Assembly: GCA_015233935.1 (NCBI GenBank)
Contig: JADFXB010000001.1
Location: 19,997 to 83,996 of the forward strand
Direction of reading: 5' to 3'
Length of the DNA stretch: 64,000 bases
Source: Magnetococcales bacterium
GTDB lineage: Bacteria > Pseudomonadota > Magnetococcia > Magnetococcales > JADFXB01
The notes under the pieces are model-generated. The model searched no databases, was not told the DNA's origin, and saw nothing but the letters and a program-made list of their open reading frames with translations. A program made the position numbers and the translations under genes. Shown here piece after piece: positions 1-64,000 of this stretch (positions are counted from its first letter, which is position 1; each line of letters opens with the position of its first letter).

Positions 1-7
1 CGATGTT

Positions 8-2713
8 ATGAACGATGCGGCAGGTGGTGGACAGGCCCTGGGAACCTCCCTGTTGCAGGGATATCGCCAGCCAACCGTTGACGGCACAGGCGTGGTTACT
101 CTGGGAAATGGTACTTTGTTGCAACCTGGCGAACTGTTTCCTGGCGGCGTGGCCGGTTCCATGGATGAACCATCCGCTGCTTTTGGCAGCGCGGGTGCCA
201 TGAATACCGCCACTGTCAATACCACCAGTCGGCTGGCTGGGGAGCAATCATGGCATGGGGAAGCCTATCGACTGATGATGGGGACTTCCTCCGTGCGTCC
301 CAATTTGCGCAATGACCCCATTTTTACCGTTTCAGATGGGGTATTAAGTCTTCAGGATTCAACCATTGATGGGCTGTTTTCTGGTTGTGAGCAAAATAAC
401 GGAGATTCCACCTGGTCTGTGGGCACAACCACTCATCTCCCCCGTCTTGAGACCTGTGATCGGGTGGTGAGACCACCTGGTTGCCGGGTAACCCGCAATG
501 TCCTGGCAGAACCGCCGGTATTGTCGGTGTCTGGTATTGGCACCATCACCTCCTGTGGATCCAATTGTTGGGAAATATTGGTAGGCTACCAGAGCCTTGA
601 CCAGTACACCGGTGCTTCATGCACTGAGCTGAAACATGAAACCTTCACCGTGGAGGTCAAACATCCTGAATTGATCCAGTCGGCAACAGTCACCACAATT
701 GCTGCCGACGACCAAATGATGTTGGTGATGGAGGATGTAAAAATTGCGGGCAGTGGCACCTACACCGATGCCCAAAACGTCACCTTGCCATGCAGCGGTA
801 CCAGCCCCTGGAGTACCAATCCGAATATCGATATCTCCAACGCCTTTCAAACTGCCGGGCAGCTTCGCTTTGATGTGTACGTGCTCCATGCTCCCGGTAC
901 CGGCAGGTCTGGCGGTTATGGAAAAATTCGACTATCCGCTCCAGCCTTTGTTGAAGAGAGTCTGGCGGATCAACCCTTGGGATGCTTGGGTAATCTGTCC
1001 TGGCCTCCGGTGGGAGAGGCAGAACCCTGGAATCCAACCGATTCAGAAAATGATCGTGCCTCCACAGCATGGTGGGAATGCACCGATGCGGCCAGCAGCC
1101 GGGTGATTGGTGGTGTTGAAATCACCCCGGAAGCCTATGGAAATATTCTGCAACCCCTCTTTCCTGATGCTCCAACAGCCCCACCCGCCCCCATATGTTA
1201 TGCGGCATCCCTGCGGGTGGAATCTGGTTGGGGAGTACCTGCCAGTATGGAGTGCTGGGTGGATGCTGCCGGATACACCCAATGCCCCACTGTGACACCC
1301 GATAGCGCAGACACCTGTACCACCTATCGTGATGATCCCGCTTGTGCCTACCTGGGGGAAACGTGTGTTGATGGAGCGGTTTCGCCAGTCACCGGCCAAT
1401 GTTACGCCTGGACCGTCACCTATGACTGCGGATACGACGCCGACACACGCATGGGGGGAGGAACGGATGCAGCGTATGAAGCCCGATGTGGCGCACCCGT
1501 GCGGGGAATGGGAACCGATCTGCGCCAGGGATCGGTGCCTGAATCCAACCAGAGCTTTGGGGAGTCGGCTACATGGTTATCAACCCTGAACATGATGGCC
1601 ATGGATTATGGCTGTGACGAGGGCAACGGCTGGGGATCAGGAAACGGTTGCCGGATCTTCAGCGGCAAGGCGCGAGAGTGCAAAAAGGCGGTTGCCGGGG
1701 TGGTCAATTGTTGCAAAAAACCGGATGGTATCGGAATCGGCAATTATATCACCATTCTCACCACCACCAAATCGTTGGCAGATCGCACAGGTTTGTCACA
1801 AAGGTTGGCCGCCTCGCCACTGGGGCAAGATGTGGCAGGGGCATGGACGGATTTGCAGGAGACCGCCTCCGCCACCTGGGATACGGTTACCATGCCTCTG
1901 ACCTCGGCGATTGAAGACTTGGCGTACAGGGAAGCGAGCGACATCTGTGGCTGGATTCCTGGCAGCGGTCCAGATTCCTTGTGGTATAGCGGTGACGTTT
2001 CCACCTTCACAAGAGGATTGAGCCAGGAAATGATGAACAGCGTCGGCGAGTGGATGTCCGAAGCTTTTCCAGAGACAGCACAGATGATCTTCTCGGAGAC
2101 AGGAGGTGAGTTTGCCTTCTCTGAAACCATCATGGCCGGTTATGAGCAGTTTATGAGTTTTGCCAGTCCAATTCTGACCGCCTACATGGTTTATCAGATT
2201 GCCATGCTGTTGATCAGTATTATCTGGGAGTGCGAACAATCAGAAATGGAACTGGGGGCGCAAAGGCAGATGAACCTCTGCCACTACGTTGGCTCCTACT
2301 GCAAAAGCAAATTTCTTGGTGTCTGTCTGGAAAAGAGGGAATCCTATTGCTGCTTCAACAGTCCCCTGGCCAGGATCGTCAATGAGCAGGGGTTGCGCCA
2401 GTTGGGACGCTCATGGGGAGGAGCAGAGGGACCAAACTGTTCAGGTTTTCTTCCCGGTGAAATAGGCACACTGGATTTTTCCCAAATGGACCTCTCCGAA
2501 TGGTATGCCACCCTGTCCCTGGCTGGCATGGTCCCGCCGTCGGTTGAAGATGCAGCTTCCCGGCTGTCATTGGAAAATATTACCCGCTCCACCCGGTCAA
2601 CCATGCCAGGGGGGTATCCCATGAACACACGGGAAATTCTCGATAATACAGTGATGGGACAAGGTATTAACCTGGACCAGATACATGATGCCGTCCGGGA
2701 AAGCCAACGTTGA
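8..2713 (+). CDS. traN: Conjugal transfer mating-pair stabilisation protein TraN-like (probably 5'-truncated by the window edge)
   Basis: Long Cys-rich ORF followed by TraF, TraH and TraG homologues in F-type order; no signal peptide at the given start and the frame is open to the window edge. Confidence 0.75.
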   Translation: MNDAAGGGQALGTSLLQGYRQPTVDGTGVVTLGNGTLLQPGELFPGGVAGSMDEPSAAFGSAGAMNTATVNTTSRLAGEQSWHGEAYRLMMGTSSVRPNLRNDPIFTVSDGVLSLQDSTIDGLFSGCEQNNGDSTWSVGTTTHLPRLETCDRVVRPPGCRVTRNVLAEPPVLSVSGIGTITSCGSNCWEILVGYQSLDQYTGASCTELKHETFTVEVKHPELIQSATVTTIAADDQMMLVMEDVKIAGSGTYTDAQNVTLPCSGTSPWSTNPNIDISNAFQTAGQLRFDVYVLHAPGTGRSGGYGKIRLSAPAFVEESLADQPLGCLGNLSWPPVGEAEPWNPTDSENDRASTAWWECTDAASSRVIGGVEITPEAYGNILQPLFPDAPTAPPAPICYAASLRVESGWGVPASMECWVDAAGYTQCPTVTPDSADTCTTYRDDPACAYLGETCVDGAVSPVTGQCYAWTVTYDCGYDADTRMGGGTDAAYEARCGAPVRGMGTDLRQGSVPESNQSFGESATWLSTLNMMAMDYGCDEGNGWGSGNGCRIFSGKARECKKAVAGVVNCCKKPDGIGIGNYITILTTTKSLADRTGLSQRLAASPLGQDVAGAWTDLQETASATWDTVTMPLTSAIEDLAYREASDICGWIPGSGPDSLWYSGDVSTFTRGLSQEMMNSVGEWMSEAFPETAQMIFSETGGEFAFSETIMAGYEQFMSFASPILTAYMVYQIAMLLISIIWECEQSEMELGAQRQMNLCHYVGSYCKSKFLGVCLEKRESYCCFNSPLARIVNEQGLRQLGRSWGGAEGPNCSGFLPGEIGTLDFSQMDLSEWYATLSLAGMVPPSVEDAASRLSLENITRSTRSTMPGGYPMNTREILDNTVMGQGINLDQIHDAVRESQR

Positions 2714-2733
2714 AGAAGAAAAAGGAGGTTGAG

Positions 2734-4170
2734 ATGATTCTGCAACTGGCACCAGGATTCAGAGCAGAGACCATGCACGGGGACACCGTCATCTATGGGG
2801 ATGGTGGGTTGGTAGTCGCCACCGTAAGAGGGGTCTCCGGGGTGCAAATGGGAACCCTACCCGGATTGCTCAGCCCGGCCCTCTTTGAGGATCGCTTTCT
2901 CCATGCCATGTGTCAGGCCCGCAGGCGGAAACAGGCGGTTGGATTGATGTTGCTGGAACTGAACCACATGGCATTAACCAGCATCACAAGCCTTGGCCTG
3001 GTCAAACAGGAGGTGTTACTGCAAGCAGTAGCCAAGGCGATTGGAATGATTCTGCGCACCACAGATAGTCTGGTCTACCTGGGCGGATGTCGTTTTGCCC
3101 TGCTTTTGCCGGATCTCCAGTGGGGAAATGAAGCCATTCATAACGCCGGTGCCATAGCCCGCAAGGTGTTCCAAACACTCAGACTTCCACTGGCTGGCCT
3201 GGATGTCATCATTTCTGCCTGTGGCGGTATTACGACCTGGCCCCAGGTGGACCTGCCCGACCACCATAACAACCAGCCAAAGGAAATCATGGGACGGGCA
3301 GAAATGGCACTGGTCCATGCCAAGCAAAAAGGCTGGAATGTCTACCAGGTTTACACCGGGGAGCGGGCAAGGTCTGATAGCCGCAAGTACCAGGTTGAAG
3401 GTGGGTTGCGAGCGGCCATGAACAGCTATTCTGGCTTTTCCCTCTACTATCAGCCCCAGGTTGAGCTGCATGGCGGACGGGTCATCGGTGCAGAGGCCCT
3501 GCTGCGTTGGCAGCACCCTGAACTGGGCATGGTCTCGCCAGTTGAATTCATCCCTGTGGCAGAAGAGTGCGGTTTGATTGCAGACATCGGAAGCTGGGTG
3601 CTGCGCCAGGCATGCCAGCAGATGGCCACCTGGCAACAAATGGGACTGCCCCCCATTCGTATCGGTGTCAACGTCTCCCCCACTCAGTTTCAACTCCACG
3701 ATATCTGCCACCTGGTCAAACAGGTATTGGATGAAACAGGCATCGACCCGACCTTCTTGGACCTGGAAATCACCGAGAGTGCCGTGACCCAGGATGTGGA
3801 AAAGGCCATCTCTACCCTGGCAAAAATTTGTGAAATGGGTGTGCGGCTTTCCATTGACGACTTTGGAACCGGGCACTCCTCCTTGAGTCAACTCACCAGA
3901 TTTCCCTTTGGCAAAATTAAAATCGATAGGGCGTTCATCAAAGGTATTTCTGATTCTGGATCGTGCAGAAATTCTGCCATCTTGCAGGGGATCATAGGAA
4001 TGGCTCACAACCTGCAACAGGAGGTCATTGCCGAAGGTGTGGAGACCAACGATCAACTCGGAGTGGTACGTGCCCTTGGGTGTAACGAGATGCAAGGATA
4101 CCTGTTCAGCCGTCCCCTACCAGCAGACGAAATGGTGGTTTTGCTCCGGGATGGACGAAAATTGGAGTGA
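2734..4170 (+). CDS. Degenerate GGDEF + EAL domain protein (likely c-di-GMP phosphodiesterase)
   Basis: EALLRW, LEITES, DDFGTGHSSL, KIDRAFI, AEGVET and GYLFSRPLP EAL motifs; GGDEF signature replaced by GGCRF; RBS aaggagg before ATG at 2734. Confidence 0.9.
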   Translation: MILQLAPGFRAETMHGDTVIYGDGGLVVATVRGVSGVQMGTLPGLLSPALFEDRFLHAMCQARRRKQAVGLMLLELNHMALTSITSLGLVKQEVLLQAVAKAIGMILRTTDSLVYLGGCRFALLLPDLQWGNEAIHNAGAIARKVFQTLRLPLAGLDVIISACGGITTWPQVDLPDHHNNQPKEIMGRAEMALVHAKQKGWNVYQVYTGERARSDSRKYQVEGGLRAAMNSYSGFSLYYQPQVELHGGRVIGAEALLRWQHPELGMVSPVEFIPVAEECGLIADIGSWVLRQACQQMATWQQMGLPPIRIGVNVSPTQFQLHDICHLVKQVLDETGIDPTFLDLEITESAVTQDVEKAISTLAKICEMGVRLSIDDFGTGHSSLSQLTRFPFGKIKIDRAFIKGISDSGSCRNSAILQGIIGMAHNLQQEVIAEGVETNDQLGVVRALGCNEMQGYLFSRPLPADEMVVLLRDGRKLE

Positions 4171-4326
4171 TTTGCCAACATATTGGAAAATAGTATTTTT
4201 TACCAATGCTGATGCCTATCTGGTAAAATAAAACATAGGCATCCCCCCTTTGTCTGTTATCGCCAGGATTTTTTGGCAAATGTAGGATTGGGCAACCTAA
4301 TCCTTTTGCTTTCCTGGAGATTGCCC

Positions 4327-4959
4327 ATGTCTGCCCCTGTAACACAAAGCGTACCACGTCGTTCCCCCCTTCAGTCAGACTTGTTTGACAAAGCCAGGGA
4401 AACCGGGCTGAAAAATTTTATTGGTACCGTCTTTAATACGGAGGTCACCATCAGCAGCAAAATGGTGCTTCGGTTTATCGCGGATCGATTCTATCCCCTT
4501 GGGAATGACATCTTCTATGTGCTTGTGGTGGCTCCCAATGTGCTGCGCAAGAAATTTCCACCTTCTGAAAAGCTGTTGGAGGCATTGGATGCACTAGCAG
4601 TCGAACTCAAAGGAAAGGAGGAATCTTTAACAAAGGATTTGGGGGATGGATTTAACATCCATTCTTTGGTGAGCCAGCAGATAAACGGGACGATTGGCAT
4701 CATCCATCCGAAAATTCGACAGCTATTGTCCATTTTGCTGGCTGCCGACCGGGTGCTGATTATGGTGGATGCCTTGTGGATCCATGGCGGCATTGAAGAC
4801 GAAATAAGGAATGAACTGAATAGTCAGGTACGGAATCTGCTGCATAATTTTGCTGGCGTCGTCAAAAATGCAGCGGTTGTGGCCAGACAGGTAGTGCGGG
4901 AGTCCCATCAGGTCAAGGCTCCTGATGTGGTGGAAGGATTGCAGGATGATCCTTCATGA
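4327..4959 (+). CDS. Hypothetical ICE protein (~210 aa)
   Basis: Intact ORF in the tra block; stop overlaps the start of the traF-like gene (4956). Confidence 0.6.
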   Translation: MSAPVTQSVPRRSPLQSDLFDKARETGLKNFIGTVFNTEVTISSKMVLRFIADRFYPLGNDIFYVLVVAPNVLRKKFPPSEKLLEALDALAVELKGKEESLTKDLGDGFNIHSLVSQQINGTIGIIHPKIRQLLSILLAADRVLIMVDALWIHGGIEDEIRNELNSQVRNLLHNFAGVVKNAAVVARQVVRESHQVKAPDVVEGLQDDPS

Positions 4960-5918
4960 GTCCTGCCATGAATGTGTCCATCTTCAGGTTCATGGTGCTC
5001 TTCATTCTGACCTTCTGGTTGGCCCAGCAGGCCAGCAGTGATTCTTTTTTCTCCGATCACGAGCGTGGTTGGTTTTGGTATGAATCGCCACCCGTGGAGG
5101 AAGTGCCGGAAGAAGAATTATTGCTTCCAACACCCCCCTCTCCACCGGCAGGTCAAACAGATACGGTGCCGCTCTCAGCGGCATGGTTGCGTGAGCAGTT
5201 GCCAAAATTCCGGGATATGGCCATTGACCAGCCGTCCGCAGAAAATGTTGCCGTTTATCTTGCCCTGCAAAAAGTTGCCATGGACAAATCCAATCGATTC
5301 AGCGATGCCGCACAACTGGCAGTGATGTCTGAACCCTGGTTGGATGAAAACAATACTCGCTCCATCGCCACCTTTGGGGCACTCGTCATGGATGAAACCG
5401 CCCAAGCGGGTTTGGACGAAGCCGTCAAGATGATTGCCGATAAAGTGGGTATCTGGTTTTTCTATGAGAGCACCTGCCCCTACTGCGTCTCACAGGCTGG
5501 TGTCCTCAGTGCTCTGGCCAAATCCCATGGATTGAAAGTGATGGCCATCTCCATGGATGGTTTGCCGCTACCTGGTAGTGAATTCCGCAACTTTATTCGT
5601 GATGAAGGTCACGCCCGCAAGTTGGGTGTGACAACCACGCCTACCATGATGCTTTTCCAGGCACCCAGTGAATTTGCGGTCTTATCCCAAGGATTGATGG
5701 CCGGTGATGAAATTATGCGCCGCCTTATCTGGTTGGGGCATGCCAAAGGTTGGCTCACCGACGCTCAATTTTCTCGTACCAGACCCTTCAGGAAAAACCA
5801 CGGTTTAACGGAAGTGGTTGGCCAGGTTGATCAAGTTGATTTCAACAATCCGAAAAAAATCCTGGAGTGGTTCAGGCTCCAGAACAACCTGCATAGTCAG
5901 AAACAGCCAGGGAGATGA
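4956..5918 (+). CDS. traF: Conjugal transfer protein TraF-like, thioredoxin fold
   Basis: FFYESTCPYCVSQAGVL and GVTTTPTMMLF motifs; position between traN and traH. Confidence 0.85.
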   Translation: MSPAMNVSIFRFMVLFILTFWLAQQASSDSFFSDHERGWFWYESPPVEEVPEEELLLPTPPSPPAGQTDTVPLSAAWLREQLPKFRDMAIDQPSAENVAVYLALQKVAMDKSNRFSDAAQLAVMSEPWLDENNTRSIATFGALVMDETAQAGLDEAVKMIADKVGIWFFYESTCPYCVSQAGVLSALAKSHGLKVMAISMDGLPLPGSEFRNFIRDEGHARKLGVTTTPTMMLFQAPSEFAVLSQGLMAGDEIMRRLIWLGHAKGWLTDAQFSRTRPFRKNHGLTEVVGQVDQVDFNNPKKILEWFRLQNNLHSQKQPGR

Positions 5919-5921
5919 TCC

Positions 5922-8510
5922 ATGTTTGACAGACTTGGACTGCGAAACAGTCTTTACGTATTGGTTGGCTCCCTGGTGGTTGGCATGCTGGTCCTGGGGT
6001 GGTTGGCCGTGGGAGGCTTGCAGGTGCAGCAGCAGGGTTGGAAAATGCTGACAACTGTTGGAGGTGGTATGGGGGTCTCCTTGCGAGAGGTGGAGGCCCT
6101 GGTGGTCGGTGCCAGACGCCATGAAATACAGTTTGTAAAAGGCAAGGAAAGCGATGCAGCGAATCGGGTGACAACAACCCTATCCCTGCTACGGAATCAA
6201 CTCTCCCTGTCTCTTGGTTTCACCAAGGAGATTCATGATCCTGAAGTGGTGACGCTTCTGAACCGCATGTCGGAAGCGGTCTCTGCCTATCAGCAAGCCT
6301 TCCAGCAAGTGGAAAACGCCCTGCGATTGCAAGGACTGGATCACAACTCCGGGCTTCAGGGTACCTTCAGAGGTGCCGCCCATCAGCTTGAAAAAGGGTT
6401 CTCTGGTAGCACAGGCATTCAGACCACCTATCTTACCATTCGGCGGCATGAAAAAGACTATCTGCTGCGCGGAGACCATCGTTATGTAGAGGCCCTTTTG
6501 AACGAGGTGGATCATTTGGATGGCATCCTTGCCGACAAGGATGGTGCGGAACGGAAAGAGCTGTTGAGCCGTTATCGCAAAGATTTTCTCGCCCTGGTGG
6601 CCCAGGACAAGGAGATCGCCAAGGCTACCCAGGAGATGGACAGAATCGGGCAGTTATTGGAAAAACTCATTGGCGCAACCAAACCTCTGGTGGTCACCAG
6701 GGTTGCCTCCATGGCAGAGGCGATTGATGGCCGGAGTCAGAAGATTATTCTGACGGTGCTGTCTGGGGGGATGGTGATCGTGTTCTTGTCCATTCTGTTT
6801 GCCAGGCATGTGTCCTTATGGGTTCTGGAGACGGTTGGGGCAGAACCCGCCCTTATTTTGGCCGAAGCCAGGAATATCGCCAATGGTATGTTGGACAGCG
6901 GTGCCGGGTTTCAATCAGGCATCGGCAGGGAGTTGTGTCTGGCGCGTGATGAGATGGTCTCCCTTCTGCGACACATCAGACTGGGGGCAGACACCAATGC
7001 AGCAATATTCAACGTATTGCAGGAGCAGGCCAGGGAAATGGGAAATGATAACTGGATGGCTTCGGGAATCACCCAGGAGGTTGTACAAACCAACACTGAA
7101 TTGGATCGGGATACCCAGCTTTTACAGGTAAATATTGAGGTGGTGCAGGGCATGGTAAAAGGAGTGGGACAGTACGCAGAGGAACTGGCCACCAATGCCC
7201 TATCCTTGCGAAGTGCCGTCGGTCTGGCAGGAAGTGATGTGGCCACAGTGGCTTCTGCCGCTGAAGAGATGAGTTCAAATTTGCGTGGCGTGGTGCATAG
7301 CATGTCCATGGTCAGTGAAGGGGCAACCCTGGTGAATGGGCAGGTGGGCGTCATGACCCTGCGGATGGATGCCATTCGCCAGCAATGCCAGATCGCCGCA
7401 GTGTCGGCAGCAGAAGCCCACGCCCTTGGTGGTGATGCCGGTAAAGTCATGGAGGTGTTGAGTCAGTCGGCCTTGGAAATCCAGGATGCCTCAAGGTTGA
7501 TTGAGATCATTGCCAACCAGATCAACCTGCTGGCCATCAATGCAGCCATAGAGGCGGAACGGGCCGGGGAGGCTGGATGTGGGTTCAAAGTTGTTGCGCA
7601 AGAGGTGAAGGAGTTATCCAAACGCACATCCGAAGCAACCAGGGCGATAAAAAACCGGATCGATGGGATCCAAGGCAGTGCCAAAAGTGCCGCAGATGCC
7701 CTGCGGGCCATTGCCGATGGAGTGGAAAGGGTACTGGCAGCCAATCAGGGAATTCAGGTGGCCATGGATGAACAGGCAACTGCCATGACCCAGATTGCCA
7801 GTGCTGTGGATTCGGTTGCCAGGGAGTGCCAGACCGTGAGCCGCAATACCCAGGAAATGGAAATGGCCGGGCAAGAGGTGGCCAAGTCGGCCATGAACGC
7901 CGCCAAGGGAGTGGCCGAGGCCGTTTGCCTTACCGATGCTGCGGCTGATATGGCCAATCATTTGGCAGAGGGGGCAGTCAAGGCAGATTCGCAGATGAAG
8001 GAGATGGCTCAACAGGCTTTGGGCATTTTTGCCGGTTCGGCCCAGGTTCAAAAAAGATTGCTGGACCTTTTTGCCCTCTTGCGTGGGTTGAATGCCAGCG
8101 TTGGTCAGTCGGAAAGTTTGCAGGCCATGGCTGCCGACAGCATGGAAAACTTGCTCGAAGCGGTTCAGAAATTTCAGATTGGCCTGGTTGCCATCAATGT
8201 GCGCTCTGTCAAAGAGGTACCGCTACAAATGATGCGATGGGCCACAGATGCCGCCATGGGGCGTCACACTGTTGATCCGCCGGTTGCCAATGATGGCATC
8301 CATCTTCTTGGTCCAGAGGTGGAGACCCGGTTGGGCACCATTGGAGCACTGGCAGGACAGGTGCAGGTCATGGCCAATGATTATCAGCGTTTTGACCCAG
8401 AGGGAGAGGCCCTCGCTGCCGCCAAAGGCATGGAGCATGAAATCAAAGTCTTTTTTCAGTTGGTGGATCGGGCATACATGAACGGGGTTGCTCGTGGAAA
8501 GGCAGCATAA
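5922..8510 (+). CDS. Methyl-accepting chemotaxis protein
   Basis: N-terminal TM helix, second TM at about aa 275-295, signalling hairpin INLLAINAAIEAERAGEAGCGFKVVAQEVKELSKRT. Confidence 0.9.
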   Translation: MFDRLGLRNSLYVLVGSLVVGMLVLGWLAVGGLQVQQQGWKMLTTVGGGMGVSLREVEALVVGARRHEIQFVKGKESDAANRVTTTLSLLRNQLSLSLGFTKEIHDPEVVTLLNRMSEAVSAYQQAFQQVENALRLQGLDHNSGLQGTFRGAAHQLEKGFSGSTGIQTTYLTIRRHEKDYLLRGDHRYVEALLNEVDHLDGILADKDGAERKELLSRYRKDFLALVAQDKEIAKATQEMDRIGQLLEKLIGATKPLVVTRVASMAEAIDGRSQKIILTVLSGGMVIVFLSILFARHVSLWVLETVGAEPALILAEARNIANGMLDSGAGFQSGIGRELCLARDEMVSLLRHIRLGADTNAAIFNVLQEQAREMGNDNWMASGITQEVVQTNTELDRDTQLLQVNIEVVQGMVKGVGQYAEELATNALSLRSAVGLAGSDVATVASAAEEMSSNLRGVVHSMSMVSEGATLVNGQVGVMTLRMDAIRQQCQIAAVSAAEAHALGGDAGKVMEVLSQSALEIQDASRLIEIIANQINLLAINAAIEAERAGEAGCGFKVVAQEVKELSKRTSEATRAIKNRIDGIQGSAKSAADALRAIADGVERVLAANQGIQVAMDEQATAMTQIASAVDSVARECQTVSRNTQEMEMAGQEVAKSAMNAAKGVAEAVCLTDAAADMANHLAEGAVKADSQMKEMAQQALGIFAGSAQVQKRLLDLFALLRGLNASVGQSESLQAMAADSMENLLEAVQKFQIGLVAINVRSVKEVPLQMMRWATDAAMGRHTVDPPVANDGIHLLGPEVETRLGTIGALAGQVQVMANDYQRFDPEGEALAAAKGMEHEIKVFFQLVDRAYMNGVARGKAA

Positions 8511-8613
8511 GGGCAACCTGGATCGGCATGACCAAAAATTTAACCGCGTTTGCAGACCGTTTTGAGATATGTCCAGCCCCTTTCGGTTCCTGTTATCCTG
8601 TGAATAGTTTTTT

Positions 8614-8737
8614 GGCTCTCTGAGCCACGGTCCTTGGACCAGCCATGTCTCCGGCCAAAAGGAGACACCAAGTGCTCCCCGTGGCACTCCATTCACGGGT
8701 TCTCACTACCCCCAAGGGGCATGATGTCCCTTGGGGG
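8614..8737 (+). repeat. Array of consecutive perfect small hairpins (inverted repeats)
   Basis: GGCTC/GAGCC 8614-8626; GGTCC/GGACC 8629-8640; TGTCTCC/GGAGACA 8646-8667; AGTGC/GCACT 8671-8688; CCCCCAAGGG/CCCTTGGGGG 8709-8737. Confidence 0.75.
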
Positions 8738-8776
8738 CATGATGCCTTCAACGTATCCGGTCACGAAGGAGACATC

Positions 8777-8917
8777 ATGGGTAACATTTTCATTCTCGTT
8801 GTTTTCATTGTTGGCGTACAAATTTTCATTCAGCGGGTTTGGGGGTGCATCCCAAGCCCGCTGCCAGCCAGGTTCACCGTTGGTAGTCGTTCGATCAGTC
8901 TTCATCCCTCCATGTGA
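8777..8917 (+). CDS. Small hydrophobic protein (46 aa, one TM)
   Basis: MGNIFILVVFIVGVQIFIQRVWGC...; RBS aaggaga upstream of ATG. Confidence 0.4.
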   Translation: MGNIFILVVFIVGVQIFIQRVWGCIPSPLPARFTVGSRSISLHPSM

Positions 8918-8936
8918 AGGGTGACCGAACGACTAC
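8883..8936 (+). repeat. Inverted repeat (11-bp perfect arms GTAGTCGTTCG/CGAACGACTAC)
   Basis: Arms 8883-8893 and 8926-8936, overlapping the end of the 46-aa ORF. Confidence 0.7.
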
Positions 8937-8956
8937 GACCAACGAGGAGCCTTGCC

Positions 8957-9103
8957 ATGACCCGTACCATCATCATTGCCGCTGTCATCATTGCCGGATT
9001 CACCCTGCTTGCCGGAGGCGTTGCCACCAAATTGGACGCTTTCTCACAAGACGTATCCAATGGGTATGCATACCGGGTCCATATGAGTATGCCATCCCGC
9101 TAA
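8957..9103 (+). CDS. Small membrane protein (48 aa)
   Basis: MTRTIIIAAVIIAGFTLLAGGVATKLDAF...; RBS-like gaggag upstream. Confidence 0.45.
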   Translation: MTRTIIIAAVIIAGFTLLAGGVATKLDAFSQDVSNGYAYRVHMSMPSR

Positions 9104-9170
9104 ATATCCCCCGCAGCAGGGAATTGTGAACTTGCTGCGGGGGAACCCCGCGAATAAAAGGTAGGCATCT

Positions 9171-9192
9171 CCCCCTTTTGAGATATGTCCAG
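9171..9192 (+). promoter_or_regulatory. ICE repeated element CCCCCTTTT-N9-CCAG (copy upstream of traH)
   Basis: Matches 20318-20354 (both strands), with variants at 4244-4266 and 8560-8576. Confidence 0.55.
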
Positions 9193-9250
9193 AATGGAAA
9201 TGATTTGGCACAGTAGGACAATTGACGACGCTGGACTGAGGGAAAAGAAC

Positions 9251-10669
9251 ATGAGCCGTGGGAAAATCATAACAGCAGTAGCAAATATCATTGTTATGCT
9301 TGGTTTGTTTCTGCCCTTGTCATCCTGGGGTGACCTGGACCAGGAGATGATGGAAATGTTCAACTCCATGTCCAATTTTACCCCAGCCGATTTTTATATG
9401 AGTCAGAGACGGGGGGTGGTGACCGGCGGCAATTTCGTTGTCCGCAATAAGTTGACCAATCCCACCCTGCTGGCTTTTACCCCACCCAGCGCAAAGGCTG
9501 GTTGTGGTGGCATCGATATTTTTGGTGGCTCGTTCTCCTATATCAACAAAGACCAATTCATTGCCCTGATGCGCAGTATTGCCTCCAACGCCGCCGGGTA
9601 TGCATTTCAGTTGGCCCTGGAGGGTATGTGTCCTGAATGCGCCGCAGTCATGACTAAATTGCAGAAAGATATACAGTTTATCAACAGCCTGATGAAGAAT
9701 TCATGCCAGGCTGCCAAAGACCTTGTCAATGCATCAGGAATTGGTCCGGGGCTACGGCGGTTGGCAGGCGAACGGCAGGCCCAGGCTACCTACCTGAGCA
9801 CAAAAACCGGATTTATCTCTGACTATTTTGGTGCTGCATCCAGCACCAGTGAGCCGGAAGCAAACGCCAGATCAGCCGGTCAGGTCAGCGATCTGACCGG
9901 CAATGTGGTGAAACAATCCCTGGATGAATCAGCCGCCATGACCTGGTTCACCAATGGGGATGACTCCCTGAAAATGGCCCTCATGTCCTTGACGGGCACG
10001 TTGATCATCCACATGCCCTCCGATGGCAACCAACTCAAATATAAAATGGTCGCTCCAACGATCAAAGTGCGTGATCTCCTGGAAGGCGGCCAAGTTCAAA
10101 TTTATCAGTGTGATTCAGAACAATGTTTGGAACCCAACCAGGTAACCATTAACCTCACCGGATTGAGGCAGCGCGTCAGGCAGGTCATGTTCGGCGGCTG
10201 CTCCTTCAGCGATGCAGGATGCATGGAAGGCGTTGTCAATAAAATATTCACTCGCGCTACTGACAACAGCACCTTTACCACCCAGGAAAAACAGTTCATT
10301 GAAGCTGATCCAGTAGGGTCCATGGCCTTGATCCAGAAATTTGGCGAGGAAAGAGGTGAGGTGCGCAAGTCCGGGGACCAGTTGGTGGATATCATCGCCA
10401 CAGAGATGACCTACTCGTTGATGGATGAACTCTTCAACACGGTGACCAACGCTGTATCTGGAATATCGGCCCCCGCTGATTCTTCCATGCTAACAGTCAT
10501 GCGAACCAACCGTGATGATTTGAACGAAGAACGCCGGGTCGTAGCTCAAAAACGTCAGGCTCTGACCAACTGGCTGGAAGAGATCGACACCCAACGACGC
10601 ATGGCTTCAGACGAATCCCATGAAGCATCTCGCGTGGATCAACCACAGGCAGGACCAGATAACAAGTAA
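9251..10669 (+). CDS. traH: Conjugal transfer protein TraH-like
   Basis: Size, Cys content, signal sequence (MSRGKIITAVANIIVMLGLFLPLSSWG) and synteny between traF and traG. Confidence 0.85.
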   Translation: MSRGKIITAVANIIVMLGLFLPLSSWGDLDQEMMEMFNSMSNFTPADFYMSQRRGVVTGGNFVVRNKLTNPTLLAFTPPSAKAGCGGIDIFGGSFSYINKDQFIALMRSIASNAAGYAFQLALEGMCPECAAVMTKLQKDIQFINSLMKNSCQAAKDLVNASGIGPGLRRLAGERQAQATYLSTKTGFISDYFGAASSTSEPEANARSAGQVSDLTGNVVKQSLDESAAMTWFTNGDDSLKMALMSLTGTLIIHMPSDGNQLKYKMVAPTIKVRDLLEGGQVQIYQCDSEQCLEPNQVTINLTGLRQRVRQVMFGGCSFSDAGCMEGVVNKIFTRATDNSTFTTQEKQFIEADPVGSMALIQKFGEERGEVRKSGDQLVDIIATEMTYSLMDELFNTVTNAVSGISAPADSSMLTVMRTNRDDLNEERRVVAQKRQALTNWLEEIDTQRRMASDESHEASRVDQPQAGPDNK

Positions 10670-10678
10670 GGAGTCGTT

Positions 10679-13594
10679 ATGGCAGTCTTTGAAGTGATCT
10701 CAATCGGTGACTCTGAACTGCTGGCCAATGCCTTTCAGGCCATTGCCATGCTCTTTTCCTCTGGCAATATGGTTGACCTGATTCGCTCAGGCTTTATCGT
10801 CGGTTTATGCTTTGCCGCCATTCGATATACTTTCACTAATAAATTTGAACTCCATCATATACTTTACGCGCTCATCGTCTATATGGTGATGTTTCTTCCG
10901 AAAGCGACGGTTGCCATTGAAGATGTTTACACCAAAGAGGTGAGAGAGGTTGATAACATTCCCATTGGCGTTGCTTTTCCAATGTATTTTGTGTCCAGAG
11001 CAGGAACCTATCTGGCTCAAAATTTTGAGCAGGCATTCAACACAAATCCACAATCCAACATGCTTGAAAGCGGATACATGGCCTCGCTTCAACTCCTGCT
11101 GGATATGAGGGGACGGCGGGCAGGCACGGCGAATAGTGATCCTACCCAGAATGGTGACTTGTCAAGAACCTTGGATGAGTACGTGCGGCGATGTGTGCGG
11201 ACCGATCTGAAACTGTATGATCCGGGGAGAAATGCCGTCACCATGGAAGGGTTGATGAAATCACCAGATACCTGGGCGGCCATGCGCAATGATTTTGTCA
11301 ATATCGACTTTCTTTTGTTTACTCCCGACTATCCAAGGGGCCGCCAGATGAGCTGTAATGATGGGTATGTGGAATTGGACCGGTATATCCGGGGCAATTT
11401 CCAAACCTATTGGGATAAATATTTGCGAAGCATTTTCAGGGTCAGGAGTGGACAGAATGCCGCAGAGGAAGTGCAAACAGCCTTAGACATACTTGGGGTG
11501 TCTGCTGTTGATTCACAAAATTTCATGATCAATTCATTGATGTCCTCCTATTTACAGAAAGGCCCTGCCGCCTTTCTCATCCGTCCTGCTTTGGAACGCA
11601 CCAGGTTACACCTGTCAACATCTGGGTCGATCTTCCTTGAGTTTGCAAGACCACTGATGGCTTTTGCCGAAACCTTTACCGTGGCCGCAGCCCCGTTCGT
11701 GGCATTCATGTTGTCCCTTGGGGCTTACGGAATGTCTGTGGCTGCCAAATATTTCCAATTGGCCATTTGGGTATCCCTGTGGGCACCTATCATGGCCATT
11801 AATAATATGTATGTTCACATTTCAACCACCAACGCCCTGGCACGGCTGTCTGAAAACGCCGAGGTCAACGGAGCAAGCCTGGTGAGCATGGGTACCCTGG
11901 GACAGTTCTACGACACCCTGGCAACCTGGGTTGCAGTAGGTGGGAATCTGATGGCGGCCACCCCGGTTCTGTCGATGGCTCTGATGGCAGGCAGCCTGTC
12001 TGCTTTTTCCAAGATTGCCAGCAATATTGACAGTGCTGCATCCAAAAGCATCGATACCAAAAGCATGGCCCCAGATCCAATGGAAGTATCGGCACCGCTC
12101 AAGGTTATGCCAAAGTCCGAATATAACCCGAATCTGCGGTCAATGAGCACCTACGGGGTAGCCTCTCCCACAGAAAGCATCGGTGGGACACTGGCTTCTG
12201 GTATTACCAGTCAAAAACAGTCGGTGACCAGTGCCGATCAGACCATGACCAAATCCCTTGGCGAGATGCAATCAACCATCAAGAGCCACCAGGGTTCCTA
12301 CGACCATTCAAAAAGCTTTGCCGAAAACCTCATTCAATCCCACGCCAAACAGGATCAGGTGGTGGGAGGAATGGTGCAAAGTGTCATGAACGCCAGCAAG
12401 ATGTCCGTTGGGGAGAACCAGGAGGTATCGAACGCTTTGTCAATGGTCCTGGGTGGCGCACTTGGCGGGGAGACACCCATTTTTAGTCTGAAAGGAAAAT
12501 TGGAAGAAACCCTCCGCGCTACCGGCAAGGTGGATGCCAGCAAGGCAAAGGAGCTGTCTGCCAACGCCATGCAAATGATGTCCAGCCAGACCTCCGGGAC
12601 CGAAGCGTTTCAGCATGCCGCCAAGGAGGATAATCAACACAATTATAGGTCGGTGTTCAGTACGTTGGCCGCCCGCCAATCGACCGAACAGCTCATGCAA
12701 GCCGCCTCACGCAAAATCACCGCCAGCGAATCGTTATCCAGGATGGAATCCGCCCAAAATCAAGTTGGTAGCAGTGCCGTGCTGAAATATGATGAATTGG
12801 GCACGGCGTTGGCGAATAGTCCAGAGACAATGGCACAAATGAGATCCCATCTTTTCTCGCATGGAAACGATCCCAATCTTGATACCGTCTTTTCCAATGC
12901 AAGAAAGCAGATGAATAGTTCTGGCGTCTCCTTTTCCTCATCCGATGCGTCTGATGCCTTGCAAGGCTACCTGGCATTGAAGCAGTTGAACCCTGCCGCC
13001 GCCGCAGAAATCCTCACCACCACAAAACTGCCTACCATGGCCGGGCAATTTGCAAACATTAAACCAGACCGAAATCTGGGTGTTGAAAAGCAAGCCGATA
13101 ACGTGGCGCAACATGTGGCACAAGCATCACCTGGTTGGGGAAAAGCGGTTGCAGATGGCCAAAATATGGATGGTGGGCCTACCCCTCAAGAGAGGTGGGA
13201 CCGGGGTGCAGGCGTTGCGAAAAACGCTGTGGGATTTGATCCTGATTCCGTAAAAACCAAATCACATCAAGTTCCTTCTACTCCTCCCACCGAAGTAGGT
13301 TGGAAAGAAGGTGAGCAGGTCAGGCGTGATGTGGAGGGTGCCGATCTTAAAAAGGGTGTTCGAGAGAAGGCCTTTCCAGATCGTCCTGTTGATTATGATG
13401 AACTGTTATCACAAACATCTATAAGAAAGGTTTCCAAAGAAGCCATTCCTGATTTTGTGTTAGATTATACTCCTCTACCTGATGGACGTTCAAAAAGAGA
13501 AGCACTATGGGGCGATCTCGGTGAAGCTTTAACAAACAGGGTAAAGAGTAGCCTCAGTGATATTGACAGGTTTAAAACAAATTCAGATAAATAA
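10679..13594 (+). CDS. traG: Conjugal transfer protein TraG-like (N-terminal membrane domain plus long coiled C-terminus)
   Basis: Directly downstream of traH; multiple TM segments then a Ser/Gln/Met-rich tail. Confidence 0.85.
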   Translation: MAVFEVISIGDSELLANAFQAIAMLFSSGNMVDLIRSGFIVGLCFAAIRYTFTNKFELHHILYALIVYMVMFLPKATVAIEDVYTKEVREVDNIPIGVAFPMYFVSRAGTYLAQNFEQAFNTNPQSNMLESGYMASLQLLLDMRGRRAGTANSDPTQNGDLSRTLDEYVRRCVRTDLKLYDPGRNAVTMEGLMKSPDTWAAMRNDFVNIDFLLFTPDYPRGRQMSCNDGYVELDRYIRGNFQTYWDKYLRSIFRVRSGQNAAEEVQTALDILGVSAVDSQNFMINSLMSSYLQKGPAAFLIRPALERTRLHLSTSGSIFLEFARPLMAFAETFTVAAAPFVAFMLSLGAYGMSVAAKYFQLAIWVSLWAPIMAINNMYVHISTTNALARLSENAEVNGASLVSMGTLGQFYDTLATWVAVGGNLMAATPVLSMALMAGSLSAFSKIASNIDSAASKSIDTKSMAPDPMEVSAPLKVMPKSEYNPNLRSMSTYGVASPTESIGGTLASGITSQKQSVTSADQTMTKSLGEMQSTIKSHQGSYDHSKSFAENLIQSHAKQDQVVGGMVQSVMNASKMSVGENQEVSNALSMVLGGALGGETPIFSLKGKLEETLRATGKVDASKAKELSANAMQMMSSQTSGTEAFQHAAKEDNQHNYRSVFSTLAARQSTEQLMQAASRKITASESLSRMESAQNQVGSSAVLKYDELGTALANSPETMAQMRSHLFSHGNDPNLDTVFSNARKQMNSSGVSFSSSDASDALQGYLALKQLNPAAAAEILTTTKLPTMAGQFANIKPDRNLGVEKQADNVAQHVAQASPGWGKAVADGQNMDGGPTPQERWDRGAGVAKNAVGFDPDSVKTKSHQVPSTPPTEVGWKEGEQVRRDVEGADLKKGVREKAFPDRPVDYDELLSQTSIRKVSKEAIPDFVLDYTPLPDGRSKREALWGDLGEALTNRVKSSLSDIDRFKTNSDK

Positions 13595-13687
13595 CTAAAA
13601 TTCAGTGATCTTTGCTGTCATGCTGAAGTTGATAAAGTCAGTCACAGCAAGGACATTGTGTCTTTGGCTGCAACGGTCGCCAATCCC

Positions 13688-14881
13688 TTAGTAGGCATCA
13701 TCGCCACATGTACAATTGGTATTACCACAGGTGAGGCAACCCCCAGCTTGTCGTCCTTCCCTTCGTAGTTTTATAAAACTAAACATAGACTTTTGCAGAT
13801 CATCATCAGCTTGTTTTTGGACTTCTGGAAAACATGATGAAGACAGTACAGATGACTTGCCTACACATACATTGCTTGCACTTTTAGACATAATCTGATT
13901 TATTTTGGTATTTGGTTCTTCTCTCTCACCTCTTGGCATAAAATATAATCCTGCCATCAATGATGCTATCGGAACAGCTATTACTGAATATACAAAATAT
14001 ATAATTATACGATCAAATAAATCCTTATTAGTGAAATAAGAAGCTACCAACAACGCTAGCATAACAGATAGAAAATATATAAATATTTTTTGGTAAGTCC
14101 CTCTGCTTTGTGGTTTGTTACTAACTGGCCATCTGCTCATAGCCTCATTTAAAGAAGTTTCAGATACAATATTGCCATTAAGTGCAAGCGCAATAGATGT
14201 TTCACATTTTTGTGTTTGTTTTTCTAACGCATCGCTCTCATTAATTTTATATTTGTGTTCATTTTTCAATTTTTGTTTATCCTCTATTGCTTTCAATTTT
14301 AAGGTTTTCCAAGCATCGTAGGAGTTTGTGGTAAAGCTTTGCTGAGCAATTTTCGTTATGCGTCGGATGGCCTCACCGAGAGTAAGAAAATTGTCTGGTT
14401 TATAACCTTCAAAGGATACGCCTATCCCAGTGGATATTGTAAGCCCGATAGCGTTGTCAACAACATTCTCGTGGCCATTGGCTTGCAGAAATTCCTTCAC
14501 CGTCTGGGTATGGCCGTAATTCTGGTGGAGCGGGTTCTCTCTTTGTTCGACCACGTTACCATCGGCATCCAGCACATCCCATGGCCCTTTCTTATTGCAC
14601 CTTAAACGACAATCCCAATTCTTCACCTCAATGACCAGGATGGAATTGCCTGCACGGGCAATGATATCAATTTGGTTAACGTTCCTGTTACCCTTCAAAT
14701 ACACATCATGCAGTATATGGGTGATCTCCAGGTCTGCCAGTGCCTGCAAGACTTTGCGCTCCCCGTCGTTCCCCTTCTGTTGCTCCATTTCCGCACGAGT
14801 GAGGGGAGCCGGTGCAGTAATGATTTTGTACGCACTGTGCAGAAGAAGCAAAACGAAAATCAAGGTAAGTAGCGCACCCAT
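13688..14881 (-). CDS. NERD (nuclease-related) domain membrane protein with Cys-rich C-terminus
   Basis: GNDGERKVLQAL...NRNVNQIDIIARAGNSILVIEVKNWD; C-terminal GGCLTCGNTNCTCGD. Confidence 0.85.
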   Translation of the reverse strand: MGALLTLIFVLLLLHSAYKIITAPAPLTRAEMEQQKGNDGERKVLQALADLEITHILHDVYLKGNRNVNQIDIIARAGNSILVIEVKNWDCRLRCNKKGPWDVLDADGNVVEQRENPLHQNYGHTQTVKEFLQANGHENVVDNAIGLTISTGIGVSFEGYKPDNFLTLGEAIRRITKIAQQSFTTNSYDAWKTLKLKAIEDKQKLKNEHKYKINESDALEKQTQKCETSIALALNGNIVSETSLNEAMSRWPVSNKPQSRGTYQKIFIYFLSVMLALLVASYFTNKDLFDRIIIYFVYSVIAVPIASLMAGLYFMPRGEREEPNTKINQIMSKSASNVCVGKSSVLSSSCFPEVQKQADDDLQKSMFSFIKLRREGRQAGGCLTCGNTNCTCGDDAY

Positions 14882-15400
14882 GGCAAGCCCCTTGGAGGTA
14901 CAGAGTTTTCCAGATCATTCTAATTCATCATCTTTATAGTAAATCATTCTGACAAATAATACAATTAAAAAATATTTAATATTTGAAAATAGATATTTTT
15001 TCCAATCTATATTTTTTATTCAAATGAATATCTTGACCGAATGACAATTAAAAGATTGTTTTGATTCTTGATTTGGATTTGTTCAGAGGAAACCCGATGA
15101 CGGCGATAGGCTAAAAAAAGGTTGAACCTCGTTGCCAGACAAATAGAATAACCATTCTCTATTAACAATACAACTGACGTGCCAATCCTGATGTATGGCT
15201 TGGAGGACAGTACCATCCTTGCCGCTCACTTTTCGTGATTCCCTGTCCCTCGGTGATATCCGCTGAAAAGGCGTTAACACCATCTTGCAAAAAATGAGTT
15301 CGCAAAATAAAGAACATTGAAATATTTTTACATAATGTTTAGCTTATGCTAACAATGTTTGACAATGTAGTAATAATATCCATGTGTTACACTGTCAGGA

Positions 15401-16288
15401 GTGGCAATGATCACATTAAATAATAATGAATTTTATTCATTAAATACAATTTATAGGAAAAAATATGCCTTGTTTTTGATCATCTGCCTTGGAACTTTGG
15501 CCGGATGTGTCGCAAGCACTCCACCCAAGACTGACGACCAACAAAGTAACAATAAAGAGAGTCAGTGTGGGGATGTTGATGAATATATTGAAAAAATTTA
15601 TAATCCGCTAAATTATCTAGCAAGAGGAGTGCTAAGCATCTCTCCTGTAGCCCGCAAAGAGTTGAAGAATGGAGATATTGCTAATGCACATAGGCGAAGA
15701 GTAGATTGTTTCCGTGCAGAAGCTGGGAAAGGGAATGCCAGCTCCCAATTCAATCTTGGTGCAGCCTACTATTATGGTGAGGGGGTAAAACAGGATTTTA
15801 CCGAAGCCGCAAGGTGGTTTCGCGAATCTGCCAATAATGGAAATGTCAACGGACAATTTGCCACGGGTGTTTGCCATGAGAAAGGACAAGGAGTTGTAAA
15901 AAATTACAATGAAGCGATAAAATGGTACCGCAAGGCTGCGGACCAAGGCAATGTAACAGCACCTAAACGAATTGAAGAAATAAATAAAATACTTCAAGAA
16001 ATTGCTGAGGAGGAAAAACTAAAAAATGATCGCGCCCAAAAATTGATTAAAGACCGGGAAGAATATATTAAAGGCCAATTGGAGAAAGCAAGAATCTTCA
16101 GAAAAACCGTGCAGGTCGGATCAGAGACAAATTGCGGACCAGTCATTGATATTAGAGATAAGCTAATAAAAATATATTTCCCAGTGAAGGAATATGGCAA
16201 TGAGCACTGGATAAAAAAGGAGCAATTATTTCCTCCCGGTTATGGTTGCTATTTTTATAACGGGCAATATGAACCACCTATTAAGTAA
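15401..16288 (+). CDS. Sel1/TPR-like repeat lipoprotein
   Basis: Lipobox LGTLAGC; AxxGNxxAQFNLGxxYYxGEGVxQDxxEAxxWFRxxA repeats. Confidence 0.8.
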   Translation: MAMITLNNNEFYSLNTIYRKKYALFLIICLGTLAGCVASTPPKTDDQQSNNKESQCGDVDEYIEKIYNPLNYLARGVLSISPVARKELKNGDIANAHRRRVDCFRAEAGKGNASSQFNLGAAYYYGEGVKQDFTEAARWFRESANNGNVNGQFATGVCHEKGQGVVKNYNEAIKWYRKAADQGNVTAPKRIEEINKILQEIAEEEKLKNDRAQKLIKDREEYIKGQLEKARIFRKTVQVGSETNCGPVIDIRDKLIKIYFPVKEYGNEHWIKKEQLFPPGYGCYFYNGQYEPPIK

Positions 16289-16344
16289 AAACGCAATTCA
16301 CAAATGCTTATTTTAAAGTTGATGGTTCTGCTTCTCAACGATGG

Positions 16345-16686
16345 TCACTGATTCTTATTTACTTCAATCCATGCATCCAATAATGCATGGATGTTTACCA
16401 AATAGATTGATGCCTTGCATTCATTTTCTTCTGCAATATTCTGCTTCTCAACTTTAATCCATGCATCCAATAATGCATGGATTTTTACCAAATAGATTAA
16501 TGCCTTGCATTCATTTTCTTCTGCAATAGATTCTTCTAAATATCTCCACCAACGATCTATATCATATTCAACATATTCGAGTTTCATCCTGTATTTCTCT
16601 GATGGTTTCATTATTTCAAAAATTCTATCATATTGGGACATCCAAGAATGATACTCATCGTTTAATAGAAAAATAATTTTTTCCAT
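16345..16686 (-). CDS. Hypothetical protein with internal tandem duplication
   Basis: AEENECKALIYLVKIHALLDAWIKVEKQN / AEENECKASIYLVNIHALLDAWIEVNKNQ. Confidence 0.55.
   Translation of the reverse strand: MEKIIFLLNDEYHSWMSQYDRIFEIMKPSEKYRMKLEYVEYDIDRWWRYLEESIAEENECKALIYLVKIHALLDAWIKVEKQNIAEENECKASIYLVNIHALLDAWIEVNKNQ
16366..16528. repeat. 73-bp direct repeats, period 90 bp (16366-16438 and 16456-16528)
   Basis: 71/73 identical by eye; each unit contains ATCCATGCAT/ATGCATGGAT inverted repeat. Confidence 0.85.
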
Positions 16687-16712
16687 TTGAACTCCATTAC
16701 TTTATATTGATA

Positions 16713-16748
16713 AGCCCCAAGCGAAGGAATGACCCTTCGCTTGGGGCT
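16713..16748. terminator. Strong hairpin, 15-bp perfect stem, likely terminator
   Basis: AGCCCCAAGCGAAGG-aatgac-CCTTCGCTTGGGGCT between two minus-strand genes. Confidence 0.6.
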
Positions 16749-16766
16749 AAAGCACAGATTAAGTAT

Positions 16767-17432
16767 TTAATATTCCTTATATTTAGAAACCACCACACCG
16801 ATGATTTTGAAGGCTGAGGAGACCTCAATCAGAGGATAGCGGGGGTTCAAGGGTTTGAGAAATTTTTGCCCGCCATCGAGCATTAGTTGCTTGAAAGTGG
16901 TACGGCCTTCATCGGTGTAGGCGATGACGAACTTTCTGTGTTCTGGGGTGACATTTGGGTCCACAATAATGATATCTCCTTCGGAGAATTCATTTTCCAT
17001 GGAGTCACCGGAAACCCGTAGTGCGAAGGCTTGTTTGCTGACCCGATGGGTGATAGGAACCCACGATTCCACTTCCGATTGCTTGTAACCTTCCTGGCCC
17101 TGCCAAACTGCGGCTTTTTCCCAACTAATCAATGGAATGCGGGGAGTCTGATGCATGGGTATTTGGTGGGTTTCCCTGTGCCCGCCTTGCATGACAGTGG
17201 CAGTACCGCTATTGCTGTTGCTGCTGATCATATTTCCCCTCCCCGTCTCCAACCATATGGGGTCAACGCCGCAAGTGACAGCGATGGCGACAGTACGCCG
17301 GGAGGAGCGGGAGCGTCCGCATTCCAGTTTGTGGATAGCAGTTTGGCTGATGCCTATTCGGTCGGCCAACTCCTTTTGGGTGAATCCGGCATTTTTGCGA
17401 ACAGTCTGAACACGGTCACTAAGCTTCATCAT
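16767..17432 (-). CDS. XRE-family HTH repressor with S24/LexA-like peptidase domain (phage CI-like)
   Basis: N-terminal HTH FTQKELADRIGISQTAIHKLECGRSR; C-terminal ALRVSGDSMENEFSEGDIIIVDP. Confidence 0.9.
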   Translation of the reverse strand: MMKLSDRVQTVRKNAGFTQKELADRIGISQTAIHKLECGRSRSSRRTVAIAVTCGVDPIWLETGRGNMISSNSNSGTATVMQGGHRETHQIPMHQTPRIPLISWEKAAVWQGQEGYKQSEVESWVPITHRVSKQAFALRVSGDSMENEFSEGDIIIVDPNVTPEHRKFVIAYTDEGRTTFKQLMLDGGQKFLKPLNPRYPLIEVSSAFKIIGVVVSKYKEY

Positions 17433-17439
17433 TGCTTGA

Positions 17440-18309
17440 TTACTCGCTTTCTTGAGTTTGGTTTGAATTCGCCAGTTTCCCTTTGGCTATCAGCTTCCTC
17501 TTAAATGCGGAAGCCTTGGCATGGATCAGCTTTTGATCATCCCCTGAGCTGACGGCCTCCCGGTAAGCCTGGCTGGCGTTTCCTGTCTGTTGGTAAATCT
17601 CAATGAATCTTGCTTCCATTGAGTCGGTGATTGGCAGCTTTCTATGCCGTTTTTCTGGTTCAACCTGGGGAACCAGAGATTGCAGGTTGGTTTTTTCCTC
17701 GTCTGTTTGTTCCTGCAAGGGCAGATTGACCAAGTGCATGTTTTCTATTTCCATCTGCCGTTTGGTCATGTCATGGCGGGCCATAGCGTACTGGTGAAGC
17801 GTCTCACCCATTTTGATAATGGATTCTTTTACCTTCGGAACTAATTCTGAGATGATTTTGGTAGCGTCTCCGGGGAGACTATGATAGAGGCTAAAGAGGA
17901 TGACGTTAGTAATGCTATGGGCGATTGGCTTGGGCATGGGATGTGGTAAAGGGATGGGCTTGTCTTGATACTTCCCATGCTTTCGGATCGCAGGTAAAAC
18001 CTCAGAGGTGACCCATTTTTTGAATATTTTGGCTTCAGGCTTGGTTGAGCCAAAAATTAGAGCGTATACACCGGATTCGTTGATGTAGTTTGACCTCTGA
18101 TTGCGCCCCATGCTATCGATGACGTCGCTTTTAGCGACATCATCTTTGTCTACGTGAGTGGCAACTGCATCGCGTGGGGTGGCATAACCTAACGCCACAC
18201 ATACATCATTGGCATTGAACCAAGGGTTTCCTTCCTTATTGATCTGAATACGGATCTGTTGCCGCCCGAAGTTAAGGGGGATGAGGGGGTTCGGAATGTC
18301 TTGCGTCAT
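17440..18309 (-). CDS. BRO-N domain antirepressor-like protein
   Basis: PWFNANDVCVALGYATPRDAVATHVDKDDV...YINESGVYALIFGSTKPEAKIFKKWVTSEVLPAIRKHGKY. Confidence 0.9.
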   Translation of the reverse strand: MTQDIPNPLIPLNFGRQQIRIQINKEGNPWFNANDVCVALGYATPRDAVATHVDKDDVAKSDVIDSMGRNQRSNYINESGVYALIFGSTKPEAKIFKKWVTSEVLPAIRKHGKYQDKPIPLPHPMPKPIAHSITNVILFSLYHSLPGDATKIISELVPKVKESIIKMGETLHQYAMARHDMTKRQMEIENMHLVNLPLQEQTDEEKTNLQSLVPQVEPEKRHRKLPITDSMEARFIEIYQQTGNASQAYREAVSSGDDQKLIHAKASAFKRKLIAKGKLANSNQTQESE

Positions 18310-18320
18310 TGGATTATTCC

Positions 18321-18812
18321 TTATCGCTGTTTTCTAAATTCCCAGGGAGGTTGAGGATTGGGAGCTGCCCACAAACCCCTTTTTGCATCCATCGCCTCCT
18401 GCTGGAATTGAAACAAGGTAGGATCTTTAGCGTACTGCTCATAAGTCCAGGCCATGCCCTGACGCACCTGCTCGGCATTGATGTTGGTATTACCCAGAAA
18501 AAGGGTGGCCATGGTACGGTTGTAGCGGTCTTTATTCTTGGTAGGGGGAATGATGATAGAAACCTTTTTCCCCATGACCATGGCGGCAAGATGCTGGCGG
18601 GACTCTTTTCCATACGGCTGGTTACTTTCCGGCGCATCAATTTGTGCGAGACGTAAGCGGGTTTCGTTGCCATCGAGCATGGCAACAACCGTATCCCCAT
18701 CCACGACTCGGACAATTTCCCCTTCTTTCTTGGCAGGCTGACAAGCAGTGAGAATGATAGAAAGCAGAGAGAAGATGAGTATGACAACTATACGCCTTGG
18801 ATTGCCGTTCAT
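18321..18812 (-). CDS. Thermonuclease-family (SNase-like) lipoprotein nuclease
   Basis: VVDGDTVVAMLDGNETRLRLAQIDAPESNQPYGKES; lipoprotein signal SIILTAC. Confidence 0.9.
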   Translation of the reverse strand: MNGNPRRIVVILIFSLLSIILTACQPAKKEGEIVRVVDGDTVVAMLDGNETRLRLAQIDAPESNQPYGKESRQHLAAMVMGKKVSIIIPPTKNKDRYNRTMATLFLGNTNINAEQVRQGMAWTYEQYAKDPTLFQFQQEAMDAKRGLWAAPNPQPPWEFRKQR

Positions 18813-18813
18813 A

Positions 18814-19131
18814 TCATTCTCCGAGCATTTCATTCAAATCATCATCAGAACAAAGATTTTCAAGGTTATAGTTCATGGAACCTGAAGAAGAGGATTGTTG
18901 ATGGATAGCAGGTTCGGATGGCATTGGACGCTCTGTATTTTGTTGAAAGGAAATTTTTCCTTGCAGAATCATCAAGCCGCATTGAGCCAGATAGCGCATC
19001 CTTGCTCCTCGCGCCATAGGATCTCTGCCCAAGAATTCGTTGAAAAGTTCTGGTTCGGCATCCTCGTTAAGAATGATTTGCAATCTTATTTTCCGAGGGA
19101 GAATTTTGGTTCCCATAGTCTTATCCATCAC
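18814..19131 (-). CDS. Small protein coupled to ParM-like gene (candidate ParR/StbB-like adaptor)
   Basis: Start overlaps the stop of the actin-like gene; position and size typical of ParR. Confidence 0.45.
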   Translation of the reverse strand: MMDKTMGTKILPRKIRLQIILNEDAEPELFNEFLGRDPMARGARMRYLAQCGLMILQGKISFQQNTERPMPSEPAIHQQSSSSGSMNYNLENLCSDDDLNEMLGE

Positions 19132-20131
19132 TGGTTAAGGTGTTTTTACTGTGCCGTTCCCCAAACAAAAAGAATCCTCGGACATTGGCAAAAGCCGGGT
19201 TGGTAGCGATTTCTATCGTGTGGTTGGGAAATACTTTCTTGAAGGCAGGCAGGAAGAAATCAGCACCACCGCCCACCAAAATAACACGGGAAATATCAAT
19301 GACATTTCCGATTTTACTCACGACCTGTTGGGCGATAAGGTCAGTCAATGGAGCAACTGCCGGTAGGTGTTGCTTGAGATCATAAGGTTTCCCAAACGCC
19401 TCAAACATCCAACCATTTTTGGCAGATTGCTCCAAGGTGTTTGTGCTGGTGATCGGAACGTTCAGCTTTTTGGATACCTCCTCGGAAAGTTTGGCAAGAA
19501 TATTGGACATGCCTCCGGGAAAGCTGCCACTTCTTTCCTTAATGGGTTTCAAACCATGGCAAACCAGAAAATCCATAGTGAAATAACCTGGATCCAGAAC
19601 CAGAACATTGGCGGTTCTAGAAAAATTGCTGGTGGCCGCCATATGATCCATGAATCCCCCCATGGGTTGGGGTATGACGACGCACCTTTGGATGACAACT
19701 ATTTTGCCATTTGGAAATATGTGGGATCCTTCCAACCTTTTGGCCAGCATAGCTTTATCACGCCAGTACGCATTGACGGGCAAGCCAGCTACCAGCAGAT
19801 CCACCTCCTGATGTTTCATGTAATGCAACGTTCCATGGAACAATGCCATGTAATAGGGAGAGTTAGCGTAGTCCTGGTTTAAGCTGCGTCCATCTCCCAC
19901 ATGCACGCTATGAATGGTGTCCTTGCCCACCTCGAACTCCACCCCATCTACCCGCACCTTAACCACATCCATAGAGGCTAGAAGCCTTTCACCCTTATCC
20001 AATGAACTTGGGGTAGTAACAATGGATGGAATAGAGTCGGTGATAATCGCACCGCTTGTTTCGTCCCGCCCACCGGTAAATTTGCAGTTGCCATAGCCGC
20101 CATCAAATGCGGCAATAATTTTCTTGCTCAT
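19121..20131 (-). CDS. Actin-like plasmid segregation protein (ParM/StbA family)
   Basis: AAFDGGYGNCKF phosphate-1 motif, NVLVLDPGYFTMDFLV phosphate-2, VGGGADFFLPAFKKVFP adenosine motif. Confidence 0.8.
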   Translation of the reverse strand: MSKKIIAAFDGGYGNCKFTGGRDETSGAIITDSIPSIVTTPSSLDKGERLLASMDVVKVRVDGVEFEVGKDTIHSVHVGDGRSLNQDYANSPYYMALFHGTLHYMKHQEVDLLVAGLPVNAYWRDKAMLAKRLEGSHIFPNGKIVVIQRCVVIPQPMGGFMDHMAATSNFSRTANVLVLDPGYFTMDFLVCHGLKPIKERSGSFPGGMSNILAKLSEEVSKKLNVPITSTNTLEQSAKNGWMFEAFGKPYDLKQHLPAVAPLTDLIAQQVVSKIGNVIDISRVILVGGGADFFLPAFKKVFPNHTIEIATNPAFANVRGFFLFGERHSKNTLTSDG

Positions 20132-20304
20132 GCCTTCAAACCTTCCTTTTCTTGGCTGTCTTAGAAATGAGATCAACGATCTTGAAAAACAGATCGATCC
20201 ACTCAAAATTTCTCGAAACCTGGCGGATTGCTTGTCCGATGCTCATATATAAGACAATCAATCTGACATATGAGATGGCGGAATTTTAGCCGTACCACTT
20301 GGGT

Positions 20305-20354
20305 CTGGCGACATCACAAAAGGGGGAGATGCCCCCCTTTTATTCTACGTCCAG
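20305..20354. promoter_or_regulatory. Divergent pair of CCCCCTTTT-N9-CCAG elements forming a palindrome
   Basis: Plus copy 20333-20354; minus copy 20305-20326; central AAAAGGGGG-agatgc(c)-CCCCCTTTT hairpin. Confidence 0.55.
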
Positions 20355-20586
20355 ACCTTTTCAGCAGGTGCAATGAGTAGAAATCGGAGGGTGAAAGTCT
20401 ATAAAAATCATCCCTGTATTTTCACTTGGACAAATAGAGAATGACATCCGGGAACCCTACGGCGGCAAGGGCGGACCACCTGCAACAAGTCAGATGAATA
20501 TAGAGAAACAAAAACTTGTTATTGAATTTTTCATTCGTCGGGGATAAATTTGGACCATTGTTTCCTGCCTCATGGATGAAGGCAGG

Positions 20587-20762
20587 GTGCACCCCATGCA
20601 CATATAGGTGGGGAGGCTACGGACTTACCAGGGAGGTAAGTTTGACAGAAGCCGACACAGGTTGAACTTGCAGAACAAGGGAGACCTCTCCGGCCTGGAC
20701 CGGACACACGGGAAGGTAGACAAAGTCCTTCCATCCTTCAAAGGACAGGTCAAGACCTGTCC
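20587..20762 (+). repeat. Second array of small perfect hairpins
   Basis: GTGCA/TGCAC 20587-20601; ACTTACC/GGTAAGT 20623-20641; GGAAGG/CCTTCC 20711-20732; GGACAGGTC/GACCTGTCC 20743-20762. Confidence 0.65.
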
Positions 20763-20987
20763 ATCAGGCGATTCTCTGTCACCAGGGATCGATAAAGCCG
20801 GAGTTCTGGCAGCCAAAATCATTTGGCCATATTCGAGGCGGGCAGATTGCCGGTCCTCACCACCACGTTGTTCAATCAAACCAAACACACAGGCAGTTCA
20901 CACAGCCCCACCGGGGGGACGCTATGAAACCCCCAAGGGGATTCGTGCGTCCGCTTCCCGTGGGACATCAACCCAGGAGAAAAACGC

Positions 20988-21323
20988 ATGAATACCAACA
21001 CGATCAAACACAACGAACACAATCAGAACAACCTGCATCACAATGGCCATGACCTGTTGCCCATGCTGGCAATGGAGTGGTTCCCGATGCAACCGGGTCT
21101 CCGTCTGGCAAACGGAATCAACCTGTACCGGGGTAGTTTTTTGTCCCAATTCTTCGGCGGTTCTATGAACAGCCGGGCCGTGTCTGAGGGGAAGGAAGCG
21201 GACTGGCTTCACACTCTCGGCGGCGGGACTACTCACACTGACAATCAGTGCGGCCAGTCAAGGAAGACGAATACAGGGGAAGGAAGAGATGGAAACAGCC
21301 TACGGCTGGAAGGCCAAACTTGA
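20988..21323 (+). CDS. Hypothetical small protein overlapping the recombinase start
   Basis: RBS-like caggag before ATG; no recognised domain. Confidence 0.3.
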   Translation: MNTNTIKHNEHNQNNLHHNGHDLLPMLAMEWFPMQPGLRLANGINLYRGSFLSQFFGGSMNSRAVSEGKEADWLHTLGGGTTHTDNQCGQSRKTNTGEGRDGNSLRLEGQT

Positions 21324-22272
21324 CAAAATCCTCCGTGAGCATATCCGGGGTTCCAGTCGGCATCCGGGGAAATCGGTATCGATCCAAACCCAGGTTGCCC
21401 GGCGGGCTGTCTTGTTCATGGCGTTCAAAACATTGCGGGAAGATTTGGGGTTCAGGATTGAGGAGCCGGACAACCTCAAACCAAAACACGTTGAAGCGTT
21501 GGCAAAATTTTGGGAGGAATCCAACTTATCGGCATCCACCATACAGAACCGAATCAGCCACATGAGGGTATTTGCCGGATGGATAAACAAACAGGGAATG
21601 ATCCAAAGTCCCTGTGAATATCTGGCCGACCCGCAAAGGGGAAAACGTACCCTTGTTGCTGAAAAGGATCGATCATGGGAAGGCAACGGCATAGACCTGG
21701 TCCAGGTGCTTGAGTCGGTTAAAGCTGCCGATCCATGGATTGCCATCCAGCTTGAACTGCAAGCGGCACTGGGATTACGGAGGCAAGAAAGTTGGCGTCT
21801 CCGTCCTGGTATCGATTGGAACCATAGTTCGGACGTTCATGTTTTTCGGGGAACCAAGGGAGGGAGGAGCAGGCGAGTACCGGTTGACACCGAAGCCAAG
21901 GTTGAAGTTTTGCAACGCGCCCTGGCCATGGCTGGCCCGGATGGTTCCATGATGCCAGCCAACTACACCCTGAAACGGTGGTTATCCCACTATGATTATT
22001 TCCTTCAAAAATTGGGGATCACCAAGCAAGGGCTTGGGGTAACCAGTCATGGCCTACGCCATGAATATGTCCATGGCCGATACCAAGAGAGAATGGGAGT
22101 ACCGGCACCGGTACGCGGCGGGGAAAAACCAGCCATGACCACCGATGAACGGCGGGTTGCCGAGAGACACATTTCGGAAGAAATGGGCCACTCCCGACCA
22201 TCCATTGTAACAGCCTATAGCGGCTCAAACCGGAAGACAAAGACTGTCAGGAAACCATCAAATTTAGGATGA
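21289..22272 (+). CDS. Phage-type tyrosine recombinase (integrase-domain protein)
   Basis: ALGLRRQESWRLRPG (Arg I region), VTSHGLRHEYVHGRY (HxLRH), EEMGHSRPSIVTAYSG (GHS...Y). Confidence 0.85.
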   Translation: METAYGWKAKLDKILREHIRGSSRHPGKSVSIQTQVARRAVLFMAFKTLREDLGFRIEEPDNLKPKHVEALAKFWEESNLSASTIQNRISHMRVFAGWINKQGMIQSPCEYLADPQRGKRTLVAEKDRSWEGNGIDLVQVLESVKAADPWIAIQLELQAALGLRRQESWRLRPGIDWNHSSDVHVFRGTKGGRSRRVPVDTEAKVEVLQRALAMAGPDGSMMPANYTLKRWLSHYDYFLQKLGITKQGLGVTSHGLRHEYVHGRYQERMGVPAPVRGGEKPAMTTDERRVAERHISEEMGHSRPSIVTAYSGSNRKTKTVRKPSNLG

Positions 22273-22445
22273 ATTTGAGCAGAGAAAAATAATAATAAAA
22301 ACAGCATATTAAGAAGGTGAAAAATGGAAATATCAAGCCTGAAGAGCTATTCACGATAATTTCATCTATCGGTAATAGGTTTTTGTGGCCCTGGCAGACT
22401 ATTTATTAACTTACTCTCGTTCAATTTGGACCTTTCCCTTGGAGG

Positions 22446-22652
22446 ATGATTGAGGCAGATATGGCCGGAATCCATCAAAAGTTGGTCAACTTTATCACCG
22501 AACACCACCACTCAGCCTGGATCAAACCTGTTCCGGGAGACGGTAGAAAAATTGCTGCGGTGGAAATATTGGTGACGGATTATGGAACGGTGGAGAGGAC
22601 GGTTATTCTGGAACCGACTTGGGTAAGTGTTTTGGGGTGGCTTGGTTATTGA
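22446..22652 (+). CDS. Hypothetical 68-aa protein
   Basis: ORF only; plausible composition. Confidence 0.3.
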   Translation: MIEADMAGIHQKLVNFITEHHHSAWIKPVPGDGRKIAAVEILVTDYGTVERTVILEPTWVSVLGWLGY

Positions 22653-22996
22653 TCATTCCTGGTTGCGGTATAGATTACACCATCTGGTTTCGGGGCTGTC
22701 AGAAATACATAGGTCCGATCTGGCCTGGTACCACTAATGGAAATCTGGGGTGCGTCATCAGTGTGCGAAAGAGTCTTTCTGACCTGACGGTAAATAAGTT
22801 GACAACGCCCTTTCATCTGTTCTGGAATGCGTTACCGCGTCACGGTATCATCCAGGGTGGAATTTTTGATTAAGGTTAATGAAAAACCCCTGGTTAATTA
22901 TAGTCTACTATATGTATACTGACCACGCTAGGGGTTAGGGGATTCAATTTTCGGTCCCCTGAAATCCACCACCAAACGATTGCAGGGGAATCTTGC

Positions 22997-24616
22997 ATGC
23001 ACTGGATCGCTCCCAGCGAAAAAGATACTGCCGCCACAACACTGGAAAAGCGTCTTTGGGATGCTGCCGATCAGTTTCGCGCCAACTCAGGGTTGAAGGC
23101 GCAAGAGTATTCCAGCCCCATCCTTGGTCTGATTTTCCTACGCTTCGCCGAGGTGCGTTTTGCCGCTCAACGGGCCAGGCTGGAGAAGGCGGGTACGTCG
23201 TCCCGACGGGGCAGTCGCGTGGACGAGCCTGCGGCTTACCACGCCGAAAGCATCCTTTATCTTCCCACCGAGTCGCGCTTTGACCATCTGCTCCACCGGC
23301 CCGAGGCTGAGGACATCGGCGCGAAGGTCAACGCGGCCATGCGAGACATTGAAAAGCACAACCCGCAACTCGCTGGAGTTCTACCCAAGACCTACAACCT
23401 CTTTACCAGCACCCTGCTCAAGGAGTTGCTCAAGAAGGTCTCTGAAATCCCTGCCAGTGTGGATTATGACGCCTTCGGGCGTATCTACGAATACTTTCTT
23501 GGCGAGTTCGCCCGTACCGAGGGGCAGAAGGGTGGGGAGTTTTACACGCCGAGCTGTATTGTCCGTCTGCTCACCGAGGTTATCGAGCCCTACCACGGGC
23601 GCATCCTCGATCCTGCCTGCGGATCGGGTGGCATGTTCGTCTCTTCGGCACGCTTTGTGGCCGGGCATCAGAAGGATCCCGCTGCCGAACTCTCCATCCA
23701 CGGTGTTGAGAAAACCGACGAGACCGGTCGTCTCTGTCGTCTGAACCTGGCTGTCCACGGTCTGGAAGGCGACATCCGTCATGGCGGCAATATCAATAGC
23801 TACTATGACGACCCCCACGCCGCCACCGGCCAGTTCGACTTCGTCCTGGCCAATCCGCCCTTCAACGTCAACGCCGTGGACAAGGAGCGTTTGAAAGACG
23901 CCGTGGGTGTGGGCCGTCGTTTTCCCTTCGGTCTGCCGCGCACCGACAATGCCAACTACCTGTGGATTCAGCTTTTCTACTCCGCGCTCAATGCCAGGGG
24001 GCGGGCCGGTTTCGTCATGGCCAATTCTGCCTCGGATGCCCGCTCCTCCGAGCAGGAATTGCGGCAGCAACTCATCGAGGCAAAGGCGGTGGATGTGATG
24101 GTCGCCGTCGGTCCCAACACCTTCTACACGGTGACGCTGCCCTGTACGTTGTGGTTCCTCGACCGGGGCAAGGCCAGAACGCCTCGCGCCGATTCGGTAC
24201 TCTTCATTGATGCCCGCCACATCTACCGACAGGTGGACCGCGCCCATCGGGAGTGGACCCCCGGCCAGATCGGCTTCCTCGCCAATCTGGTGCGCCTCTA
24301 TCGGGGCGAGACCCTGGATTTTACCATGGGCGGTGACGAGGCAGGGATGAAAATCCGGGAGGTTTTCGGCAAAAATCCGCAATACGCCGATGTGCCCGGA
24401 CTGTGCAAGGTGGCCACACTTGCGGAAATCGCGGCGCAGGGCTGGTCTCTCAATCCCGGTCGCTATGTGGGCGTGGCTCCGGGCGAGGAGGTGAGTGACG
24501 AGGATTTCAAAGAGCAGCTCGAAACATTGAACGAGGAGTTGGAATCGCTGAACGCCCAGTCGCGGGAACTGGAGCAGGTAATCGCCAGAAACGTTGCGGA
24601 GATTTTGGAAGCATAA
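22997..24616 (+). CDS. hsdM: Type I restriction-modification DNA methyltransferase subunit M
   Basis: [37 protein letters not shown] motifs. Confidence 0.97.
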
Positions 24617-24668
24617 GGACAGAAACCATTCTGAGCCTGTCTTGGAACCACGGATAGAGGGAAAATCC

Positions 24669-24920
24669 ATGTTGCACGCCATAGAAGAAGAGGTGATCCT
24701 CCCCGCTGACGGCAAACTGCCGGATTCGTTTCATGCGGCCTTTGGACGCAGGGCCAGGGTCATCGTGCTGTTGCCGGACCCCGTCGAAGGGACAGAGTCT
24801 GACCAGGATGACGCGCAACGGTTGATGGCGTTCGCCGGAACCATCGACTGGCCCATGGACGATCCTGTGGCCTGGCAACGGCAACAGCGGGATGAATGGG
24901 ATCGGCCATGGGATCGCTGA
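24669..24920 (+). CDS. Putative antitoxin paired with PIN toxin
   Basis: 84-aa-class ORF, overlaps the PIN gene start; MLHAIEEEVILPADGKLPDSF..RARVIVLLP resembles antitoxin N-termini. Confidence 0.65.
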   Translation: MLHAIEEEVILPADGKLPDSFHAAFGRRARVIVLLPDPVEGTESDQDDAQRLMAFAGTIDWPMDDPVAWQRQQRDEWDRPWDR

Positions 24921-25336
24921 ACTTTCTGCTCGACACCAACGCGGTCATCTACCTGCACAAGGGATTATTGAAGGATCCCTTGCCCCCAGGCCGCATGGCG
25001 ATTTCGTTCATCACCGACATCGAATTGCGCAGCTTCCCTGGCCTGCAAAGCGAACAGGAAGCCTGGTTGGCGCGATTCCTCGCCAACGTTCAACACATTG
25101 GTTTATCCCATGAAATCAAGGAAACCGCCATCCGGTTGCGTCGCCTCTATCGACTCAGGATTCCGGATGCCCTCATTGCCGCCAGTGCCACCCTCCACGG
25201 CGCGGTATTGCTGACCAATGACGATCAACTGCACAAGGTGTCCGAGTTGGTTTGTCGCAGATTGGAATTGATCGCCCCAGCCTCCAGACTTGGAAAAAAC
25301 ATTGCCGCAAATGTGGCGGGGATTCTGGAGGAGTGA
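24908..25336 (+). CDS. PIN-domain (VapC-like) toxin
   Basis: NFLLDTNAVIYLHKG...SFITDIELRSFPGL...RIPDALIAASATLHGAVLLTNDDQL. Confidence 0.9.
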   Translation: MGSLNFLLDTNAVIYLHKGLLKDPLPPGRMAISFITDIELRSFPGLQSEQEAWLARFLANVQHIGLSHEIKETAIRLRRLYRLRIPDALIAASATLHGAVLLTNDDQLHKVSELVCRRLELIAPASRLGKNIAANVAGILEE

Positions 25337-25338
25337 GG

Positions 25339-26505
25339 ATGGCGATTTGGAGAGAGTGCCTTCTTGGCGACGTTCTTAACCTCAAACGCGGTTACGATTT
25401 GCCGCACAATGTGCGGTCACCGGGAATTATTCCTGTGGTTTCGTCGTCCGGCATTACCGATCACCATTCTGAGGCAAAGGTAAAAGGGCCAGGCGTCGTA
25501 ACTGGTCGATACGGTACGCTTGGGCAGGTCTTTTATGTAGATTCCGATTTCTGGCCACTCAACACCAGCCTTTATGTTCAAGACTTCAAAGGAAACGATC
25601 CCCGCTTCATTTCATATTTTCTTGGCACTCTTAATTTCGGGTCACATAATGCTGCGGGTGCGGTTCCAGGTGTAAACAGGAACCATTTACACGCTATGGA
25701 AGTCCGCCTTCCCCCCCTCCCCATCCAACGCCGCGTCGCAGGTATCCTCTCGGCCTACGACGAACTGATCGAGAACAACCAGCAGCGCATCAAGATTCTG
25801 GAGACCATGGCCCGCGCCCTCTACCGCGAGTGGTTCGTCCACTTCCGATTCCCCGGCCACGAAAACGTGCGGCGCGTCCCCTCGCCTTTGGGGGAGATTC
25901 CGGAGGGGTGGGAGGTGAAGAAATTGGGCGAACTTTATGATACTAGCTCAGGCGGGACACCAAGTCGCAAGAAACCAGAATATTTTGAGGGTGGCAGTAT
26001 CGATTGGGTAAAGAGTCAAGAATTGCTTGATGGATTCATCCTTTCTTCCGAAGAGCGCATTACGGAAAAGGCGTTGGATAATTCATCTGCAAAAGTATTT
26101 CCAGAGAACACGGTGTTGATTGCACTCTACGGCGCGACCATCGGCAAGCTCGGTATCATTGCTGAAAAAGCTGCTACTAACCAAGCGTGCTGTGCGGTTC
26201 TTCCGAAGCGTTCGGCATTTGGGAGGGAGTTTGCGTTTTTGACGCTGCTTCTGAATCGAGAGCGGATCATCGGTCTTCGCCTGGGTGCTGCTCAACAGAA
26301 TATTAGCCAAGTCTTATTGAGAAACTTGGATTGTGTCAAACCTCCCGACAAGTTGGTAAGCCAGTTTACCGGACGATCTGCGTCGTTTATGGATGGCATT
26401 CTTATCCTCCAACGCCAAACCCAAAACCTCCGCCGCACCCGCGACCTGCTCCTACCCCGCCTGCTGTCGGGGCAAATCGATGTGGAGGCCATTCCCCATG
26501 CCTGA
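25339..26505 (+). CDS. hsdS: Type I restriction specificity subunit S
   Basis: Two target-recognition halves, PPLPIQRRVAGILSAYDELIENNQQRIKILETMARALYREWFVHFRFPG central conserved region. Confidence 0.95.
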   Translation: MAIWRECLLGDVLNLKRGYDLPHNVRSPGIIPVVSSSGITDHHSEAKVKGPGVVTGRYGTLGQVFYVDSDFWPLNTSLYVQDFKGNDPRFISYFLGTLNFGSHNAAGAVPGVNRNHLHAMEVRLPPLPIQRRVAGILSAYDELIENNQQRIKILETMARALYREWFVHFRFPGHENVRRVPSPLGEIPEGWEVKKLGELYDTSSGGTPSRKKPEYFEGGSIDWVKSQELLDGFILSSEERITEKALDNSSAKVFPENTVLIALYGATIGKLGIIAEKAATNQACCAVLPKRSAFGREFAFLTLLLNRERIIGLRLGAAQQNISQVLLRNLDCVKPPDKLVSQFTGRSASFMDGILILQRQTQNLRRTRDLLLPRLLSGQIDVEAIPHA

Positions 26506-27541
26506 CATCGTCCCCCTGCCCGCCGATTACGCTACCTGGCTCGCCGAACTCAAGGCCCGCATCCACAACGCCCAGCAACGAGCCGCGCTGGCGGTCAATC
26601 GGGAGTTGGTGTTGCTCTACTGGCAGATCGGACGGGATATCCTGGCGCGGCAGGGGCGGGAGGGATGGGGGGCCAAGGTTATCGAACGGCTGGCCCAGGA
26701 TCTGCGCGGTGCCTTCCCGGAGATGAAGGGGTTTTCCCGCGCCAACCTCATGTACATGCGCGCCTTTGCCGAGGCCTGGCCCGATGCTGAAATCGTCCAA
26801 CAGGCTGTTGGACAATTGCCCTGGGGCCACAACCTGGTGCTGTTGGCCAAGCTCAAGGCCCCCGATCAACGGCTGGCCTATGCCCATCGCGCCATCCAAC
26901 ACGGCTGGTCGCGCAATGTGCTGGCCATCCACATCGAGCGGCGTTTGTTGGAGCGGGAAGGAAAAGCCGTCAGCAATTTCTCCCTGCAGCTACCCAAACC
27001 CCATTCGGATCTTGCCCAGGAATCCCTCAAGGATCCCTATCTCTTCGACTTTTTGGGCGTAGGTAACGAAGCAGGCGAGCGAGCCATGGAAGAGGCCATC
27101 GTTCACCACATCACCGGGTTTCTCCTGGAACTGGGCGCGGGTTTCGCCTTCGTCGGACGGCAGGTCCATCTGGAGGTGGGCGGCGAGGATTTCTTCATCG
27201 ACCTGCTTTTCTACCATCTGAAATTGCGCTGCTATGTGGTGATCGAACTCAAGGCCGGGGCCTTCAAGCCGGAGCATACCGGCCAACTCGGTTTCTACCT
27301 GAGCGCGGTGGATGGGGAGCTGAAGTCGGAACACGACAACCCGACCATTGGCCTGCTGCTGTGCCGGAGCAAAAACAAGGTGGTTGCCGAATACGCCCTG
27401 CGGGATTCCAGCCAGCCCATGGGGGTGGCCGAATATCAACTGATCGAGGCCCTGCCCGCCGAGTTGCAGACCAGCCTGCCCAGCATCGAGGCCATCGAGC
27501 AGGCCCTGTCCGGCGAAACCGCAGCGGACGAAACCCCATGA
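26498..27541 (+). CDS. YhcG/DUF1016-type PDDEXK nuclease-family protein
   Basis: NRELVLLYWQIGRDIL...WGAKVIERLAQDLR...FIDLLFYHLKLRCYVVIELKAGAFKPEHTGQLGFYLSAVD. Confidence 0.93.
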   Translation: MPDIVPLPADYATWLAELKARIHNAQQRAALAVNRELVLLYWQIGRDILARQGREGWGAKVIERLAQDLRGAFPEMKGFSRANLMYMRAFAEAWPDAEIVQQAVGQLPWGHNLVLLAKLKAPDQRLAYAHRAIQHGWSRNVLAIHIERRLLEREGKAVSNFSLQLPKPHSDLAQESLKDPYLFDFLGVGNEAGERAMEEAIVHHITGFLLELGAGFAFVGRQVHLEVGGEDFFIDLLFYHLKLRCYVVIELKAGAFKPEHTGQLGFYLSAVDGELKSEHDNPTIGLLLCRSKNKVVAEYALRDSSQPMGVAEYQLIEALPAELQTSLPSIEAIEQALSGETAADETP

Positions 27542-30500
27542 GCAGCCACGCCTACAGCGAAGATCAGCTTGTGGAGCAACCCGCCCTCGGGTTGTTGGCC
27601 ACCCTGGGGTGGCGGACAGTGTCGGCCATGGAGGAGACTTTCGGCCCCACCGGCATGCTGCAACGGGAAACCCGAGGCGAAGTGGTGCTGACCACCCGCC
27701 TGCATGCTGCCCTGGTACGCCTCAACCCCAACCTTCCCCCCGAGGCCATCACCGCCGCCATGGACGAACTGGCCCGCGACCGCTCGGCCATGAGCCTGGA
27801 GGCGGCCAACCGGGAGATCTACCGGTTGCTCAAGGAGGGTGTCCGGGTTTCCATGCCCGACCGGGAACATGGCGGACAAAAGAACGAGCGGCTCCGCGTC
27901 GTGGACTGGGAGATTGCAGAGAACAACGACTTCCTGGCCGTCAGCCAATTCAGCGTCACCGGCATGCTTTATACCTGCCGACCGGATCTGGTCGGTTTCG
28001 TCAATGGCCTGCCGTTGGTGGTGATGGAGTTCAAGAAACCCGGCGTGTCGGCCCGCGCCGCCTTCGACGAAAACCTGACCCACTACAAGCAACAGGTTCC
28101 CGCCCTCTTCTGGTTCAACGCCCTGCTCATCGCCTCCAATGGTACCGATAGCCGCGTCGGTTCCCTCACGGCGGATTGGGGACGGTTTTTCGAGTGGAAG
28201 CGCATCGAACGTGAGGATGAACCCCGCCGGGTGTCACTGGAAGTGATGCTGAAGGGTGTCTGCGACCGGACACGGCTGCTGGATTTGGTGGAAAACTTCA
28301 CCCTCTTCTCCGAACACAAGGCCGGGCTGATCAAGATCATCGGTCAGAACCACCAATACCTGGGTGTGAACAACGCCATTGCCTCCATGCTGGCGGCGCG
28401 GCAACTGGGCCATGGCCGCGCCGGTGTCTTCTGGCAGACCCAGGGTAGCGGCAAGAGCTTTTCCATGGTCTTTTTCGCCCAAAAGGTGTTGCGCAAGTTG
28501 GCGGGCAACTGGACCTTCGTGGTGGTGACCGACCGGGTGGAACTGGATGAGCAGATTGCCAAAACCTTCAAGGCCACTGCCGCCGTGAGCGAGACCGAGG
28601 GCGACCAGTGCCACGCCTCAAGCGGCATCCATCTCCGCGAACTGTTGCGCGGCAACCATCGCTACGTTTTCACCCTGGTCCACAAGTTCCAGACCCCGGA
28701 ATTGCTTTCCGACCGTTCCGATGTGATCGTTCTGACCGACGAGGCCCACCGCAGCCAATATGACACCCTGGCCCTGAACATGCGCGCCGCCCTGCCCAGG
28801 GCACTTTTCCTTGCCTTTACCGGAACGCCGCTCATTGCCGGGGAGGAGCGCACCCGAGAGGTATTCGGTGAATATGTCTCCATCTACGACTTCCAGCAGT
28901 CGGTGGAGGACGGGGCCACGGTGCCGCTGTTTTACGAAAACCGCACACCGGAATTGCAGCTCGTCAACCCGGAGTTGAACGAGGAGATCTATCGTCTGAT
29001 CGAGGAGGCGGAACTCGACCCGGAACAGGAGGCGAAACTGGAACGGGAACTCTCCCGCCAATACCACATCCTCACCCGTGACGACCGGCTGGAAACGGTG
29101 GCCAAGGATATTGTAGAACACTTTCTGGGGCGCGGCTTCGTGGGCAAGGCGATGGTGGTCACCATCGACAAGGCCACCGCCCTCAGAATGCACGACAAGG
29201 TGCGCCAATACTGGCGGGCGGAAACCGAACGGGTGAGGAATGAACTCTTCCGCCCCGACCTCGCGCCAAGCCGCCAGGCCGAGCTGTTGCGGCGTCTGGA
29301 TGTTCTCTCCACCACGGATATGGCACTGATCGTCTCGCCCGGCCAAAACGAAATAGCCAATATGAAGAAACTGGGACTGGACATTGAACCGCATCGCAAG
29401 CGGATGAACGAGTCGCAGCCGTCCCTGGACGAAAAATTCAAGGACACCAAGGATCCGTTGCGGCTTGTATTTGTCTGTGCCATGTGGCTCACCGGCTTCG
29501 ATGCGCCAAGTTGCTCGACAGTCTATCTTGACAAACCCATGCGCAACCATACCCTGATGCAGACCATCGCCCGTGCCAACCGGGTCTTTCCCGGCAAGCA
29601 CAGTGGCGTAATCGTGGATTATGCCAACGTCTTTGCCTCCCTGGAAAAGGCACTGGCGATCTACGGTGCGGGCAAGGGTGGTCAGAACCCGGTCAAAGAC
29701 AAGGGGAAGCTGGTCGAGGAACTACGCAGCTCCGTGGTCGAGGCAACCGCATTCTGCGCCACCCATGGGGTTGCGCTCCCGGAGATCGAACAGCTCCCCG
29801 CAGGCGGCATGGAACGGTTGCAGCGCATCGAGGATGCCATAAACGCCTTGATTTCGCCGGACTCTGTGCGCCGGGAGTTTTTCGCCCACGAACGCTTGGT
29901 GGCCACCCTGTATCGTGCGGTCAAACCCGATCCCGTCGTGTTGGAATTTTCGGAACGGGTGTCTTCCATCAGCACCATCGCCATGGCCATCCGCGCCAAA
30001 CTCAATCCGAATCCGCCGGACATTTCTCAGGTGATGGGTGACATCAACACCCTGCTGGATGATTCCATCACCGGCATGACCATCCAGGATCACGGGCCAC
30101 CCGCCCTGGACCTCTCCAGGATCAATTTCGAGGCACTGGCCCAACGATTCAAACAGTCCAGACACAAGAACACCGAACTGGAGGTTCTCAAGGCAGCAAT
30201 CCGCGCCCAGGTGGAAAAACTCATCCGCCTCAACCGCACCCGCGCCGATTTCGCCCAGAAATTCGAGGAACTCATCGAAAGCTACAACTCAGGAAGCCGC
30301 AGCATTGAAGAGCTGTTCGAGAAGCTGGTGGCGTTGAGCCGCAGTTTGAACGAAGAGCAGGAGAGGCACGTCCGCGAAAACATGACCGAAGAGGAACTGG
30401 TCATCTTCGACATCCTCACCCGTCCCGCGCCGGAATTGAGTCTGGAGGAACGTGCCGAGGTGAAAAAAGTGGCGAGGGAACTGCTGGAGCGGATCAAGCA

Positions 30501-30696
30501 ACTGCTGGTCCTTAACTGGCGGCAGAAGGCAGCGTCCCGCTCCCAGCTCAAACTCGCCATTGAGGACACGCTGGATTCCGGCCTGCCGCGTGTGTACACC
30601 CCAGAAATTTACCATTTGAAATGTTCAGTCGTTTTTGAGCATTTTTATGAAAGCTATCCTGAACGAAATGCCAGCGTTTATGTGGTCGCAGCATAA
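27538..30696 (+). CDS. hsdR: Type I restriction enzyme subunit R
   Basis: FWQTQGSGKSFSMVF Walker A, LTDEAHRSQYD, AFTGTPL, LDKPMRNHTLMQTIARANRV. Confidence 0.97.
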   Translation: MSSHAYSEDQLVEQPALGLLATLGWRTVSAMEETFGPTGMLQRETRGEVVLTTRLHAALVRLNPNLPPEAITAAMDELARDRSAMSLEAANREIYRLLKEGVRVSMPDREHGGQKNERLRVVDWEIAENNDFLAVSQFSVTGMLYTCRPDLVGFVNGLPLVVMEFKKPGVSARAAFDENLTHYKQQVPALFWFNALLIASNGTDSRVGSLTADWGRFFEWKRIEREDEPRRVSLEVMLKGVCDRTRLLDLVENFTLFSEHKAGLIKIIGQNHQYLGVNNAIASMLAARQLGHGRAGVFWQTQGSGKSFSMVFFAQKVLRKLAGNWTFVVVTDRVELDEQIAKTFKATAAVSETEGDQCHASSGIHLRELLRGNHRYVFTLVHKFQTPELLSDRSDVIVLTDEAHRSQYDTLALNMRAALPRALFLAFTGTPLIAGEERTREVFGEYVSIYDFQQSVEDGATVPLFYENRTPELQLVNPELNEEIYRLIEEAELDPEQEAKLERELSRQYHILTRDDRLETVAKDIVEHFLGRGFVGKAMVVTIDKATALRMHDKVRQYWRAETERVRNELFRPDLAPSRQAELLRRLDVLSTTDMALIVSPGQNEIANMKKLGLDIEPHRKRMNESQPSLDEKFKDTKDPLRLVFVCAMWLTGFDAPSCSTVYLDKPMRNHTLMQTIARANRVFPGKHSGVIVDYANVFASLEKALAIYGAGKGGQNPVKDKGKLVEELRSSVVEATAFCATHGVALPEIEQLPAGGMERLQRIEDAINALISPDSVRREFFAHERLVATLYRAVKPDPVVLEFSERVSSISTIAMAIRAKLNPNPPDISQVMGDINTLLDDSITGMTIQDHGPPALDLSRINFEALAQRFKQSRHKNTELEVLKAAIRAQVEKLIRLNRTRADFAQKFEELIESYNSGSRSIEELFEKLVALSRSLNEEQERHVRENMTEEELVIFDILTRPAPELSLEERAEVKKVARELLERIKQLLVLNWRQKAASRSQLKLAIEDTLDSGLPRVYTPEIYHLKCSVVFEHFYESYPERNASVYVVAA

Positions 30697-30750
30697 AGGG
30701 CGCACGTATAAACTGGATCGTCCCAGGAAAAACTCTATCGGAGGAGGGCG

Positions 30751-33700
30751 ATGAACTCGCGACCGGTTGACGTTCTCATCGTGGCAGCTCTGGAGGAAGA
30801 GCGGGACGCGGTTCTGAAACTGCTGGCCGGGGACTGCCTGCCAACTCGCCATGAGGGAAGCAATTTTCACCGTTGTACCCTGTACTGGAAAAACGGTCAA
30901 GGGAGTTATGCAATCGTCCTGGCTTGCTTGGGCGACATGGGAAACGTCAACGCCGCCGCAGTAACAACAGAATATTGTATGCGCATGTCTCCCTCCTACG
31001 TCGCCCTGGTAGGCATCGCCGGAGGGGTCAAGGAAGAGCCACGCCAACTGGGGGATCTGCTCATCGCCGAGGAGATTTTTCCCTATGAACGGGGCAAGGT
31101 GACACCCGAAGGATTCATCTACAGGGGCACGTCCCTGAGGGCGGATGCGCAACTCCTGGAATTCGCGCGCAAATTGTCATCCCCTAGGAAGAAGAGGGAT
31201 CTCAGTTCCCACAACAGCGCACGACGCCCAACAAAAACACCCCCAAGCCATTTCGGCAAGATTGGATCGGGGGAAAAGGTTATCGCAGATGACGCCGCCA
31301 TTCCGTGCCCCCCTGGACGTGATCCTCCCATTGGGGTGGAAATGGAAGCCTACGGTACCGCATTGGCCGCAAAAAAATGGGGAGCCGGATTCTTTTTCGT
31401 CAAGGGCATCTGCGACTGGGCGGACGTGACGAAGAACGACGACTGGCACGCCTACGCCGCCGAGACTGCCGCCGTTTTTCTCATCGACCTGCTCAGAAGC
31501 AGGCCCTTCCCGAAACGGGAACCGCCCCCCGCGCCCCTGCCTGCCCAGGGAATCCAGATGGGACCGGTTGTCGGTGCGGATCTCGTCAACGCCTCTTGGG
31601 TCGCGATCACCGGAGCGGTGGACGACTTGACCAGGAAACGTCTGGAGTCCATTCGCGAGAATTTCCAGCAAGGCCTGGTGGATACGGCGTGGCGAGAAGT
31701 CCGCGAACTCAAGGAAGCCCCAACTTTTCACGGCCTTTCACCGGAGACCCGTGCCAAGGTTCTGGGTCTGGAGGCATCCCTGGTCCTGGAGCGCAGGGAG
31801 GATGTGGAAGAAGCACAGCGGTTGGCGAATCAAGCTGAGATTTGGTGTCCTGGCTCCTGTCGTCGGTTGATCACCATCCTCACGCTACGTGCCGAGGGGC
31901 ACGAGGCCGCGTTGGCGCAACTTCCCGATCCTGATAACAGCGACGATATCCACCTCAAGGCGTCGCTGTTGGTGGAAACCGGGCGGGGGCAAGAGGCACT
32001 GGATTTACTGGACTCCTCGGAACTCCATGTCTGGACTCAAACCGAACCCCAGCCAAAACGGAACCGGGTCGAGGCGGAAACCCTGCGGTTGCGCGCCTGG
32101 GCACTGCTGGATCTTGGACGCCCCGACGAGGCGTTGGAATCGGCTCACCAAGCCCTGCAAAAACGCCCCGGCGACCAGGCGATGCGCCTTACCGCAGCCG
32201 CCATGACGTATTTCAATGCCATTTTCCCAGCATCCTTGCCCCAGGATCACGCATCCTGGCTCATACCCCTGCCGATTCCGATGCTGCCCGCCACACACGC
32301 AGCTCTGGACGCGCTGCAACGGGCTGAGGACGAGTTTGTCAAATTGATTGCATCCCCTGAGCTGTCCAAGACGCAGCGAGTGCGGATTGAGGGCTATCGC
32401 TTAGCCAGTCTGGGCAACCATCCGGCACGCCAGGACGAAGCCGCTGCGTATTGCAAGGAGCTGCTTGATCTCGACCGCACCCACCCTGACGCCATCCTCT
32501 GGAGCTTGGCACGAAGGTTCAGGATTGATCTGCGGCGCACCATGGACAAGCTGGAAGACTTAACTGCCTCTGGGAAAGCTTCCCTCCAACAGCACCTTTC
32601 ACAATGGATTTGCCTTGAGGTCAAGGGCAAACCCAGCCTCCTGTCCCGCGCGGTGGCGCAGGCAGAAAAACAATTTCGAGAGCAGCGACAGGAATCTTTG
32701 TGGCGATTCTGGCGCACCCGTTCCCTGATAGCGTCAGGAAAAACAGACGAGGCCCAAAAAGAAGCCGCCCAGTTGCCCCCCGGCGCAATCTCCCGCCAAG
32801 CCGGGATTATGATTGAGCAGGAACGCGCCACGCACACCAGAGATTGGCGTCCCCTGGCCGATCACCTGCTGCGGTTGTACGACGATTGTGGAGATGCCGA
32901 GTATCTGCTGCATGGCTGTGGCTTGTTGGCTGAGTGTGGTAACTGGGATGCGGTGGCAACGAGGGCGGACGCCTTGTCAACCCTCGTGGCGAACCTTGAA
33001 TCCCTGCGTCTTATCGCCTTCGCCCTGTGGAACACGGGACGCTGGCAGGATTGCCTTGATCAACTGAAACATCACTCAACCTTGATCCAGGGAAACCAAC
33101 CCAATGTCCAGAATCTACGCACCCTGAAAACCATGTGCCTGCGCACCCTGGGACACATTCCCGAGGCGGTGCGGGAGATGGAATCCCTGTTTGAACAGCA
33201 GCCCAGTGAAACTCACGGTGTCAATCTGGTGCGGCTGTATCGATCCTATGGCAACCAGGACGATGTTCCCCACGTTATTCGACGCATCCTGCCGTCCGGG
33301 CAACTCAGGACGGAAACCCGTCTTGAGCTGGCCCACACCGTTATCGCCTCGGACCCCGACTTGGCCCGTTATTTGATACAAGAGCTTCCCAACGAAGCTC
33401 TTGATGATCGTTCAGCCCTCGCGAAACTGAATCTGGCTTTGCGACTGGGGTTGAAGGAGGACACAGAAGCCCTGATGCCACGCCTGCCTGCGCTGGCTCA
33501 AATCCCTGGAAGCGGTGTGCAATCGATGTCAGTCGAGGATCTCCTCGAATTTCGCAAGCAGCAGATGGCAAGTCTGGAAAACGCCGTAAATGTCTATCGC
33601 AGCGGCGCGGCCCCCATTCATTTGCTTTGCGCCGTGACGAGTTGGCCCCTGGCATTGCTGTATCATCTGCGTCTTATGGGACACTGGAGCGACCCACGAA

Positions 33701-36700
33701 AGAACCTGGACGATCCCCTGTTCATCCGCCATGGCGGATGGTTCGACCTCGCCAAGCCGGACGCCCCTCCCGCGCCAGGGTCCTGGTTTATCGACGTTAC
33801 CGCCTTGCTGCTTGCAGATTACCTAGGGTTGCTGGATTCACTGGAGCGACAATTTGCCCCCATCTGGGTGGCTGATGCCCTGCCCCAACTGCTCATGGAG
33901 ATGGTGAATAATCTGAAAAGCTTCTTCCCCCCCATTTCGGGATTCGCGTTTCTGACCGTGAATGAGCAGAGGAACCTAACCGATCGCCTCGACACCTTGC
34001 GTCGACGATTGGTTTTGGGGATCGAGATGGGAACCTATTGCCATGTTCCTCTGAATCAGGCGACCCGATCGGACATGGAGAAACAACCAGATCAACTCTC
34101 TGAGCACTCCATTGGCAAGGTATTGGCAAGCATGTTTGGTTCCATGCCTGCGGCGGTGCGGACCATCTGGTGCGACGACCGTTTCATCTCAGGTTTAGGA
34201 AACATCAACGGACTTTCCATCCTTGGCATCCAGGATGTGCTGGGGTTTCTGGAGCATGCGGGACTGTTAAGCAATGCGGACGTCCTCGCGGCGGTGCGCC
34301 GGTTGCGTGCGGCGGATCTTCGCCATCTCGTGCTGGAAGACCGGGAAATCCTGGCGGCGTTGCGCGCCGCGCCGGTGAAGGCGGGAAGGGTGGAGAAATC
34401 CCCCGACCTGGTTCAACTTCGACGTTCTTTGGCGGCCATGCTCAGGCAATCCGAATGGTTGAATCACCCAGGCGAGATAAACGGTCAGAGGGTTGAGGGC
34501 GGTGAATGGATACATCTCATCCACCTGATGTTGGTAATCGTGGACAGCCTTGGGGCCTTGTGGACGTCGGCAGACGAACCGGAAGCCGACCTCTGGGCCA
34601 GGGCGGATTGGATCTGGAACAACCTATTCTTCCTTCCCGATCTGGGACGGGAGAATGGTTCGGCCATGGAACGGCTTCTGTTGCACAAGTTGGTGATGGC
34701 ATCCCTGACTTTACCCATGGCTGACTTGGGTACGGAACGTTCCCCACGCAAACGTTATTTCACTTGGTTGCAAAGCCGCTCTTTCTGGCGGCACCTCATG
34801 ACCAAACTAGAACACGTAAGAGATGTGACTCACACACTCAAGCAATTTTTCATGAGGCATTTCCGACCGGACCAGGACAAAAATGAAGCCTTGGCCGTAC
34901 GCATCCTTCTTGCCGACATGCCGGAACCCTTCTACACCGCCTTTACGGACGACTCGAACTTTGTAGCTTGGTTGAGGATTGCCAGGAAACAAGAAATTCT
35001 CATTGGCGAACTATCCTTTTCGTGGGATGAATTCTGGCAGCAGGCCGCCCAGGCGGTTGCGGGCCAGATGAGCGAGGTTCACTCGTTGGACAGCCAGAGG
35101 ACTTTTTCCCTGCAATGGACGCCCCGCGATGGAAAAACTGACGTATGCCTGACCTTGGCAGATGGACATGTAAGGATGAGCCTTGGAGACATTGGCCATC
35201 TACTGGACGAGCATCCAGAGACGCGCCAAGCTTGGTTGCGCAACCAGGCTTTTCTGTACGACATGGTCTCCGATACCACGGATGATGCCCTGGATGAGAT
35301 TGCGCGCCAGCACGATCCCACCCGGCGCGTCCACCTTTGGGAAAAGTGGAAAGCCAAGGGCGCGGAAGGATTCTACCGCCAATGGCACGATGAATTTCAG
35401 AGAACTGGGTCACTCACCTTGGCTCCCGACGCCCTGTTGCCACCTTCCGGGGCAAGCCTGCTTTGGCACGCACGACTGGAGTCGACAAACGATGCATCGT
35501 TCCCGGAGTGCCTGGACCGCGCGGCGCGGCGATTGCTGCGGGAAACAGGAGTGAAGACAACGTTGGAGCGACTCGCGGGCTTGCCCGTTCCCATGCCCGC
35601 CAGCCTCGTGGAGGCCATCGACACTCTTGATCCAAACGAGCGGACGCCTATGCTGCTCTCCCTGCTCCACAATGCCGCTTCCCCGGTAGCCATGGCCCAG
35701 GCCGTGCGCCTGCTGCTGCGCAACGTACCAAGTGCCGAGGTGGAAGCTGACCTCGCGCAATCCCTGTCCTATTGGACGAGCATAGGAGGCACGAATCAAA
35801 CCCAGGGCTTCCTGTCCTTGTTGGGCTGGATGCACCACGCCCTTACTGTTTGGTCGGAAGCCCGTGACTGGACCCCGGACTTGCTCATGGCCCTGGCCTG
35901 GATGCATTCCCATCGTTTGATGTTCGAGTTGAGGATGCTTAACGCGGATCCCACAGCAATCCATCGTGCCTTCCAGAATCCCGACCACCAATTGCCGGTT
36001 CTACACGGGATCTTCGAAGACGACAATGACGTATCCCTTCCGCAACGATCAACCCCGGAAGCCCTGCTCCTGCATTGCTTGAGCCATGCCATGGAAGGTC
36101 GTGCGGACCTTCTAGAACGTTTTCCTGCACTTGCCGACGCTGTGCGTGATCTGGTGTTTCCCCCATCTAAGAATGACAAGAGCTTTAACCACGCCCTGAT
36201 CATCGACACAACCTGCACGGACAATACACTGGGCAGCTTTCTGCAACATAGTCTGGACCTGACCCTGTTTTGCGGACTCGCGCCTCCCCAATTGGCCCCG
36301 CTCTTGTCCGAGGACTACCGTGCAGATATTCTCGACCATTATCTCAAGCAGCTCGAGGAGAACGACTTGGATCCCACGCGCTGGAACATCGTGGGATACC
36401 TCGTCCATCATGGTGTGAAACTCGACACCATAGCACCACGGCTGAACGCCCTGCTTGCGAACACGGACTTCGCCGCCGTGTGCCAGGCTAACCCGGAACA
36501 GGGTTTGTTGGCCTTGAAGCAAGGCGCAAGGATTGCCAACGCCCTTGATGATGTCATGGTGCTGGAGCGAATCGAAGCCCAGATGACTCCCTCCCTGAAA
36601 GCAGTCCTGCGTGGCAATTGCGAGGAGTACCCTCCTCCCGGCTTCCCATTCTGGCTCGAAGCAGCAATGATCATCGCCAAGACCAAGCCGACATCGGACC

Positions 36701-36909
36701 TGCGCGCCCAGGCCTTCTCTGCCTGGCTGCTCCAGGCAGAATATCTGGTGCCCTCGCTCGCACCATCTCCCGTGGGTCATCTGGCCCAACGCTTGAGCGA
36801 AGAACTCCCCACCGAACTGGCCCGGCATTTCTGGCAGGTGCTCTTTCATTCGCGCAGCCGCCCCGTCATAAAGGAGAAATTAATTGGCAGTGGGAATGGG
36901 GCGGGTTAG
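30751..36909 (+). CDS. Giant conflict-system-like protein: N-terminal nucleoside phosphorylase (MTAN/PNP) domain + TPR-like region + PIN-like domain + uncharacterised C-terminus
   Basis: PVDVLIVAALEEERDAV..VALVGIAGGVKEEPRQLGDLLIA..IGSGEKVIADD..VEMEAYG..VKGICDWAD; TPR-like helices aa ~280-950; SWFIDVTALLLADYLGLLDSLERQFAPIWVADAL PIN-like start at aa ~1011. Confidence 0.75.
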   Translation: MNSRPVDVLIVAALEEERDAVLKLLAGDCLPTRHEGSNFHRCTLYWKNGQGSYAIVLACLGDMGNVNAAAVTTEYCMRMSPSYVALVGIAGGVKEEPRQLGDLLIAEEIFPYERGKVTPEGFIYRGTSLRADAQLLEFARKLSSPRKKRDLSSHNSARRPTKTPPSHFGKIGSGEKVIADDAAIPCPPGRDPPIGVEMEAYGTALAAKKWGAGFFFVKGICDWADVTKNDDWHAYAAETAAVFLIDLLRSRPFPKREPPPAPLPAQGIQMGPVVGADLVNASWVAITGAVDDLTRKRLESIRENFQQGLVDTAWREVRELKEAPTFHGLSPETRAKVLGLEASLVLERREDVEEAQRLANQAEIWCPGSCRRLITILTLRAEGHEAALAQLPDPDNSDDIHLKASLLVETGRGQEALDLLDSSELHVWTQTEPQPKRNRVEAETLRLRAWALLDLGRPDEALESAHQALQKRPGDQAMRLTAAAMTYFNAIFPASLPQDHASWLIPLPIPMLPATHAALDALQRAEDEFVKLIASPELSKTQRVRIEGYRLASLGNHPARQDEAAAYCKELLDLDRTHPDAILWSLARRFRIDLRRTMDKLEDLTASGKASLQQHLSQWICLEVKGKPSLLSRAVAQAEKQFREQRQESLWRFWRTRSLIASGKTDEAQKEAAQLPPGAISRQAGIMIEQERATHTRDWRPLADHLLRLYDDCGDAEYLLHGCGLLAECGNWDAVATRADALSTLVANLESLRLIAFALWNTGRWQDCLDQLKHHSTLIQGNQPNVQNLRTLKTMCLRTLGHIPEAVREMESLFEQQPSETHGVNLVRLYRSYGNQDDVPHVIRRILPSGQLRTETRLELAHTVIASDPDLARYLIQELPNEALDDRSALAKLNLALRLGLKEDTEALMPRLPALAQIPGSGVQSMSVEDLLEFRKQQMASLENAVNVYRSGAAPIHLLCAVTSWPLALLYHLRLMGHWSDPRKNLDDPLFIRHGGWFDLAKPDAPPAPGSWFIDVTALLLADYLGLLDSLERQFAPIWVADALPQLLMEMVNNLKSFFPPISGFAFLTVNEQRNLTDRLDTLRRRLVLGIEMGTYCHVPLNQATRSDMEKQPDQLSEHSIGKVLASMFGSMPAAVRTIWCDDRFISGLGNINGLSILGIQDVLGFLEHAGLLSNADVLAAVRRLRAADLRHLVLEDREILAALRAAPVKAGRVEKSPDLVQLRRSLAAMLRQSEWLNHPGEINGQRVEGGEWIHLIHLMLVIVDSLGALWTSADEPEADLWARADWIWNNLFFLPDLGRENGSAMERLLLHKLVMASLTLPMADLGTERSPRKRYFTWLQSRSFWRHLMTKLEHVRDVTHTLKQFFMRHFRPDQDKNEALAVRILLADMPEPFYTAFTDDSNFVAWLRIARKQEILIGELSFSWDEFWQQAAQAVAGQMSEVHSLDSQRTFSLQWTPRDGKTDVCLTLADGHVRMSLGDIGHLLDEHPETRQAWLRNQAFLYDMVSDTTDDALDEIARQHDPTRRVHLWEKWKAKGAEGFYRQWHDEFQRTGSLTLAPDALLPPSGASLLWHARLESTNDASFPECLDRAARRLLRETGVKTTLERLAGLPVPMPASLVEAIDTLDPNERTPMLLSLLHNAASPVAMAQAVRLLLRNVPSAEVEADLAQSLSYWTSIGGTNQTQGFLSLLGWMHHALTVWSEARDWTPDLLMALAWMHSHRLMFELRMLNADPTAIHRAFQNPDHQLPVLHGIFEDDNDVSLPQRSTPEALLLHCLSHAMEGRADLLERFPALADAVRDLVFPPSKNDKSFNHALIIDTTCTDNTLGSFLQHSLDLTLFCGLAPPQLAPLLSEDYRADILDHYLKQLEENDLDPTRWNIVGYLVHHGVKLDTIAPRLNALLANTDFAAVCQANPEQGLLALKQGARIANALDDVMVLERIEAQMTPSLKAVLRGNCEEYPPPGFPFWLEAAMIIAKTKPTSDLRAQAFSAWLLQAEYLVPSLAPSPVGHLAQRLSEELPTELARHFWQVLFHSRSRPVIKEKLIGSGNGAG

Positions 36910-37477
36910 GTCGAGATGATGCTGACAACATGCACTGAGGTCATGTGAAATAGGCTAGACTTAATCTGACAAAAATTGGTCATGCGACTTTGGTTCATTG
37001 GTAGAAAATTCGGAAAACGAAGATGTGAAGATGGGGGCTACACTTCAAGAATGAAAAATTTCGCTTGTTCGAATATGAAAATACACGACCAAGAATTCTG
37101 GGGGCAACTTTGGGGGCATATGCAGAAGTATTTTCAGTAAATATATCGGAAAAAGTAGGCATTCATAATATTATTAAATAGCCCCTATCGCTACTGAATT
37201 CCCTTCCAGGGGGAATCAATGAATTCTCTAAACTCAGCTCTTGAGGAGCAATTAGGAATGCTTAGCATGGATTCTTCCCATAAATGTGGATTGGTTACAC
37301 CATAAATATAATAAATTTGTAATCCTCAATGGAGGAGGGTAAGGTATGTTTGTACGGAAGGATGCTCCCGTCAGAACTCAGTAATCCTGGTTCTGGCGAT
37401 ACCGCAGAGCCACGGTTCTGCGGACTGAACCCCGCAAGGGCAACTTTGTGGGGTTCTTTCATTATGGCCACTGGATG

Positions 37478-38197
37478 ATGCTTGTGAAACGTGCAGCAGT
37501 CTATATTGACGGATTCAACCTTTATCATGCCCTGAAAATTCTCGGGCTTGAAGAGTATAAATGGCTCAATATTCGCGCTCTGGTGGAAAACTTTTTACCA
37601 TCCTCCCAATATGAATCCCCTAATATTACCTATTTCAGTGCCTATGTCCACTGGATTCAAGAGTCCATGGCCCGCCAAAAACGATATGTGGCAGCTTTAC
37701 AGGCTGTTGGGGTAAATCCCGTCTTGGGAACATTTGCCAGAGACAAAGAGTATTCCTGCGATGCCTGTGGCAACAAAGCGCGTTACTACGTTGAGAAAAC
37801 CACAGATGTTCATATCGGCGTTTCCATGATGCAAGATGCCTGCAAGGGACACCATGACCTCTTGATGCTGGTGTCCGCAGATAGCGATTTCGCACCTGCT
37901 TTGCATCTTATCCGAAAATCATTCCCCTCCATCGAACTCAAGGTTCTGGTTCCGCCCGCTCAACAAGGAAGCAAGGCACTTCGGAAAGAAGTTGGTGCAA
38001 AAAACGTTTCACACATCAAACATATCCATGTACAACGCTCCCTGCTTGCGAGAGAATACCAAGTTGTGGGTAGAAATGAATCGATCATCCGCCCTTACAT
38101 ATACGACCCGCTTCCCATGTCTGATGATAAGCGTACCAAGCTGCAACAAGTGGATGCCATGTTCGAGTCTGTGGAGCGAAAACCCCGGAGTGATTGA
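37478..38197 (+). CDS. NYN-domain (LabA/DUF88-like) putative RNase
   Basis: RAAVYIDGFNLYHAL...KTTDVHIGVSMMQDACKGHHDLLMLVSADSDFAPAL. Confidence 0.9.
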   Translation: MLVKRAAVYIDGFNLYHALKILGLEEYKWLNIRALVENFLPSSQYESPNITYFSAYVHWIQESMARQKRYVAALQAVGVNPVLGTFARDKEYSCDACGNKARYYVEKTTDVHIGVSMMQDACKGHHDLLMLVSADSDFAPALHLIRKSFPSIELKVLVPPAQQGSKALRKEVGAKNVSHIKHIHVQRSLLAREYQVVGRNESIIRPYIYDPLPMSDDKRTKLQQVDAMFESVERKPRSD

Positions 38198-38347
38198 CAA
38201 GGCTGTTTGTTGCACACATGATTATTTTTATAATATTTAAACAGCTTTATCGCTATTATTATTAACAGATATTTTTATAACATATGCTTCATCCAAACCT
38301 CTTCCGAAAAAAACTCACCCTTCCCAATGCGACGGGCGATGCCATGA

Positions 38348-39517
38348 TCAAGAGGTTTTCCCAATCATGGCCTGTGCAGCCTTCTCCATGGATTTTCGTA
38401 CCGGGTCCAGATTGAGCCTGGCATAAATGGCTGTGGATTGTTGGGAGTAGTGACCAAGGGATTTTCCAATGACGGGAAGTGATGCTCCAGTGATGGCCTG
38501 CCATGATCCCATGGTGCGGCGCAGATCGTGGATGCGGGCATCCTCAATTTCGGCCCTGGCAAGAATTCGTTCCCACGCTTTGCGTGGCTCAACCAGGTGG
38601 CCCGTGGTTGATCGAGGGGACGGGAAAACCCACTCACTTAATGGGCCGTTTCCTTGCAAATTGGTCAGAATGTCTGCGGCCATGGGCACCAGGGGCACTG
38701 TCAAAGGACGTGGCTTGCCTCTGGTATTCTTGGTGGCCGGAATCCGCCACACCTGTTGTTCCAAGTCTATTTGATCCCAGCGCATGGCCTGGACGTTCTC
38801 CCGCCTGGCACCTGTCAACAGGGATAGCAGGAAAAAGGCGCGAGTTGATTCTGACTCCTCTAAAATGGAGGTCAGGAATCGCTCTATTTCCTCATTACTG
38901 AGGAATCTGGTCCTGCTCTCTTCTTGATACCTGCGAACCCCCAGACAAGGGTTTTCTCCTTCCCAAATACCCCATTCTTTCGCCCTGCCAAAGACAGACG
39001 AGATCAAAGCAATCACACGGTTGGCCATGGTGGGGTGTTTCTCGCCAATTTTCACATGGATCAATGCAATTTCCCGGCGGGTGATGCTGGAGAGCTTTTT
39101 TTTACCCATATCCTCTGCCAGGTGCAGACGAAAATAGGCTTCATCATCCTGCCAGGTCTTTTTACGGGGTTTTGCCCACCGCTCCATATAGGTGGCAAAA
39201 AGATCTGCGAAGGTGATCTCCTGTCGGGCATCCCGACGCATTTGAGCAGGATTTTCTCCATCTGTTGCCGCCGCATTGAGCCGAATGGCATGCCGCCGGG
39301 CATCATCGATGGACATTGCTGGCCAACGCCCCAGGGTAACTCGTTCTGGTTGGCCTCCTGGTATGCGTCGATACCAGGACCATGTTTTAATGCCATTGGA
39401 AGTGATACGAAGTTGCAGGCCAGGAACACGTTCATCCAACCAGGTATCACGTCCTTGCTGCGGTGGGACCAAGGCCACAACTGAGGCATGTGTGAACAAA
39501 ATTTTTCCACCAGCCAT
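38348..39517 (-). CDS. int: Tyrosine-recombinase integrase (DUF4102-type N-terminus)
   Basis: LLSLLTGARRENVQAMRWDQID, IHDLRRTMGSW, GKSLGHYSQQSTAIYARL; adjacent to tRNA fragment. Confidence 0.95.
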   Translation of the reverse strand: MAGGKILFTHASVVALVPPQQGRDTWLDERVPGLQLRITSNGIKTWSWYRRIPGGQPERVTLGRWPAMSIDDARRHAIRLNAAATDGENPAQMRRDARQEITFADLFATYMERWAKPRKKTWQDDEAYFRLHLAEDMGKKKLSSITRREIALIHVKIGEKHPTMANRVIALISSVFGRAKEWGIWEGENPCLGVRRYQEESRTRFLSNEEIERFLTSILEESESTRAFFLLSLLTGARRENVQAMRWDQIDLEQQVWRIPATKNTRGKPRPLTVPLVPMAADILTNLQGNGPLSEWVFPSPRSTTGHLVEPRKAWERILARAEIEDARIHDLRRTMGSWQAITGASLPVIGKSLGHYSQQSTAIYARLNLDPVRKSMEKAAQAMIGKTS

Positions 39518-39540
39518 GCATGACCTTTCCTGGATGAATT

Positions 39541-39623
39541 GGGGTTACGGGGTTACACTGGGGTTACACTTTTCAGTGATTGACAGTGATTTTTGGGTAT
39601 TTTGAATGATTTTCCGTGATTGA
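39541..39623. repeat. Short direct repeats between int and attR (putative integrase arm sites)
   Basis: GGGGTTACACT x2 (39549-39570) plus GGGGTTAC 39541; CAGTGATT at 39574 and 39584, CCGTGATTGA at 39614. Confidence 0.5.
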
Positions 39624-39685
39624 TCAAGTTGAATATTCATATAATTTTCCAGATACCTACTGAAATTTTTAACGGGAACCGTTGT

Positions 39686-39730
39686 CTTTTAATCAGAGGG
39701 TCATTGGTTCGATTCCAATACGACCTACCA
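39686..39730 (+). other. attR: 45-bp 3' fragment of tRNA-Lys(UUU)
   Basis: Anticodon loop CTTTTAA, variable loop, T-arm ATTGG-TTCGATT-CCAAT, acceptor ACGACCTA-CCA; the 5' half (AGGTCGT acceptor, D-arm, 5' anticodon stem) is absent. Confidence 0.85.
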
Positions 39731-39742
39731 AAGCAAAATCAG

Positions 39743-39780
39743 AGGCCCCCATCTTCACAGGTGGGGGCCTTTTGGTTTTT
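39743..39780 (+). terminator. Rho-independent terminator following the tRNA-Lys 3' end
   Basis: AGGCCCCCA...TGGGGGCCT followed by T-rich tract. Confidence 0.75.
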
Positions 39781-39868
39781 TTGGGGAGTTCGTCATCCAC
39801 CCAATGGGCCAAGTCCTTTGAGTACAACGGTTGCACCTTTTTTTCAATGAATTTTGTGGAAGCGGACG

Positions 39869-39944
39869 TGTATACAAAATGGCTCTTTCCTATACAGGTC
39901 AGCAGTGATATGTATAGAAAAGTGGCTTTTTCTATACATATCAC
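39869..39944 (+). promoter_or_regulatory. Two operator-like inverted repeats upstream of fic
   Basis: GTGATATGTATAGAAAA-gtggct-TTTTCTATACATATCAC (39905-39944, 17-bp perfect arms) and degenerate copy TGTATACAAAAtggctcTTTCCTATACA (39869-39896). Confidence 0.75.
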
Positions 39945-39962
39945 CCCTGGGAGGGGTACACA

Positions 39963-41027
39963 ATGACAGCTCTTGCTCCCCTGGAAAGCCTGGATTTACG
40001 GCGGTTTGAAACAGCCACCATCCTGAAAAAACTGGCCAGCAGCAGCCGCAAACTGGCAGAACTCAAAGGAATTGCCGCTTCCATCCCCAATCAGGGCATT
40101 CTCATCAGCACTTTGGGGTTGCAAGAGGCCAAAGACAGCTCAGAGATCGAAAACATTGTCACTACCCACGATGAATTATTCAAAGCAGGCGTGGTGTCCG
40201 AAGAAAATCTTGCCGCCAAAGAGGTTTCCCGTTATCGCCAAGCCCTGCTTTTGGGGTTTGAACGGGTGCGTCAAACCGGATTGTTGACCATTAACCATAT
40301 CATTGATATCCAGGGCCAACTGGAACATAACACAGCAGGATTTCGCAAACTGCCAGGAACCACCCTCAAAAATGCCGTAGGAACCACCGTCTACACCCCT
40401 CCCCAGGATCCCACAGAAATCATGGCTCTCATGGGCGAGCTTGAACTGTTCATCAACGATGATCAACGCTTTACCGCCGACCCTTTGATCAAGATGGCTT
40501 TGATACACCACCAATTTGAAAGCATCCACCCTTTCTACGATGGTAATGGGAGAACCGGACGCATTGTCAACGTGCTCTATCTGGTAAAGGAGGGATTGCT
40601 GGATCTGCCAGTGCTCTACCTAAGCAGCCATATCGTTCGCACCAAGAGCGATTACTACCGCCTGTTGCAAGGGGTGCGGGAGCAAGACAGTTGGGAAGAG
40701 TGGGTGCTCTACATGCTGGAAGCGGTGGAGCAAACCGCTGGCCACACCATCACCACCATTCATGCCATCAAAAATGCCCTGCTGGATACCAAACACCGAA
40801 TTCGCGCCAGCTTTAAATTTTACAGCCAGGATTTGATCAATAATCTCTTTACCTATCCCTACACCAAAGTTGAATTTGTGCAAAGAGATTTAAAAGTGAC
40901 ACGCTTGACCGCCACCCGCTATCTGGACGCCCTGACAGAAGAAGGATTTGTCCAAAAACAAAAAGTGGGACGCAGTTGCTACTATGTCAACCTGGCCCTG
41001 CAAAAAATTCTGACGGCCATTAAATGA
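39963..41027 (+). CDS. Fic-family AMPylase-like protein with C-terminal winged HTH
   Basis: HPFYDGNGRTGR Fic motif; NSxE-like N-terminus SSEIENI; C-terminal VTRLTATRYLDALTEEGFVQKQKVGRSCYYVN. Confidence 0.95.
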   Translation: MTALAPLESLDLRRFETATILKKLASSSRKLAELKGIAASIPNQGILISTLGLQEAKDSSEIENIVTTHDELFKAGVVSEENLAAKEVSRYRQALLLGFERVRQTGLLTINHIIDIQGQLEHNTAGFRKLPGTTLKNAVGTTVYTPPQDPTEIMALMGELELFINDDQRFTADPLIKMALIHHQFESIHPFYDGNGRTGRIVNVLYLVKEGLLDLPVLYLSSHIVRTKSDYYRLLQGVREQDSWEEWVLYMLEAVEQTAGHTITTIHAIKNALLDTKHRIRASFKFYSQDLINNLFTYPYTKVEFVQRDLKVTRLTATRYLDALTEEGFVQKQKVGRSCYYVNLALQKILTAIK

Positions 41028-41037
41028 TGATCAACTG
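41001..41037 (+). repeat. Direct repeat copy 1 (fic 3' end)
   Basis: caaaaaattctgacggccattaaatgatgatcaactg; 33/37 match to 43064-43100. Confidence 0.8.
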
Positions 41038-41274
41038 ACTGACAAAGAATAAACTGGCGTGGTAACTTGGTGGGATTGCCATGGGATGTATGGAATGGTT
41101 GACGGCAGGAAGCCATTTGCGAAGATATAAGGTTATGGTAAACTGGTTCACAAGACGAGGAGTGCCACAATCTTTTCCCCATTACATAAACATGCAATTG
41201 TATTATTGTTGTCAGAAAGTTAATATTTCCTTTTTTGTAAATGGATCGACTGAAGTAATTGCGAGGATATTCAG

Positions 41275-42462
41275 ATGTTGCAAAGTATCCAAATGAAGAA
41301 CCTGCTCTCCTACGGAGTGGATAGTGAACCTATTCCCTTGCGCCCCCTCAATTTAATCATCGGTCCCAATGGATCGGGGAAATCCAATCTTCTGGAGGGA
41401 ATCGCCCTGCTACAGTCCGCTCCCTCACAACTCGTCGCGCCCATACGGGAAGGTGGTGGTATCCATGATTGGCTGTGGAAAGGAACAAAACCACCTGTTA
41501 CCGCCAGCTTGGAGATTGTGGTAAAACTGCCCGCCAATCAACATGCAATCCCCCTTCGTTATCGTATCGATTTCACGGCATCCGGGAACCGATTTGAAAT
41601 TATCGACGAACGTATTGAAAATGCAGAAAAACTGGAAGGTCATTCAGAACCCTATTTTTATTATCGCTATGAAAACAATCGTCCCGTCCTGAATATCAAA
41701 GCAACACCCAATAGCAAGACCGCCAAAAAAAGATATTTGCAACGTGAAGATGTGGACCCAGAAAAATCAATTTTGGCCCAACGCCGTGATCCAGATATCT
41801 ATCCAGAAATCACCAATCTGGCAGATACGCTTGCCAAAATCCGCATCTATCGGGATTGGTCTCTAGGGCGTTATACCCCTCCACGTCTTCCTCAACCCTC
41901 CGACTTGCCAAATCAATGGTTGGAAGAAAATGCACGCAACCTGGGGTTGGTACTCAATCGACTGAGAAGAGACCATGAAACAAAAAGCAGACTGTTAGAA
42001 AGTTTCCGGGTCATCTATTCGGAGGCAGAAGATTTTGATGTGATAATTGAAGCTGGAACGGTTCAAATTTTTGTCCAGGAAAGTCGATTCAACGTGCCTG
42101 CCACCCGGCTTTCCGATGGCACCTTACGTTATCTGTGCCTTTTGGCCATCCTCTATGATCCTGCACCACCGCCACTGGTTTGCATCGATGAACCTGAACT
42201 CGGTCTTCATCCTGATCTGATTCACAGCATTGCAATGGCGTTGCGATTTGCCAGTTCAAGAACTCAAGTGATTGTCACAACCCATTCGACTGCATTGGTA
42301 GATGCATTTACCGATGATCCTGAGGTTGTCCTTGTTTGCGAAAAAAGGGACGGCTGTTCCATAGTTCATCGCCTTGACGCGCAACGTTTGCAGCCTTGGC
42401 TTGAGAAATACCGTCTCGGTTCCCTGTGGAGCAGCGGCGAAATTGGAGGAAATCGATGGTAA
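41275..42462 (+). CDS. AAA (SMC/RecF/OLD-like) ATPase
   Basis: PLNLIIGPNGSGKSNLLEGI Walker A, LSDGTLRYLCLLAIL signature, LVCIDEPELGLHPDLI Walker B, VIVTTHSTALVDAF. Confidence 0.93.
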   Translation: MLQSIQMKNLLSYGVDSEPIPLRPLNLIIGPNGSGKSNLLEGIALLQSAPSQLVAPIREGGGIHDWLWKGTKPPVTASLEIVVKLPANQHAIPLRYRIDFTASGNRFEIIDERIENAEKLEGHSEPYFYYRYENNRPVLNIKATPNSKTAKKRYLQREDVDPEKSILAQRRDPDIYPEITNLADTLAKIRIYRDWSLGRYTPPRLPQPSDLPNQWLEENARNLGLVLNRLRRDHETKSRLLESFRVIYSEAEDFDVIIEAGTVQIFVQESRFNVPATRLSDGTLRYLCLLAILYDPAPPPLVCIDEPELGLHPDLIHSIAMALRFASSRTQVIVTTHSTALVDAFTDDPEVVLVCEKRDGCSIVHRLDAQRLQPWLEKYRLGSLWSSGEIGGNRW

Positions 42463-43076
42463 CCATCAAGCTTTACGTGGAAGGGGGCGGTGATACAAGT
42501 CAGTTGCACAGCCTCTGCCGTCAAGGATTTCATCAATTTCTTGAGAAGGCAGGGTTTAAAGGTAGGCAACCCCGCATCGTGGCCTGCGGAGGAAGGCAAC
42601 AAGCCTATGATCGATTTGTGACTGCATGCCGTCAATCATCCCATGAAATACCCATGTTGTTGGTGGATAGTGAGGACTTTGTTTCAGCCACTTCCCCATG
42701 GGTGCACTTGGTGCAACATGATGATTTCAGTCGTCCAAACGAAGCAAGCGACGAACAAGGCCATCTGATGGTGGTTTGCATGGAATCCTGGTTTCTTGCC
42801 GATAAAGACGAGCTTGCCAACTATTTTGGGCGCGGTTTTAATGATAAGGCATTACCAGGACATACGGATATTGAATCCATCAGCAAAAATGATGTTTATC
42901 AAAGCATTCTGAAAGCAACATCACAATGCAGAACCAAAGCTCCTTATGGAAAAGGAGAGCATTCCTTTGCCATTTTGGGACGTATATCTCCCCATAAGGT
43001 AAAGACGGCCAGCCCGTGGGCAGCACGATTCCTCAAAATACTGGATGAGATGACCACTCCTACCAAAAAATTCTGA
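42456..43076 (+). CDS. DUF4276-like / TOPRIM-like protein, paired with the AAA ATPase
   Basis: KLYVEGGGD...LLVDSED pattern; start at 42456 overlaps the end of the ATPase gene. Confidence 0.75.
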   Translation: MVTIKLYVEGGGDTSQLHSLCRQGFHQFLEKAGFKGRQPRIVACGGRQQAYDRFVTACRQSSHEIPMLLVDSEDFVSATSPWVHLVQHDDFSRPNEASDEQGHLMVVCMESWFLADKDELANYFGRGFNDKALPGHTDIESISKNDVYQSILKATSQCRTKAPYGKGEHSFAILGRISPHKVKTASPWAARFLKILDEMTTPTKKF

Positions 43077-43100
43077 CCGCCATTAAACCGTGATCAACTG
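43064..43100 (+). repeat. Direct repeat copy 2 (end of DUF4276-like gene)
   Basis: caaaaaattctgaccgccattaaaccgtgatcaactg. Confidence 0.8.
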
Positions 43101-44137
43101 GCAGGCAGAGAACGGCCTGGCAGGCTGATCTGGTGGGGAAGACCATCGGGGGTGCGCACCAGTTGGTCCACCAACCGCCAATCAGGCATCACCGCACGGT
43201 CGGGATAGCGTTCCATGGCCCGGTTCACCGCACGGATAGCCAGAACACGCAGATTTTCATCCCCTTCCAAAGAGGGGTGGACCTCCAGATAGAGGGCATC
43301 TCCCTTCCAACCCGCCTTCACCGGCTCGTTGACCAAATGAGCCTTGCTTCCCACCTGAATATGTCCAAACAGGGTAATGATGTCTTCCGGGTAAAGACGC
43401 ATACAGCCATGACTCACCCGCCGCCCCACCCCCAACGGTTGGTTGGTACCATGGATGCGATAGTCCCCAGAGGCCAGATAGATGGCGTGGGTACCCAGGG
43501 GATTTTCCGGTCCCGGTGGCACAAAGGCAGGCAGGTGGGGTTTTTCCTTGAGGATGGATTTGGGCACATACCAGGTAGGATCAGCCTTTTTACCCACAAT
43601 GGTGGTGGAAATATAAGGGGTCTCCCACCCTTCCCGTCCCACACCCACCGGGTAGGTTTCTATTGTGCGCCCACCATTATACTTATGATACAGACGCATC
43701 TCCGGCACATTGACCACCAAATCGCCCAATCGGGACAAGGCTTCCGGGATAATCCACTGGGTGGAAAGTTTCACCACGCTGTCAGGTGGCGGCATCCATT
43801 CGTCGGTTTGCGGATTGGCCAGCACAACTTCGTTGAAGCCCAAATCATAGGCGTAGGCCAGTTCCATAAGGGTTTCCGGCCCTTTGATCAAATAATTCTG
43901 GATGCCATCGCCTAATACTTCCTCCAAAGGTTTACCGGGAAGGGCATGGAAGGTGGAGGGTCGATCCTTGGCAACCGTAACCAGTTCTGGTTCCATTTTG
44001 AGTTGGACACCCGCAGCAGAAGCCTGGGCAGGAGCCGCCGCAGGGGCAGCAGGGGCTGCCTCCTCCTGGCCAATCACCCACTGGGGCCAGAGGGTCCACG
44101 CCAATAAACCAACCAAACCGATGGCTACACCTTTCAT
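43094..44137 (-). CDS. L,D-transpeptidase (YkuD/ErfK family)
   Basis: LGTHAIYLASGDYRIHGTNQPLGVGRRVSHGCMRLYPEDI. Confidence 0.95.
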   Translation of the reverse strand: MKGVAIGLVGLLAWTLWPQWVIGQEEAAPAAPAAAPAQASAAGVQLKMEPELVTVAKDRPSTFHALPGKPLEEVLGDGIQNYLIKGPETLMELAYAYDLGFNEVVLANPQTDEWMPPPDSVVKLSTQWIIPEALSRLGDLVVNVPEMRLYHKYNGGRTIETYPVGVGREGWETPYISTTIVGKKADPTWYVPKSILKEKPHLPAFVPPGPENPLGTHAIYLASGDYRIHGTNQPLGVGRRVSHGCMRLYPEDIITLFGHIQVGSKAHLVNEPVKAGWKGDALYLEVHPSLEGDENLRVLAIRAVNRAMERYPDRAVMPDWRLVDQLVRTPDGLPHQISLPGRSLPAS

Positions 44138-44163
44138 CCATTCAACTCCTTGCCAGATTCCCT

Positions 44164-45297
44164 TCAGTAGGATCGTCCCAACACCCGCCGGATTAAATGC
44201 ATGGCGGTTTGACTGGCTTGCAGGCGAACACTATCCCGCGATCCAAGATAAAATCCTTTAAGCTCCAGATTGGCTCCCACTTTGGCCACCGCAGCCAAAT
44301 GGACGGTTCCCACCGGCTTTTCCGCTGAACCGCCACCAGGACCGGCGATACCCGTAATGGAAACCGCCAAATCTGCATCAGAAGCCCGCAGTGCACCCCT
44401 CGCCATGGAAAGGGCCACTTCCTGGCTCACTGCACCATAGCGTTCCAGCAAGGAATCGGTCACTCCCAACAAGAGTTTGGATTCGTTGCTATAAGTGATA
44501 TACCCGGCCTGAAAATAAGCACTGCTGCCCGCCAGAGAGGTGAGACGCGCTGCCAACAAACCAGCGGTGCAGGATTCGGCCACCGCCAGGGTGAGTTGTT
44601 TTTCCACCAGCACCTGGAAGACTAAATCTTCCAGAGCAATGGGTTCCATGGCATAGAGTGCCTCGCCCAGTGCCTGTTGCAGGAGGGTGCGTCCCTCTTC
44701 GCTGCGCATGCTGGCGGGAAACAGCAGAGCGGTATCGCCCGTAGGAAGCTGGCGCAAGACCACCTGGGGAATTTCCACTTCACTCAACAGAGGCAGGATA
44801 TCGGCCAACTCACACCTGCCTTCCACCATCCAACAATGCATGGGGCGGAAACGGGAGAGGAGCTTATCCTCCTGGCGAAAATAAAAGATGGCCTTTTGCA
44901 CCTCTTGACGCAAGGCCCAAAAACCAGTTTCGCAAAACATCACCAATCGTCCCTTGCGACAGACGGCAAAACCTACCGGCTCCCCGTCTGCATCGTGAAG
45001 GGGACGCGCTCCCACTACCCGAAGGCGGTCCGATTCTTCTCCGTCCAATCCCAGGGAGAGTCCCAGGTTGGAAAGAATGGAACGACGCAGTCGTCCACCC
45101 GAACCACCCTGAATCATCACCAGATTATATTCTTCTGGGACTTCATTGGGGTCAAAAGGGGTTTCTGGATCCAACTCCAGAAGGCGGATGTCAGCATAGC
45201 CCAGAGCATTTAACAGGAGGTCCAGATAGGGACGACCGGTGGATGCGGTGAGAAATTCCTGTTCGCTCCAGCGGGGTATGACAAGTAGACATTTCAT
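44164..45297 (-). CDS. CinA-family protein (C-terminal nicotinamide-nucleotide amidase domain) with an atypical N-terminal domain
   Basis: LTLAVAESCTAGLLAARLTSLAGSSAYFQAGYITYSNESKLLLGV...SITGIAGPGGGSAEKPVGTVHLA. Confidence 0.88.
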   Translation of the reverse strand: MKCLLVIPRWSEQEFLTASTGRPYLDLLLNALGYADIRLLELDPETPFDPNEVPEEYNLVMIQGGSGGRLRRSILSNLGLSLGLDGEESDRLRVVGARPLHDADGEPVGFAVCRKGRLVMFCETGFWALRQEVQKAIFYFRQEDKLLSRFRPMHCWMVEGRCELADILPLLSEVEIPQVVLRQLPTGDTALLFPASMRSEEGRTLLQQALGEALYAMEPIALEDLVFQVLVEKQLTLAVAESCTAGLLAARLTSLAGSSAYFQAGYITYSNESKLLLGVTDSLLERYGAVSQEVALSMARGALRASDADLAVSITGIAGPGGGSAEKPVGTVHLAAVAKVGANLELKGFYLGSRDSVRLQASQTAMHLIRRVLGRSY

Positions 45298-45299
45298 GA

Positions 45300-45854
45300 T
45301 CAGGTTCCAACCAAGGTTGCCAGAAAGTTGGAGGAAAGGTGCAATACCAGCCAAGCCAGGATACCCGCTGCCACATCATCGGCCATGATGCCCACGCCAC
45401 CATGAACATGACGATCCAGCCAGCCCACCGGCCAGGGCTTTAGAATATCAAACAACCTGAATAGCAAAAACCCCGCCAAAATATCTTGCCATGACCAAGG
45501 GACCCCTGCCAGGGTAATCAAAACCCCCACCACCTCATCAATGACCACTTGTTTGGGATCGGCAACATTTTCCTGTTGGCTGTAGTGGTGGGCCGCCCAG
45601 GTTCCCAACAAACAAATCGTCAAAACAATGGCACCGTAGAGCCATGGATTCAGGGGAGAAATGGCCCACCATAAGGGAAGGGCTGCCAGGGAACCAACCG
45701 TTCCCGGTGCTTTGGGGGAGTAACCAGTACCGCCCCAGGTCGCCAGCAGGTTTAGCCAACGGTGTTGAGCCATGCGCGAAGAGCCGTGTGGATGGATGGT
45801 GACAGAACAAAAAGGATTTGTCACAGGATAAAGGAGAGCATGTGGTCTCGGCAA
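45300..45854 (-). CDS. pgpA: Phosphatidylglycerophosphatase A
   Basis: WGGTGYSPKAPGTVGSLAALP...VVIDEVVGVLITL...RLFDILKPWPVGWLDRHVHGGVGIMADDVAAG. Confidence 0.93.
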   Translation of the reverse strand: MPRPHALLYPVTNPFCSVTIHPHGSSRMAQHRWLNLLATWGGTGYSPKAPGTVGSLAALPLWWAISPLNPWLYGAIVLTICLLGTWAAHHYSQQENVADPKQVVIDEVVGVLITLAGVPWSWQDILAGFLLFRLFDILKPWPVGWLDRHVHGGVGIMADDVAAGILAWLVLHLSSNFLATLVGT

Positions 45855-45909
45855 TGTTTGCCGAGAAGCGGCAGGAGGAGAGGAGGAAAATAGGGACCCA
45901 TAAACCGAA

Positions 45910-45939
45910 TCGCCCGGAACCCTTGCGGGTTCCGGGCGA
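45910..45939. terminator. 13-bp perfect hairpin downstream of csp
   Basis: TCGCCCGGAACCC-ttgc-GGGTTCCGGGCGA. Confidence 0.7.
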
Positions 45940-45962
45940 CCGGAGTCTGCTACAGCAAAAGA

Positions 45963-46175
45963 TCAGGCGGCAGTTACATTGGCGGCCTGCAATCCCTTGG
46001 CACCCCGCACAACCTCGAACTTGACCCGTTGCCCTTCATCCAAGCTCTTAAAACCATCCACTTGGATGGCAGAGAAATGGACGAAGACATCCTCGCCACC
46101 GCCTTCGGGGGCAATGAAGCCGAACCCTTTGGCATTATTGAACCACTTAACTGTACCGTGCATCACTTGCGACAT
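45963..46175 (-). CDS. cspA: Cold-shock domain protein
   Basis: [34 protein letters not shown]. Confidence 0.97.
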
Positions 46176-46339
46176 CCTGTTTGCTCCACAAAGTTCCATG
46201 ACAAGATCGGGGGCCAATCGGGAAACCATCTCGGAATACCGAACCTTGGACACCACTTAAGCGCATATTATACCTGTCCTAGGTTAACTGGCAAGGTTTA
46301 TTCGACAGTATGCCAATAAGATTCCCTATTTCTGTTCCC

Positions 46340-48736
46340 CTACTGTTTGCGACTGGTCGAAAGGGAGACTGAACCATCGCCTGCCATGTCGGCAGCCGGA
46401 CCATCGGTGTAGGCCGAAATGGTGGGATTACGTGGCGCAGCCTTACTCGCGACCGGTTTAGCCTCCTCGCTTGCCTTCATGGGACGGGTGAAATCCATCT
46501 CGGTTGAAGTTCGCAAAGTGGCGACATCCTTGCCATCCAGGGGTGGAGGCTGGCTGGCAGGGGCTGTTGGTGGATTCATGTTGGCCATGGGTTGATTCAT
46601 GGGCATGCTCCCTGGCTGCCCCATAGGCATGGGTTGGCCTGGGGCCATTTGTCCATTGGCAACCTGACGCATGGGTGCGGCAGGAGCTTGCTGCATGGGC
46701 ATGGCCGATTGTTGCGGATAGGCCGGTTGAGCGGGCATCGCCTGCTGAGGCATTATGGGTTGTTGCTGAGGCATCATGGGCTGAGCAGGCGGCGGTGGGG
46801 CAGCACTGGTTTGAACCGTGGGATTCATCACCGGCGGAGCCGCCATGACCCCTGCATTAGGATTGGGAACCGTCCCCTGATTAAATTGGGTAAAATCCAG
46901 ACCGCCCGCTACGGCGTTGGGAACATTGTTGGCCGCCCGTGGTCCGCCTGCCGGTTTGCTGGCAACCTTGGGTTCTCCCTGGGTCATCACCACCGGGCGC
47001 AAAAAGACCACCAATTCGGTTTTGGTAATTTCATCATCTTTAAAGCTGAACAGTTTGCCCAGCAAAGGAACATCACCTACCCCTGGAACCGATGATTCAT
47101 TCTTGTTGACCTTATCCTGCATCAACCCACCCAGCACCGCCACCTGGCCGGTATGAATACGCAACATGGTCTCCATCTCCCGCACCCGGATTTCCGGTAT
47201 ACGGTTGGTGGCATTGGTGGGAAGGTGAGGACTGGGATCGTTGACCCAACCGCTAATATTGGAGATGGTGGGGCGCACGTTGAGGGTGACGATATCCTTG
47301 TCGCTAATTTGCGGGGTTACCGTCATCACCAAACCAATGGGGACAGTGTGAACCTTGGTATTGATCAAGGGCGTAGTGGAGATCACCCCGTTGGCGTTGG
47401 AAGTCACCGCCGCAGACGTGGCCGCCAGAGTGAAGAATATTTTATTCTCCACCACCTTTAGAATGGCAGGTTGATTGTTGAGGGCCATGATTTTGGGACT
47501 GGATAATACTTTCACATTGCCAAAACGTTGCAACATTTTGAGGGTGGCATCCACCGCCCAACGGGGATCCGCTCCTTTACCTCTTGCCAAAAGATTGAGG
47601 TTGAAAAAGGGCAGATTGCCTACCGCTCTTTCTGGCAGCATGGCCAAGGCACTGGTCACCATTTGCCCGCCGCTGTCACCGCCAATCTTATTGCGCAAAT
47701 CGTAGACTTCGTTCCAATCCACCCCTTCCTGGGCGCGATCGCTCAATTCCACTTCCACCACGGTGGATTCAATCAATACCTGCCGATGGACGTTGGCCAT
47801 CACCTTGTCAAGAAATTGCTGAATCAGTTGATGCTGCTGACTGGTGGCCATCACCGACAATAGGCCAGCTTCCGGATTGGCGGCAATGATGGCGGCGGGG
47901 CTACTGTTACTGGAAGGGGTTTCTGCTATCACCGGACCAAAGGGATCGGCCCCCATATCCATCTTTCCACCCGGATTGGTGGAGGAGGCTGCCTGTTGTG
48001 GGGGCGTGGTGCCATCTTTTCCTATAATGGCATTGATATTGCGGATCATGGTTTCCCAAAACTGATTGGTGGAGGTATTGCTCAACACACTTTCCGACTG
48101 GTTGCGCTCCCCTTTGTTCAGTAAGGGGTTTTCCTCTTCCTTCTCATTGGTGGACAGATTGGAAGAAACCTTGATATTGGAGGTGCTCTTGCGGGTCATA
48201 TTGATGTAGTCGATCTGGTAGACCTTCAAGTAGGCCCGATCGGGAGCAATGACAATGGTGCCATCTTTGATTTCATACCGCAGATTCACCTGTTTGGCGA
48301 TGCGGTCCAAAATTTGCGGCATGGTCTGATTGATGGCACTCAAGGTAATCCGCCCTTGGATGCCAGGATAGATGTCAATATTCATATTGGCATCTTTGGC
48401 CAGGGCAAAAAGGATATCTTTGACCGGGGTGTCGGTTACCGTGACGGTAAAAACTTCCCCTCCCTCCTGAAATTCACCGTCGTGCCCGCTCCCTGCATTG
48501 GGATCGGTGGTGTCCAGGGTGGCCTTGTTATCTTCAGAGGCAGGCGGATTGGTGGCTCGCAATAAATGGTTGCGAGAGGGTTCCAGCCCTTTTTTTTGCT
48601 CGATCTGGGCGCAACTTGTCAACAATATCAATGACAAGGCCACGCGCCACACCATGCTTTTGCCGAACAACGGTTTAATCATGAGATTCCCCATACTTTC
48701 GTCAATGGGTTGACAGGGTTCATCCATCCCTGCCAT
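46340..48736 (-). CDS. Secretin (MshL/PilQ-type pilus or type II secretion outer-membrane channel)
   Basis: STN-like FTVTVTDTPVKDILFALAKDANMNIDI; VLIESTVVEVELSDRAQEGVDW; VAVLGGLMQD...VPLLGKLFSFK...TELVVFLRPVV. Confidence 0.92.
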   Translation of the reverse strand: MAGMDEPCQPIDESMGNLMIKPLFGKSMVWRVALSLILLTSCAQIEQKKGLEPSRNHLLRATNPPASEDNKATLDTTDPNAGSGHDGEFQEGGEVFTVTVTDTPVKDILFALAKDANMNIDIYPGIQGRITLSAINQTMPQILDRIAKQVNLRYEIKDGTIVIAPDRAYLKVYQIDYINMTRKSTSNIKVSSNLSTNEKEEENPLLNKGERNQSESVLSNTSTNQFWETMIRNINAIIGKDGTTPPQQAASSTNPGGKMDMGADPFGPVIAETPSSNSSPAAIIAANPEAGLLSVMATSQQHQLIQQFLDKVMANVHRQVLIESTVVEVELSDRAQEGVDWNEVYDLRNKIGGDSGGQMVTSALAMLPERAVGNLPFFNLNLLARGKGADPRWAVDATLKMLQRFGNVKVLSSPKIMALNNQPAILKVVENKIFFTLAATSAAVTSNANGVISTTPLINTKVHTVPIGLVMTVTPQISDKDIVTLNVRPTISNISGWVNDPSPHLPTNATNRIPEIRVREMETMLRIHTGQVAVLGGLMQDKVNKNESSVPGVGDVPLLGKLFSFKDDEITKTELVVFLRPVVMTQGEPKVASKPAGGPRAANNVPNAVAGGLDFTQFNQGTVPNPNAGVMAAPPVMNPTVQTSAAPPPPAQPMMPQQQPIMPQQAMPAQPAYPQQSAMPMQQAPAAPMRQVANGQMAPGQPMPMGQPGSMPMNQPMANMNPPTAPASQPPPLDGKDVATLRTSTEMDFTRPMKASEEAKPVASKAAPRNPTISAYTDGPAADMAGDGSVSLSTSRKQ

Positions 48737-48783
48737 GGCTATGAAATCTCATGCAAAGTTCAGACCATTTATCTATTAGAGAA

Positions 48784-50286
48784 TCATTTGCGGGTGGCGA
48801 TCCTGCCTTCCAAGGCGGGCTGCCAATCAGGATGAGCCAGCAAATATTCTTTGATATGATTGGTCACCAAAGTGGCGTTGCTGGCATCCAATAATACGCG
48901 ACCATGCTGCAATGCATCATATCCATCATTGCCCCCTGCCAGATAGTCGGTGGTGGCCAATTTGTAGGTACGATCAAGGGCTAACACAACCTTTCCCACC
49001 GTTACCTCCAATAACCGCTCTCCCGTTGGCCGGGTCGGATCATAGACCAGATTCATGCCGGAAATTTGAGGAAACCTCCCTCCCCCTTGTTCAATCTGGG
49101 AAAGAGTGCTCTCCAAAACCGTCCATAAATCCTTGCCCTTGATCTCCAACAGCATGGTGACATTGCCAAAAGGCAGCTCCGTCAAAAGATCTTTTTGGGA
49201 GAGAGAATAACCCACCGGATAACTACGATTACCCCGCAACCCTCCCCCATTGAAGAGAGCCACTTCTGCTCCAACCGCCTCCCGCATGGCATCGGTCACC
49301 AGGTTGCCCAACGCATTCTCGCCACCACGAACACTGCCTACCACGCTGTCAAAAGGCTTGGCAAGAGTGAGTAACGGTTTACCCAATGCCTTGTCCAACA
49401 TGGTCTGATAGCGATCCACCATAGCCTGCATCACCGGATCCGCCAAAACACCCCCCACCGGACGCACCTGCCAGGCAAATTGCCAGGAAGGATGGGTTCC
49501 ATGCTCCTCAACTGCCTCCACCACCGTAATATATTGATTGTCCGAACCCGACTTGACGATCAAGACTCCCTTTTCATAAATGGCCATGGGGTCATGATCA
49601 TGCCCACCCAAAATTAAATCGATGCCAGGAACCTCAGCCGCCAATTGGCGATCCTCATGCAATAAAAGATGGGTCAGAGCAACGATCATCTTGGCCCCCT
49701 TCCCCTTCAATTCAGCCACCTGCTGGCGAGCAGTCTCCAAAACAGGCGTAAAGGCAATCTCCCTTCCCGGCTTGGAAGAAGTGGCCGTCTGGGGAGTGAT
49801 GACACCAAAAAATCCCACCGGAATACCATGAACCTCCCGAATCAGATTCCGTTTTGTTCCAGGATAGGGCGTACCCGATTTAAGACCCATATTGGCCGCC
49901 AACCAACTGGCCTTGGACGCCGCCAATTGCTGTTGCATATTTTCCGGCCCGAAATCAAATTCATGATTGCCAGGAACAGCCAGCTCCATCCCTAACAAGT
50001 TCATGGCCTCCACCATTTGCCCACCCTTCACCAAACCAGACAACAAGGAGGGGGAAAGAAGGTCACCACCAAAGGTGAAAAGCAATTGGGGATCTTTTTG
50101 CCGATACTCCCGCAGAATGGTGCCCAAATAAGCCACCCCACCCAGTCCATCCCGTGGTTGCAACTCATAGACATCATTGACATGGAGAAAGGTTAATTTT
50201 TTATCTGCCCCTTCAGCCCCGCTTCCTGCCATCAGAGCCATCAAACCAAGCAATCCAATAAAGCGACCAAACATGCCGTCCCCCAT
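48784..50286 (-). CDS. Secreted 5'-nucleotidase/metallophosphatase (UshA-like)
   Basis: LTFLHVNDVYEL, VPGNHEFDFGPE, LGGHDHDP, NGGGLRGNRSYPVG, TTDYLAGGNDGYDAL. Confidence 0.94.
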   Translation of the reverse strand: MGDGMFGRFIGLLGLMALMAGSGAEGADKKLTFLHVNDVYELQPRDGLGGVAYLGTILREYRQKDPQLLFTFGGDLLSPSLLSGLVKGGQMVEAMNLLGMELAVPGNHEFDFGPENMQQQLAASKASWLAANMGLKSGTPYPGTKRNLIREVHGIPVGFFGVITPQTATSSKPGREIAFTPVLETARQQVAELKGKGAKMIVALTHLLLHEDRQLAAEVPGIDLILGGHDHDPMAIYEKGVLIVKSGSDNQYITVVEAVEEHGTHPSWQFAWQVRPVGGVLADPVMQAMVDRYQTMLDKALGKPLLTLAKPFDSVVGSVRGGENALGNLVTDAMREAVGAEVALFNGGGLRGNRSYPVGYSLSQKDLLTELPFGNVTMLLEIKGKDLWTVLESTLSQIEQGGGRFPQISGMNLVYDPTRPTGERLLEVTVGKVVLALDRTYKLATTDYLAGGNDGYDALQHGRVLLDASNATLVTNHIKEYLLAHPDWQPALEGRIATRK

Positions 50287-50452
50287 GATTTCTGTTTCTC
50301 AAGAGAATAAAATATACAACCCTTTCATAGCACAGTGGACTATGCAGATGGAAGGTTGATGGTAGAATGGGTTGTTGCTATTGTGAAGCGTGCCTATAAA
50401 GAAATTAAACCAGGAGTGGTTTCCCTTATTTGTTGATATCTGGGGGGCGTTG

Positions 50453-52462
50453 ATGAAAAATCTAAAGCTGGGACTCAAGTTGAGTCTGGGATTTGGCGTG
50501 GTGTTTTTGTTAATAATTGCCGTGGTGGCAGTGGGCTGGAAGGGATTAAATGAAGTAGTCTTCCGGGCTGGCAACCAAAACTCTCTGGCCGATTTAATCA
50601 AATACTCAGACGATGCCCGTCGTCACGAGAAGAATTATGTTATACGCAATGATCCCGATGCGATCAAGAAAAATGCCGAACTTATGGCAAAATTTCAGGA
50701 AGAGGCCAAAGATCTCCGGGATACCAAACTGACGGTGCGGGCCAACCAGGAACGGGTGGATACAGCACGTTCAGCAGGTGAGGCCTACAGTAAAGCCTTT
50801 CAAAATTTTGTGGCCATGGATAAGGAAAAAACCAAAGCCATGGAGGAAATGCGGGCTTCCGGGCAAAAAGTTCAGCAGGTGGTAGACATCTATATCAAGG
50901 ATCAAAGAGATAAGCTGGCCAGGCATCAGGCAGCCGGTGAGCTGGATAAAATCAATGAACGGGTAGCCAAGATTGACGACGGCAAGCAAATTCTCCTATG
51001 GTTTGTGGAAATGCGCAAAGAGGAGAAAGAGGTCATCATCACCAAGGGCAAAGATGCCAGCCGAATCAAGAATGTGCAGGATAATGTGGGCAAAATCATC
51101 GCCCTCTCCGAAAATCTTCTAACCCGCTTTCAGGATCCGGTCAATATCGCCCAGGTCAAAGAGGTGATTGCCGCGACCAAAGACTACAAAAAAGATTTTG
51201 ACGACTATCTGGAACTGTTCGCCAAACAGGACAAGACTGAAGCCGAAATGGTATCCTCCGCCCGCACCTTGCAGGATAAACTGCTGGAGGTGGAAAAGGT
51301 GGTGAACCAGATTATGCAGGATGCCACCCACTCCGCTGAAAACATGATGATCGGTGGTGCCCTGCTGGCCATCCTGTTGGGTATGGTCATTGCCTATTCC
51401 ATCACCCAGGCCATTGCCAAACCTTTGAATCAGGGGGTGGATTTTGCCAGCCGGGTGGCAGAGGGGGATTTGACCGTTACCTTGGATCTGGAACAAAAGG
51501 ATGAGGTGGGACAACTGGCGGATGCCATGCGTAACATGGTGCGCAATCTGCGTAGTGTGGTAGCCGAAGTGCGAACAGCCGCCAACAATGTGGCGGCAGG
51601 CAGCCAGGAATTGAGCAGTTCCGCCCAGCAGCTCTCCCAAGGGGCCACCAGTCAGGCAGCCGCAGTGGAAGAGACCTCCTCTGCTATGGAAGAGATGGCC
51701 GCCAACATCCAACAAAATACCGATAATGCCCAACAAACGGAAAAAATTGCCCGTCAGGCCTCCCTGGATGCCATAGAAGGGGGAAAATCGGTCACTCATG
51801 CGGTGCAGGCCATGAAGGAAATTGCCTCAAAAATTTCCATCATCGAAGAAATTGCCAGGCAGACCAATCTGTTGGCCCTCAACGCAGCCATCGAGGCGGC
51901 GCGGGCCGGTGAACATGGCAAAGGCTTCGCCGTGGTGGCCGCTGAAGTGCGCAAACTGGCAGAACGCAGCCAAACTGCCGCTGGGGAAATCAGTAAACTG
52001 TCCGCCTCCAGCGTGACCGTGGCAGAACAAACCGGACAAATCATCAATAAACTGGTGCCAGATATCCAACGCACTTCCGATCTGATTCAAGAAATCGCTG
52101 CCTCCAACCGGGAGCAGAATCAAGGGGCGGTCCAAATCAACAGTGCCATCCAGTCCCTGGATCAAGTGATCCAACAAAATGCCGGTGCCTCAGAAGAGAT
52201 GGCTGCCACTGCCGAAGAACTCTCCTCTCAGGCAGATCAGTTGCAAAATGCCATCTCCTTCTTTAAAACAGGGGATGGTGGTGATTCTGTTCCCCACTCC
52301 AGCAGTCGTCCGGCAGCCCGCAAAAGTGCCCCTGCCCAGACCATGCGCCCCACCGTGGCCAATAAGGCCAAAAAACCGGTAGCCGCCCTTCCCCACCATC
52401 AGGAAAAAGAGGAAAGTGGCATGGCGTTGCATATGGGGGATGACTCGTTTGAAAAATTCTAA
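50453..52462 (+). CDS. Methyl-accepting chemotaxis protein
   Basis: HAMP + [41 protein letters not shown]. Confidence 0.97.
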
Positions 52463-52484
52463 GGTTGGTTGAAGGAGTGCATGG

Positions 52485-53561
52485 ATGTCGCTGGAACAAT
52501 GGGTAAGAAAGGCTGTCTGGCAAATGGCAGGATATACACCGGGGGAACAACCACGGGGTCATCAATCCTTCGTCAAACTCAATACCAATGAAAATCCCTA
52601 CCCACCCCCCAAGGTGGTGCTGGATGCCATTGCCAATGAGGTGGATGGCCTCTTGCGCCTCTACCCGGAACCTTCCTCCCTGGCAGTGCGGGAAGCAGCC
52701 TCCCGCGCCTACGGGGTGCATCCCGATCAAGTCTTGGTGGGCAATGGTTCCGACGATCTATTGACCATGATCTATCGAACCTTTCTGGAGCCAGGGGAGC
52801 GGGTGGCCTATCCCGACCCCACCTATACCCTCTATCCGGCCCTGGCTACCTTGCAAGGAGCAGAAGCGGTGGGCGTTCCCTGGTTGGAGCAGGGGGAGCT
52901 GCCCGTGGAAGGATTGGTGGCCACCCAAGCCAAGGTGGTGATCATCGCCCGCCCCAATGCCCCTACTGGCCATGTGGTTTCTTTGGATCTGGTGGCACGC
53001 CTCTGTCGCCTGACCAGCGGTGTGGTGGTGTTGGATGAAGCCTATGGAGATTTTGCCACCGATGCCGGTTGGCCCCTGCTCTCCCGCTTTCCCAATTTAA
53101 TCATTATTCGCACCCTCTCCAAATCCATGTGCCTGGCAGGTATTCGGCTGGGATTGGGCTTCATGCCCAAGGAGATGGCCTTCCAAATGCACAAGGTGCG
53201 GGATTCCTACAATGTGGACCGCCTGGCCCAGGCTGCAGCAGTGGCCGCCCTGAATCATCTGGATGCCTATCGTCCCATCATTGATGCCATCGTCCAGGAA
53301 CGGGAAAAAGTGATCCTGGCCCTGCGTCAGCGGGGATTCCAGGTCATGGACAGCCAGGCCAACTTTGTTCTGGCCACCGTTCCAAACGGGCGTCGCAGCG
53401 GCCATCAATGGCTGGAAGAGCTGAAAAAAGAGGGCATTCTGGTGCGTTATTTCGGCTCCGATCCCCGTCTCAGTGACAAACTACGCATTACCATTGGCAC
53501 ACCCGAACAAATGGAACGGTTACTGGATGCGGTTGATGGTCTGCTGCAAGACAACACATGA
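52485..53561 (+). CDS. hisC: Histidinol-phosphate aminotransferase
   Basis: KLNTNENPYPPP, VGNGSDDLL, RTLSKSMCLAGIRLG. Confidence 0.96.
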   Translation: MSLEQWVRKAVWQMAGYTPGEQPRGHQSFVKLNTNENPYPPPKVVLDAIANEVDGLLRLYPEPSSLAVREAASRAYGVHPDQVLVGNGSDDLLTMIYRTFLEPGERVAYPDPTYTLYPALATLQGAEAVGVPWLEQGELPVEGLVATQAKVVIIARPNAPTGHVVSLDLVARLCRLTSGVVVLDEAYGDFATDAGWPLLSRFPNLIIIRTLSKSMCLAGIRLGLGFMPKEMAFQMHKVRDSYNVDRLAQAAAVAALNHLDAYRPIIDAIVQEREKVILALRQRGFQVMDSQANFVLATVPNGRRSGHQWLEELKKEGILVRYFGSDPRLSDKLRITIGTPEQMERLLDAVDGLLQDNT

Positions 53562-54823
53562 CCCCCTCCTGGTATCAAAGCCTGGCTGTCTACTGGGATC
53601 GCCGCATGGCCATAGTCCTCCTGTTGGGCTATGCCAGCGGCCTTCCCCTTGCCCTCACCTTGGGAACTCTCACCCTATGGTTGGCCGATCTGGGCTTGGA
53701 AAAAACCACCATCGGCCTGTTCGGGCTGGTCTCCCTCCCCTATAACCTGAAATTTTTGTGGGCACCCCTGCTGGATGGCCTTTCCCCACCCTGGCCTTTG
53801 ACCCGCCTGGGTAGGCGTCGGGGTTGGTTGCTCTTGATCCAGTTGGGCTTGATGGCTTCCATTCTGGCCATGTCCGCCGTGGATCCTCGTGGGCAGCTTT
53901 CGTTACTGGCCTTGACAGCCCTGGCGGTGGCCTTTTTTTCCGCCAGCCAGGATATTGTCATCGATGCCTTGCGGGTGGAAATTTTGGAAGAAGAACAGTT
54001 TGCCGCCGGGGCCGGGGTGGTGGTGCTGGGTTATCGGTTGGGCATGCTGGTTTCCGGCGCAGGAGCCCTCTATCTGGCCTCCTTTTTTGGTTGGGCCACC
54101 GCCTACGCCTTGATGGCCGTCATGATGCTCCCCGCTTTTTTGTTGATCCTCTTTATGCAGGAACCAAAAGTACCAGGGGTGGCCATACACCACGATTCCT
54201 CCCTGTGGGCGTGGTTGCAACGGGTGGTGATCCTTCCCTTTTCCGACTTTTTGCAGCGACCGGGCTGGTGGGCCATGCTGGCCTTTATCCTGTGTTACAA
54301 ACTGGGGGATGCCCTGGCTGGCTTGATGACCAGCCCTCTTTATCGGGAACTGGGCTTCACCTTGGTGGAAATTGCCAACGTCACCAAAGTGTTCGGTCTG
54401 ATTGCCACCCTGGCGGGCGGTGTATTGGGTGGGGCATTGGTGGCCCGTTTGGGATTGATGTCCGGGCTATTCTGGTTCGGTCTCTTGCAAATGCTCTCCA
54501 ATTTAATGTTTATGTTGTTGGCCTGGGCAGGACATGACATGGGCATGCTCATGGCCACGGTAGCCATCGAAAATTTGAGCGGCGGAATGGGAAGTGCCGC
54601 ATTGGTGGCCTATCTTTCCAGTCTGTGCAATCGCTCCTATACTGCCACCCAATATGCCCTGCTCTCCGCCATCGCCTCCCTGGCCCGTGGAGTGCTGGCC
54701 TCCGGCAGCGGCTGGCTGGCCGACACCATGGGCTGGAGTGGCTTTTTCCTCTTCACGGTAGTGGCCTCGTTGCCCGCCTTGGCCTTACTTCTCTATCTGC
54801 AACGCCGGTTTCCCATCCGTTGA
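53558..54823 (+). CDS. AmpG-like MFS transporter
   Basis: LLGYASGLPLALTLGTLTLWLADLGLEKTTIGLFGLVSLPYNLKFLWAPLLD...SASQDIVIDALR. Confidence 0.93.
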   Translation: MTPSWYQSLAVYWDRRMAIVLLLGYASGLPLALTLGTLTLWLADLGLEKTTIGLFGLVSLPYNLKFLWAPLLDGLSPPWPLTRLGRRRGWLLLIQLGLMASILAMSAVDPRGQLSLLALTALAVAFFSASQDIVIDALRVEILEEEQFAAGAGVVVLGYRLGMLVSGAGALYLASFFGWATAYALMAVMMLPAFLLILFMQEPKVPGVAIHHDSSLWAWLQRVVILPFSDFLQRPGWWAMLAFILCYKLGDALAGLMTSPLYRELGFTLVEIANVTKVFGLIATLAGGVLGGALVARLGLMSGLFWFGLLQMLSNLMFMLLAWAGHDMGMLMATVAIENLSGGMGSAALVAYLSSLCNRSYTATQYALLSAIASLARGVLASGSGWLADTMGWSGFFLFTVVASLPALALLLYLQRRFPIR

Positions 54824-55612
54824 GGGGAGCTGCTCATGATTGGCGTAGATATGGGCGTGTTCATTTAACACTCTGGCCGCATCCCCCGTCGCCGGATCAC
54901 CACATACCCCAGACTCTCCACAACGGGGATCCCGCAGTTTGGCGTTGGAAAAGAAGGGCAGACTGGCCTTGTCATTGCCCATAACCTGCCCCATCCATCC
55001 CCCCACCATGATATCCCCAAACTCCCCTTCCTGAGGCTTGCCGTCACAATTGCCCTCCCCAAACCCGTTGGCATAGGGGGTAAGGGCGGTGGCATGACCA
55101 TGTTTGGGCTGGCAGCGGTCCACCAGTGCACCATGATTCAAGCCCATGAGATGCCCCAGTTCATGGGCCAGGGTATGCCCACCACAAACAGGGTGGATAA
55201 CTGCCAGGGCGCGGCGGCTGTCAGCAATTTCTGCCAGAGTTTTATTGACCGCATAGGCGCGACCACAAATGGCCTTTCCTTTGTGAAGAATTTTATCGGT
55301 CAACATAAAGGTATAATCGGCTCCCACCTGGCGATTGTGTTGTTGCAGACCAGCAAACACCCCTTCTTGGTTGAACATGGCATGCACAATTTTCACCGGA
55401 TCGTTTTCTTCCACCCGCAAAGGGGTAACATCCACCAATCTTGCCTGGAGATTGACCTGGCTATTTATAAAATAGTCATTCAATTGCCCCACCATTTTGG
55501 CCATTTTTGCCCGATCATTCAGGTGAGGCTGGACAATAAAGCGCAAATCGATGGTCTCAGCCATGGCAAGGGTGGTGGTAAAAAACAACCCGATGATCAG
55601 CAAAATTTTCAT
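54785..55612 (-). CDS. Secreted zinc metalloprotease (metzincin-like)
   Basis: Signal peptide and HTLAHELGHLMGLNHG (HExxHxxGxxH). Confidence 0.88.
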   Translation of the reverse strand: MKILLIIGLFFTTTLAMAETIDLRFIVQPHLNDRAKMAKMVGQLNDYFINSQVNLQARLVDVTPLRVEENDPVKIVHAMFNQEGVFAGLQQHNRQVGADYTFMLTDKILHKGKAICGRAYAVNKTLAEIADSRRALAVIHPVCGGHTLAHELGHLMGLNHGALVDRCQPKHGHATALTPYANGFGEGNCDGKPQEGEFGDIMVGGWMGQVMGNDKASLPFFSNAKLRDPRCGESGVCGDPATGDAARVLNEHAHIYANHEQLPSTDGKPALQIEK

Positions 55613-56208
55613 GGTCCATGATCCGATTGCAGAAGATAGAGGGCCAATACCCCCAGGAAAAAAATAAATTCCGCCAGGGAGAGAATCAGCAAAAGACGGG
55701 TAAGTCGCCGGTTGCGGGGGGCCATAGCCAGATGAACCCGATCCATATACCAGGCATAACCGGGCAACCAGCCATATTTTTTTTGCTGTAACAAGTGGCC
55801 ATGGATGGCCGATCCCCAGGGGATAAGGCTGTGGTCCAGGCGGGGATGTTGGTGGCTTAAGGGGTGGTGGTAAAAATCTTCGATGGTCAGGATGGCGGTG
55901 AAATCAGCGGCAGGTCGCAAGGTAAAACGGGTAAGAATTTTCTCCCCCTGTCGATGATGAAAGGTCATGGTCCAGGTTTGGGGTGAAGATTCCAGCAGGA
56001 AGGAGAGTTCCAGGGGATAGTCCACCAGTTCATCTTGCAGCCGTGCCTGGCACAGGAGATTTTCTTGCTGCCAGTGGTGGAGATTCCAATGGGGATTGAG
56101 ACGAAGCAAACGGCGAATATCTTGCAGAAACTGCCACAATTCCGGGCAGGAGAGGGGTGTGGCCACTTCTACCCAGGCCCGGTTGGCGGGATCAAGATCC
56201 ATCGGCAA
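55609..56208 (-). CDS. Hypothetical protein with C-terminal TM helix
   Basis: Intact ORF overlapping both neighbours; C-terminal LLLILSLAEFIFFLGVLALYLL. Confidence 0.7.
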   Translation of the reverse strand: MPMDLDPANRAWVEVATPLSCPELWQFLQDIRRLLRLNPHWNLHHWQQENLLCQARLQDELVDYPLELSFLLESSPQTWTMTFHHRQGEKILTRFTLRPAADFTAILTIEDFYHHPLSHQHPRLDHSLIPWGSAIHGHLLQQKKYGWLPGYAWYMDRVHLAMAPRNRRLTRLLLILSLAEFIFFLGVLALYLLQSDHGP

Positions 56209-56668
56209 GAGGGGCTGCGATAAAGAGGGGAACTTTGATCTGACTGGTTAATTTTTGGATGTCCACCCGAGAGCGAAAGCCAGAAAATCCCCGTTTGCGG
56301 CGTGGCCCCAGAACCAGGGGGGCTTTTTCCTGTTCGGTCAAGCGGAGGACTTCCTCGGTGGGGTCGCCAAAACGAACGGTGGAGGAAAATTCCACCCCTT
56401 GTTCACTGGCGCGCTGGCGCAGACGATCCACCCAGCGGGCAGCTTCGTCAGCCAACATTTTTTCCACATAGCGGGCGAACTCCTGGCGGGTAGAGGCGTT
56501 ATTGAGCCAATCATCCCCTTGCATTCCAGCCCAAAAATCGGGAACCACCCAAAGATGGATGAGCTGGCCCTTGCCATCGCCCAACAAGGCAAAGGCCAGC
56601 TCTTCAGCACGACAGGCCCCGGCAGTGCCGTGATGGGCCAGAATCAATCTGTCAGCAGGGAAGATCAC
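56192..56668 (-). CDS. Universal stress protein family
   Basis: ADRLILAHHGTAGACRAEELAFALLGDGKGQLIHLWVV...LVLGPRRKRGFSGFRSRV. Confidence 0.75.
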   Translation of the reverse strand: MIFPADRLILAHHGTAGACRAEELAFALLGDGKGQLIHLWVVPDFWAGMQGDDWLNNASTRQEFARYVEKMLADEAARWVDRLRQRASEQGVEFSSTVRFGDPTEEVLRLTEQEKAPLVLGPRRKRGFSGFRSRVDIQKLTSQIKVPLFIAAPLADGS

Positions 56669-56675
56669 CGTTTGC

Positions 56676-56831
56676 TTACTTCATCATGAAGGTGATAGCC
56701 ACCGCCAGCAGAATAGCGGCCAACAGTGCACCGAAATCCTCGTAGCGATCATGGGTAAAGATGGAAAGAGGGGTGCCCCGATCAAAGGTGGGGGTCTCTT
56801 CCACCACATTTTCTTCATCGATCTCTTGCAT
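56676..56831 (-). CDS. 51-aa single-TM protein between YeiH-like exporter and USP (not in ORF track)
   Basis: Translation MQEIDEENVVEETPTFDRGTPLSIFTHDRYEDFGALLAAILLAVAITFMMK*; tightly packed with both neighbours on the same strand. Confidence 0.75.
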   Translation of the reverse strand: MQEIDEENVVEETPTFDRGTPLSIFTHDRYEDFGALLAAILLAVAITFMMK

Positions 56832-56846
56832 GATCCATCTCCCAGG

Positions 56847-58532
56847 TCAAACAAATTCACGGACGAAGAGCAACACAACAATCAGGGAACCCACCGCCTT
56901 GAGGGTGCCGACGATGGAGCCGATCACTAAGGGTGTACCTCCCGCTTGTTTGATGGCGCGGGTGGTGATCTGCATACCAAGGCCGATCAGTCCAAAGGAG
57001 AAGAGCCAGGCGATCCAGTCGCGGAAGGCTCCAATGATGGGGGAGTCGTGCCAGGCGGCCTTGCTGGCATTTTCCAGGATGCCTTTGACCACCCCTTCCA
57101 CTTCCGGCAATTTACCCACCGCCTTGAGGACATCGTCCTGGGAGCGGGAGGTCAATTTGCGGTTTTTGATCAAAAGTTGCAAGGCAGCTTTTTGTTCTGC
57201 GTCCTTGATTTTGCCAAGTTCTGCTTCCAAGAAGCGTACTTCCTTGGGTTTTAACAGTTTTTCTTCCTTGATTTTATCGCTGGAGAAATATTTTCCCTGA
57301 TAGTGGTCGGCAGGGGCAAAGACGCCAAGGGAAGAGAGGGCGAACATGAAGATAAATCCCAGCACGAAGACGGGAAATTTGGTGATCAAAACGTGCAGGA
57401 GGTCCACCTTTTCGGCTTCATCTTCATGTTTGACATACCAGGTTGCCAACCACAAGACGATGATGGGCAGGAAGAGGACGCGGGTGATGTTGAAAATTTC
57501 CGCCACTTTCAGGGTTTGGATGCCTTCAGGATCATAGGCAAGGGCAGCCCCTGCCACTTGGGCGGAGTTGAGGATACCGGTTCCTGCCCAGGCCCCGAAT
57601 TGGACCGGCCCCATGTGGAAAATGTGGCCGACAATGGGGAAGAGGAACATGCACATCACCCCCCACAGGAGGATGGTACCGATGGTATAGGCGATATCCA
57701 TGGCTTTGGCTTGTACCACTGGGGCAGCGGCCACGGTGGCGGAGACGCCACAGACCCCCATGCCAGCGGAAAGAACGCCGGTCATGCTGTTGTTGGCTCC
57801 CATGCGGCGTCCCATGATCAAGACCAGCCAGACGGAACCCAAGACGAAGATGCCGATCATGACCACGCTCAGGGCACCCAGTTGGGCCAGTTCAGCGGCA
57901 CTGTAGAGGGTTCCCAACAGGATTACGCCGGTTTTCAGGCAGAAGCGGGCCAGTCGAACACCGTTGGCGGCCCAGGCGGGGATGGAAATGACGTTGGCCA
58001 CCAGGATGCCGATGACGATACCCAAGACCACATAGTTGAGTCCCATGACTTTGGCGAAGTCAAAGCTCAAGGTTCCCGCATCCTGGACAGCTTTACCCAA
58101 GTTGGCAAACATGGGATCCAACCCCCAGCGCACCACGAAGGAGATCATCAGGATGAGGGCGACGCCTGGCACGGTGGAGATGAGGTAATCCAGATTACCT
58201 TTCACCGGGTTCCAGAGGAGGATGAAGAGTCCCACCAGGGTAAAGAAGCCACCGAAGATAAAACAGAGATTGGCTTGTTGTTCTTTGGCCTGGTCGAACT
58301 TGGTTTTGGGCATGGATTTGACGGGGGCGGCTTCGCCCTTTTTGGCGGCCAGTTCGGTGGCCACTTTCATTTCAGCGTCAAATTTTTCTTTTACTTTCAG
58401 GTGGTCCCGATAGCTGCGGGATTGCAGGGAGGATTGCAGGGAATCCAGGTGGGTGGTGGTATTGAGCCAGCCCCACAGGAGAATCAGCACCCCGATGATG
58501 AGGAGGGCGGGTGATTTTTTAGTATAGATCAT
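56847..58532 (-). CDS. Putative sulfate exporter family transporter (YeiH/UPF0324-like)
   Basis: Multi-TM, GVLSAGMGVCGVSATVAAAPVVQAKAMDIAYTIGTILLWG, GTGILNSAQVAGAALAY. Confidence 0.9.
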   Translation of the reverse strand: MIYTKKSPALLIIGVLILLWGWLNTTTHLDSLQSSLQSRSYRDHLKVKEKFDAEMKVATELAAKKGEAAPVKSMPKTKFDQAKEQQANLCFIFGGFFTLVGLFILLWNPVKGNLDYLISTVPGVALILMISFVVRWGLDPMFANLGKAVQDAGTLSFDFAKVMGLNYVVLGIVIGILVANVISIPAWAANGVRLARFCLKTGVILLGTLYSAAELAQLGALSVVMIGIFVLGSVWLVLIMGRRMGANNSMTGVLSAGMGVCGVSATVAAAPVVQAKAMDIAYTIGTILLWGVMCMFLFPIVGHIFHMGPVQFGAWAGTGILNSAQVAGAALAYDPEGIQTLKVAEIFNITRVLFLPIIVLWLATWYVKHEDEAEKVDLLHVLITKFPVFVLGFIFMFALSSLGVFAPADHYQGKYFSSDKIKEEKLLKPKEVRFLEAELGKIKDAEQKAALQLLIKNRKLTSRSQDDVLKAVGKLPEVEGVVKGILENASKAAWHDSPIIGAFRDWIAWLFSFGLIGLGMQITTRAIKQAGGTPLVIGSIVGTLKAVGSLIVVLLFVREFV

Positions 58533-58583
58533 GGTGATCCCTTTAATCTGAACATGAACCCCAGGGAGTGGCTTGTTAAGGGG

Positions 58584-59045
58584 TTATTCAATGGGCAGAT
58601 TGCGTGCTTTCCAGTCGGGGAAGCCATCCCGATACCAGTTGACTTTTTGATAGCCATTTTTGGCCAGCATGACAGCGGCTTTGTAGGAACGCCAGCAGGT
58701 AGGACCGTTGCAGAAGACCACGTAGGCTTGGGCTTTATCGGAAATTTTGCTCATATCGAAGGCGTCTTGGGAGGCGTCGTATTGCACATCCTTGGCACTT
58801 TTTTCGTCGTAGACCACGGAGATGGCCCCTTTGAGGCTACCTTCCGCATATTCGGCAGCTTTACGGGTATCCACCAGGACGGCTCCCTGTCCTTGCAGGG
58901 CTTGTACTTGGTCAGCGTTGACCAAGTTGATCCCTGCGGGTGGGGTAGCGGGATTTTCGGGAGGGGAGGCTGCCCAAAGAGAGGAAGCCAACACCATCAG
59001 ACCGGCCACAACACCACTGTACAGGGATTTTTTGAGCATTTTCAT
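58584..59045 (-). CDS. Secreted rhodanese-like protein
   Basis: QGQGAVLVDTRKAAEYAEGSLKGAISV...YVVFCNGPTCWRSYKAAVMLAKNGYQKVNWYRDGFPDW. Confidence 0.92.
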   Translation of the reverse strand: MKMLKKSLYSGVVAGLMVLASSLWAASPPENPATPPAGINLVNADQVQALQGQGAVLVDTRKAAEYAEGSLKGAISVVYDEKSAKDVQYDASQDAFDMSKISDKAQAYVVFCNGPTCWRSYKAAVMLAKNGYQKVNWYRDGFPDWKARNLPIE

Positions 59046-59297
59046 GGTTCACTCCTCAAAAAAAGTGAATGCAAAAATTTGAATGGACAATAGACTAGCT
59101 TTTTTGACTTGAGCGGTCAATCACTATACTGCGCCAGGATTTGTCTGAAGGGGTTGTTTAGGTGTGGTGTAAAGGGGCAGATTCATTTCTTGCAGGTTTG
59201 GGGGTAGATAATTAATTTTTCCTTTGCCACGACCAGGGAAATGATGTAGCATCCGCCTTCTTCGCTGTCACCTCCTGGAAAAACAGGAGCCCCTACG

Positions 59298-59386
59298 GAG
59301 AGATGACCGAGTGGTCGAAGGTGCACGCCTGGAAAGCGTGTGAACCCGTAAAGGTTCCGAGGGTTCGAATCCCTCTCTCTCCGCCA
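59298..59386 (+). tRNA. tRNA-Ser(GGA)
   Basis: GGAGAGAT...cacgcctGGAaagcgtg...long variable arm...GGGTTCGAATCCC TCTCTCTCC G CCA. Confidence 0.96.
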
Positions 59387-59500
59387 TTTTTGCGTATTAA
59401 CCCCCCTGAAAAATCTAGCAATTCCTTGAAATTCCGATAGATACTGCTAAAATTCGTCCAACAGCGTCCACTCAAATCCAGCCAAAGCCACGTTTCCATT

Positions 59501-60775
59501 GTGGGTTGGATTGTGGGTTGGAATTTGGGGGAATCAATGCGCACACAAAACAAATTGACCACATTGAAAGTAAGTAGCACAAAACTCAAGCCGGGCCTTT
59601 ATGGTGACGGTGACGGGCTTTGGTTGCAAGTCGGGCCAACGGGAAACAAAAGTTGGATCTTCCGGTATCGTTTCCAGGGACGTGACAGGGCCATGGGACT
59701 TGGTTCGGTTGCAGACGTTTCTTTGGCTGAAGCAAGGAAGAAAGCGGAATTATGCCGAACCAGTCTCCGAGAGAAAAAAATCGATCCGATTGAGGCCAAA
59801 AGACAAAAAGAAGCCATGGAAAAGCAGGAAGCCGCCTTGGAAAAAATCAGGCAAGAAGCCGAAACCATGACCTTTGAAAAGTGCGCACTTGACTACATTG
59901 AAGCCCATCGTTCTGGTTGGAGTAGTGCAAAGCATTCCGCACAATGGGAAAGCACTCTTAGAACCTACGCCTTCCCTGTCCTTGGAAATATGCCCGTAGC
60001 CGCCATAGAAGTGGCCCATCTTGAAAAAGTTCTTCGCCCTATCTGGACAACCAAAACCGAGACAGCCACCAGGGTACGCGAACGGATTGAGCGTGTTCTA
60101 TCCTATGCCACCACCCGCAAGTATCGGGAGGGGGCAAATCCTGCATTGTGGAAAGACAATCTGGAGCATGCGTTGCCACCCAAGGCCAAAGGTGTGCGTG
60201 TTGAACACCATGCAGCTATGCCCTTCCAGGATGTTGCCAAATTCATGGTGATGTTGCGACAACAGGAAGGGACGGCGGCGAGGTGTCTGGAATTTGTCAT
60301 TCTGACCGCATGCCGGACAGGTGAAGCCATGGGGGCAACATGGGAGGAAATCAACCTGGACACCTTAACATGGACCATTCCAGCCACCCGCATGAAGGGA
60401 GGTGTTGAGCACCGGGTTCCATTGTCCAAATCGGCTGTAATCATCCTGAAAAACATGCTGATCATTCGCCAGAGTGATTTTGTTTTTCCTGGTGGAAAGA
60501 TTGGCCGACCCTTTTCAAATATGGCGTTGTTGATGGTGTTGCGGCGCATGGGGCATGGTGATTTGACGGTTCATGGCTTCCGATCCACCTTCAGGGATTG
60601 GGCAGCAGAGACCACAAACCATGCCAACGAGGTGGTAGAAATGGCATTGGCGCATACCATCGCCAACAGCGTGGAGGCCGCCTATCGACGTGGTGAGTTG
60701 TTCGATAAGCGGCGGCAATTGATGGACGACTGGAACAATTTTATCAATTCCCCTCTTTTAGGAATGGCGAAGTAA
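59501..60775 (+). CDS. int: Tyrosine-recombinase integrase (DUF4102/P4-type)
   Basis: LKPGLYGDGDGLWLQVGPTGNKSWIFRYRFQGRDRAMGLG...ILTACRTGEAMGATWEEI...VHGFRSTFRDWAAE...ALAHTIANSVEAAYRR. Confidence 0.97.
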   Translation: MGWIVGWNLGESMRTQNKLTTLKVSSTKLKPGLYGDGDGLWLQVGPTGNKSWIFRYRFQGRDRAMGLGSVADVSLAEARKKAELCRTSLREKKIDPIEAKRQKEAMEKQEAALEKIRQEAETMTFEKCALDYIEAHRSGWSSAKHSAQWESTLRTYAFPVLGNMPVAAIEVAHLEKVLRPIWTTKTETATRVRERIERVLSYATTRKYREGANPALWKDNLEHALPPKAKGVRVEHHAAMPFQDVAKFMVMLRQQEGTAARCLEFVILTACRTGEAMGATWEEINLDTLTWTIPATRMKGGVEHRVPLSKSAVIILKNMLIIRQSDFVFPGGKIGRPFSNMALLMVLRRMGHGDLTVHGFRSTFRDWAAETTNHANEVVEMALAHTIANSVEAAYRRGELFDKRRQLMDDWNNFINSPLLGMAK

Positions 60776-60991
60776 TCCCATTCAGCAGGCTTGCCCCTTC
60801 CAATCAGACACCCGGTACACCGCAACGGCGGGAAAAGGTTGCCCCCTCAACCACCCTGGCCGGGTTGCTTCCACACATGTGAACATTGTTCCTTTCTAAA
60901 AGCAGGCTTGACCCCCACCAAAAAAAATTGTGCGGACACAAACCAAGTCAAGCAAATTTTTTTGCTTAGGCTTAGTTATGATGTCTTAAAC

Positions 60992-61070
60992 AAACCGTAT
61001 TAAATACGGTTTAACACCATTTAATCGGAATCAATCCGTATTAAATGCCACTCTAATACGTATTTCATTT
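60992..61070 (+). promoter_or_regulatory. Cluster of AT-rich inverted repeats sharing CGTATTAAAT/AATACG half-sites
   Basis: AAACCGTATT-a-AATACGGTTT (60992-61012), CATTTAATCGGA..TCCGTATTAAATG, AATACGTATT. Confidence 0.6.
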
Positions 61071-61175
61071 CATAAAATTTTACGTTTTTGTAAAGTAAAT
61101 AAATTGTTTGCAATTTGGAAATCTTATGATAAATTATTCCTCAACCGAACACCACAGCTTATTAAGGAGAACATT

Positions 61176-61397
61176 ATGTCTTACGAAGACACAAAAACCT
61201 TCAACCCCAACAATACAGACCGTCTTTTAAGACTTCGCCAAGTTATGAGTATGACAGGGCTAAGTAAAAGCGGTGTGTATCTGTTTATCAAAAAAAAGAA
61301 TCTTCCCCCACCCTACAAAGCAGGGCCGAAGATAAGTGTATGGCGTGAATCTGATATTCAAGCCTGGATCAACTCCCTTTCGCATAAATGGATGTAA
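61176..61397 (+). CDS. AlpA-family regulator
   Basis: LLRLRQVMSMTGLSKSGVYLFIKKKNLPPPYKAGPKISVWRESDIQAWI. Confidence 0.92.
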   Translation: MSYEDTKTFNPNNTDRLLRLRQVMSMTGLSKSGVYLFIKKKNLPPPYKAGPKISVWRESDIQAWINSLSHKWM

Positions 61398-61400
61398 CCA

Positions 61401-61658
61401 ATGGACGTACAGAAGATTTGCCAAAGAACCGATACAGCTCACCAACGGGCTTTCACCTTGAAGGCATTGCAACAGCAATCCTCAACTACTCTTGAGCTGA
61501 GAGAGGCTGGCATCATGTCACCGGCGGCGCGGATTTTTGAGCTGCGGGAAAGTGGCTTTATAATCGTTACCATGTGGTCAAGGGAACGTGATACCGCTGG
61601 CGTTTTGCATCGTGTTGCCAGGTATCACCTTTTGGGTGAGTCTGGAGGTGTTTTATGA
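61401..61658 (+). CDS. Helix-turn-helix protein of phage/satellite type
   Basis: LREAGIMSPAARIFELRESGFIIVTMW pattern typical of HTH_39-like proteins. Confidence 0.65.
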   Translation: MDVQKICQRTDTAHQRAFTLKALQQQSSTTLELREAGIMSPAARIFELRESGFIIVTMWSRERDTAGVLHRVARYHLLGESGGVL

Positions 61659-63841
61659 ACCCCTATGGCGCAACACCACAAGATTGGGAAAATCTCACTC
61701 AAGCCGCTGGTTGCGAGAACCTTCTTCCAACGGTTTGTAACCCTAACGCTGTGATTTCCGAAACAAGCAAACTGCAAAAGCCGGGCAAGGTTCCGTGCAT
61801 ATATAACCGTTACGGTAAGGTTGCCGGTCTGGTTGGTTGGCCGACTAAAGAAACCACTTTTGAGGAAGTTGTAGCCTGGAGGCAACAGTCAGATTATGGC
61901 ATCTGCATTCAGGGTAGAGCGGTACAAGCCATTGATGTTGATGTTGTGGATGAAGCACTGGCTACCGAAATCCGTGACTACATTCCTTCCCATTTGCACG
62001 TTCGGAAGAGAGCCAACAGTTCAAAATTCCTGGTAGCGTTTATCCTCCCTGCCAATGAATGGAATTATCGGCGTATCAAAACAGAACATGGGAATATTGA
62101 ATTTCTGGCAGCAGGGAAACAGTTTGTCGCAGCAGGAACCCATGAGAGTGGTACGCGGTATGAGTGGGAATGTGGAACACCATCTGCCTTCCATGGTCTT
62201 TCGGTTGAAGAGTTTGAATGTCTTTGGACGGCACTTGAAACTGCTTTTGCTACTGAACCAAGGGTGACGAGCGGGACTACCAATTCGCAAGTCCCCACCG
62301 ATGCACCGGGTGCGGATGATGACGTTGCCGTCTACCTTCATAACAAGGGGTTAGTTCTGGAAGAAACGGAAGGTAAGCTCCACATTGACTGCCCGTGGAA
62401 AAACAACCATTCCTCCGATACTGGAGTTGCCCAAACATCCTACCTTCTCCCTGGATCAAGGGGGCATGGTTCAGGGTATTTCAAGTGTTTCCATGCGGGG
62501 TGCCAGGATAAACAGCAATCAGATTTTCTCTATGCCGTTGGCTTTATCAATGACGCTTTTTCTGACGCACCTTTGGCACCTGAAGGAATGCAAGATTGTT
62601 TGCCGTTAAAAAAATCTCCACTGGATAGCCTGACACGTAACCGAGATGGTTATCCAAATCCAAACCTGGCAAATGTTGATATTATCTTAACTCACCATGA
62701 GCTATTCCAAGGAGTTTTTGCCTTCGACATGTTTAAAAATGACATATGCCTAACCAGAACACCACCATGGGAGGTAGAGAGAACGGGTGACAAATCCCCA
62801 CGGGAGTTGACTGATAATGATGTGCTGGGGTTGACTGCACTACTCCAAAGCCAACGCATGGGTACCTATTCTATGCTACGCATTGATGACAATACTGTTG
62901 GTAAAGCTGTTGTGTTAGTGGCGAACAGGAACCCCGTCCACCCCGTGAGAGACTACTTGTCTGGTTTAACGTGGGATGGAGAAGAACGCTTGTTAGGTTG
63001 GGCTACCAAATACCTTGGTGCGGAATCCACCGACTATGTTGGACAGGCAGGGAGATCATTTTTGATTTCGGCAGTAGCAAGGGTATTTCGACCGGGTTGC
63101 AAAGCTGATTGTGTGTTGACCCTTGTTGGTCCACAGGGTGGAGGAAAATCCACCGCTCTGTCCATCTTAGGTGGTGAATGGTTCCGAGATACGGCATTTG
63201 ACATGAGCAACAAGGACGCATTTGTCCAGTTACGAGGCGTATGGATTTACGAACTGGCTGAACTGTCAGCATTGGCACGGGCTGAAGTTGAAAAAATAAA
63301 GGCATTTATTTCGTCAACTAAAGACGTGTTCCGACCACCATATGGAAGATCTTTGGTGAATTGTGAACGCCAGATGGTTTTTTGCGCCAGCACGAACAAT
63401 CCCGAATTTCTGAAGGACACCACAGGAAACCGGCGATTTTGGCCGGTTACAGTGGGGAAAATTGACCTTGACGGATTAAGGGAGGTCAAGGACCAACTTT
63501 GGGCTGAAGCGGTGGCTGCTTACAATGGAGGCGAACATTGGTGGCTTTCTGCTGAAGCAGAAAGCGTTGCCCGTGAAGTTCAGGAAGAACACACCCAATC
63601 AGACTTCGTGGCCGATTATCTTGCAAATATTGTTGATACTAAGGATGAATGGACGAATCTTGAGCTTGCTACGATGATTCAACCAGATATTTCCAGGGTG
63701 CCAAACAATTTGTCACATCGTGTCGGATCAACCATGAAGCGTTTGGGATGGAAAAAGAAACAGAAGCGTATTAATGGCATCCAAACTTACTATTACATAA
63801 AGCCAAGTGTTGGAAGTGTCACAGGTGTCACACCCACTTAA
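61655..63841 (+). CDS. Satellite/phage primase-helicase: N-terminal Prim-Pol-like + C-terminal VirE/P4-like ATPase
   Basis: GICIQGRAVQAIDVDVVD; VLTLVGPQGGGKSTALSILGGEWFRDT, ELAELSALARAEVEKIKAFISSTKDVFRPPYGR, FCASTNNPEFLKDTTGNRRFWPV. Confidence 0.93.
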   Translation: MNPYGATPQDWENLTQAAGCENLLPTVCNPNAVISETSKLQKPGKVPCIYNRYGKVAGLVGWPTKETTFEEVVAWRQQSDYGICIQGRAVQAIDVDVVDEALATEIRDYIPSHLHVRKRANSSKFLVAFILPANEWNYRRIKTEHGNIEFLAAGKQFVAAGTHESGTRYEWECGTPSAFHGLSVEEFECLWTALETAFATEPRVTSGTTNSQVPTDAPGADDDVAVYLHNKGLVLEETEGKLHIDCPWKNNHSSDTGVAQTSYLLPGSRGHGSGYFKCFHAGCQDKQQSDFLYAVGFINDAFSDAPLAPEGMQDCLPLKKSPLDSLTRNRDGYPNPNLANVDIILTHHELFQGVFAFDMFKNDICLTRTPPWEVERTGDKSPRELTDNDVLGLTALLQSQRMGTYSMLRIDDNTVGKAVVLVANRNPVHPVRDYLSGLTWDGEERLLGWATKYLGAESTDYVGQAGRSFLISAVARVFRPGCKADCVLTLVGPQGGGKSTALSILGGEWFRDTAFDMSNKDAFVQLRGVWIYELAELSALARAEVEKIKAFISSTKDVFRPPYGRSLVNCERQMVFCASTNNPEFLKDTTGNRRFWPVTVGKIDLDGLREVKDQLWAEAVAAYNGGEHWWLSAEAESVAREVQEEHTQSDFVADYLANIVDTKDEWTNLELATMIQPDISRVPNNLSHRVGSTMKRLGWKKKQKRINGIQTYYYIKPSVGSVTGVTPT

Positions 63842-63880
63842 AAAGGAGGGTGTGACAGAAAGCTGTTGCGGCAGTAGTGT

Positions 63881-63907
63881 GTCACAGGTGTCACAGGTGT
63901 CACAGGC
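63881..63907 (+). repeat. Tandem 9-mer GTCACAGGT x3
   Basis: gtcacaggt gtcacaggt gtcacaggc; additional copies around 63818-63830; IR TGTCACACCC/GGGTGTGACA 63826-63857. Confidence 0.85.
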
Positions 63908-64000
63908 ATTTTTCATAAAAACATATGAAAGTTTGTTATTATGCTATATATGTTAAATATGGCAATTAACATGATATATATAAATGTTAAAAAAACCACC

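What the first reader, a model, noticed from the sequence alone, without database searches (positions are those of the whole stretch)
30751..36909. 2052-aa PNP-TPR-PIN-like protein appended to a type I R-M operon: candidate effector-sensor conflict system
Seen: an intact 6.1-kb ORF on the same strand, 54 bp after hsdR. The N-terminus has nucleoside-phosphorylase motifs (IVAALEEERDAV, GIAGG, VEMEAYG, KGICDWAD with the likely catalytic Asp kept). Next is a long TPR-like helical region with an embedded PIN-like block (SWFIDVTALLLADYLGLLDSLERQF) near aa 1011, then about 900-1000 aa I cannot assign. Established knowledge: nucleoside-phosphorylase domains occur as effectors in NTP-dependent conflict systems, and I recall Aravind-group descriptions of TPR-GreAB-C-PIN systems with swappable N-terminal effectors. 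Inference: this is such a protein with an MTAN/PNP effector, and its C-terminal half may hold an uncharacterised sensor.
Basis: partly seen in the sequence, partly recalled or inferred. Interest (0 to 1): 0.85.

Follow-up and report, generated by a model that had tools for sequence, protein, structure and literature searches.

The report
PNP-armed variant of TPR-PIN defence protein
This is a giant, intact bacterial protein that most likely acts as a one-piece suicide alarm against viruses, joining a nucleotide-destroying enzyme to a conserved RNA-cutting scaffold; relatives carry the two parts as separate genes that both bear 'death-like' adaptor domains, so it is a distinct variant of a system already predicted in the literature.

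Summary
Window 30751-36909 is one intact ORF (2052 aa) with a strong ribosome-binding site, 54 bp after hsdR, in a Magnetococcales MAG. It carries an N-terminal nucleoside-phosphorylase (PNP) domain with catalytic positions kept, TPRs, an HTH that Pfam ties to double-PIN proteins, a PIN domain (below Pfam's cut-off, but homologous to the TPR-GreAB-C-PIN type by profile comparison) and about 900 mostly helical residues with a sub-threshold 'permuted GreAB-C' signal.

Long-form homologues in Magnetococcales, cyanobacteria, Azospirillum and Martelella share the core from about aa 280 but differ at the N-terminus: caspase, weak Mrr-like nuclease, or bDLD3 death-like adaptor. In two Magnetococcales genomes (a third by eye) PNP and core are separate neighbouring genes, both with bDLD3; the window protein fuses them directly, without bDLD3.

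Best reading: a swappable-effector, abortive-infection-type conflict protein, a sister variant of canonical TPR-GreAB-C-PIN (Kaur et al. 2021): the canonical GreAB-C was not found and the PIN is not C-terminal. The window's PIN is a single hybrid of the outer halves of a double PIN, probably formed by deletion. Function is untested; both structure models had low confidence. The hsdR linkage does not recur.

The parts
30751..36909 (+). 2052-aa fused effector-core protein (P0001)
   Evidence: Intact ORF with ribosome-binding site; full-length core homologues
30772..31473 (+). PNP (nucleoside phosphorylase/nucleosidase) effector domain, aa 8-241
   Evidence: PF01048 E=1.3e-14; PADLOC PDC-M60C 1.9e-30 and Effector PN-superfamily 3.2e-24; Foldseek best hit MTAN E=3.6e-7 on a low-confidence model
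31414..31416 (+). Catalytic Asp candidate D222 in ICDWAD
   Evidence: Kept in all PNPs aligned; aligns with the Asp of the SD motif of MTAN
31603..33525 (+). TPR-type helical superhelix, about aa 285-925
   Evidence: TPR_2, TPR_14 and TPR_19 above cut-off at 442-484; core profile matches solved TPR proteins
33535..33738 (+). HTH_upst_double_PIN domain, aa 929-996
   Evidence: PF24407 E=3.3e-7, above cut-off; HTH profile aligns with the HTH of canonical TPR-GreAB-C-PIN proteins, E=2.6e-7
33790..34191 (+). Single (hybrid) PIN domain, aa 1014-1147; acidic residues D1015 and D1142/D1143
   Evidence: PF20698 E=0.021, sub-threshold; canonical-PIN profile E=3e-5, cyanobacterial PIN1 N-half E=4e-11, PIN2 C-half E=8e-14
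34198..34650 (+). Post-PIN helical region, about aa 1150-1300, shared with canonical proteins
   Evidence: Profile-profile E=3.9e-5 alone; HTH-PIN-helical module 1.5e-10 over 332 columns
35002..35148 (+). Candidate permuted GreAB-C domain, aa 1418-1466
   Evidence: PF24388 E=0.006 on the fragment (sub-threshold); 5 of 10 homologues match this fragment, best 0.0013; the main beta-rich island of the C-half in a low-confidence model
35188..36906 (+). C-terminal helical region, about aa 1480-2052, unassigned; proposed scaffold or sensor
   Evidence: Conserved over its length in long-form homologues; no Pfam or PDB sequence match; predicted helical at low confidence
27361..30696 (+). hsdR of the adjacent type I R-M operon (neighbour, not part of the conserved system)
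   Evidence: HsdR domains; linkage not repeated in relatives

Best explanation
A single-chain abortive-infection-type conflict protein. Shown by sequence: a PNP effector joined to a conserved long-form core (TPR superhelix, HTH, PIN, helical region, candidate permuted GreAB-C, helical tail), and a core that in other genomes carries other N-terminal modules. Inferred: the core senses infection, perhaps through nucleic acid or a transcription complex; its PIN cuts RNA; on triggering, the PNP modules are brought together and destroy adenine nucleotides (by analogy with the Detocs PNP effector, which cleaves ATP), stopping the cell and the phage. In relatives that keep PNP and core as two genes, paired bDLD3 death-like domains probably make the link that is covalent here.
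For: PNP HMM hit with catalytic positions kept; 36% identity to a PNP-SAVED protein encoded beside a CBASS cyclase and to an HNH-PNP-EAD7 protein, 30% to a receiver-PNP protein in a Detocs-like gene set, all sharing a [CS]DxADxxKxD motif, against 13% to the genome's only other PNP-superfamily gene. N-terminal swap on a shared core: bDLD3, caspase (PF00656 1.9e-9), weak Mrr-like nuclease hits. Split form with bDLD3 on both neighbouring genes in G044 and G033 (E 3e-19 to 4.5e-26), the same layout read by eye in G041. HTH-PIN module homologous to canonical TPR-GreAB-C-PIN, whose published model includes PNPase effectors and EAD-linked activation. Detocs PNP cleaves ATP (PMC11249213). Defence-type neighbours.
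Against: No functional data. Both AlphaFold models had low confidence (mean pLDDT about 48). PIN and permuted GreAB-C hits are below Pfam cut-offs. The substrate of the PNP (ATP or another nucleoside/nucleotide) cannot be read from sequence. What the core senses is unknown. The Mrr-like hits are weak (0.0032-0.076) and two N-termini (L043, L045) are unassigned.
Confidence: 0.68

Rival explanations
1. The PIN domain is the main effector and the PNP domain is a sensor or signal maker: it binds or cleaves a nucleotide that marks infection and licenses RNA cleavage by the PIN.
For: PIN acidic residues D1015 and D1143 are invariant in all ten long-form homologues whatever the N-terminus. Aravind-group papers predicted that PNP domains may make signals by releasing a base (PMC7159879).
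Against: PNP occupies the slot that elsewhere holds a caspase or nuclease-like domain, which are effectors; related PNPs sit in the effector position of CBASS-like and Detocs-like loci.
Confidence: 0.17
2. It is an accessory subunit of the adjacent type I R-M system, for example a second line of defence triggered when restriction fails.
For: Same strand, 54 bp after hsdR, with its own ribosome-binding site; a homologue in G029 lies about 20 bp after a DUF499 ATPase gene preceded by a DUF1156 methylase.
Against: Other homologues are not beside R-M genes; Kaur et al. describe the related system as mostly standalone genes.
Confidence: 0.1
3. A metabolic or housekeeping nucleosidase fused to a scaffold, without a conflict role.
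For: NCBIfam best hits are futalosine hydrolase and MTA/SAH nucleosidase models, far below their cut-offs; nearest solved structures are MTANs.
Against: N-terminal swapping, sporadic presence (core in 6 of 48 same-order genomes, counting a contig-end fragment), plasmid and island locations, bDLD3 partners.
Confidence: 0.04

Closest known systems
TPR-GreAB-C-PIN conflict system (Kaur et al. 2021, PMC8195603; PF20698)
   Same: Variable N-terminal effector including PNPase, TPR region, HTH-PIN-helical module homologous by profile (E=1.5e-10 over 332 columns)
   Different: About 2050 aa instead of 1100-1460; no canonical GreAB-C found between TPR and PIN; PIN is internal with about 900 aa after it; candidate permuted GreAB-C after the PIN
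Double-PIN long-form proteins (Pfam PF24407/PF24388; here L039-L045 in cyanobacteria, Azospirillum, Martelella, Magnetococcales)
   Same: Whole core from about aa 280 to the end, including HTH_upst_double_PIN (found by Pfam in all but L044; sub-threshold in L043)
   Different: Window and its two closest full-length relatives have one PIN: the core profile skips positions 757-895 there; other N-termini
Split bDLD3-PNP / bDLD3-core gene pairs of Magnetococcales (L002, L003; probably L011/L004)
   Same: Same PNP family (37-38% identity) and same single-PIN core (27-28%)
   Different: Two genes, each with bDLD3; the window has a direct fusion and no bDLD3
PNP effectors of Detocs and CBASS (PNP-SAVED)
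   Same: PNP domain with a shared [CS]DxADxxKxD motif, 30-36% identity
   Different: Different sensors and partners; no SAVED or receiver domain here

Membership tests
TPR-GreAB-C-PIN system | Variable N-terminal effector or EAD | tested here: met
   PNP here; bDLD3, caspase, weak Mrr-like in homologues
TPR-GreAB-C-PIN system | TPR region | tested here: met
   TPR_2, TPR_14 and TPR_19 above cut-off
TPR-GreAB-C-PIN system | Canonical GreA/B-C domain between TPR and PIN | tested here: not met
   No PF01272 hit; canonical GreAB-C profile finds nothing before the HTH (E=0.52) or in the tail (E=0.69)
TPR-GreAB-C-PIN system | PIN domain of the PF20698 type | tested here: met
   E=0.021 below cut-off, but profile-profile E=3e-5 alone and 1.5e-10 for HTH-PIN-helical
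TPR-GreAB-C-PIN system | PIN near the C-terminus | tested here: not met
   PIN at aa 1014-1147 of 2052
Double-PIN long form (PF24407) | HTH_upst_double_PIN domain | tested here: met
   E=3.3e-7, above cut-off
Double-PIN long form (PF24407) | Two tandem PINs | tested here: not met
   One hybrid PIN; insert absent
Double-PIN long form (PF24407) | Permuted GreAB-C (PF24388) | tested here: inconclusive
   E=0.006 on the fragment, below cut-off; 5 of 10 homologous fragments match
PNP-type immune effector | PNP fold with catalytic residues | tested here: met
   PF01048 1.3e-14; E16/E17, E199, D222; MTAN fold hits on a low-confidence model
PNP-type immune effector | ATP nucleosidase activity on infection | not testable with these tools
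   Needs enzymology
STAND/NTP-dependent conflict system | STAND or other NTPase domain | tested here: not met
   No NTPase family hit in P0001

The most novel reading that the evidence does not exclude
The window protein is a natural one-piece version of a death-domain-coupled two-gene immune device: a direct PNP-core fusion replaces the bDLD3-bDLD3 link, and a deletion across a tandem PIN pair rebuilt one PIN with a full acidic set from two complementary halves. In double-PIN relatives the outer halves may form one active site with a degenerate PIN nested between them.
Probability: 0.3. Interest if true: 0.7.

Novelty: new variant of a known kind. Interest (0 to 1): 0.5.

Why it matters
The class was predicted in 2021, and no experimental test of it was found in the papers searched here. 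Fused and split forms within one bacterial order offer a natural comparison: if the fused form works without bDLD3 and the split form needs it, that would show that bacterial death-like domains serve to bring an effector to its sensor. The single/double PIN contrast gives a direct test of which PIN halves make the active site.

Tried and rejected
AlphaFold of aa 870-2052 and of the PNP domain with three-row alignments gave low confidence (pLDDT 48.4 and 48.6), so the C-half model was not searched and the PNP Foldseek result is used only as support. Viral-contig scans found no relative. Direct genome-contig scan with P0001 found none; the alignment A2 found two. PF24388 by genome search rang nowhere, controls included, so it says nothing either way. 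Linear profile comparison of canonical GreAB-C with the candidate permuted region gave no match, which cannot exclude a permuted homologue. Weak A7 hits outside the long forms fall mostly in TPR-type columns and were set aside. Literature searches on the TPR-GreAB-C-PIN and 'double PIN' names gave nothing relevant beyond PMC8195603. Rejected: housekeeping MTAN, artefactual ORF, obligate R-M subunit.

Full report
Observation. The ORF at 30751-36909 (+) is intact, 2052 aa, with a ggaggaggg ribosome-binding site before its ATG and 54 bp after hsdR. The flanking genes are hsdM, a VapC-like PIN gene, hsdS, a YhcG/DUF1016 gene and hsdR upstream, and a NYN gene, an integrase and a Fic gene downstream. 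Two named relatives are Magnetococcales MAGs, and the genomes with the split form belong to the same order as the window's own genome.

Domains. Pfam gives PF01048 at aa 8-241 (1.3e-14), TPR models at 442-484, PF24407 HTH_upst_double_PIN at 929-996 (3.3e-7), all above cut-off, and PF20698 PIN-TPR-GreABC at 1014-1147 (0.021, below cut-off). Scanned alone, aa 1380-1510 hit PF24388 Permuted_GreAB-C (E=0.006, below cut-off) at aa 1418-1466, and 5 of the 10 homologous fragments match it, best 0.0013. The rest of the C-half has no Pfam or PDB sequence match.

Relatives. In 61 genomes, P0001 found near-full-length core homologues in G044 and G033 and a partial one in G041. There the PNP is a separate gene directly upstream of the core gene. 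Pfam finds bDLD3 at the C-end of the PNP proteins P0004-P0006 (E 3e-19 to 2.8e-23) and at the N-end of the cores P0002 and P0003 (4.5e-26, 4.5e-21). The G041 core and the G024 pair show a similar sequence by eye and were not scanned. Together, searches find the long core in six of the 48 same-order genomes, counting a contig-end fragment in G046.

Other long forms. tblastn of plasmids found cores in cyanobacteria (Allocoleopsis, Leptolyngbya, Nostoc, Gloeocapsopsis), Azospirillum and, over a shorter stretch, Martelella; G029 came from the PF24407 search. Their N-termini differ: Leptolyngbya has a caspase domain (1.9e-9); three cyanobacteria and Martelella give weak Mrr_cat hits (0.0032-0.076); Azospirillum and G029 are unassigned. 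This is the constant-core, variable-effector layout described by Kaur et al. for TPR-GreAB-C-PIN (PMC8195603).

PIN history. The homologues outside the window/P0002/P0003 group carry an insert inside the PIN. By hhalign the window PIN matches the N-half of cyanobacterial PIN1 (4e-11) and the C-half of PIN2 (8e-14), while the canonical PIN aligns over its length (3e-5). The core profile A7 skips positions 757-895 in the window, G033 and G044 but runs straight through G029. The three single-PIN proteins form a clade (98/96) beside Azospirillum and Martelella (99/98), which favours a deletion; the root is a midpoint, so this is inference.

Relation to canonical proteins. HTH-PIN-helical modules align at E=1.5e-10 over 332 columns, the HTH alone at 2.6e-7. 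The canonical GreAB-C profile finds nothing before the HTH or in the tail. The window protein is therefore filed as a sister variant, not a canonical member.

PNP kinship. The domain is 36-38% identical to the bDLD3-PNPs, to a PNP-SAVED protein next to a CBASS cyclase, and to an HNH-PNP-EAD7 protein, and 30% to a receiver-PNP protein in a Detocs-like set in Agrobacterium. It is 13% identical, over a poor alignment, to the only other PNP-superfamily gene found in the genome. Foldseek's best hits are MTANs (3.6e-7), on a low-confidence model. The Detocs PNP is reported to cleave ATP to adenine and ribose-5'-triphosphate (PMC11249213); ATP as substrate here is inference.

Mechanism. Shown: architecture, swapping, split/fused pair, conserved residues. 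Inferred: sensing by the core, RNA cleavage by the PIN, nucleotide destruction by the PNP, bDLD3 pairing as the non-covalent counterpart of the fusion. No activity was tested here.

Context. The R-M neighbour is not conserved: G029 has a DUF1156 methylase and DUF499 ATPase upstream, G033 has caspase, CHAT and STAND-like genes upstream, plasmid copies have varied neighbours.

Noticed in passing
L016:3-9636: Upstream of the PNP-bDLD3 gene in Magnetococcales DCbin2: caspase (PF00656), CHAT-TPR, a short NACHT/STAND-like and a HEAT-repeat ORF, a dense apoptosis-like island.
   Followed up: partly
L060:6617-13469: Agrobacterium plasmid: HNH-PNP-EAD7 protein followed by a 1155-aa protein without Pfam hits, a response regulator and a receiver-PNP protein, resembling Detocs with a second PNP gene.
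   Followed up: partly
window 24896-25336: VapC-like PIN gene inside the type I R-M operon, overlapping the start of the called hsdS ORF.
   Followed up: no
window 37448-38197: NYN-domain gene matching PADLOC HEC-09 (4.6e-43), about 540 bp after the finding.
   Followed up: no
window 21289-22272 and 38348-39517: Tyrosine integrase genes on either side of the R-M and P0001 block, suggesting a mobile island.
   Followed up: no
window 41275-43076: AAA_21 (AbiEii-type) gene followed by a DUF4276 gene, a further defence-like pair.
   Followed up: no
L005:45-284: Contig-end fragment 74% identical to about the last 80 aa of the finding (G046), the closest relative seen; no more of the gene is held.
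   Followed up: no
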